Positions 1 through 32,369 of a DNA stretch of 32,369 nt are shown piece by piece. The stretch spans positions 1 through 32,369 of the forward strand of contig JACSSA010000075.1 of the NCBI GenBank assembly GCA_014879465.1, in the 5' to 3' direction. Made by a program: the position numbers and the translations under genes. Each line of letters begins with the position of its first letter. Within the stretch, counting starts at the first letter, position 1. Source of the stretch: Rhodothermales bacterium (GTDB lineage: Bacteria; Bacteroidota; Rhodothermia; Rhodothermales; BA12). The notes beneath the pieces are model-generated. The model was not told the origin of the DNA and made no database searches. It worked only from the letters and a program-made list of their open reading frames with translations.

Positions 1-324
1 GTTGCGTTCGGCCATCTGCGAGCGCTGGTCGAAGGCGTTGAAGTAGAGGTGGTAGAAGACGTGCCGGAGCGTGTCGGGGCTGTCGTTGGTGAGCACGAGG
101 CGCTGCGTGCCCGAGAATGTCGTTTGCGGCGCATCCATTCGGACGTCCATCGTGTAGGCGACGCGGAGCGTGCCGTCGGAGGCCACGGTGGGCGGCGGAG
201 TGGGGCGAACGGCGGCCGCACGGGTCGTGGTGGCGCGAGGCGACGTGCGGCGGGTGCGCTGCGCGTCGGCGGGGACGGCGGCGAGCGGAGCGAGAACGGC
301 AGCGACGAGGGCGAGACGAAGCAT
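1..324 (-). CDS. M1-family metallopeptidase, N-terminal part (cut by window edge)
   Basis: The reverse strand reads from an ATG at 324-322 for 108 codons without a stop and leaves the window. Residues 1-22 form a signal peptide (hydrophobic core ending in ADAQ), followed by a Thr/Arg/Pro-rich linker. Next comes a beta-rich stretch with LTNDSPDTLRHVFYHLYFN, which resembles the N-terminal domain of secreted M1 zinc aminopeptidases. The HExxH zinc site would lie beyond the edge, so the enzyme class rests only on the N-terminal domain. It is divergent from the gene at 408. What I see is a secreted protein; M1 peptidase is an inference from family resemblance. Confidence 0.6.
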   Translation of the reverse strand, partial: MLRLALVAAVLAPLAAVPADAQRTRRTSPRATTTRAAAVRPTPPPTVASDGTLRVAYTMDVRMDAPQTTFSGTQRLVLTNDSPDTLRHVFYHLYFNAFDQRSQMAERN

Positions 325-355
325 AAGGCGACGGGAAAGGTGCGAAAGTTTTCGC

Positions 356-363
356 CCAATCTA
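356..363 (-). promoter_or_regulatory. -7-like element of the M1 peptidase gene
   Basis: TAGATTGG on the minus strand fits the Bacteroidota TAnnTTTG -7 pattern and ends 31 bases before the ATG. It lies beside the divergent element at 376-383. Confidence 0.35.
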
Positions 364-375
364 ACCGCTTTGCCG

Positions 376-383
376 TACGTTTC
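376..383 (+). promoter_or_regulatory. -7-like element of the ConA-like protein gene
   Basis: TACGTTTC fits TAnnTTTG and ends 24 bases before the ATG at 408. No convincing -33 TTTG partner is visible. Confidence 0.4.
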
Positions 384-407
384 GTCTTCCACCGCCTCCG
401 TTGTTTG

Positions 408-1973
408 ATGCGCTTCGCCGTTTGGCTCTTGCTCGCCACTACCGCGCCGGTTTTGGCTCAAGGCGTCTTCTTCGATGACTTCGACTACGCTGTACAACCC
501 ACTGCCGAGCGCGTGGATACCCCAGGGAGTCTTTTCGGCGCGAACCCTTGGCTGGAAGGGCAACCCGGCGGCGAGCTGCATCTGTCCGAGCCGACGCGGG
601 CGTGGTACGCCTACCTGTGGAGTGAAAACCGCGGCTGGTACGATTACCGTCACAACGGTGCGGATCGGTCGTGGTTCGATCCGGCGGGCGCGTACCTGTC
701 CACCGTGGAGCAGCCCGGTTTTGCCGTCTTCCGTTTGGCCACTGGAACGTACACCGAGCAAGATCGACACGGTGGCGGCGGTGGCCCGTGGATCACGTCG
801 GGGTTGACGACGCGTACGGGCACATGGGCGGCACGGGTTCGGCTGCCGTCGTTTCAAGGCCTAAGAAACATTCGCGGCGGCAGCGAGGCGCTCACGGTAG
901 TTCCAGCGCCCATATGGGCGCAGGCATCGCACAATTTTGTGGATACCGTCCGGGCACACAACTGGAATACCTCCAATCGGGTGTGGTCCGAAGTCAACTT
1001 TGAAATCGCCAACTGGACGGATCCGGCCCGCCCCAACCCGCCGCATCGCAGCATCGCCGTTGGCGTGTCTTGGGCACCGTATTTCTCCAACCTCAACCGC
1101 TCCCCCGTTCTGGGGAATGCAGATGCCAATGGACGGGTGATTCATGACGGCTGTCGCATCGGAACGGCCTCAAGGCGCACGCAAGCGTGTTTCGATGCTC
1201 TCACAGAATCGAACGAATTCTATACGTTTGTTCACACCGTGGATTCGCTCACGGTGCGTTCCACCATCGTGGACGATGCCGGGCGGGTGTTTATGCAGTC
1301 CGAGACGCTCCGCAGCGCCGTACCGTCGCAGCCGATGCGGGCCGTGCTGGACTTGGCCTATTTCATCGGAACCGACACAAGCCGCGTGGAAACCGTGACG
1401 ATGCGTATAGCCCGGACGATGACGGCCGACTGGGTACTGGTGCTGCCCGGCCAGACGCCAGATCCTCGGGGCGTTCCCGCGCTGGTGGCCGACGCACGAG
1501 CTACGCTTCGGCGTTCCGGAACGGGAGCTACGCGCCTCAACACCACCGGACGTCTGCTCGCCGCGCCGATCCGCGCCGGGTTCAGTTCGTGCGTAGGGAC
1601 CGATTGGGTCGTGCCGACGCTGCCGTTCGACGTGCGCGTGCGCCGCTACGAAACCCTCGGTGCGACGCATCTGGCGCTGCACCTCACCGACAGGGCCGTC
1701 GACCGCGCATCCGGCACAGCGCTTCGACAGCAGGACCTGAACATCTCGTGGCAAGCCGAACATCTGGATGCGTCAGGGCACGTCACCGACCGCGTCGCCG
1801 TGGCCGAGCAAGGGCCGACGCTGCGTGTGCCCCTTCGGCGCGGAGGGCGCTGGCGCGTGCGGGTGGCCGCAAGCACCATCTCGCAAAACTGGCAAACCGG
1901 CCGCGTGGCGAAGTGCAGCGACACCGGCCCCGATACGGTCGTGCGCACATTTGACCTACTCGATCTCCAGTAG
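408..1973 (+). CDS. Secreted concanavalin A/GH16-like protein
   Basis: 521 residues from ATG 408; the in-frame TTG at 405 is less likely. A signal peptide covers about residues 1-18 (hydrophobic core, then APVLAQ). The N-terminal 330 residues alternate aromatic and polar beta-strand-like segments typical of a ConA-like lectin/glucanase fold: FFDDFDYA near the start, a GTWAARVRLPS strand, then SEVNFEI. That last motif sits where GH16 enzymes carry their ExDxxE catalytic signature, but the middle Asp is Asn here. The C-terminal 190 residues look like one or two beta-sandwich domains without a recognised signature. It is probably a secreted carbohydrate-binding or glycan-acting protein; substrate and activity cannot be stated. 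A non-catalytic lectin is an equally good reading. Confidence 0.55.
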   Translation: MRFAVWLLLATTAPVLAQGVFFDDFDYAVQPTAERVDTPGSLFGANPWLEGQPGGELHLSEPTRAWYAYLWSENRGWYDYRHNGADRSWFDPAGAYLSTVEQPGFAVFRLATGTYTEQDRHGGGGGPWITSGLTTRTGTWAARVRLPSFQGLRNIRGGSEALTVVPAPIWAQASHNFVDTVRAHNWNTSNRVWSEVNFEIANWTDPARPNPPHRSIAVGVSWAPYFSNLNRSPVLGNADANGRVIHDGCRIGTASRRTQACFDALTESNEFYTFVHTVDSLTVRSTIVDDAGRVFMQSETLRSAVPSQPMRAVLDLAYFIGTDTSRVETVTMRIARTMTADWVLVLPGQTPDPRGVPALVADARATLRRSGTGATRLNTTGRLLAAPIRAGFSSCVGTDWVVPTLPFDVRVRRYETLGATHLALHLTDRAVDRASGTALRQQDLNISWQAEHLDASGHVTDRVAVAEQGPTLRVPLRRGGRWRVRVAASTISQNWQTGRVAKCSDTGPDTVVRTFDLLDLQ

Positions 1974-1996
1974 TGCGCCGTTTGCACGGTGTGCCG

Positions 1997-2004
1997 TATG
2001 TTCC
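1997..2004 (+). promoter_or_regulatory. -7-like element of the HU gene
   Basis: TATGTTCC ends 23 bases before the HU ATG. TTTG occurs at 1981-1984, but 12 bases is a short spacer for a -33 box. Confidence 0.4.
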
Positions 2005-2014
2005 GCCAGCCAAG

Positions 2015-2024
2015 CAAGGGAGGT
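2015..2024 (+). promoter_or_regulatory. Shine-Dalgarno-like site of the HU gene
   Basis: AAGGGAGGTG lies just before ATG 2028 and selects this start over the upstream in-frame ATGs at 1989 and 1998. It is the only strong purine-rich ribosome binding site I see in the window; most other genes have pyrimidine- or A-rich leaders. Confidence 0.6.
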
Positions 2025-2027
2025 GTT

Positions 2028-2339
2028 ATGACGAAAGCCGACATTGTGGAGCGCATCGCCAACGCCACGGGGTTGACCCGCGTCGAGACGGAGGCGGTGG
2101 TCGAGGGGTTCATGGTGTGCGTCCACGACGCGCTTGCGGCGGGGCAGGGCGTGGAGCTGCGCGGCTTCGGCGCGTTTCGCGTGCAAGAGCGCGCGCCCCG
2201 CGTCGCCCGCAACCCATCAACGGGAGAAGTCGTTGACGTGCCTGCCCGCCGCGTGCCCGTCTTTCGGCCTGCGCGGGAACTCCGCCTCGCCGTGGACGAT
2301 GCCGCCGTGCACGACCCGGACGACGACGACGCCGTCTGA
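2028..2339 (+). CDS. HU/IHF-family DNA-binding protein
   Basis: 103 residues. It begins MTKADIVERIANATGL, the dimerisation helices of HU. It then has the family signature GFGAF (47-51), followed by RxxRVARNPSTGE (about 58-67), the beta arm whose Pro intercalates in the DNA minor groove, and the closing VFRPARELR segment. The last 14 residues (DDAAVHDPDDDDAV) form an acidic tail longer than in classical 90-residue HU. It acts in nucleoid compaction and DNA bending. The start is chosen by the AGGAGG-like site upstream. The next gene follows after 17 bases and may be co-transcribed. Confidence 0.92.
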   Translation: MTKADIVERIANATGLTRVETEAVVEGFMVCVHDALAAGQGVELRGFGAFRVQERAPRVARNPSTGEVVDVPARRVPVFRPARELRLAVDDAAVHDPDDDDAV

Positions 2340-2356
2340 CCTGTTTTCTTCCCTCG

Positions 2357-3487
2357 ATGCCCGATTCTTCGACCGTGTGCCCGGCCTGCGGCGCGCGCCT
2401 TGCCGACGATGCCTCCGCCTGCGACCTCTGCGGCCACGACCTCGCCCTTCCCACCGACGACGAACTGCTCGACGAGTCGGTCGATATCGAGTCAACGGTT
2501 CCGCCGGGATTGCGCGACATCGCCTATCAACCCGCTGCGCCTCGCGGCGTGTTTTGCAATACATGCGGCCACGCCAACCCGCCGGGCGCGCGGTTCTGCT
2601 CGCAATGCGGCGCGGCGCTTCAAGCCCCCGGGGCCGTTGCCGCGCTCGCGCCGGTGGTGATGCCGCCGGCCAAACCCGCCGGGCTGGACGCGCCCACGGG
2701 CACGCGGCTGTGGATGATGGTGGGGGCGGCGTCGCTTCTCGTGGCCGGGCTGTTTGCGCTGCGGGCCGTTCGGCACGACGCGCCGGTGACGAGCGCCAGC
2801 GGCGGAGCGGGGCCTGTGGCCACAGCGCCAGCCAGCGGCGGGGCCGCCAACCCGTCCGCCCCGCCTGAGGGGCAAAGTCTGGCCCCGACGGGCGAACTGA
2901 CCACGCTCACGCCCGCCCAAACCCAACAACTCGACTCGCTGCGGGGCGTCGCCGACGGCCTCTCCGGTTTGGCCCAAACCGACAAGCGCCGCGAACTGGC
3001 CCGCCTGCAGTACGCGTTCGGACGCCCCGACGAGGCCGGGCAGACGATGGAGACCGTGGCCGCCGCGACCGACGTCGCCGCTGACTGGCGCAGCGCGGGC
3101 GACTTCCTCTACCAGTGGATGGAGACGCTGCCCGAAGACCAGCGTGGCCCCGTCGCCACCCGCGTGCTTGCCGCCTACGAGGCCGTGCTGGCGAAAGAAT
3201 CGGGCGACCTCGACAGCCGCACCCGCCTCGGCTGGGCGGCGCAGTACGCGGGCGATAACCCGATGCGCGCCGTGATGGAAACCCAAGCGGTGCTGCAAGC
3301 AGACTCCAATCACGTTGGGGCCAACTACAACCGCGCCTTCTTGCTGCTCAAAATCGGACGGACCGACCAAGCGCTCGCCCAGCTCCAGAAGGTGCAGCGC
3401 CTTGCCGGGGCCGAGAGCGCCCTCGGACGGCAGGCGGGCGACCTAATCCACGCCATCGAACAGCAAACGTCCGGGGCTGCCCGTTGA
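2357..3487 (+). CDS. Zinc-ribbon, single-TM, TPR-domain protein
   Basis: 376 residues. Two four-cysteine zinc ribbons are visible: C8/C11/C22/C25 (CPACG...CDLCG) and C67/C70/C81/C84 (CNTCG...CSQCG). A Pro/Ala linker leads to one membrane helix at about 118-137. An Ala/Gly/Ser-rich spacer follows, then helical repeats from about residue 190 to 370 with TPR character (for example LGWAAQYAGDNPMRAVMETQAVLQADSNHVGANYNRAFLLLKIGRT split over two repeats). There is no signal peptide, so the ribbons are probably cytoplasmic and the TPR region outside the membrane. It is probably a scaffold or assembly factor; the exact role is unknown. It lies 17 bases downstream of HU. Confidence 0.7.
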   Translation: MPDSSTVCPACGARLADDASACDLCGHDLALPTDDELLDESVDIESTVPPGLRDIAYQPAAPRGVFCNTCGHANPPGARFCSQCGAALQAPGAVAALAPVVMPPAKPAGLDAPTGTRLWMMVGAASLLVAGLFALRAVRHDAPVTSASGGAGPVATAPASGGAANPSAPPEGQSLAPTGELTTLTPAQTQQLDSLRGVADGLSGLAQTDKRRELARLQYAFGRPDEAGQTMETVAAATDVAADWRSAGDFLYQWMETLPEDQRGPVATRVLAAYEAVLAKESGDLDSRTRLGWAAQYAGDNPMRAVMETQAVLQADSNHVGANYNRAFLLLKIGRTDQALAQLQKVQRLAGAESALGRQAGDLIHAIEQQTSGAAR

Positions 3488-3492
3488 CGCCG

Positions 3493-3500
3493 TAGATTCG
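3493..3500 (+). promoter_or_regulatory. -7-like element of the TPM protein gene
   Basis: TAGATTCG ends 23 bases before ATG 3524. Confidence 0.4.
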
Positions 3501-3523
3501 CCGCGACCTCACGCCCCGTTGCC

Positions 3524-4180
3524 ATGCCGGCCCGATTCTCCGCTGAAGACCTCGCCGCCATCCAGCAGGCCGTCGCCGACGCCGAGCGCCAAACCTCCGG
3601 CGAGTTCGTCGTGGCCGTCACGCCGCAAAGCGGCACCTACCCGGATGCCTTCTGGAAGGCCGCCACCGTGGGGGCCGTGCTTGGGATGGCCGTCGTACTG
3701 ATCTACGACCTTGCCTACGACGGCTGGGGGATGACGTGGCTGCACCGCGCGTGGGGTGCGACGGTGGTTGTGGCGGCGCTCGCGGCGCTCGCGGCGCTGC
3801 TCACGCTCGCCTCGCGGCGGTTCCGGCGGCTGATGATCGGGCCGGCACGGCTCGAAGCAGCAGCGCACGACCGGGCCGTCCAGACGTTCGCCACCGAAAA
3901 GGTGTACGCGACGAAGCGGCACACCGGCGTGCTGCTGTTCCTCTCGCTCTTCGAACACCGCATCGAAGTGCTCGCCGACGAGGGCATCTCAAAGGTCGTG
4001 CCTCCGGAGAAATGGGGCGACATCGTCGCGCTCATCCGCCGGGGCATCCTCGAAGACCGCGTGCCGATGTCGGTGGCCGAAGCCGTGGCGATGTCCGGGA
4101 CGCTCCTCGCCGACGCCGACCTCCCGCCCGAGGTCGACGACACCGACGAACTGCCCAACACGTTGCGCATCTTGCCATGA
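3524..4180 (+). CDS. TPM-domain membrane protein (TLP18.3/Psb32/MOLO-1 family)
   Basis: 218 residues. The N-terminus (FSAEDLAAIQQAVADAERQT, then SGEFVVAV) matches the start of the TPM domain. Two hydrophobic segments at about 47-66 and 78-96 are inserted in it. The domain then resumes (TGVLLFLSLFEHRIEVLADEG split around the strand, VVPPEKWGDIV). This split architecture is usual for bacterial TPM membrane proteins that often sit beside LemA; no lemA is visible here. The molecular role of the family in bacteria is not settled. The stop overlaps the start of the GNAT gene in an ATGA quartet, so the two are probably translationally coupled. Confidence 0.7.
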   Translation: MPARFSAEDLAAIQQAVADAERQTSGEFVVAVTPQSGTYPDAFWKAATVGAVLGMAVVLIYDLAYDGWGMTWLHRAWGATVVVAALAALAALLTLASRRFRRLMIGPARLEAAAHDRAVQTFATEKVYATKRHTGVLLFLSLFEHRIEVLADEGISKVVPPEKWGDIVALIRRGILEDRVPMSVAEAVAMSGTLLADADLPPEVDDTDELPNTLRILP

Positions 4181-4680
4181 TCGTCGCGCAAGCCGAACGC
4201 CTGAGTCTGCGCCGCACGACGCTCGACGATGCGCCGTTCGTGCTCGGCCTGCTCAACACGCCGTCGTTTGTATTTGGCATCGGCGACCGGGGCGTGCGCA
4301 CGCTCGACGCCACCCGCGCCTACATTCAAACGCGGTTCCTGGACGTGTACGAGGCGTACGGACTGGGGATGTACGCCGTTGTGCTGGCCGACGGAACGCC
4401 CATCGGCCAATGCGGCTTGGTGAAACGCGGCGACGATGCGCCCGTCGAGTTGGGCTACGCGCTGCTGCCCGCCTACGAAGGACACGGCTACGCCCGCGAG
4501 GCGGCCCGCGCCGCGCTTGTCCACGCCCGTGCCCTTGGCCTCCCGACGCTGGACGCGGTGGTGCTGCCCGAGAACGGGCCGTCGGTGCGGTTGCTGCACG
4601 ACCTCGGCTTCGAGAGGGTCGGCGAGACGACGTTGCCGGGAGACGATGCGGTGCTGGATCGGTACCGGGTGGAGCTTTAG
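4177..4680 (+). CDS. GNAT-family N-acetyltransferase
   Basis: 167 residues. The start is fixed by the ATGA overlap with the preceding gene. It begins with the RimJ/RimL-like strand ERLSLRRTTLDDAPFVLGLL, then has the acetyl-CoA-binding motif region ELGYALLPAYEGHGYAREAA (an R/Q-x-x-G-x-G/A variant). It ends with the VVLPENGPSVRLLHDLGF segment, where Asn and the following helix close the cofactor site. RimJ/RimL-type enzymes acetylate protein N-termini or small amines; the substrate here cannot be read from sequence. Confidence 0.85.
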   Translation: MIVAQAERLSLRRTTLDDAPFVLGLLNTPSFVFGIGDRGVRTLDATRAYIQTRFLDVYEAYGLGMYAVVLADGTPIGQCGLVKRGDDAPVELGYALLPAYEGHGYAREAARAALVHARALGLPTLDAVVLPENGPSVRLLHDLGFERVGETTLPGDDAVLDRYRVEL

Positions 4681-4759
4681 GCGCGGGCGTAGGTAGGACG
4701 AGATCGAGGCATCGCCGCGCTTCATCGCGAACACGCAGCGGCGGGTGGGATGGAGCGAT

Positions 4760-4782
4760 GAGACGCCCCGGTGGGGCGTCTC
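4760..4782. repeat. Perfect 10-bp palindromic repeat
   Basis: GAGACGCCCC, a three-base GGT loop, then GGGGCGTCTC followed by TAC. There is no T-run, so this is not a good terminator. Palindromes of this type recur between genes in many high-GC Bacteroidota and other phyla as REP-like repeats; that link is from memory and needs a genome-wide count. Confidence 0.6.
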
Positions 4783-4837
4783 TACAACCCCGTGGCGTTT
4801 TCATTCGCCGTTCGCCGTCCGGGCATCGACGTTTGCG

Positions 4838-4845
4838 TACCTTTC
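4838..4845 (+). promoter_or_regulatory. -7-like element of the rpsF operon
   Basis: TACCTTTC is close to the full TAnnTTTG consensus. It leaves a 61-base leader before rpsF, longer than for other genes here and long enough for the hairpin at 4856-4878. Confidence 0.45.
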
Positions 4846-4855
4846 AGGCTTCCCT

Positions 4856-4878
4856 GCTCCCGCGACCGTCGCGGGGGC
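4856..4878 (+). promoter_or_regulatory. rpsF leader hairpin, candidate S6:S18 autoregulatory site
   Basis: GCTCCCGCGA pairs over 10 bp (one G-U) with TCGCGGGGGC around the loop CCG. It sits in the leader between the putative promoter and rpsF. In many bacteria the S6:S18 complex binds a CCG-containing structure in this leader. The position and the CCG fit that; the rest of the known motif is not checked. Confidence 0.4.
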
Positions 4879-4906
4879 TGCACTTCCATCCACAGGGACA
4901 CCCACA

Positions 4907-5290
4907 ATGCCCGAACTTTTTCATACGTACGAGCTGACGTACCTCGTCAACGCCGTGCTGAGCGAAGACCAGGCCAAGAGCCTTGCCGAGCGCTACGACA
5001 CCTACATCACCGAGAACGGAGGCAAGATCCTCGGCTCGAACGCGTGGGGCAGCCGCCGCCTCGCCTACCCGATCGCCAAGAAGCGCAACGCCTTCTACTT
5101 CAACGTCTTCTTCGAAGCGCCGGGCCGCGTGATCCAGCGCCTCGAACGCGCCCTCGAAATCGAGGACGACGTGCTGCGCTATCTCACGATCCGCCACGAA
5201 GCGAAGAGCCTCAAGGCCTACCAGGCCAGCCCCGAGGCCATGAGCCGCGTCAACGGCGACGGCGAACTCCTTTCCGGTCGCGACGACTAA
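4907..5290 (+). CDS. rpsF: 30S ribosomal protein S6
   Basis: 127 residues. It begins MPELFHTYELTYLVNAVLSED, the first strand and helix of S6. It continues through GGKILGSNAWGSRRLAYPI and the KKRNAFYFNVFFEA strand to the conserved RALEIEDDVLRYLTIR segment, with a short Glu/Asp-rich tail. S6 binds the central domain of 16S rRNA as a heterodimer with S18, encoded next. The start is the first ATG after the leader hairpin that gives the normal S6 N-terminus; the open frame extends further upstream but that part is not S6-like. Confidence 0.96.
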   Translation: MPELFHTYELTYLVNAVLSEDQAKSLAERYDTYITENGGKILGSNAWGSRRLAYPIAKKRNAFYFNVFFEAPGRVIQRLERALEIEDDVLRYLTIRHEAKSLKAYQASPEAMSRVNGDGELLSGRDD

Positions 5291-5310
5291 ACGCGAGTCG
5301 GAGGTTGGCC

Positions 5311-5360
5311 GCGGGTCGTTGTCCGAGACGAGGTTTTCTGCTCGTCTGACGACAACCCGC
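5311..5360 (+). promoter_or_regulatory. Long imperfect hairpin between rpsF and rpsR
   Basis: GCGGGT, TGTC and AGACGAG in the left arm pair with CTCGTCT, GACA and ACCCGC in the right arm around an 8-base loop, with small internal loops. There is no terminal T-run. It may set relative expression of the two genes or protect a processed end. Confidence 0.4.
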
Positions 5361-5409
5361 TTTCCAAGCCGCCACCCGTCGTCCCACCTTCTTAGCCTAC
5401 CAGTTTTCA

Positions 5410-5628
5410 ATGGCCAACGAACCGCAGGAGGGCCTCGACCTCTCCAAGATCACCTACGTCGACTACAAGAACGTAGACCTGCTCAAGCGTTTCCTCAACG
5501 AACAAGGCATGCTCATGCCGCGGCGCGTCTCCGGCGTCTCCGCCGAGTTCCAGCGTCAGCTTACCCGCGCCGTCAAGCGCGCCCGGCACCTGGCGCTGCT
5601 TCCGTTCGCTGCCGACACCGTTCGATAA
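5410..5628 (+). CDS. rpsR: 30S ribosomal protein S18
   Basis: 72 residues, a normal length for S18. The body [20 protein letters not shown] is followed by the conserved block that ends [19 protein letters not shown], the rRNA-binding surface. It is the middle gene of the rpsF-rpsR-rplI operon. The start context is TTTTCAATG, A/T-rich without a Shine-Dalgarno sequence, as often in Bacteroidota. Residues 1-10 are acidic, where many S18 proteins have a basic N-terminus. Confidence 0.96.
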
Positions 5629-5647
5629 CCTTTCGCCCCACCTTCCG

Positions 5648-6097
5648 ATGAACGTCATCCTTCTCCAGGACGTGGACAACCTCGGCCATTCGGGCGAGGT
5701 CGTTACCGTCAAGAACGGGTACGCCCGCAACTACCTCATCCCGCGGGGTTACGCGCTGCAAGCCACCGCCGGCCTGCTTCGCGCCAAGCAGGAAGAAACC
5801 CGTCAGCAGGGCAAGAAGATCGCTGCCGAAGCCGAGAAAGCCCGCCAGACGGCGGCTGCGCTCGAAGCCGTTACCCTCCGCATTGTGGTGCGCACGGGCG
5901 ACGAAGGCCGCCTCTTTGGCTCGGTTACGCCCCACATGCTTGCCGACGCGCTTGCCGCCGAAGGCTTTACGGTGGATCGCCGCCGCATTGCCCTCGACCA
6001 AGACGTCAAGACGACGGGCGAGTACACGGCCACGGCCAAGCTGCACAGCGATGTGTCGGCCACGGTCAAGGTCGAAGTGGTGGGCGAAGACGCCTAA
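5648..6097 (+). CDS. rplI: 50S ribosomal protein L9
   Basis: 149 residues, the family's normal length. The N-terminal rRNA-binding domain shows MNVILLQDVDNLGHSGEVVTVK and the signature GYARNYLIPRGYA. A central connecting helix (about 42-75, rich in Ala/Glu/Lys/Gln) follows, then a C-terminal domain with RIVVRTGDEGRLFGSVT. L9 reduces frameshifting and ribosome collisions. It is the last gene of the operon and is followed at once by a strong terminator. Confidence 0.96.
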   Translation: MNVILLQDVDNLGHSGEVVTVKNGYARNYLIPRGYALQATAGLLRAKQEETRQQGKKIAAEAEKARQTAAALEAVTLRIVVRTGDEGRLFGSVTPHMLADALAAEGFTVDRRRIALDQDVKTTGEYTATAKLHSDVSATVKVEVVGEDA

Positions 6098-6129
6098 GCG
6101 CTTCCCCAAGGCTTCGCCAAACCAACCGC

Positions 6130-6172
6130 GCAGGCGGTCGTTACCCGGGGTAGCGACCGCCTGCCTGTTTTT
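6130..6172 (+). terminator. Rho-independent terminator of the ribosomal operon
   Basis: A 16-bp stem (6130-6145 with 6149-6164, one G-U pair) around a 3-base loop, then CTG and five Ts. It ends four bases before the dsbD start codon. Confidence 0.85.
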
Positions 6173-6176
6173 GCCG

Positions 6177-8195
6177 ATGTTCCGCACGTTGATGCTTTTG
6201 GCCGCGCTGCTGGTCGGTGTTGGCCGCGCGCACGCCCAAGTGGGCGCTCTTGGTAATCCGCTGGGAGGGGCCGCTCCGATGCAACGCCCGGAGCAGATCG
6301 TGCGCTGGACGGCGGAGGTGACGAACGGGAGGACACCCGAACTGCACCTCGACGCGACGGTCGCCGATGGCTGGAAGGTGTACGCCCTCGATAGCCCGCC
6401 GCCGTCGCCGCCGCTCGTCGTCACGCCGGTGCTACCGCCGGGCGTGGAGGCGACAGGGCCTGCGGTGCACCGCACGGAGCCGAAGACCACGTTCGACCCC
6501 AACTTCCAAGCGAACGTTCGGTCGTTTGAACACGCCGTGGCTGTGGCCGTGCCGCTGCGGGGCGTACGGACGGGGCAGACGGTGGGGGCGGATGTGCGGT
6601 TCACCACGTGCAGCGACCGCATCTGCCTGCCGCCCAAGACGGTGCGGGTGGAGGCGACGGTTCCGGAGATGCCAAGCGAGCCGCCTCCCAGCGCCGAGCC
6701 TCCCCAAACGCCGGCGGAAGCACCGACGGTGGGCGCGGAAGCATCGCCTTCGGCAGTCGATTCCACGGCTTTGCCCAGCCCGGCATTACCCGACACGACA
6801 TCGCCCGACTCCGTCGCGGTCGATACGGAAGGTGCTGCGTCGTTGCCTGCGCCCACGGCTTTGGCGACCGGGGCCACCGAATCGCCGTTTGCGTGGTCGT
6901 TTCTGCTGTTGGCCGTTGGGGCCGGGCTGGCGGCGCTGCTGACGCCGTGCGTCTTCCCGATGCTGCCGCTCACGGTGTCGTTTTTCGCCCGCGAGGCCGA
7001 AGGCAACCGCTCGAAAGCCGTGCGGCAGGCGCTGCTCTACGGCGCGGCCATCGTAGGGACGTACACGTCGTTTGGCTTGCTGCTCGCGGCGGCGTTGGGT
7101 GCTGGCGGGGCGGGGCGCATCGCGGCCAACCCGTGGGTGAACGTGCTCATCGGCACGCTGTTCGTTGCGTTCGGCCTCTCGCTGATGGGGTTGTTTGAAC
7201 TGCGGTTGCCCGCGCGGCTGGTGAACCGGGTAGACGGGGCGAGCCGCCAAGCCTCGGGCGTGGCCGGGCCGCTGCTGATGGGCCTGACGCTCACGCTCGT
7301 CGCGTTCTCGTGTACCGTGCCGTTTGTTGGGGCGTTGCTGGCGGCGGCGGCGCAGGGCGCGTGGCTGCGCCCGGTCGTTGGGATGCTCGTGTTCAGCCTC
7401 ACCTTCGCCGCGCCGTTTGTGCTGCTGGCGCTGTTTCCGCACGCGCTCCAGCGGCTTCCCCGCGCCGGCTCGTGGATGCGGACGGTGGCCGTCACGCTCG
7501 GTTTCGTCGAGATCGCGGCGGCGCTCAAATTCCTGTCGTCCGCCGATTTGGTGTGGGGATGGGGCGTCTTCACCCGTCCGGTCGTGATCGTATTGACGGT
7601 GGCGCTGTTCGTCGTGGCCGGGCTGTACCTGCTCGGCTTGGTGCGAATGGACGACGCTGACGAGGAGCGACGGACGGTTGGGGTAGGGCGGCTGGCGTGG
7701 GGCGTGGCATTTCTCGCGACGGCCCTGTACCTCGTCCCCGGCCTTTTCGGGGCCAACTTGGGTTGGTTCGATGCGTACCTGCCGCCGCGCCGCGCCACCG
7801 ATTTCTCCCTGACCGCTTCGGGGCAGCCCTCGCACGACGCGGGGTGGATCGTAGGCCAAGACGGCATCGCGCAAGCCCTTGCCGAAGCGAAGGCGACGGG
7901 CAAGCCGGTCGTGATCGATTTCACCGGCTACACCTGCACCAACTGCCGGTTTATGGAAGCCAACGTCTTCCCCCAACCGGCGGTGGCGGCGGCGTTCGAG
8001 CGGTTCGTGCGACTCCGGCTCTACACCGACGATGCCGTCGAGGGCGAGGCGCTGCAACGCTACCAACTCGAAACGACCGGCACCGTGGCGCTGCCCACCT
8101 ACGCGCTGCTCTCGCCCGACGGTCGGCTGATCGGGGTGCACAGCGGCCTCGCGTCGGCAGACGAGTTTGCCGCGTTCCTGTCCCGCGCCCTCTGA
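6177..8195 (+). CDS. dsbD: Thiol:disulfide interchange protein DsbD
   Basis: 672 residues. The signal peptide is MFRTLMLLAALLVGVGRAHA, which fixes the start. The periplasmic alpha domain (about 25-160) carries the reactive pair in TTCSDRICLPP. A long Pro/Ala/Thr linker follows (about 160-235). The CcdA-type membrane domain has paired cysteines at C258 (LTPCVFPMLPL) and C379 (AFSCTVPFVG). The C-terminal thioredoxin domain has CTNC at C587/C590. All six redox cysteines expected for electron flow from cytoplasmic thioredoxin to periplasmic partners are present. Likely clients include cytochrome c maturation and periplasmic thiol repair, possibly the lipoprotein MsrA/MsrB in this window (inference). 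The start codon abuts a terminator. Confidence 0.93.
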   Translation: MFRTLMLLAALLVGVGRAHAQVGALGNPLGGAAPMQRPEQIVRWTAEVTNGRTPELHLDATVADGWKVYALDSPPPSPPLVVTPVLPPGVEATGPAVHRTEPKTTFDPNFQANVRSFEHAVAVAVPLRGVRTGQTVGADVRFTTCSDRICLPPKTVRVEATVPEMPSEPPPSAEPPQTPAEAPTVGAEASPSAVDSTALPSPALPDTTSPDSVAVDTEGAASLPAPTALATGATESPFAWSFLLLAVGAGLAALLTPCVFPMLPLTVSFFAREAEGNRSKAVRQALLYGAAIVGTYTSFGLLLAAALGAGGAGRIAANPWVNVLIGTLFVAFGLSLMGLFELRLPARLVNRVDGASRQASGVAGPLLMGLTLTLVAFSCTVPFVGALLAAAAQGAWLRPVVGMLVFSLTFAAPFVLLALFPHALQRLPRAGSWMRTVAVTLGFVEIAAALKFLSSADLVWGWGVFTRPVVIVLTVALFVVAGLYLLGLVRMDDADEERRTVGVGRLAWGVAFLATALYLVPGLFGANLGWFDAYLPPRRATDFSLTASGQPSHDAGWIVGQDGIAQALAEAKATGKPVVIDFTGYTCTNCRFMEANVFPQPAVAAAFERFVRLRLYTDDAVEGEALQRYQLETTGTVALPTYALLSPDGRLIGVHSGLASADEFAAFLSRAL

Positions 8196-8236
8196 ACCAC
8201 ACCCTGTCAGGGTTGCCGACCCTGACAGGGGTGGTT
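8195..8236. repeat. Long palindrome after dsbD (CCCTGTCAGGGT type)
   Basis: AACCACACCCTGTCAGGGT pairs with ACCCTGACAGGGGTGGTT with one bulge around TGCCG. It begins on the last base of the dsbD stop codon. There is no T-run. The core CCCTGTCAGGGT resembles dispersed palindromes I know from Bacteroidota genomes, so it is probably a repeat that may also act as a 3'-end hairpin. Confidence 0.6.
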
Positions 8237-8324
8237 GGCCGTCAGAACCTCCGGCCTGCCGCGTCGGTTGACGCACAAAAGCGCTTCCAGCGTTCCTTTT
8301 TCTCCGCATCCTTCTCCTCGTTTT

Positions 8325-9512
8325 ATGTCCGACGTTTTCCTCGTCTCAGCCGTTCGCACGCCCATTGGCCGCTTCGGCGGTTCGCTCAAAGACCATTCGT
8401 CCGTCGATCTGGCCGCCGTGGCGATGAAGGCCGCCCTCGAACGCGGCGGTGTCTCGGGCGCTGACCTCGATTTCTACGTCTTCGGCAACGTGCTGCGTGC
8501 CGGGCAGGGGCAGCTTGTCCCGCGTCAGGCGGCCATCCAAGCGGGCATCCCCAACGAGGTGGACGGCCTCCAACTCGACATGGTCTGCTCGTCGGGGATG
8601 ATGGCGGTGATGAACGCCGCCGCGCTCATCAAGGCGGGCGACGCCGACCTGATCCTCGCAGGCGGCACCGAGTCGATGACCAACACCGGCTTTTACGTCG
8701 GCAGCGGCGCGCGTTGGGGCTTCAAGTACCTCGGCCAGCCCGAAGCCTTCACCGACGTGATGCAGCGCGATGGTCTCTCCGACCCGTTCACCGGCGAGGC
8801 GATGGGCGTGCAGGCCGACCGCGTCGCCAAGGAGCACGGCATCGCCCGCGAAGACATCGACGCCGTGGCCGCCGAGTCCCACCGCCGCGCCGCCGAGGCG
8901 CACGCCAAGGGCGCGTTTACCGACGAGATTGTGCCGGTGGAGTACCGCGACCGCAAGGAGACGAAGACGCTCGTCGTAGACGAGGGCATCCGCGAGGGCA
9001 CAACCGCCGAAAGCCTCGGCGCGCTGCGCCCGGCGTTCGGGAAAGACGGCGTGCTCACCGCCGGATCGTCGTCGCAGATTTCCGACGGCGCGTCGGCGAT
9101 TCTCGTTGCCAGCGCCGAAGCGGTACAAAAGCACGGCCTCACGCCCATCGCCAAACTGTCGGGCGGCGCGTGGCACGCGGGCGAGCCGTGGCGCTTCCCC
9201 GAAGCGCCCATCCCAGCGGCGCAAAAACTGCTCGGCAAGCTCGGCCTGTCGGTGCAGGACATCGACCTGTTCGAGAACAACGAGGCGTTCGCGCTCAACA
9301 ACGTGCTGTTCACCCGGATGCTCGGCGTGTCGTCCGACGCGCTGAACGTGCACGGCGGGGCCGTGGCGCTCGGCCACCCGATTGGGGCCAGCGGGGCGCG
9401 GATCGTCACGACGCTCGCGCACGCGCTTCGCACGCACGGCAAGCAGCGCGGCCTCGCCGCCATCTGCCACGGCACCGGCGGCGGCACCGCCGTGGTCATC
9501 GAACGCGTCTAA
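8325..9512 (+). CDS. Acetyl-CoA C-acetyltransferase (thiolase)
   Basis: 395 residues. The start at MSDVFLVSAVRTPIGRFGGSL is the canonical thiolase N-terminus. The acyl-carrying cysteine is C88 (DMVCSSGMMAV). The C-terminal active site has H351 (ALGHPIGASGARI) and a second cysteine, C381, in CHGTGGGTA; the more usual thiolase form is CxGGGxG, so this is a mild variant. NNEAFA replaces the common LNEAFA. It catalyses condensation or thiolysis of acetoacetyl-CoA or longer 3-ketoacyl-CoA, in beta-oxidation or in acetoacetyl-CoA formation. No other fatty-acid gene flanks it. A terminator follows. Confidence 0.92.
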   Translation: MSDVFLVSAVRTPIGRFGGSLKDHSSVDLAAVAMKAALERGGVSGADLDFYVFGNVLRAGQGQLVPRQAAIQAGIPNEVDGLQLDMVCSSGMMAVMNAAALIKAGDADLILAGGTESMTNTGFYVGSGARWGFKYLGQPEAFTDVMQRDGLSDPFTGEAMGVQADRVAKEHGIAREDIDAVAAESHRRAAEAHAKGAFTDEIVPVEYRDRKETKTLVVDEGIREGTTAESLGALRPAFGKDGVLTAGSSSQISDGASAILVASAEAVQKHGLTPIAKLSGGAWHAGEPWRFPEAPIPAAQKLLGKLGLSVQDIDLFENNEAFALNNVLFTRMLGVSSDALNVHGGAVALGHPIGASGARIVTTLAHALRTHGKQRGLAAICHGTGGGTAVVIERV

Positions 9513-9529
9513 CAAGACGCTTGTTGGTG

Positions 9530-9537
9530 TATCTTGT
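9530..9537 (+). promoter_or_regulatory. -7-like element overlapping the thiolase terminator
   Basis: TATCTTGT adjoins the left arm of the terminator and lies 45 bases before the TonB-C protein start. A transcript starting about 7 bases downstream would lack part of the hairpin. Confidence 0.3.
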
Positions 9538-9571
9538 GGACGGCTCGATGCTTCGGGCCGTCCGCTTTTTT
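9538..9571 (+). terminator. Terminator of the thiolase gene
   Basis: GGACGGCTCG pairs with CGGGCCGTCC (10 bp, one G-U) around ATGCTT, followed by GC and six Ts. Confidence 0.85.
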
Positions 9572-9582
9572 ATGTACCGCCC

Positions 9583-10344
9583 ATGCGCATCGGCTGGATC
9601 GTTGTCTTCGTGTTGGCCGTCGCGACGGCGCAGGCGCAAACGCCCGACACGCTCGGGCAGCGCGCCAATCTTCCGCAGCCGCTTGTACGCATCGCGCCTG
9701 TCCTGCCCGACACCTCCACGGTGCAAGGCTCCGTGGGCCTTACGGTCTTTGTGGATACACTCGGCCGCCCGGTGCGTGTGCGCGTGAACACGCCGCTGCG
9801 CCCGGACGCCGACAGCGCGGCGGTGCGTGCCGTGCGGCAGTGGCGGTTCTCCCCGGCGCAAAACGCAACCGGGGAGGCCATCGGCGGAATGGCACGGGTC
9901 GCGTTGGTGTTTACGCCTCGGCAGCCTCGTCCGCCGCTTCCGGATTGGGCGATAGGCTTTGAAAGCCGCCCCCGTCTCGTCTTTCCCGTGGCACTTGGCA
10001 GCCTCGACGCCAGAAGGGAATGGATGACCACGGAAGACGGGTGCCGCGAGGTTGGGATGCCCGCCCGGCGTTCCGGTTCCAACCCCGAATACCCCGACCA
10101 ACTTCGACGTGCAGGGCGCGAGGGGCAGGTATTGATTGCTACGCGGTTGGACGAGCGCGGACGGGTGGTTGAAGCGCAGGTGGCGGAGCACGACGACCCG
10201 GACTTCGAGGAGGTCTCGCTGCGAGCCGTGCGGTCGTGGCGATTCTCACCGGCAACTTGCGACGGTCAGCCGGTGTCCTCCGCGATGCTTATCCCCGTCC
10301 GGTTTCGCACGCGTGGCGGAACCGGAATTCGTGGCCGTTTCTGA
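9583..10344 (+). CDS. Secreted protein with two TonB C-terminal-like domains
   Basis: 253 residues. A cleavable signal peptide (MRIGWIVVFVLAVATAQAQ) leads to two copies of the TonB C-terminal fold. Copy one, about 33-122, has GSVGLTVFVDTLGRPVRVRV and AVRAVRQWRFSPA. Copy two, about 165-250, starts NPEYPDQLRRAGREGQVLIA and contains SLRAVRSWRFSPAT. Ordinary TonB has an uncleaved membrane anchor, a Pro-rich spacer and one such domain; here anchor and spacer are missing and the domain is doubled. It is more likely a periplasmic adaptor than the energy transducer itself. It is convergent with pgk, nine bases away. Confidence 0.75.
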   Translation: MRIGWIVVFVLAVATAQAQTPDTLGQRANLPQPLVRIAPVLPDTSTVQGSVGLTVFVDTLGRPVRVRVNTPLRPDADSAAVRAVRQWRFSPAQNATGEAIGGMARVALVFTPRQPRPPLPDWAIGFESRPRLVFPVALGSLDARREWMTTEDGCREVGMPARRSGSNPEYPDQLRRAGREGQVLIATRLDERGRVVEAQVAEHDDPDFEEVSLRAVRSWRFSPATCDGQPVSSAMLIPVRFRTRGGTGIRGRF

Positions 10345-10353
10345 TCGTTCCCG

Positions 10354-11523
10354 TTACAGCAGCGCGGCGACGCCCGGAAGCGTCTTGCCTTCCAAAAACT
10401 CCAGCATCGCGCCGCCGCCGGTGGAGACGTGCGTGAGGGCGTCTTCATAGCCGCCTTCGGCCACCGCCGCGACCGAGTCGCCGCCGCCCACGACGGTCAT
10501 CGCGCCGGACTTGGTGGCGTCTACGAGCGCTTCGGCCACGGCCATCGTGCCGCGCGCAAAGGGCTTCATCTCGAACACGCCCATCGGGCCGTTCCAGACG
10601 ACGGTCTTGGCGTCCACGACGATTTCGCGGTAGGCATCGACGGTCTTGGGGCCGATGTCGAGGGCCATCCAGCCCTCGGGGATCTCGTCTACGATCTGTG
10701 TGGCGGCATCTTCAGCGAACCGATCGGCCACGACGTGATCGACCGGCAACTTCAACTTGCCGCCTGCACCGTCGTAGAGCGCCTTCGCTACGTCGAGCTT
10801 GTCGTCTTCCACCTTGCTGGCTCCGACGTTGTGGCCGAGGGCTTTGAGGAACGTGTAGGCCATCGCCCCGCCGATGAGCACGGCGTCGCAGCGGGCGAGC
10901 AGGTTTTCGATGACGCCGATTTTGTCCGACACCTTCGCCCCGCCGACGATGCCGACGAACGGGCGCTCGGGGCTGTCGAGCAGGGCGCTCAGGCTTCGAA
11001 CCTCTTTCTCCATCAGCGGGCCGAGGGCGGCCACCTTGACGTGCTTCACCACGCCTTCGGTGGAGGCGTGGGCGCGGTGGGCCGAGCCAAAAGCGTCGTT
11101 GACGTAGATGTCGGCGAGGGCGGCCATCTGCCGGGCGAGGGCGTCGTCGTTCTGCTCCTCGCCGGGGTAGAAACGCGTGTTTTCCAGCACGAGCACCGAG
11201 CCGTTGGGCTGGGCATCCACTTCGGCGACAAGCTCGTCGGAGCCGATGGCGGCGGTGGTGAACGTGACGGGCGCGTCGATCAACTCGGCCAGACGGTCGG
11301 CGGCGGCGCGGAGGCTGTACTTCGGATCGGGGCCGTTCTTGGGCCGTCCGAAGTGCGACATCAAGATCGCCTTTCCGCCCGCATCGGCGATGGTTTGGAC
11401 GGTGGCGAGGGCCGCGCGGATGCGCGTGTCGTCGGCGATGACGTCGCCGTCCATCGGCACGTTGAAGTCGACGCGCACCAGCACGCGCTGGCCGTGGAGA
11501 TCGAGGTCGCTCAGGGTTTTCAT
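10354..11523 (-). CDS. pgk: Phosphoglycerate kinase
   Basis: 389 residues, typical for bacterial PGK. The start MKTLSDLDLHGQRVLVRVDFNVP carries the first signature (RVDFNVP). The substrate site continues with DDTRIRAALAT and LMSHFGRP. NDAFGSAHRAHAS and GGAKVSDKIGVIENLL belong to the N-domain and hinge. WNGPMGVFE and GGGDSVAAV bind the nucleotide in the C-domain. It makes ATP from 1,3-bisphosphoglycerate in glycolysis, or runs in reverse. The open frame extends far upstream without PGK-like sequence, so ATG 11523 is the start. No -7-like element at the usual spacing is visible. Confidence 0.97.
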   Translation of the reverse strand: MKTLSDLDLHGQRVLVRVDFNVPMDGDVIADDTRIRAALATVQTIADAGGKAILMSHFGRPKNGPDPKYSLRAAADRLAELIDAPVTFTTAAIGSDELVAEVDAQPNGSVLVLENTRFYPGEEQNDDALARQMAALADIYVNDAFGSAHRAHASTEGVVKHVKVAALGPLMEKEVRSLSALLDSPERPFVGIVGGAKVSDKIGVIENLLARCDAVLIGGAMAYTFLKALGHNVGASKVEDDKLDVAKALYDGAGGKLKLPVDHVVADRFAEDAATQIVDEIPEGWMALDIGPKTVDAYREIVVDAKTVVWNGPMGVFEMKPFARGTMAVAEALVDATKSGAMTVVGGGDSVAAVAEGGYEDALTHVSTGGGAMLEFLEGKTLPGVAALL

Positions 11524-11579
11524 CGGAAGAGAGTAGGGGGCTTCCGATGACACGCCAAGGCGGGGCAGACGATCCGCGT

Positions 11580-12185
11580 TCAGCAGGCTTTGGATGCGGT
11601 GTCGGGGCTGGGCAGGCTGTGCGCGATTCCGATGGTCTGTTGCCATCCTTCGCCACGCACCACGAGCGTGTAGTCGCCAGCGGGCAGGTCGTGCAGCGTG
11701 AGCGGCAACATCGTGGCGATGCCGGGCGGCACGCGAACGGGGGCAGGCGTGGCGACGAGGCGTTGGTGGCGGTTGTAGAGCGCCAGATGTACCGTTTGCT
11801 CGTACTCGACGCCCACCGAGATTTGCGGTTGCCCTTCGAGGGTGCACTCTCGGAGCATCGTCACCCAGCCTGGAGGACGGGCCGACACGCGCACGTCAAC
11901 GGGGGCAGAGATGGATCTGCCGAGGGCTGTGCGCATGCCTACGCGGAAGCGGAAGCGCCCAGGCGGCATGTCGTGCAGGTTGAAGGCATAGGCCATAGCG
12001 CTGCTGGCCGGGACGGCGGCGTAGGGGTACCACGCATCGGGGGCGCGCGCGGTGGTGTCTTGCCATTCCACGAAAAAGCCTTGTGGCGTGGTATCGGCGC
12101 AAATCGACCACCGCAGCTGCACTTCGCCAGGGGCGAGCAGGAAAGCGTCGACCACGGGGGGCAGCGGGGTTGCGGTGTACGCCAT
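11580..12185 (-). CDS. FN3-like protein with degenerate T9SS-type C-terminal domain
   Basis: 201 residues from ATG 12185; ATG 12287 would add 34 Ser/Arg-rich residues that do not form a signal peptide. Residues about 8-100 fit a fibronectin type III-like sandwich (PPVVDAFLLAPGEVQLRWS, FFVEWQDT). The final 70 residues read LALYNRHQRLVA, VPPGIATMLPLTLHDLPAGDYTLVV, which follows the layout of type IX secretion sorting domains (strand, turn, L-x-x-L-x-x-G-x-Y). T9SS cargo normally needs an N-terminal signal peptide and none is seen, so this may be a 5'-truncated remnant or an internal-use domain. The function is unknown. (The T9SS-like stretch is quoted in two parts.). Confidence 0.5.
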   Translation of the reverse strand: MAYTATPLPPVVDAFLLAPGEVQLRWSICADTTPQGFFVEWQDTTARAPDAWYPYAAVPASSAMAYAFNLHDMPPGRFRFRVGMRTALGRSISAPVDVRVSARPPGWVTMLRECTLEGQPQISVGVEYEQTVHLALYNRHQRLVATPAPVRVPPGIATMLPLTLHDLPAGDYTLVVRGEGWQQTIGIAHSLPSPDTASKAC

Positions 12186-12369
12186 GGGTGGACGGTGGGG
12201 ACTTCCAGACCGTTCGGCCCGGGAGGTGCGGAACACCGACGGGAACGCTGCCGAGAGCGAGCGTGACGTGAACGAGTTGGGGCGCATCGGAGCGGGAGGA
12301 ACTGCCCTACCGCAGACACCAACAAGCGTGCCACGCGCTTTCGTTCTCGTTTTGTCCCGTCGCCACCCG

Positions 12370-12377
12370 TATTTTTC
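12370..12377 (+). promoter_or_regulatory. -7-like element of the FAD/Fe-S gene
   Basis: TATTTTTC ends 30 bases before the TTG start. TTTG at 12351-12354 is a possible -33 box, 15 bases upstream. Confidence 0.4.
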
Positions 12378-12407
12378 CCGCACACCCGTCGACTTGCCCG
12401 TCTCGCC

Positions 12408-15341
12408 TTGGAAGCCTCTACCGACCACCTGCTCGCCCTCCGCGACGCCCTTCGCACCCGTATCCGCGGCGAGCTTCGCCTCGACGCGCTCACCCGTGGC
12501 CTCTACGCCACCGACGGTTCGATGTACCAGAAGATGCCGCTCGGCGTCTTTTTCCCACGCTCGGCAGAGGATGTGCAGGCGCTCGTCGAAGAGACAAGCC
12601 GACTGGGCTTGCCGATTCTGCCGCGCGGCGGAGGCTCGTCTCTGGCCGGGCAGACGGTGAACGCGGCGGTCGTGATGGACTTCTCGCGGACCATGAACGA
12701 GGTCGTGCAGATCGACCCGGAACGCCGCATCGCCACCGTCCAGCCCGGCCTCGTGCTCGACACGCTCAGCCGCGCCCTCGCCCCCCATGGATTGATGGTT
12801 GGGCCGGATCCGGCATCGTCGTCGCGGGCCACCCTCGGCGGGATGTGCGGCAACAACTCCACCGGAACGCATTCGATCTGGTACGGCAACATGCTGCACC
12901 ACGTCGCGGCGATGCGCGTGATCCTCGACGACGGCTCGGCGGCGCTGTTCTCGGACGTGCCCGACGACGTATGGACGCAGCGGATGAAGCGCTCCGGTCG
13001 CGAAGGCGAGGTTTACCGCGGCCTCGACGCGCTCGTGCGCTCACGGTCGGAGATCATCCGGCGCGGCACGGCGCGGCATTGGCGGCGCAACTCCGGGTAT
13101 CGGCTCGAACAACTCCTCGGCGCGGACGCGGGGCCGTTTGCCGGCGGCCCCGGTGGCGGCGTCCAGCCCGTGCGCAACCTCGCACGGCTGCTCTGCGGCT
13201 CCGAAGGAACGCTGGCCGTCACGACCGAAATCGATGTGCAACTCGTCGAGAAGCCCAAGCACACGGCCCTCGGCGTGGCGCACTTCGCCGACCTCGACAC
13301 CGCGCTCCGGGCCGTGCCCGCCATCTTGGAGACCAACCCGTCGGCGGTCGAACTCTTCGACGACTACGCGATTCGCGCCGCCCGCAACAGCCCGGGCTTC
13401 GGCATGCGGATGGACTGGGTGCAGGGCGACCCCGGCGCGGTGCTGATGATCGAATACTTCTGCGAAAACGACGCAGAAGGCGAGGCCAAGCTTGACACCC
13501 TTCGCCAGCGGCTGAGCGCGGGTGTGGGCGGATACTACGACCTGTTCGCCAGCATCGACCCGGTACAGATCGCCAAGGTGTTTTCGGTGCGCAAGGAAGG
13601 CCTCGGCATCATCATGTCCGCCCGTGGCGACCTCAAGCCCATCGCCTTCATCGAAGACGCGAGCGTGCCGCCCGAGCACCTCGCCGACTACATCGCCGCG
13701 CTCAAGAAGGTGCTCGCCGACACAAACACGCCGGTGGCGCTCTACGCGCACGCCAGCGCAGGATGCCTGCACGTCCGCCCGTTCATCAACCTCAAAGACG
13801 CCGCCGAGGTCGAGAAGATGGCCTACATCGCCGAGGCGTCGATGGAATTGGTGCGCGATTTTGGCGGCACGGTGTCGAGCGAGCACGCCGACGGCCTCGC
13901 TCGTTCGTGGCTCAACCCCGGTCTGCTTGGGCCGGAGCTGTACGCGGCCAATGTGGACGTGAAACGCCTCTTCGATCCCCAAAACCGCCTCAACCCGGGC
14001 AATGTCGTGGAGGCCGGGCCGATGACCGAGCCGTTGCGTGTGGGGCCGGGCGACGTGCTGACGGTGCCGCCCACCCGACTCGATTGGAGCGCCGAGGGCG
14101 GCTTTGCCGCGGCCGTCGAACAGTGCAACGGCAACGGCGCGTGCCGCAAGCTCGACGCGGGGGTGATGTGCCCAACGTACATGGCCACGCGCGACGAGCA
14201 GCACACCACGCGGGGCCGTGCCAACGCCCTCCGCCTCGCGATGACAGGCGATTTGCCCGGCGGCGTCGCCTCGGACGATGTGGCGGCGGCGATGGATTTG
14301 TGCGTGCAGTGCAAGGCGTGCAAGACCGAGTGCCCGAGCAACGTGGACATGGCGCGGATGAAGACGGAGTGGCTCGCGATGCGCCACGACGAGAAATCGC
14401 CGAGCCTGCGCACCCGGCTGTTTGCCCGCCAGCCGCAGCTGGCCCGGCGGCTGCCCAAGGCGATGCGTCGCATCGCGTCGTGGTCGATGCGCAACAAGGT
14501 GTTCCGCGCCCGAATGGCGGCACTCGGCATGGCCACGAGCCGCGAGCTACCGGGGTTTGCTCCGCAGACGTTTACCGAGTGGTTTGCCACGCAATCGTGG
14601 CGCACAGCCAGCGCCGACGGCAAGCCGGAGGTCGTGATCTTCGCCGACACGTTCAACAACTACAACCACCCGGAGGTCGCGATGGCAGCGGCCCGCGTGC
14701 TCGACCGGCTCGGCTATCGTGTGCTCGCCTCGTCGGAGAAGGCGTGCTGCGGGCGTCCGCTGCTGTCCAAGGGCTTCGTCGATGCGGCGCGGAAGGAGGC
14801 GAAAAACGCCCTCGCCCGCCTGATCGACCACGCCGAGGCCGGGCGGATCGTTGTGGGGCTGGAGCCGTCGTGCCTGCTCACGTTTGGCGACGAGTTCCGG
14901 GTGCTGCTTCCCGGCGACGCTCGAGTGGAGACGCTTGCGCGCCATAGCCTCTTGTTCGAGGATTTCATCGCCAAGGAAGCTGCCGAAGGCCGGATCGAGG
15001 CGTCGTCGTTTACCGCAAGCGGCAAGGTTCTGCTCCACGGCCACTGCCACCAGAAGGCGCTCGTGGGCACGGCCGGAGCCAAGGCCGCGCTGGCGCTCGC
15101 GGGCTACGATGTGGACGTGCTCGACACCGCGTGCTGCGGGATGGCGGGGTCGTTTGGCTACGAAGCCGAGCACTACGACGTGTCGGTGAAGATGGCCGAG
15201 CGTAGGTTGCTCCCGGCGGTGCGAGAGCGCGGCGAGGCGCAAATTGCCGCTCCGGGCACGTCGTGCCGCGCCCAGATCACCGACCTATCCGACGCCGCAC
15301 CGCTGCATCCGGCACAGCTGCTGCTTCAAGCTCTGCGGTGA
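12408..15341 (+). CDS. FAD-linked oxidase fused to Fe-S and CCG-domain subunit (D-2-hydroxyacid dehydrogenase type)
   Basis: 977 residues. The frame offers only TTG 12408 as a start that keeps the whole FAD domain; the first ATG would remove 38 residues. Domain order: PCMH-type FAD-binding domain with PRGGGSSLAGQ (72-82) and a GNNSTGTHS motif; FAD oxidase C-terminal domain to about residue 560; ferredoxin-like region with C573/C579/C588 and C632/C635/C638/C642 (CVQCKACKTECP); two CCG domains with CC at 780-781 and 909-910, as in heterodisulfide reductase and lactate utilisation proteins. This is the architecture of YdiJ-like enzymes that oxidise D-2-hydroxyglutarate, D-lactate or glycolate and pass electrons to the membrane. 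The substrate is not decidable here. The stop overlaps the next ATG (TGATG). Confidence 0.9.
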   Translation: MEASTDHLLALRDALRTRIRGELRLDALTRGLYATDGSMYQKMPLGVFFPRSAEDVQALVEETSRLGLPILPRGGGSSLAGQTVNAAVVMDFSRTMNEVVQIDPERRIATVQPGLVLDTLSRALAPHGLMVGPDPASSSRATLGGMCGNNSTGTHSIWYGNMLHHVAAMRVILDDGSAALFSDVPDDVWTQRMKRSGREGEVYRGLDALVRSRSEIIRRGTARHWRRNSGYRLEQLLGADAGPFAGGPGGGVQPVRNLARLLCGSEGTLAVTTEIDVQLVEKPKHTALGVAHFADLDTALRAVPAILETNPSAVELFDDYAIRAARNSPGFGMRMDWVQGDPGAVLMIEYFCENDAEGEAKLDTLRQRLSAGVGGYYDLFASIDPVQIAKVFSVRKEGLGIIMSARGDLKPIAFIEDASVPPEHLADYIAALKKVLADTNTPVALYAHASAGCLHVRPFINLKDAAEVEKMAYIAEASMELVRDFGGTVSSEHADGLARSWLNPGLLGPELYAANVDVKRLFDPQNRLNPGNVVEAGPMTEPLRVGPGDVLTVPPTRLDWSAEGGFAAAVEQCNGNGACRKLDAGVMCPTYMATRDEQHTTRGRANALRLAMTGDLPGGVASDDVAAAMDLCVQCKACKTECPSNVDMARMKTEWLAMRHDEKSPSLRTRLFARQPQLARRLPKAMRRIASWSMRNKVFRARMAALGMATSRELPGFAPQTFTEWFATQSWRTASADGKPEVVIFADTFNNYNHPEVAMAAARVLDRLGYRVLASSEKACCGRPLLSKGFVDAARKEAKNALARLIDHAEAGRIVVGLEPSCLLTFGDEFRVLLPGDARVETLARHSLLFEDFIAKEAAEGRIEASSFTASGKVLLHGHCHQKALVGTAGAKAALALAGYDVDVLDTACCGMAGSFGYEAEHYDVSVKMAERRLLPAVRERGEAQIAAPGTSCRAQITDLSDAAPLHPAQLLLQALR

Positions 15342-15856
15342 TGGTACGCCGCCTCGTCGCGCTGTTTGCCGTGGTTGCCGCGGCGCTTGGGGGATGGGCC
15401 AACGCGCCCACCTCGGCGCTTCCCGCTGGAACGGTGGCCGACAGCGTGGTGGTGCGGAAGGCCGACCGACGGCTCGATCTGTACCGCGACGGCGAGCGCC
15501 TTAAAACGTACGTCGTCTCGTTGGGTCGAAATCCCACCGGCGATAAGGTGCGCGAAGGCGACGCTCGAACGCCTGAGGGGCGCTACGTTTTGGACTACCG
15601 CAACCCGCAATCGGGCTACCACCGGGCATTGCACATCTCGTATCCGTCGGCAGACGACCGTGCCGAGGCCGAACGACTCGGCGTTTCGCCGGGTGGCGAC
15701 CTTATGCTGCACGGGCTGCGCAACGGTTTCGGTGGGGTTGGACGGGCGCATCGAGCGGTCGATTGGACGCTCGGCTGCGTGGCGCTGACCAATGCCGAAA
15801 TCGAAGAACTCTGGCGCGTCGTCCCCGACGGCACGCCCATCACCATCCTGCCATGA
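15341..15856 (+). CDS. L,D-transpeptidase-family (YkuD) protein
   Basis: 171 residues. A signal peptide or anchor lies at about 1-22. The YkuD domain begins ADSVVVRKADRRLDLYRDG and carries the catalytic pair H124 (LMLHGLRNG) and C146 (DWTLGCVALTN), matching HGx... and S/TxGC. Exported YkuD enzymes form 3-3 peptidoglycan crosslinks or attach or hydrolyse peptidoglycan-linked groups; small single-domain forms like this one are often of unknown specificity. It starts on the A of the previous stop codon and ends in ATGA overlap with the lipoprotein gene, so the three genes form one translationally coupled unit. Confidence 0.85.
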   Translation: MVRRLVALFAVVAAALGGWANAPTSALPAGTVADSVVVRKADRRLDLYRDGERLKTYVVSLGRNPTGDKVREGDARTPEGRYVLDYRNPQSGYHRALHISYPSADDRAEAERLGVSPGGDLMLHGLRNGFGGVGRAHRAVDWTLGCVALTNAEIEELWRVVPDGTPITILP

Positions 15857-16269
15857 TCCATCGTCTCCTTGCTTCGCTCGCCGCCGTGTACGCGCTCGCG
15901 GCCTGCGACAAGCCCGACCAGACGCCCAAACCGTCGCCCACGACCTCGGTCGAAACGTCTCCGTCGCCCGCCGACACCGCTCCGGCGCACCCCGACACGT
16001 CCAACCCGAACATCCGAGGCGATTTCGCCGCGCCCGACACCGCCGCCGCGCCGCTCGTGCGCACCGCCGGGACGATCCGCTATGTGGAGGTTGAAGGCGG
16101 CGGCTGGGTGATTGACACACCTGACGGCACGTTTCAGCCCCTCAACCTCGACGCAGCGTACCGCGTGAACGGCCAGCGGGTGACCGTCACGCTGCGCCCG
16201 CATTACGACATGGCGAGCACCCTGCAGGTTGGGTTGATCGCCGACATCGTGCACATCGCGAAGCGCTAA
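15853..16269 (+). CDS. Small predicted lipoprotein
   Basis: 138 residues. The lipobox is LAAC within a short signal peptide (cysteine at 18). It is followed by a Pro/Thr/Ser/Asp-rich tether (about 20-65) and a compact C-terminal domain (IRYVEVEGGGWVIDTPDG, then strands to LIADIVHIAKR) that looks like a small beta barrel or OB-type fold. No family is recognised. ATGA overlap couples it to the L,D-transpeptidase, so an envelope role is likely. It is convergent with msrA. Confidence 0.7.
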   Translation: MIHRLLASLAAVYALAACDKPDQTPKPSPTTSVETSPSPADTAPAHPDTSNPNIRGDFAAPDTAAAPLVRTAGTIRYVEVEGGGWVIDTPDGTFQPLNLDAAYRVNGQRVTVTLRPHYDMASTLQVGLIADIVHIAKR

Positions 16270-16278
16270 CCGATAGGC

Positions 16279-16950
16279 TTAGGGGCGTCCCCAGAGCGCT
16301 TGCAGCCGGGCATCGCGCCCGCACCCGAGCCGGTAGCGCTCGTACGTTTCCGGGTTGGTGAGGTGGTAGTTCTGGTGGTACGCCTCGGCGGCCCAGAACG
16401 TCGTGGCCGGAAGAATCTGCGTGACGATGGGCGCGGCAAACGGCTTCGTCCGCTCGATGTCCGCCTTCGACGCCTCAGCGGCGGTGCGCTGCGCGGCGTT
16501 GTGGACGAGGATGGCCGAGCGGTACGGCTCGCCTCGGTCGCAGAACTGTCCGGCGGCGTCGGTCGGGTCGGTGGAGCGCCAGAAGACGCGCAGCAATTCG
16601 TCGTACGACACCTTCGCCGGGTCGTACGTCACCTGCACGGCCTCGATGTGGCCGGTGTTGTGCTGGCCCATCTGCTCGTACGTCACATGCGGCACGCGTC
16701 CGCCGGTGTAGCCGCTCACCGTCTCGACCACGCCGTTCACCGTGTCGAAATCCGACTCCGTGCACCAGAAGCAGCCGGTGGCGAACGTGGCGCGTTCGAG
16801 CGTCTTGCCGTCGGGCGCAACGAACGGCGACGTCGTGGCGATTGAGTCCGTTCCGGCGGTTGACGCTTGGCCGGTTGTCATCGGCGAGCCGCCGGTGCCG
16901 CACGCGGCAGCACCGAAAAGCAGCGGCAAGAGCAGGGCGAGGTAACGCAT
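16279..16950 (-). CDS. msrA: Peptide methionine-S-sulfoxide reductase MsrA, lipoprotein form
   Basis: 223 residues from ATG 16950; the upstream TTG is rejected because it would extend a good signal peptide. The lipobox ends at C17 (LFGAAAC). The MsrA core has GCFWC with catalytic C60, then VSGYTGG, HTGHIEAV-like NTGHIEAVQVTYDP, and EAYHQNYH. It reduces the S-epimer of methionine sulfoxide in exported proteins. It lies 15 bases downstream of msrB, so the two repair both epimers as a unit. The needed periplasmic reductant could come from DsbD (inference). Confidence 0.95.
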   Translation of the reverse strand: MRYLALLLPLLFGAAACGTGGSPMTTGQASTAGTDSIATTSPFVAPDGKTLERATFATGCFWCTESDFDTVNGVVETVSGYTGGRVPHVTYEQMGQHNTGHIEAVQVTYDPAKVSYDELLRVFWRSTDPTDAAGQFCDRGEPYRSAILVHNAAQRTAAEASKADIERTKPFAAPIVTQILPATTFWAAEAYHQNYHLTNPETYERYRLGCGRDARLQALWGRP

Positions 16951-16965
16951 TGAACGAGGCGGCAA

Positions 16966-17538
16966 TTAGGTGCGAAGCGCCGGGAGCGCTTGGCCTTCGG
17001 CGAAGAAAAGCAGGGCGAGGCCGTTGTTGCAGTAGCGCAGGCCTGTTGGCGGCGGGCCATCGGGGAAGACGTGCCCTTGATGGCCGGTGCAGCGTACGCA
17101 GTGGTACTCGGTGCGCACCTCATAGGGTAGGCTGGTGTCTTCGGTCGTGCCGATGTGCCCGTGGATCGGGTCGAAGAAACTGGGCCATCCGGTGCCGCTG
17201 TCGAACTTCGCCGCCGAGCGGAACAGCGGCAGGTGGCAGGCGGCGCACACGAACGTGCCTGTGCGTTTCTCGTCGTTGAGGGGGCTGCTGCGCGGCGGCT
17301 CGGTGGCGTGGTTGAAGAGCACGTCGAAGCGGGCGCGCTCCAGCAAACGCGCCCACTCGGACTTGGGTTTTGCCAGCGGGGCGATGGTCGGATCTGGCGG
17401 AGGAATCGCCATGGCACCCGCCGCGCCGCGCCCCATCCCGGAAGGCGATGCCGACGGGTCTTCGGTGCGGCAGGCGGCCAAGAGGGCGGGGGCGGCCAGC
17501 ACGGCGGGTAGGCGACGGAGGAACGCGGCGCGGTTCAT
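16966..17538 (-). CDS. msrB: Peptide methionine-R-sulfoxide reductase MsrB, lipoprotein form
   Basis: 190 residues. The N-terminus MNRAAFLRRLPAVLAAP ends in the lipobox LAAC (C23), with an RR pair that is also Tat-compatible. A Pro-rich linker follows, then the MsrB domain. Zinc cysteines are C98/C101 (CAAC) and C147/C150 (CVRC). Other landmarks are the GTGWPSFFDPI block, GHVFPDGP, and catalytic C170 in LRYCNNGLAL, where many relatives read RYCVNSASL. It reduces the R-epimer of methionine sulfoxide. It precedes msrA by 15 bases in the same direction. No -7-like element at the usual spacing was found. Confidence 0.95.
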   Translation of the reverse strand: MNRAAFLRRLPAVLAAPALLAACRTEDPSASPSGMGRGAAGAMAIPPPDPTIAPLAKPKSEWARLLERARFDVLFNHATEPPRSSPLNDEKRTGTFVCAACHLPLFRSAAKFDSGTGWPSFFDPIHGHIGTTEDTSLPYEVRTEYHCVRCTGHQGHVFPDGPPPTGLRYCNNGLALLFFAEGQALPALRT

Positions 17539-17621
17539 TGGGGCACAGAAGACTTGACCACGGCGAACGCCCGGAGAAGCTTCGGTTCCGTGCTCTGTCC
17601 GCACCCTGCGCGTCCGTGCCG

Positions 17622-17629
17622 TACCTTGC
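17622..17629 (+). promoter_or_regulatory. -7-like element of the receiver-TPR gene
   Basis: TACCTTGC ends 21 bases before ATG 17651. Confidence 0.45.
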
Positions 17630-17650
17630 CGGAAACCATCACCGCCCGCG

Positions 17651-18355
17651 ATGTTTGGCCGTCGTTCCACCCTGCCACCACCACCGCCGTCCGTTTCCGT
17701 GCTGGTGGTGATCGACGACGAGGAGCAGCGTGAGGCGTGCGTAGCGTCGCTCTCCGAGATGCCCGGTTTGGTCGTGGAGGCCGTGGTCGACGGGCGGCAG
17801 GCGCTCGAACGGCTCAACGGCAGGGCGTACGCGCTGGCGCTCGTGGAGCAAAACATGCCGCCCGCCAACGAACGCGGATTGCTACGCGGCCTGAAGGCGC
17901 TGCACCCGGAGACGGCGCTTGTGGCGTACGTCGAGGGCGATTTGCCGCCCGAAGAGGCCGCCGAATACCTGCACGCGGGAGCGTCGCACCTGCTGGCGCT
18001 GCCGGTCACGCCCGAACGGCTCCGGGCACGGGTGAAGGCGATGCTCGACGCCGAGGCACGCACCAACGACCGCACCGACCGCTTCCGCCACCATTTGCAC
18101 GCGGCCACCTTGGCGCTCGACGAACGGCAACTCACGGCGGCGAGCGCCCACGCGCGGCAGGCGCTGTCCTACGAAGGCGCACGTCCCGAGCCGTTCAACG
18201 TCCTCGGCATCGTCGCCCAGCTGTCGATGGATCTGGCCGAGGCGCAGCGGCTCTACCGTACGGCGCTCGCGCTCGACCCCAACTTTGCACCTGCCCGCGA
18301 CAACCTCCGCGCCATCTCCGACTTTCCGAAGAAACTCAGCCTCTTTAGGGTGTGA
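17651..18355 (+). CDS. Degenerate (pseudo-)receiver domain fused to TPR repeats
   Basis: 234 residues. Residues about 15-130 follow the CheY fold: VLVVIDDEE keeps the acidic pair D22/D23. The phosphoacceptor position in LVEQNMPP is Glu (E66) instead of Asp. The conserved Thr/Ser region reads LVAYVEG, and the usual Lys of the KP motif is Leu (L117, ALPV). It therefore probably cannot be phosphorylated normally; Glu may mimic the active state. Residues about 140-225 contain two TPR-like repeats (SAHARQALSYEGARPEPFN; AQRLYRTALALDPNFAPA). No output DNA-binding domain is present, so it likely works by protein contact. No histidine kinase gene is adjacent. Confidence 0.8.
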   Translation: MFGRRSTLPPPPPSVSVLVVIDDEEQREACVASLSEMPGLVVEAVVDGRQALERLNGRAYALALVEQNMPPANERGLLRGLKALHPETALVAYVEGDLPPEEAAEYLHAGASHLLALPVTPERLRARVKAMLDAEARTNDRTDRFRHHLHAATLALDERQLTAASAHARQALSYEGARPEPFNVLGIVAQLSMDLAEAQRLYRTALALDPNFAPARDNLRAISDFPKKLSLFRV

Positions 18356-18444
18356 CGAGAACGATGTAAACGAGTGTGGTTACGATGTTTTACAAGGATA
18401 TCGTTAATCGCGCTATACATCATTCGTCACAAAACACACGCTGT
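18356..18444. other. AT-rich convergent spacer
   Basis: About 90 bases between two genes ending toward each other, clearly richer in A and T than the flanks. A weak 6-bp stem (TGTAAA at 18365 with TTTACA at 18389) is visible, but no convincing terminator for either gene. Confidence 0.4.
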
Positions 18445-19098
18445 CTATTGCCTTGCCAGGCGGGCGAGGTCTTCGTTGCGTCCGGCCAGCAGCAGCGTGT
18501 CGTGGTCGTCGAGCAAGGCGGTAGGGTTGGGTGGAATGTGCAGCGCGTCGTGGACGACGTCGTGGACGGCAATCACCGTGACGCGCTCCATCTGCCGGAG
18601 GTTGAGGTCTTGCAGCGACCGTCCGTGCCACGCCTTCGGGACGGCCAGTTCCTGCACCGAGAAGCCCGATCCGAGGTCGAAGTAGTTGAATACGTTGCCC
18701 GAGACGAGGCGCATCGCCAGCGCCCGTCCGCTCTCGGCCTCGGGGAAGATCGTCTCGTCGGCACCGATGCGGTGCATCACGCGGGCGGCCTCTTGGCTCG
18801 TCACCTTGCACACGACCCTTGGCACGCCGAGGTCTTTGAGCGCCAGCGTGGCGAGGATGGCGGCGGTGAGGTCGTCGCCGGTGGAGACGACACCTGCGTC
18901 GGCCCCGTCGGCCCCGATGCGGTCGAGCAGTGTGCGGTCGCGCCCATCGCCCACCACGGCGCGCGTCACAAACCGGGCGGCGCGGTCAACGGCGGCGGCG
19001 TTTTGGTCGACGGCCACCACCTCGTGGCCTTGTGCGAACAGCGCTTCGGCGGTGCTGGCTCCGAAGTTGCCCAGACCGACCACAACAAAACGGTTCAT
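18445..19098 (-). CDS. trkA: TrkA/KtrA potassium uptake regulatory subunit
   Basis: 217 residues, the single-RCK length typical of KtrA and actinobacterial TrkA (E. coli TrkA is a double unit). The N-terminal Rossmann motif is FVVVGLGNFGAS, with the acidic end of strand two in VVAVDQN and GDGRD, binding NAD(H) or ATP/ADP. The C-terminal RCK_C domain starts near residue 135 (FSVQELAVPKAWHGRSL). It forms the cytoplasmic gating ring on the TrkH/KtrB-type channel encoded upstream, 35 bases away. It has its own -7-like element, so it can also be expressed alone. Confidence 0.93.
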   Translation of the reverse strand: MNRFVVVGLGNFGASTAEALFAQGHEVVAVDQNAAAVDRAARFVTRAVVGDGRDRTLLDRIGADGADAGVVSTGDDLTAAILATLALKDLGVPRVVCKVTSQEAARVMHRIGADETIFPEAESGRALAMRLVSGNVFNYFDLGSGFSVQELAVPKAWHGRSLQDLNLRQMERVTVIAVHDVVHDALHIPPNPTALLDDHDTLLLAGRNEDLARLARQ

Positions 19099-19119
19099 AC
19101 CAAGCGGGAAAGACTAAGG

Positions 19120-19127
19120 GGAAGATA
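19120..19127 (-). promoter_or_regulatory. -7-like element of trkA
   Basis: TATCTTCC on the minus strand ends 21 bases before the trkA ATG, in the 35-base gap after trkH. Confidence 0.4.
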
Positions 19128-19133
19128 GGCGGT

Positions 19134-20582
19134 TCATCCGACCACCACGTCTTCGTAGGCGTACCGGACGATGGGCGTGGCGGCAGGGCGCTGGGCAAGC
19201 GCGGCGGCCACGGCCACCGGCCCCACTCGTCCCACAAACATCAGCAGCAGCGTCACCACCTTGGACGCTGTGCCCAGCGTGGCGGTGATGTTCATCGAAA
19301 GCCCGACCGTGTTGAAGGCGCTCACCGACTCGAACATGTAGCCGAGGAACTTGGCCTCTGCCGTGTGCCGTCCTTCGAGCGCCACGAGCGCGAGGATGCC
19401 AAGCGTGACGAACGTCATGTAGAGCATCGCTTGGTTGACGGCGCGGTTGAGCGTCTCCTGCGGCACCGTCCGCCCCCAAAGCCCCGTGGACGTTCGGCCT
19501 CGGAAACGCGCCCACGCGAGGAGCGCCAGCAGCGCGAACGTCGTCGTTTTCGCGCCGCCAGCGGTTGAGCCGGGGCTGCCGCCGACGAACATCAGCAAGA
19601 TGGTGAGGAAGTTGGCGGCGGGGGTGGCCGCGCTGTAGTCGATGGAGTTGAACCCGGCGGTGCGGGCCGTCACGCTGAAAAAAAACGCATTGAGCCATTT
19701 GAAAGGCTCCGGCAGGCGGGCGAGCGTCACGTCGGTTTCAAAGACGTAGCCGCCCACCGTCCCGACGACGAGCAGCACGGCGGTGGCCGCGAGCACGATG
19801 CGCGAGTGAAGGCTCAGCCGAAAGCGGTGTCGCCGCCGGACGGCCTTCGTCCACAGCACGATCTCCTCGATGGTGAGGAAGCCAAGGCCGCCAAGCACGA
19901 TCAACCCGGCCACGACGAGCAGCACCGGCGCGTTCGTCTGGTAGTCCATCAGGCTGGCCGAGAACGTCGAAAATCCGGCGTTGCAGAAGGCGGAGATGCT
20001 GTGGAAGACGCCGTTCCAGAGGGCGTGGCCGAACGGTTGGTGGCGGGCAAACAGGCCGGTGAGCACCACCGCACCGGCGGCTTCGATCAAAAACGTGAAC
20101 CGGACGACGTCGCGGAGCAAGCGGCGGGCATCCACATGCGGGGCGACATCGGTGAGCGCCGAGGCCGAGAGGGATTCTTGCCGCAGCGACATTCGCTGGC
20201 CGAGCACGGCGGCGATCAGGCTGGTGAAGGCGATGATGCCAAGGCCGCCGAGCTGGATGCACAGCAAGATCCACGCCTGCCCAAATGGGGTGAAATGCGT
20301 GGCCGTGTCCACCACAATCAGCCCTGTGACGCACACGGCGCTCGTGACCGTGAACGCTGCGTCGAGCCACGAAAGGCTCGCGCCCGTGTAGATGCCGGGC
20401 AGCAGCTGAAGCCCCAGCGTACCGCCCGCGATGAGCGCGGCGAACGACAGCGTGAAGAGCGCGGGCGGGCTGATCTCGCCCCACAACGACCGGTTCAGCC
20501 GAGGCCGCGTGGTCCAGCGGCCTCGACGAACGGGGCGGAGCCGAAAGCGGCTGGCGCGCAGCACGTCGAACAAGCCGGGCAT
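19134..20582 (-). CDS. trkH: TrkH/KtrB-family potassium channel subunit
   Basis: 482 residues with about eight to ten hydrophobic membrane segments. The four pore-loop signatures are visible in order: TSAVCVTGLIVVD, SISAFCNAGFSTF, TARTAGFNSID and SVSAFNTVGLS, each with the filter glycine. GGSPGSTAGGAKT after the third loop marks the gating loop region. The 40-residue Arg-rich N-terminus is cytoplasmic and longer than in many KtrB proteins. It imports K+ (possibly Na+-coupled as in Ktr) with the RCK subunit encoded next. It is divergent from the GH13 gene across 114 bases. Confidence 0.93.
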   Translation of the reverse strand: MPGLFDVLRASRFRLRPVRRGRWTTRPRLNRSLWGEISPPALFTLSFAALIAGGTLGLQLLPGIYTGASLSWLDAAFTVTSAVCVTGLIVVDTATHFTPFGQAWILLCIQLGGLGIIAFTSLIAAVLGQRMSLRQESLSASALTDVAPHVDARRLLRDVVRFTFLIEAAGAVVLTGLFARHQPFGHALWNGVFHSISAFCNAGFSTFSASLMDYQTNAPVLLVVAGLIVLGGLGFLTIEEIVLWTKAVRRRHRFRLSLHSRIVLAATAVLLVVGTVGGYVFETDVTLARLPEPFKWLNAFFFSVTARTAGFNSIDYSAATPAANFLTILLMFVGGSPGSTAGGAKTTTFALLALLAWARFRGRTSTGLWGRTVPQETLNRAVNQAMLYMTFVTLGILALVALEGRHTAEAKFLGYMFESVSAFNTVGLSMNITATLGTASKVVTLLLMFVGRVGPVAVAAALAQRPAATPIVRYAYEDVVVG

Positions 20583-20603
20583 TGCGGAGAGTTGGGCAAT
20601 GCG

Positions 20604-20611
20604 TCAAGATA
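20604..20611 (-). promoter_or_regulatory. -7-like element of trkH
   Basis: TATCTTGA on the minus strand ends 21 bases before the trkH ATG. Confidence 0.45.
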
Positions 20612-20668
20612 AGGGCAGAAGACGCTGCCGACGTGGACGCGACGGTGCGACGGTGCTGTTGAACCCTG

Positions 20669-20676
20669 TATCTTCG
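20669..20676 (+). promoter_or_regulatory. -7-like element of the GH13 gene
   Basis: TATCTTCG ends 20 bases before ATG 20697. The same octamer precedes the MFS transporter gene. Confidence 0.45.
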
Positions 20677-20696
20677 TCTTCCCATCCGACGGTCTT

Positions 20697-23549
20697 ATGC
20701 GCTTCCTTTTCCCACTCTTGCTGCTTATGCTGTTCGCTCCGATGCCCGGCGCGGCCCAAGCCGGCGCGCCGCAGGCCGACCTCGGTGCGGCTCGTCTTCA
20801 AGGCTACTACCACAGCGGCGACACCACGCACTTCGTCTTCGACGCCCGGCGCTACGGCGTGCCCCGGCCCCAGCGCGTCGTTGTCACAGGTGCGTTTCGG
20901 GTGTGGTCGATGGACATGCAGGATGCCGAGTGGCAGCTGCATCCGCACCCGTTCACCCAAGGGCTGTGGGAGCTGGCCGTGCACAACCCTGGGTTCACGG
21001 TGATCCCGCCGTCGACGCCGTTCAAATTTCGGGTGGACGATGGACGATGGCTCGACCCGCCCGCCACGGCTCCGAACGTGGACGGTGGCAACCTGATCTT
21101 TGAGAAAGGGCTTGCTCCGCCTCGGCTCCGCGCCGAACTGCGCAGCGGCGCAGGCTCGCGCCTCACCGTGTGGGCCGAACTGTCGGGCGCGGGAGCGGAT
21201 CGGCCGCTCGATGTAAGCGCTTACCGCCTCACCCGGTACGACGGCACGGTCGTGCCCATCGCGTCGGTGGCACCGAACACGGCGTCGGGAACACTCGTCG
21301 TGCCGGATGCGCTGCTCGATCCGGGCGTCGTCTATTACCTCGATGTCACGCCGCCGGGCCGCGCCACGCTGCGCACCCGCATCCGCTTCGACGGCCTCTG
21401 GCGCAACCTCTACTCGCCCAAAACCCTCGGCGCGGAGATCGTCCGCAACGCCGAAGGGCAAGACGTCACCACCGTCCGCGTCTTTGCGCCCCGCGCCAGC
21501 CGCCTGACGCTCTTTCTCTACACGCCGGACGACGCCGGACGCAACGCCACGCCCGACCACGCCGCCGAAACCGTGGAGATGACCCGCGACGCCGACGGCG
21601 TCTGGGAGACGACGCTCGCGGGCGACCGCCACGGCGTGTGGTACGACTTCCGCGTCTACGGCCCCGACGGGCCGGGGTCGCTCTTCTACAACCAACGCCC
21701 GGCGCAGATCACCGACCCGTACGCCCGCGTGTCGGACGACAGCTTCGGCAAGGCTCGTATCTGGCGTCCCACCACGCCCGCGCCGCCGCTGGCCGCCGGA
21801 CGCCCGAAGATGGAAGACGTTGTCGCCTACGAAGTCCACGTCCAAGACTTTGCTCACACCTTGCCGGTGTCGCCCGAAGAGCGTGGGACGTTCGCCGGGA
21901 TGATGCGCCCCGGCCTCACCAACAGCCGTGGTGCGGCCATCGGGTTCGACTACCTCGTCGGCCTCGGCGTGAACGTCGTCCACCTGATGCCGGTGCAGGA
22001 GTTCTTGCACTACCCGGACGCCGAGTGGCAGCGCGTCTTCCGCGACACCACCGACGCCGAACTGCGGCAGTTTGCCCGCGAGCAGGGCATCACCGACGAG
22101 AACTACGACTGGGGCTACCGCACCACCCACGCCTTTGCCATCGAGAGCCGCTTCCGCACGCGCGGCACCGAGCCAGGCTCCGAGCGCGACCAGTTCCGCG
22201 ACCTCGTCGCCGCGTTCCACGCCCGTGGAATGGCCGTGATCGTGGACATCGTGCCCAACCACACTGGCGAGAACATGGACGGGCGCTTCGACCTGTTCAA
22301 CTGGAACGCGCTCGATAAGCTCTACTACTACCGCACCGACGATGCCGGGCAGCACATCGGGCCGTTTGGCAACGAAGTCAAGTTCGAAGAACGACCGATG
22401 GTGCAGCGTTGGCTCATCGACCAGTGCCGTGCGCTGATGAACGAGTTCGGCGTCGACGGCTTCCGCGTAGACCTTGCCGGACAGGTCGATCAACAGTCGC
22501 TTCTTGCACTCAAAGCCGCCCTCCCGCCCGACGCCATCGTCTACGGCGAACCGTGGATTCCGCCGTCCGACCCCGACGTGACGAGCAACCCCGACTGGGC
22601 ATGGTACAAGACCGACGCGCCGATCACCTACTTCCAAGACGACGCCCGCAACAGCTTCAAAGGCCCGACGAGCAACCCGCAGAGCAAACGCACCGACCGG
22701 GGTTTTGCCGGCGGCAACGTGCTCGAACGCGCCCGCACGATGACCGCACTGCGCAACGCCTTCCCCGACGAACGCGACCCCAACATCTCGCTCTCCTACC
22801 TCGACATCCACGACAACTGGGCGCTCGCCGACCAGTTTGCCTCGTCCGGTTGGGACGGGCGCTACGGCGTGGACGAGGGCGCGTTCCGCATCGCCGCGAC
22901 GCTGCTGTTCACCGGCCTCGGCCCAATCGTCGTTCACGGCGGCACGGAGATTATGCGCTCCAAAGGCTCGTCGGGGCTATTCGAGCGCGACTACGCCGTC
23001 TCGACCGGGCGGATGTATTTCCACGGCAAGCGCGACACCTACAACGTGCTCGATGGCAACCTCTACGAGTGGGAAACCGTGGGCGCGCGCGCGTTTGAAG
23101 TGCCGCTGCCGACGCCCGGTGTGGCCGAGGCGTGGACGGATGCCGCCAACCGTGGGCAGGCCGCGCCGGGGCAAACCGCTCGCCCCAACGACTACGCCGC
23201 GATGCAGCGGTTCTGGACGGGCCTTGCCGCGCTCCGCGCCAGCGATGCCGGGGCGGTGTTCCGCGTGGGCGAGACGGTGCCGGAGGGCTACTACCGCTTC
23301 ATCGCCCCGGCCAACGGCGCGCTGCTCGGCTACGTTACCGGCGGCCGGGTGCTCACGCTGCTGAACGTCGGCGACCAGCCGGATCGGTTCCGGGGCATCC
23401 GGCTGCCGTCGGGAAACTGGAAGCTGGTGGTCGACGGCGCGCACATCGACCTCAACGGCCTCGACGGCGACGATGCCACGCTCGTGGGCGGGCGCACGTA
23501 CGCGCTGCCCGTGGGCGCGCAGGGCGTGCGCGTCTGGGTGCGGGAGTAA
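20697..23549 (+). CDS. Secreted pullulanase-like GH13 alpha-glucan debranching enzyme
   Basis: 950 residues. The signal peptide is MRFLFPLLLLMLFAPMPGAAQ. An N-terminal beta region (about 30-125, RVVVTGAFRVWSMD) resembles a carbohydrate-binding or N domain. A CBM48-like domain with the NLYSPKTLGAE lead-in spans about 225-340. The catalytic barrel has region I DIVPNHTG, region II GFRVDLAG with nucleophile D592, region III YGEPW with acid/base E618, and region IV DIHDNW with D706. The pullulanase YNWGYDP-like motif appears as YDWGYRT. A C-terminal beta domain closes the protein. It hydrolyses alpha-1,6 branches in pullulan, starch or glycogen outside the cytoplasm. Exact specificity (type I pullulanase or a related amylase) is open because of the variant motif. 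Confidence 0.88.
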   Translation: MRFLFPLLLLMLFAPMPGAAQAGAPQADLGAARLQGYYHSGDTTHFVFDARRYGVPRPQRVVVTGAFRVWSMDMQDAEWQLHPHPFTQGLWELAVHNPGFTVIPPSTPFKFRVDDGRWLDPPATAPNVDGGNLIFEKGLAPPRLRAELRSGAGSRLTVWAELSGAGADRPLDVSAYRLTRYDGTVVPIASVAPNTASGTLVVPDALLDPGVVYYLDVTPPGRATLRTRIRFDGLWRNLYSPKTLGAEIVRNAEGQDVTTVRVFAPRASRLTLFLYTPDDAGRNATPDHAAETVEMTRDADGVWETTLAGDRHGVWYDFRVYGPDGPGSLFYNQRPAQITDPYARVSDDSFGKARIWRPTTPAPPLAAGRPKMEDVVAYEVHVQDFAHTLPVSPEERGTFAGMMRPGLTNSRGAAIGFDYLVGLGVNVVHLMPVQEFLHYPDAEWQRVFRDTTDAELRQFAREQGITDENYDWGYRTTHAFAIESRFRTRGTEPGSERDQFRDLVAAFHARGMAVIVDIVPNHTGENMDGRFDLFNWNALDKLYYYRTDDAGQHIGPFGNEVKFEERPMVQRWLIDQCRALMNEFGVDGFRVDLAGQVDQQSLLALKAALPPDAIVYGEPWIPPSDPDVTSNPDWAWYKTDAPITYFQDDARNSFKGPTSNPQSKRTDRGFAGGNVLERARTMTALRNAFPDERDPNISLSYLDIHDNWALADQFASSGWDGRYGVDEGAFRIAATLLFTGLGPIVVHGGTEIMRSKGSSGLFERDYAVSTGRMYFHGKRDTYNVLDGNLYEWETVGARAFEVPLPTPGVAEAWTDAANRGQAAPGQTARPNDYAAMQRFWTGLAALRASDAGAVFRVGETVPEGYYRFIAPANGALLGYVTGGRVLTLLNVGDQPDRFRGIRLPSGNWKLVVDGAHIDLNGLDGDDATLVGGRTYALPVGAQGVRVWVRE

Positions 23550-23591
23550 GCGTTGAGATAACGTGTACGAATCCCGAGACCACATTCGTCG

Positions 23592-23599
23592 TACATTCA
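23592..23599 (+). promoter_or_regulatory. -7-like element of the small-ORF/NDT-like cassette
   Basis: TACATTCA ends 21 bases before ATG 23621, the spacing seen at other genes here. It supports the small ORF as the first gene of the cassette. Confidence 0.4.
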
Positions 23600-23620
23600 G
23601 TTCTCAACGCGGATCAGACT

Positions 23621-23788
23621 ATGGCACGCACCTACAGAACCGTACAGACCAATCCCGCGAAGGGGACGATTAAGATTGAACGCGTCCGTGAGATTGTGCT
23701 CGCGGTGAAAGGGCAGAGCGTGCGCTCTGGCACGTTGGCTGCCAAACCTGCGCCTGCTCCGAAGAGAAATGGCAACGGCCACCGCTGA
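23621..23788 (+). CDS. Small basic protein, first gene of unknown cassette
   Basis: 55 residues beginning MARTYRTVQTNPAKGTIKIE and ending in a Pro/Lys/Arg-rich tail (PAPAPKRNGNGHR). About a quarter of its residues are Lys or Arg; there is no signal peptide, cysteine or membrane segment. Support for translation: a -7-like element at the usual spacing, no other reading frame that fits, and a 20-base overlap with the next gene in the +1 frame, which implies translational coupling. I do not recognise a family. It could be a partner, antitoxin-like or DNA-binding peptide for the protein that follows; this is inference only. Confidence 0.6.
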   Translation: MARTYRTVQTNPAKGTIKIERVREIVLAVKGQSVRSGTLAAKPAPAPKRNGNGHR

Positions 23789-24428
23789 GGCGATGCCAGA
23801 AGCTTCTGACCTCAATGTCTTTGTCAACTGTCCATTTGACAAGGCATATGCACGTCTCTTTCAAGCACTTGTCTTTACAATCCACGATTGTGGCTTTGTA
23901 GTACGCTGTGTGCTAGAGGATCAAGACACGGGTACACCACGACTGAGTAAGCTTGAGGCGCTCATTAAAATATCCCCTCAGGGCATACACGACCTGTCAC
24001 GAACCGAGTTGGACGCACATAGCGGATGGCCTCGCTTCAATATGCCGCTTGAGCTCGGGTTGTTTTTGGGAGCAAAACTCTTCGGCACACAAGAGCAGCA
24101 AGCCAAACGAATCCTCGTGTTGGATTGCAAGCATTACCGTTACCAAATCTTTTGCTCGGATCTGGCAGGGCAAGACCCTAAGGCGCACGATGCTGACGAG
24201 GAGCGGCTCGTTGATGTCGTCCGGACATGGCTCCGGGCATCGCTTTTGCTTCCGTCCACCGAGCAAATGCCGGGCGAGGAGCGGATAGCGCGGCGCTACC
24301 GTGAGTTTGAAGAAGCGTTGCCTGAGTTATGCCGCCGTGCCGGTATTCGGGCATCCAAAATGCCATTCGACCGATACGCTGATTTCGTGCATTTTGTGGT
24401 GGAATGGCAGCGTGCAAGTCCTCTCTGA
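23769..24428 (+). CDS. TIR/nucleoside-deoxyribosyltransferase-like protein of unknown function
   Basis: 219 residues. The order of elements fits a Rossmann-like NDT/TIR/SLOG fold: strand one LNVFVNCPFDKAY (15-27), a helix ending in IHDCGF, strand two VVRCVLED, then GIHDLSRTE and the motif FNMPLELGLFLGAKLFG. The Glu of LELG occupies the place of the catalytic glutamate in nucleoside 2-deoxyribosyltransferases, and HDLS the place of their conserved Asp. The C-terminal half (YRYQIFCSDLAGQD, DVVRTWLRAS) is helical and ends with a FDRYADFVHFVVEW segment. A nucleotide or NAD glycosidase is possible but not shown. Base composition is mixed: one stretch (23821-23880) has 24 G/C in 60 bases. The gene overlaps the preceding small ORF. 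Confidence 0.65.
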   Translation: MATATAEAMPEASDLNVFVNCPFDKAYARLFQALVFTIHDCGFVVRCVLEDQDTGTPRLSKLEALIKISPQGIHDLSRTELDAHSGWPRFNMPLELGLFLGAKLFGTQEQQAKRILVLDCKHYRYQIFCSDLAGQDPKAHDADEERLVDVVRTWLRASLLLPSTEQMPGEERIARRYREFEEALPELCRRAGIRASKMPFDRYADFVHFVVEWQRASPL

Positions 24429-24477
24429 TGGATGGTTCGAAGCACGGTTTCAGAGCCTGTTATTGCCCACAAAAAAC

Positions 24478-24987
24478 ATGTCGCGCGCGTTCGTCTCGGA
24501 CGATGCCTTGGAGAACTCGGTCGCCGTGGTGCCGCCGCGCGCGCCGCTGCCCGATGGCGTGCCCAACTACGTCACCCCTCGCGGTCTTCAACGCCTCCGA
24601 GACGAACGCGCCGCGCTGGAAGCCGAACGGGCAGCCGTGGAGGCCAACCGGCGCGGCTCCGACACCGACCGTGCCCGGCGGCTCTCGGCGCTCAACCAAC
24701 AGGTCGCGGAACTGACGGCGCGGCTGCGATCGGCCAAGCTCGTCCAGCCCGATCCTGCGCGGCAAGACGTGCGCTTCGGCGCGACGGTCGAGGTGGAGCA
24801 CGCCGACGGCACGCGCCGGACGTACCGCATCGTGGGCGTAGACGAAGCCGACGCGGCAGACGGTTGCATCGCGTTTACGTCGCCGCTGGCGCGTGCGCTC
24901 ACCGGCAAGCGGGAAGGGGAGACGACCACGTTGGATACGCCGCAGCGAGCCGAACGGCTCGTGGTGGTGGCGGTGCGCTATGCCTAA
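24478..24987 (+). CDS. GreA/GreB-family transcription elongation factor
   Basis: 169 residues. The start MSRAFVSDDALENSVAVVPP, then NYVTPRGLQRLRDE, is the usual opening of GreB-like factors. An N-terminal coiled coil at about 40-90 (Ala/Glu/Arg-rich, with LNQQVAELTARLRSA) leads to the C-terminal FKBP-like domain with RFGATVEVEHADGTRRTYRIVG and a GKREGE turn near the end. Acidic residues near the coiled-coil tip would reach the RNA polymerase active site and stimulate cleavage of backtracked RNA. An Rnk-type regulator is less likely given the length of the coil. The leader is A-rich (AAAAAAC) without a Shine-Dalgarno sequence. Confidence 0.88.
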   Translation: MSRAFVSDDALENSVAVVPPRAPLPDGVPNYVTPRGLQRLRDERAALEAERAAVEANRRGSDTDRARRLSALNQQVAELTARLRSAKLVQPDPARQDVRFGATVEVEHADGTRRTYRIVGVDEADAADGCIAFTSPLARALTGKREGETTTLDTPQRAERLVVVAVRYA

Positions 24988-24996
24988 TGCTGTTTC

Positions 24997-25108
24997 AGGA
25001 GGGCAAGGGGGAGAGCATCCTGTCTCGTGCGGTGCCTTCCCCGGCGTGATCCATGCCGCAACGGGGAGGAGACGGTTCGGCGGCATCGGCCCGTACGTTT
25101 GCCCTTCT
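24997..25108 (+). other. Candidate structured RNA leader before csaA
   Basis: AGGAGGGCAA (24997-25006) pairs with TTGCCCTTCT (25099-25108) over 10 bp with one G-U. The enclosed 92 bases can form an inner arm, CTTCCCC with GGGGAGG capped by GGCGT with ATGCC, and two weaker arms. It could be a leader of csaA or a 3' element of the GreA/B gene. It matches no riboswitch consensus I checked by eye (FMN, TPP, cobalamin, glycine, SAM). In GC-rich DNA some pairing arises by chance. Confidence 0.3.
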
Positions 25109-25147
25109 TGCGAATAGCCCTGTCCATCCTTTCCCAGACGGTTCCGA

Positions 25148-25474
25148 ATGATCGACTATGCCGCGTTTGAACAGATCGACATCCGGGCGGGCACGGTCCT
25201 GCACGCCGAGCCGAACGCCAAGGCGAGGCATCCGGCGTTTGTCCTCCGCATCGACTTCGGGCCGCTGGGCGTCAAAACGTCGTCGGCGCAGCTGACCGAG
25301 CGCTACACGCCGGACGATCTTGTCGGGAAGCAGGTGCTGGCCGTTGTCAATTTCGCGCCCAAACGGGTGGCTGGCGTCGTGTCCGAGGTGCTGATCTTGG
25401 CCTGCGTCGGAGTCGGCGGCACGGTGCTAATTGCGCCCGGCATGCCCGTGCCCAACGGGGTTCGTGTGGCATGA
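25148..25474 (+). CDS. csaA: CsaA-like tRNA-binding domain protein
   Basis: 108 residues, the size of CsaA. The OB-fold tRNA-binding domain is recognisable from the start: YAAFEQIDIRAGTVLHAEPN, then RHPAFVLRIDFG. LVGKQVLAVVNFAPKRVAGV and SEVLIL follow in the usual order, and the end has the G-x-x-V-x-P turn (APGMPVPNG). CsaA has been described as an export-related chaperone in Bacillus; the fold is the same as the C-terminal domain of MetRS and PheRS beta, so an RNA-binding role is equally possible. It forms a dimer in known structures. Confidence 0.9.
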   Translation: MIDYAAFEQIDIRAGTVLHAEPNAKARHPAFVLRIDFGPLGVKTSSAQLTERYTPDDLVGKQVLAVVNFAPKRVAGVVSEVLILACVGVGGTVLIAPGMPVPNGVRVA

Positions 25475-25498
25475 GGCAAGCCTCGGCGGGGTGTGTCG

Positions 25499-25506
25499 TA
25501 GATTTC
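25499..25506 (+). promoter_or_regulatory. -7-like element of the NlpC/P60 gene
   Basis: TAGATTTC ends 23 bases before ATG 25530. Confidence 0.4.
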
Positions 25507-25529
25507 GACGTCACCATCCCGTCGTTTCG

Positions 25530-26798
25530 ATGCGCCGTTTTGCCGTCTTGCTCGCCGCTGCCGTTCTCGCCGGATGCGCCGGAGGCGTGCGCGGCCCCGT
25601 CTCGTGGGGCGGTGCTCCTTCGCCAGGTGCTGCACCTGCCGCCCAAACGCCCATCGCCGGGACGTCGGCATCGCTGGCCGAGGCCGCCGCGCTGGTGGAC
25701 GCCACCCGCCGCGAGGCCGCGCCGGATCGCCGCACCGACCGCTTCGACGTGTCGGTGCGCGACAGCCTCGGACGGTTGTTTTTGGTGGGCGAGACGACCG
25801 ATCTGGCCGCTCTCGGCCGACTCGTCGCCCAACTTCCCGGCCCGGTGACGAACGCGGTGCGCGTCTTGCCCGACACCGCCGCGCTCGGCCCGCTCCGCTA
25901 CGCCCTCGCCGCGATTTCGGTCGTCAACCTTCGCTCCGAGCCTCGCGAGAGCGCCGAACTGGCCTCGCAGACGCTGATGGGCTGGCCGATGCGCATCCTC
26001 GACCGCCGAGGCGGCTGGCTGCTCGTCCAGACCCCCGACCGCTACCTGTCGTGGGTGGACGCCAGCACCGTCGAGCGGGTGGACGCTGCGCAGATCGCCC
26101 GCCACCGCGCCGCCCGCAAGGTCGTGTTCGCCGACGTCTACGGCATCGTCCGCGCCGAGCCGAACGACGCCGCGCTGCCGGTGTCGGATGTCGTGGCCGG
26201 GGGCCTGCTCGAAGAGACCGGTTTTTCCGCCGACAGCGCGTTTGTGCGCGTGGCGCTGCCCGACGGGCGGACGGGCTACGTGCGGGCGAACGCCGTGGAG
26301 CCGTTCGAGGCGTGGGCGGCGTCGCGGCAGGTCGCGCCGCTGCGGCTCGTGGCCGCCGCCGAGTCGCTCACCGGGCTGCCGTACCTGTGGGGCGGCACGT
26401 CTCCGAAAGGCATGGACTGCTCCGGCTTCACCCGCACCGTCTTCCTGATGAACGGGATGCTGCTGCCCCGCGACGCCTCGCAGCAGGTGCGGGCGGGCAC
26501 GACCGTCGATTCCACCGGCAACTGGGCCATCCTGCAGCCCGGCGACCTGCTGTTCTTCGGACGGAAGGCGCAGGACGGGCAGCCCGAGCGCGTCGTTCAC
26601 GTTGGGATGTGGGTGGGCGACGGGCGGTACATCCACTCCAGCGGGCGCGTGCAAGTCCAGCGCCTCGACGACCCGTCGGCCCCCGACTACAACGCCTCCG
26701 ACCGCAACCGCTACCTCCGCACCCAGCGCGTGAACGAAGGCGACCGCCTCGCCACCCTCCTCCGCAACGGCGCGCTCTACGACGTCGTCGGGCTGTGA
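25530..26798 (+). CDS. NlpC/P60 lipoprotein with SH3-type domains
   Basis: 422 residues. The lipobox is LAGC (MRRFAVLLAAAVLAGC), followed by a Pro/Ala-rich tether. Two or three bacterial SH3-like domains span about 125-270 (VVNLRSEPRESAELASQTLMG in part, then VYGIVRAEPND). The C-terminal NlpC/P60 peptidase begins at about 275 with LTGLPYLWGGTSPKGMDCSGF, giving the catalytic Cys, and continues with HVGMWVGDGRYIHSSG, giving the catalytic His. It cleaves D-Glu-meso-DAP type peptide bonds in peptidoglycan, in growth or recycling. It lies just upstream of the AT-rich insert. Confidence 0.92.
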   Translation: MRRFAVLLAAAVLAGCAGGVRGPVSWGGAPSPGAAPAAQTPIAGTSASLAEAAALVDATRREAAPDRRTDRFDVSVRDSLGRLFLVGETTDLAALGRLVAQLPGPVTNAVRVLPDTAALGPLRYALAAISVVNLRSEPRESAELASQTLMGWPMRILDRRGGWLLVQTPDRYLSWVDASTVERVDAAQIARHRAARKVVFADVYGIVRAEPNDAALPVSDVVAGGLLEETGFSADSAFVRVALPDGRTGYVRANAVEPFEAWAASRQVAPLRLVAAAESLTGLPYLWGGTSPKGMDCSGFTRTVFLMNGMLLPRDASQQVRAGTTVDSTGNWAILQPGDLLFFGRKAQDGQPERVVHVGMWVGDGRYIHSSGRVQVQRLDDPSAPDYNASDRNRYLRTQRVNEGDRLATLLRNGALYDVVGL

Positions 26799-26858
26799 TG
26801 AATCTGGGATCTATACCTATTTCGAGTCGTTTGTGCTACCCGTTCGACTCGTTCTGCA

Positions 26859-27344
26859 ATGAGCGCTGCCTCCAACATTCAATTGTTCGAAAACCTGTTG
26901 TCAAGGCAGATTTCTTGGATAAGCGCTGCTGATTCTAAGGCTAGTTTTGTTTTTGGTCTTAATGTTGCAATGGCTGGTGTCTTGGTGTCGTCTCTCCCTA
27001 GGCGCTTGTCGTTGCTGGATAAGATCTCCTCCATCACTATTTCTATGTATTTTGTGCTTTTCTTTGTCAGCATTGTATTCGTTGTATTAGTTTACTTCCC
27101 TAGGCTCAATGGGTCTAAGGAATCCAACTTATTTTTCAGAAATATTATATCGAAAGAAAGAAGTAATTTTGTGAAAAATATGATTAACATATCTAACGAT
27201 GATATTTGTGCTGATATGCTTGATCAAATATATATCAATGCCGGTATTGCTGATTCTAAATTTACGTGGCTAAAATATTCTATGATAATGAATTTAATAT
27301 CGATCACACCTTGGCTTTTGTCGATTTGGTTTCTTCTTTCCTGA
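26859..27344 (+). CDS. pycTM: Pycsar-type membrane effector (PycTM-like, DUF5706-like)
   Basis: 161 residues. The N-terminal amphipathic helix NLLSRQISWISAADSKASF is the hallmark opening of the DUF5706/PycTM family, running into membrane segment one (about 29-46). Segment two is at 58-80 and segment three at 142-160. The cytoplasmic stretch between (81-140) is polar and Asn/Ser/Lys-rich, and would sense cyclic nucleotide. In known Pycsar systems, cCMP or cUMP made on phage infection activates the TM effector, which impairs the inner membrane and aborts infection. It precedes the cyclase gene by seven bases. Codon use is strongly A/T-biased, unlike all neighbours. Confidence 0.8.
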   Translation: MSAASNIQLFENLLSRQISWISAADSKASFVFGLNVAMAGVLVSSLPRRLSLLDKISSITISMYFVLFFVSIVFVVLVYFPRLNGSKESNLFFRNIISKERSNFVKNMINISNDDICADMLDQIYINAGIADSKFTWLKYSMIMNLISITPWLLSIWFLLS

Positions 27345-27351
27345 TCATACA

Positions 27352-28044
27352 ATGTCGCGTTTAAAACTAGAAGATTTGCGCCCTAAAGTCCGAGAGATAT
27401 TTTCTACGGATTGGAATCGAAGGAATGGGCGAATTGTGCCGGATACTTCAGGTTTGACTCTCACTAATAGCGGCGTTGATATTGAGGCTTGTGTTTTGTA
27501 TTGTGATCTAGATGAATCAACCAATGTAGTAGATTCTGTGCCTGATTCTGTTGCGGCGGAAATTTATAAAACATATCTACATTGTGCCGCCAAAATCATT
27601 AGAGATCATGATGGTGAGATAGTATCCTATGATGGGGATAGAATAATGTCTATATTTGTTGGAAATGAAAAATGCATGCAGGCTGTGTGGTGTGCAATGA
27701 AATTAACATATGCAGTTCGTGAGTTAATCAGAAGTGAAATTGTAAGGAAATATAATGGGTATCAAGATAAGATATCGCACACATGTGGTATAGATACGGG
27801 TAGTCTTTTGGTTGCGAAGACTGGAATTAGATCGTATAATGATCTAGTTTGGGTGGGATCTGCTGCGAATTATGCTGCGAAAATGACATCGGGAGGTAAA
27901 GACGAGGTTAGGATTACTTCGGAAGTTATGAGTCAATTGCCGGATTGGCTGATTTATAGTGATTTGGATATTTATATGTGGAGGGGTCAATTTTTGGGAT
28001 TGGGGCGTATAGTTTTTTCTACAGATTATGGATTCGTTTTCTAA
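27352..28044 (+). CDS. pycC: Pycsar-type pyrimidine nucleotide cyclase (PycC)
   Basis: 230 residues, one class III cyclase domain at about 40-200. The metal-binding aspartates are D52 (LYCDLDES) and D96 (SYDGDRIMSIF). The segment GIDTGSLLVAKTGIRSYNDL and then VWVGSAANYAAKMTS is the form typical of PycC rather than of adenylate cyclases. N173 matches the transition-state Asn, and K177 stands where classical adenylate cyclases have Arg. It would make cCMP or cUMP upon phage sensing; which base cannot be read from the sequence. The C-terminal 30 residues form a short extension. The stop codon overlaps that of the convergent carboxylase gene. Confidence 0.85.
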   Translation: MSRLKLEDLRPKVREIFSTDWNRRNGRIVPDTSGLTLTNSGVDIEACVLYCDLDESTNVVDSVPDSVAAEIYKTYLHCAAKIIRDHDGEIVSYDGDRIMSIFVGNEKCMQAVWCAMKLTYAVRELIRSEIVRKYNGYQDKISHTCGIDTGSLLVAKTGIRSYNDLVWVGSAANYAAKMTSGGKDEVRITSEVMSQLPDWLIYSDLDIYMWRGQFLGLGRIVFSTDYGFVF

Positions 28045-29753
28045 GTCTGGATGACGCCGGGGTTGAAGCGGGGCAGGTCGGGGTTGAGCGCGGCCATCCG
28101 GAGGCCGAGGGCGAGCCAGTCGCGGGTGCTGCGCGGGTCGATCACCTCGTCCACCCACAGCCGCGCCGCCGCGTAGTACGGCGAAATCGTGGCGTCGTAG
28201 CGGGCTTGGATGTCGTCGAGCAGCGCCTGCTCCTCCTCGGCGGTGAGAACCTTGCCCTGCTTCTTCAGCTTGGCCGTCTCGATCTGCAGGAGCGTCTTGG
28301 CCGCCTGCGCGCCGCCCATCACGGCGATGCGGGCCGTGGGCCACGCGAGCATCAGGCGCGGGTCGTACGCCCGCCCGCACATCGCGTAGTTGCCCGCGCC
28401 GTACGAGTTGCCCAGCACCACGGTGAACTTCGGGACGGTCGAGTTGGCGACGGCGTTGACCATTTTGGCCCCGTCCTTGATGATGCCGCCGTGCTCGGCG
28501 CGACTGCCCACCATGAAGCCCGTCACGTCCTGCAAAAACACGAGCGGGATGCCTTTCTGGTTGCAGTTCAGAATGAACCGCGCCGCCTTGTCGGCGGAGT
28601 CGGAGTAGATGACGCCGCCGGCCTGCAACTCCTTCGCGCCGCCGGTGCGCTGCGCCTTCACGACCTCGCGCTGGTTGGCGACGATCCCCACGCTCCACCC
28701 GTCCAGCCGCGCGTAGCCGCACACAATCGTCTGGCCGTATTCCGCCTTGTACTCCGTCCACGAATCCGCGTCGACGAGCCGGGCGAGAACCTGCCGGATG
28801 TCGTAGGGCGTGGTGGCGACGGTCGGGACGACGGCGGTGAGTTCGTCGGGCGAAAACGCGGGGGCCGTCGGTTCGGCGCGGGCAAACACCGGCGCGGGCG
28901 TCGGCGCGAAGTGCGAGACGAGGTCGCGGATCGTCTGGATCGCGTGGGCGTCGTCCTTCATCGTGTAGTCCGTCACGCCCGAAATCGCGCTGTGGGTGCT
29001 GGCCCCGCCGAGCGTCTCTTGGTCGACGACCTCTCCGATGGCTGCCCGCACGAGGAACGGCCCGGCGAGGAACACCGAGCCGGTGCCCTCCACGATCAGC
29101 GCCTCGTCGGACATGATCGGCAGGTACGCTCCCCCGGCCACACACGACCCCATGATGGCGGCGATCTGCGGGATGCCCTTGGACGAGAGGATCGCGTTGT
29201 TGCGAAACATCCGCCCAAAATGCTCCTTGTCGGGGAAGATCTCGTCCTGCATCGGCAGGAACACGCCCGCGCTGTCGACGAGGTAGATCAGCGGGACGTG
29301 GTTTTCGAGGGCGATCTCTTGGACGCGGAGGTTCTTCTTGGCCGTGATGGGAAACCACGCGCCCGCCTTCACGGTGGCGTCGTTGGCGAGCACCAGCACC
29401 GTCCGCCCGGACACCGTGGCAAAGCCTGCGACGACGCCCCCGGACGGGCATCCGCCCTCGGCCTCGTACATCCCGTCGCCGGCGAACGTGGCGAGTTCAA
29501 AAAACGGCGAGCCTTCGTCGCAGAGTGCGGCGATGCGCTCGCGCGCCGTCATCTTGCCTCGGCTGTGCTCGCGGTCGATGGCCTTCTGCCCGCCGCCTTG
29601 CTCCACGACCGTGCGTTTAGAGGCGAGTTGGTCGAGCAGAGCGTTGTGGGCGGCGCGGTGGTGTTCGTAGGCGGCGTTGGCGGCGTCGAGCGGTGCGCCG
29701 AGGCGGTGAACGAGGTCGTCGTGAAGGTCAGGCGTCGAAGAGGAGAGGGGCAT
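28041..29753 (-). CDS. Acyl-CoA carboxylase, carboxyltransferase (beta) subunit
   Basis: 570 residues. The sequence has the crotonase-like carboxyltransferase halves of biotin-dependent acyl-CoA carboxylases: RGKMTARERIAALCDEGSPF, the oxyanion glycines in GGVVAGFATV and GSCVAGGAYLPIMSD, and GGAQAAKTLLQIE near the end. It most resembles methylcrotonyl-CoA or propionyl/geranyl-type beta subunits. FLQDVTGFMVG and AEHGGIIKDGAKMV form the acyl-CoA pocket of the second half. It needs a biotinylated alpha subunit, which is not in this window. It functions in branched amino-acid (leucine) breakdown if it is MccB. The stop overlaps the pycC stop by four bases. Confidence 0.9.
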   Translation of the reverse strand: MPLSSSTPDLHDDLVHRLGAPLDAANAAYEHHRAAHNALLDQLASKRTVVEQGGGQKAIDREHSRGKMTARERIAALCDEGSPFFELATFAGDGMYEAEGGCPSGGVVAGFATVSGRTVLVLANDATVKAGAWFPITAKKNLRVQEIALENHVPLIYLVDSAGVFLPMQDEIFPDKEHFGRMFRNNAILSSKGIPQIAAIMGSCVAGGAYLPIMSDEALIVEGTGSVFLAGPFLVRAAIGEVVDQETLGGASTHSAISGVTDYTMKDDAHAIQTIRDLVSHFAPTPAPVFARAEPTAPAFSPDELTAVVPTVATTPYDIRQVLARLVDADSWTEYKAEYGQTIVCGYARLDGWSVGIVANQREVVKAQRTGGAKELQAGGVIYSDSADKAARFILNCNQKGIPLVFLQDVTGFMVGSRAEHGGIIKDGAKMVNAVANSTVPKFTVVLGNSYGAGNYAMCGRAYDPRLMLAWPTARIAVMGGAQAAKTLLQIETAKLKKQGKVLTAEEEQALLDDIQARYDATISPYYAAARLWVDEVIDPRSTRDWLALGLRMAALNPDLPRFNPGVIQT

Positions 29754-29781
29754 GCAGGAAGCGCTTTCGGTGTTCTGCGGA

Positions 29782-29789
29782 TGAAGATA
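29782..29789 (-). promoter_or_regulatory. -7-like element of the carboxylase gene
   Basis: TATCTTCA on the minus strand ends 28 bases before the ATG. Confidence 0.4.
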
Positions 29790-29828
29790 CGGGTTGCCGG
29801 AAGCCGGTTCGGGATCGGCTCAACGAAC

Positions 29829-29863
29829 GAAGGGCGAAGGCTCTTGTCGAACCTTCGCCCTTC
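29829..29863 (-). terminator. Hairpin terminator after the MFS transporter gene
   Basis: A perfect 12-bp stem (GAAGGGCGAAGG with CCTTCGCCCTTC) around 11 bases, placed 18 bases after the transporter stop. The T-run is weak (GTTCGTTG), so it may be a partial terminator. Confidence 0.6.
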
Positions 29864-29881
29864 CTGCCGAAGCGGCTGCCG

Positions 29882-31132
29882 TCAGTGCGTTACCGCCGCG
29901 CCTTCCAGCTTCTCCGGGTCGTGCTTGTAGCGGAAGAGGAACGGGAAGATCAGGGCGAGCACGAGCGCGTAGGCGGCAAACGACAGCCAGATGCTCTGCC
30001 AGTCCTTCACCCCGTCGAGGGTGAAGTGGTCTACAACCCAGCCGGAGAAGTAGCCGCCGAGGAACGCGCCGATGCCGTTGGTCATGAGCATGAACAGGCC
30101 TTGGGCGCTGCCGCGAATCGTGGGGCTGGTTTCCTGCTCGACGTACAGCGATCCGGAGATGTTGAAGAAGTCGAACGCCATGCCGTAGACGATCATCGAG
30201 AGCACAAGCATCCAGAGGCCGGGGCCGGGGTCGCCGAAGGCGAAGAGGCCGAAGCGGAACACCCACGCCACGATGGACATCAGCATCACGGTTTTGATGC
30301 CGTACTTGCGCAGGAAATACGGGATGGTGAGGATAAAGACGGTCTCGGAAATCTGCGAGATGGAGAGCAGCAGATTGGGGTGGAGCACGCCGAAGCTGTC
30401 CGGATACGTCGTCTTGAAGTCGTCGAGGAAGGCTCCGCCGAAGGTGTTGGTGATTTGGAGCGCCGCGCCGATGAGCATCGCAAAGACGAAGAAGACGAGC
30501 ATCTGCCGGTCTTTGAAGAGCACGAACGCGTCGAGGCCGAGGCTTTGCACGAACGATTTCTTTTCGCCGCTTGCGAGGCCCGGAGGCGTGGGCGGGAGCG
30601 TGAAGCTGTAGATGCCGAGGGCGATGGCCGCCACGGCGCTGATTTGCAGCTGCATCGGCGACTTCGTCCAGCCGAGCAGGTCGGTCATCCACATCGCCAC
30701 GATGAAGCCGATGGTGCCCCACACGCGGATGGGCGGGAAGGTCGTGACCACGTCGTAGCCGCGCTGCGAGAGGATGGAGTACGACACGGCGTTGCCGAGC
30801 GCGATGGTCGGCATGTAGACCATCGCGTTGAGCAGCATCAGCGTGTAGATGGTGCCGTAGTCGGTGGCTTGCGAGGCGAGAAACAGAAAGACGCCGCCCA
30901 AGATGTGCAGCAGGCCGTAGACGCGTTCGGCGTTGAGGAAGCGGTCGGCCACGATGCCGGCCACGGCGGGCATGAACAGCGAGGCAATGCCCATCGTCGC
31001 GTAGATCGAGCCCACCTGCAGGCCCGTGAACTGGCGCGTGACGATGAGGTAGCCGCCGAGCGAGATCAGCCAAGCCCCCCAGACAAAGAACTGGAGGAAG
31101 TTGAGTAGGGTAAGCCGAAGTTTGATGTTCAT
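29882..31132 (-). CDS. MFS nucleoside:H+ symporter-like transporter (NupG family)
   Basis: 416 residues with about twelve hydrophobic segments. The start MNIKLRLTLLNFLQFFVWGAWLISLG is the typical NupG/XapB opening, where Phe/Trp/Gly pack in helix one. GIVADRFLNAERV is the loop between helices two and three. RVWGTIGFIVAMW in the middle and QETSPTIRGSAQGLFML near helix ten are also family features. It probably imports nucleosides with protons; Rhodothermales relatives often carry several paralogs and some may take other sugars. It is divergent from RNase D. A Lys/His-rich tail ends the protein. Confidence 0.88.
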   Translation of the reverse strand: MNIKLRLTLLNFLQFFVWGAWLISLGGYLIVTRQFTGLQVGSIYATMGIASLFMPAVAGIVADRFLNAERVYGLLHILGGVFLFLASQATDYGTIYTLMLLNAMVYMPTIALGNAVSYSILSQRGYDVVTTFPPIRVWGTIGFIVAMWMTDLLGWTKSPMQLQISAVAAIALGIYSFTLPPTPPGLASGEKKSFVQSLGLDAFVLFKDRQMLVFFVFAMLIGAALQITNTFGGAFLDDFKTTYPDSFGVLHPNLLLSISQISETVFILTIPYFLRKYGIKTVMLMSIVAWVFRFGLFAFGDPGPGLWMLVLSMIVYGMAFDFFNISGSLYVEQETSPTIRGSAQGLFMLMTNGIGAFLGGYFSGWVVDHFTLDGVKDWQSIWLSFAAYALVLALIFPFLFRYKHDPEKLEGAAVTH

Positions 31133-31157
31133 CGGGGCGAGGGAGCAGGAAAGGGAG

Positions 31158-31165
31158 CGAAGATA
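31158..31165 (-). promoter_or_regulatory. -7-like element of the MFS transporter gene
   Basis: TATCTTCG on the minus strand ends 25 bases before the ATG and is identical to the octamer before the GH13 gene. Confidence 0.45.
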
Positions 31166-31208
31166 GGCGATTTCCAGCACGGCTCGTGTACGATGTTGCG
31201 CAGCGGTG

Positions 31209-31216
31209 TACCTTGC
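31209..31216 (+). promoter_or_regulatory. -7-like element of the RNase D gene
   Basis: TACCTTGC ends 20 bases before TTG 31237 and 44 bases before GTG 31261. It is the same octamer as before the receiver-TPR gene and favours the TTG start. Confidence 0.45.
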
Positions 31217-31236
31217 AGCGTCATCGCTTCTTCGCC

Positions 31237-32369
31237 TTGTCTCCTGCCGACCTTGCCCGCGTGCCGGGCGCGCCCCTCGTCTCGTCAGCTTCTGCCCTCG
31301 CCGCCGCTCTTGCCGCCTGCCGCGCCGCGCCGTGCGTGGCCGTGGACACGGAGTTCGTATGGGAGCGAACGTACTACCCACGCCTTGGGCTTGTCCAGCT
31401 GGGACTGCCCGACGGCCAGACGTTTCTGCTCGACGCGCCTGCGCTCGACCTCACGCCGCTCGCAGCGTTGCTCGAAGACGCGGCGGTGACGAAAGTGCTC
31501 CACGACGCCGGGCAAGACCTGACGATCCTGCACCGGGCCACCGGGGCGGTGCCGAAGAACGTCTTCGACACGCGCCTCGCCGCCGGGCTGGTGGGATTGG
31601 GCGGGAGCTTGTCGCTGCAAAAATTGCTGCTCGCCACCGTGGGCGTCCATCTGCCCAAGACCGAGAGCCGCACCGATTGGCTGTGCCGCCCCCTCACCGA
31701 CGCGCAGACCGACTACGCCCGCGACGACGTGCGCTACCTGTGTGCCGCCCACGAAACGCTCGCCCGCAAGCTGGAGGCCGCCGGACGCACGGCGTGGATG
31801 GACGAAGAGCAAGCGCACCTCGAACAGCCTGCTACCTACGCCGAGCGGTCGCCCGACGATAGCCTTGCTCGGATCAAAGGGCAAGCGCGTTTGCATCCAA
31901 AGGAACGCGCCGTCTTGAAAGAACTCGCCGCGTGGCGCGAAGCCTACGCGATGGAGTACGATTTGCCGCGCGGTCACGTCGTCTCCGACGAGGTGCTCGT
32001 CACGCTGGCCCAGCGCAAGGCGCAAGAGGTCGCCGCTGTCGAGCGGTTCGGCGCACCGCGTCGCCACGCCACGGCCCTTGCCGAAGCGGTGCGGGCGGGG
32101 TTGAACGCCGAGCCGCTCCGGATTCCCGAGACGCCCCGCGAAGACGAGACGCTGGGTGCACGGGTGGATCTGCTGCTGGCCTATGTAAAGGGGCGCGGCC
32201 TCGCCGAAGGGGTAGACCCGTCGCTCATTGCCAACCGCGCCGACGTAACGACCCTTGCCGCCAAGCGAACGTCCAACGACGGTGCGGTGCTGCTCGACGG
32301 ATGGCGACGGACGTTCATTGGCGACGATCTGCTGCGTTTGCTCGCCGGCGACGTGACGATCCGCCTCGA
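31237..32369 (+). CDS. rnd: Ribonuclease D, 5' part (runs off window)
   Basis: The frame is open from TTG 31237 to the window edge, 377 codons plus two bases. The DEDD exonuclease motifs are all present: VAVDTEFVWERTYYPRLG (Exo I), VLHDAGQDLTIL (Exo II) and the Y-x-x-x-D of TDYARDDVRYLC (Exo III). Downstream, two HRDC domains start at about LHPKERAVLKELAAWREAY and at the region ending ANRADVTTLA. RNase D trims 3' ends of tRNA and other small RNAs. The start choice rests on the promoter spacing; GTG 31261 is the alternative and would drop eight residues. The gene reads divergently from the transporter. Confidence 0.93.
   Translation, partial: MSPADLARVPGAPLVSSASALAAALAACRAAPCVAVDTEFVWERTYYPRLGLVQLGLPDGQTFLLDAPALDLTPLAALLEDAAVTKVLHDAGQDLTILHRATGAVPKNVFDTRLAAGLVGLGGSLSLQKLLLATVGVHLPKTESRTDWLCRPLTDAQTDYARDDVRYLCAAHETLARKLEAAGRTAWMDEEQAHLEQPATYAERSPDDSLARIKGQARLHPKERAVLKELAAWREAYAMEYDLPRGHVVSDEVLVTLAQRKAQEVAAVERFGAPRRHATALAEAVRAGLNAEPLRIPETPREDETLGARVDLLLAYVKGRGLAEGVDPSLIANRADVTTLAAKRTSNDGAVLLDGWRRTFIGDDLLRLLAGDVTIRL

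Follow-up and report, generated by a model that had tools for sequence, protein, structure and literature searches.

Two adjoining genes on the forward strand of the window (the whole stretch of 32,369 nucleotides that was analysed) constitute a horizontally acquired module, in which a small basic gene precedes the gene for a TIR-like enzyme, a distant relative of the CAP12/Pycsar TIR domains that belongs to no catalogued family. We think it probable that the module is a mobile effector and partner pair, the effector being a TIR-like NADase that would act through Glu95 and be switched on by a dedicated partner bearing a short tag. TIR effector systems as a kind are already known; what is new here is an uncatalogued TIR-like family with a tag-bearing partner. 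The first-pass annotation had described an unrecognised two-gene cassette, and this description was upheld: no library recognises the fold, the cassette has spread horizontally and it is probably a conflict system. The homologues keep the partner, the fold is that of TIR domains and the gene is not a core gene.

The locus and its TIR-like enzyme

The small gene (23621-23788, +) encodes a protein of 55 amino acids with a net charge of +10 (MARTYRTVQTNPAKGTIKIERVREIVLAVKGQ...), and was identified from its open reading frame, from the partners found upstream of homologous enzymes and from an N-terminal profile. The longest open reading frame of the enzyme (23769-24428, +) encodes 219 residues with the motifs NCPFD (residues 20-24), HDLS (74-77) and NMPLELGLFLGAK (91-103), so that both genes were found as initially annotated. 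Homologues start about eight residues ahead of VFINCPFD. A start at ATG 23793 (M9) agrees with this, makes 23793-24428 (+) the likelier extent of the gene and leaves a gap of 4 nt after the stop codon of the partner. The 20-base overlap reported earlier holds only for a start at 23769 and, given where the homologues begin, probably reflects a wrong start codon of the large gene; the coupled translation deduced from it hangs on the same doubtful codon. Across homologues, whose starts were picked by script, the median gap between partner and enzyme is 3 nt, with an overlap in 30% and none in 70%, and overlap as a general rule for the pair was dropped on this account. A -7-like element had also been ascribed to the small gene, for which the best TAnnTTTG match has two mismatches; 90% of shuffled sequences match as well, so that the element is at chance level.

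The lower GC content noted for the region is real. GC falls to 55% across the two genes, differing from the flanks, and the third codon positions have a GC of 0.67 in the small and 0.54 in the large gene, compared to 0.87 in the flanking amylase gene and 0.83 in the GreA-like gene, as expected of imported DNA. The latter gene (24478-24987) encodes a GreA/GreB-like protein that scores far under the equivalog cut-offs, and a homologue is present in part of the genomes of the order only; synteny around it matched only greA itself, the relatives being too distant. Further downstream, a complete Pycsar pair was identified at 26859-28044, composed of PycTM (PADLOC E 6e-37) and PycC (27352-28044; PADLOC E 1e-79), with a GC content of about 37% inside a region of 67%. 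The distance of 2.4 kb given for this pair is correct, whereas a functional link to the module is unsupported, as three unrelated genes stand in between and the cyclase has its own PycTM effector; the Pycsar pair is an import separate from the two-gene module.

AlphaFold2 modelled the 219-residue enzyme with a TIR fold (pLDDT 89.9, pTM 0.87). Foldseek matched the model with probability 1.00 to the SPARTA TIR-APAZ, the SfSTING TIR and AbTir (the latter with a TM of 0.79 on the target, at 2.9 A), with modest E-values ranging from 2e-3 for the best match to 5e-2, and placed TIR domains first and nucleoside deoxyribosyltransferase (NDT) structures (9emx, 8rh3) after them. Searches of Pfam, NCBIfam, PADLOC and PHROGs assigned the protein to no family, and it has no sequence match in the PDB. 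Compared by hhalign to homologues of the CAP12/Pycsar TIR (PF10137), the enzyme family obtained a probability of 90.4 (E 1.4e-6), with its RxNxxxE and SD..G motifs lining up with those of that domain. Weak matches to PF10137 were present in 22 of the 71 aligned members (best E 0.0044), none of which passes the Pfam gathering score (L011, for example, reaches 16.7 against a cut-off of 24.7), and the window protein itself has no match. Membership of NDT (PF05014) was rejected, with no Pfam match and an hhalign probability of 0.3%, and so was that of DUF4062 (PF13271), with no match in the 71 members and a probability of 1%. At the level of sequence profiles, this comparison is decisive between the candidates and assigns the enzyme to the neighbourhood of the CAP12/Pycsar TIR rather than to NDT or DUF4062; of the TIR/NDT-like fold originally proposed, the TIR part thus stands and NDT membership does not.

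Thirteen residues are invariant over the 71 relatives (N20, P22, R58, D75, R89, N91, M92, P93, E95, G97, S130, G134 and D136), and most of them fall within four motifs. FVNCPFD (23820-23840, +) forms the first strand and loop according to the alignment and the model, with F18 and D24 nearly invariant besides N20 and P22. In IHDLSR (residues 73-78; 23985-24002, +), located at a strand end at the predicted pocket, H74 is nearly invariant. RFNMPLE (24033-24053, +) carries R89, N91 and E95 with a spacing identical to the RxNxxxE of the CAP12/Pycsar TIR, and since these residues align on that motif, E95 (codon GAG, 24051-24053, +) is the predicted catalytic glutamate. SDLAGQD (residues 130-136; 24156-24176, +) matches the PSDxxG of the same domain. 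The model ends in a C-terminal helical extension (24198-24416, +; helices 144-158, 170-190 and 203-216), which is a candidate docking surface for the partner. The enzyme is probably an NAD-destroying anti-phage effector. A diverged subgroup was observed in Chlorobiaceae (L026, L027), with enzymes of about 218 residues in which HDLYRC replaces HDLSR; the gene ahead of theirs is not a tagged partner but a longer one of another kind (about 240 amino acids).

The partner gene and its tag

A small basic ORF was found directly upstream of the enzyme in 71 of 91 loci (GTDB and IMG/VR), compared to 21% of other long ORFs submitted to the same crude test, so that the co-occurrence proposed as a check was observed. 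Among 124 loci that were sorted, 79 have an upstream partner of a recognised type, the motif type in 51, the DUF2188 type in 26 and both types in two, and in 17 the motif is found downstream instead. Partners have a median net charge of +12 and a median length of 77 amino acids. PF09954 matched each of the 16 DUF2188-type partners tested, and an entire enzyme clade has partners of this type; more generally, partner type tracks the enzyme tree, with 19 changes compared to 46.5 when shuffled. The partner genes of the relatives are under purifying selection: dN/dS was below 1 in six of six related pairs tested, and the 56-aa partner of two Sphingomonas plasmids has no amino acid changes at a dS of 0.20. 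The partners of the motif type have a tag in common, with the consensus RTIKSPPKRGSVTRSEIRKAVKKV in the relatives. A search of 21,980 six-frame ORFs, taken from the window and 90 loci, gave motif hits solely next to an enzyme gene, including two that the script had labelled as elsewhere, one beside a broken enzyme frame (L038) and one in a second tandem copy (L039). No natural fusion of partner and enzyme was found among the relatives. We know of no function for DUF2188 (PF09954), and the present association is the first functional context known to us for this domain; in the open-access papers searched, no report was found that links DUF2188 to a TIR protein or describes a tagged TIR partner.

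The 55-aa protein of the window (MARTYRTVQTNPAKGTIKIERVREIVLAVK) carries the motif at residues 6-30 (RTVQTNPAKGTIKIERVREIVLAVK; 23636-23710, +), as judged from profile scores. AlphaFold2 predicted a single helix (residues 19-37; 23675-23731, +) and no globular fold (mean pLDDT 77, pTM 0.32), which is what a peptide folding on its partner would show. With the N-terminal tag profile the protein scored 15.7 bits, a value reached by two of 20,000 composition-preserving shuffles; the general motif profile was weaker (4-10 of 5000 shuffles as high) and a Poribacteria-heavy profile weaker still (258 of 20,000), and as several profiles were tried, the true chance value lies between these results. The length of the ORF is in itself little evidence for a gene, because the frame is open already from 23099. 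Three relatives from the same order have a comparable gene, two with clear tags at the partner position (L122, L123) and one with a basic ORF of 55 amino acids (L003). Taken together, position, charge, homologues and N-terminal motif indicate that the ORF is more than a chance frame, and its sequence marks it as a divergent, minimal example of the tagged partner.

The tag is also borne by very different proteins. In all 17 Poribacteria loci the motif opens the protein encoded just downstream of the enzyme gene (hmmsearch E 1e-5 to 1e-11), where it is followed by a DUF2188 domain (PF09954, 2.8e-15), a GIY-YIG/URI-like domain (Pfam matches sub-threshold), the remainder of an uncharacterised protein of about 590 amino acids or a CD-NTase. 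The sequence assignment of the latter as a CD-NTase (CBASS cyclase) is convincing, with a PADLOC cyclase match at E 1.3e-127, a CdnG-like PDB match at 2e-67 and an intact GS...DxD. A survey of 85 Poribacteria genomes yielded six tagged CD-NTases (L063:8631-9905, L211, L212, L213, L214 and L217), all of which start 36-43 nt after a TIR-like gene (two of these genes are broken), whereas none of seven untagged CD-NTases, 58-75% identical to them over the common part, has such a gene within 1.5 kb (Fisher p 6e-4). Hits to the tag alone in these genomes lay directly after a detected TIR-like gene in 44 of 58 cases and not in the other 14, and a scar of a TIR-like gene was recognised in two of five exceptions examined. 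In these decayed modules (L235:909-1560, scar LFDAIVFAVH; L239, just upstream of 1468, YTFAIAEWLSLQP) the tag protein survives beside the scar. HEPN was considered as an alternative tag partner, as a HEPN_RiboL-PSP gene precedes the tag in L235, and was rejected because the scar stands just before the tag. Four of the tagged partners are large (about 420-610 amino acids; L044:8642-10402, L038:8629-10410, L047:8608-9864 and L238:1459-3108), and the domain after their tag has no match in Pfam, PADLOC or the PDB; the one in L238 is preceded by a membrane-protein-like ORF rather than by a TIR-like gene.

We interpret the motif as a docking tag by which one TIR-like effector may be coupled to interchangeable sensors, with the minimal version present in the window. 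The wider proposal of a plug-and-socket immunity, in which a single TIR-like executioner serves many unrelated sensors recruited by the same short N- or C-terminal tag (basic peptides, DUF2188 and GIY-YIG-like proteins, CD-NTases and other large proteins), is advanced tentatively, as a reasonable possibility.

Spread and genomic context

Of 395 genomes of the phylum 33 have a relative of the enzyme, and of 114 of the order seven. More than 560 GTDB stretches spanning many phyla, 17 plasmids and 11 viral contigs carry relatives; none was found in GenBank phages. The 80 best GTDB hits lean toward the clade of the window, and many loci are metagenome-assembled. The distribution, which takes in plasmids and prophages, is patchy, mobile and not that of a core gene. 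Two Sphingomonas plasmids have in common only a segment of 1.14 kb with both genes, lying beside a Tni/Mu-type transposon in one and beside a relaxase/Fic region in the other, which implies that the pair moves as a unit.

Around 44 loci the genes are for the most part housekeeping ones, besides single restriction-modification, Dpd and Zorya-like genes, so that the expected co-occurrence with known defence genes was largely lacking; location in defence islands is not claimed, and the surroundings indicate a stand-alone cassette. No nucleoside-salvage context was found around the enzyme relatives. Four Chlorobiaceae loci encode a fusion of the enzyme domain with an FGE-sulfatase (C-type lectin) domain, which adjoins NACHT-FGE proteins, one of which has a weak DUF4062 match, and a reverse transcriptase (PF00078) is present in two of the four. 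One of them (L167:4823-14705) is a diversity-generating retroelement (DGR) locus with a reverse transcriptase, two NACHT-FGE targets and the enzyme-FGE fusion. Between its template repeat (about 8386-8520) and the NACHT targets most differences fall on A positions, which is the signature of such retroelements. Active diversification of the enzyme-FGE fusion was rejected, as its C-terminus has diverged in a manner that is not A-specific and the A-bias is confined to the NACHT paralogues. It has been proposed that loci of this DGR/NACHT type are conflict systems (PMC10907252, PMC7159879). Indirect support for a putative anti-phage role of the module comes from the fold, the mobility and the links to CD-NTases and to DGR/NACHT loci.

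Mode of action and comparison with known systems

In the favoured reading, the enzyme, when driven to assemble, would most likely use Glu95 to cleave NAD+ or a similar nucleotide. The N-terminal tag of the partner, an extended segment followed by one helix, would dock on the enzyme, leaving the remainder of the partner to sense invasion, by a short basic tail here and by a DUF2188 domain, a GIY-YIG-like domain or a whole CD-NTase elsewhere; in the basic and DUF2188 versions the trigger is probably nucleic acid. The partner would then switch the enzyme on, the infected cell would lose its NAD+ and the phage would fail. For the last steps, from enzyme assembly to shutdown of the cell, there is a precedent in Swarozyc, a TIR-like NADase activated by a phage portal (PMC13174449).

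The alternative that survives best is a type II toxin-antitoxin system, in which the small upstream protein would be an antitoxin that restrains a toxic TIR-like NADase until it is degraded. The order and size of the genes, their close spacing and a partner that is mostly disordered with one helix give the pair the look of such an operon, and in two Chlorobiaceae fusions the upstream ORF begins like a Phd/YefM antitoxin (in L011 with a Pfam match just under the cut-off). Yet the partners are strongly basic, the FGE-fused enzymes lack a small partner, and the Poribacteria partner is encoded downstream and can be a CD-NTase of more than 400 amino acids, which is not antitoxin-like. We judge this explanation unlikely for the family as a whole, and possible for the small upstream partners.

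Less probable still is a CBASS-like arrangement, where the enzyme would respond to a cyclic nucleotide of other origin and the small ORF would be no more than a regulator or the relic of a longer, tagged synthase. The tagged CD-NTases adjoining the enzyme speak for it, as does the CAP12 TIR of CBASS being the closest profile; however, no STING, SAVED, cNMP-binding or other nucleotide-receptor domain was detected by any library in the window protein or its 71 relatives, most modules lack a synthase, and the PycC of the window is already served by its PycTM. It is quite improbable that the 55-aa ORF is no gene and that the TIR-like gene alone is real here: although the frame happens to stay open from upstream and the match to general tag profiles is weak, its place, spacing, length and charge are right, the N-terminal profile gives p ~1e-4 and relatives from the order have tagged or basic ORFs in the same place. 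An NDT-like enzyme of nucleotide metabolism, to which the related folds and the two NDT structures among the Foldseek matches might point, is very hard to reconcile with the profile comparison, the patchy, mobile distribution and the absence of a nucleoside-salvage context.

TIR NADases are a main means of killing infected cells in bacteria and in eukaryotes, and the question of their activation is still open. The family described here is widespread, has no Pfam, NCBIfam or PADLOC model and has partners marked by a short tag; if this tag is a real plug, it offers a search handle for new infection sensors in genomes. If plug and socket hold true, gaining the tag is all that a sensor needs to be wired to the enzyme, and the idea, if proven, would exceed a mere variant of TIR effector systems.

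Among known systems, the CAP12/Pycsar TIR (PF10137; bacterial STING-TIR) has the TIR fold and the order DF..xDD - RxNxxxE(L)G - SDxxG in common with the enzyme, which differs in its own NCPFD and IHDLSR motifs, its C-terminal helical extension, its small tagged partner, the lack of a STING, SAVED or cyclic-nucleotide receptor and a score below the Pfam cut-off. Swarozyc, a group of DUF4062 TIR-like NADases that work through NAD+ depletion (bioRxiv 2026, PMC13174449), is likewise outside the classical Pfam TIR, patchy, horizontally spread and equipped with a single catalytic glutamate, but it brings a sensor domain of its own, and a separate small partner is not described for it (PMC13174449), while the present enzyme lacks DUF4062. 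SPARTA, a short Argonaute with TIR-APAZ, provides the best Foldseek matches and couples a TIR to a nucleic-acid sensing partner, as is proposed here, whereas the module contains neither Argonaute nor APAZ. CBASS is approached in the six Poribacteria loci where the partner is a CD-NTase adjoining the TIR-like gene, although this CD-NTase bears a tag not known in CBASS and the module of the window has no CD-NTase. Finally, type II toxin-antitoxin systems resemble the module in the small gene that comes first and in the tight spacing, an order that is reversed in Poribacteria.
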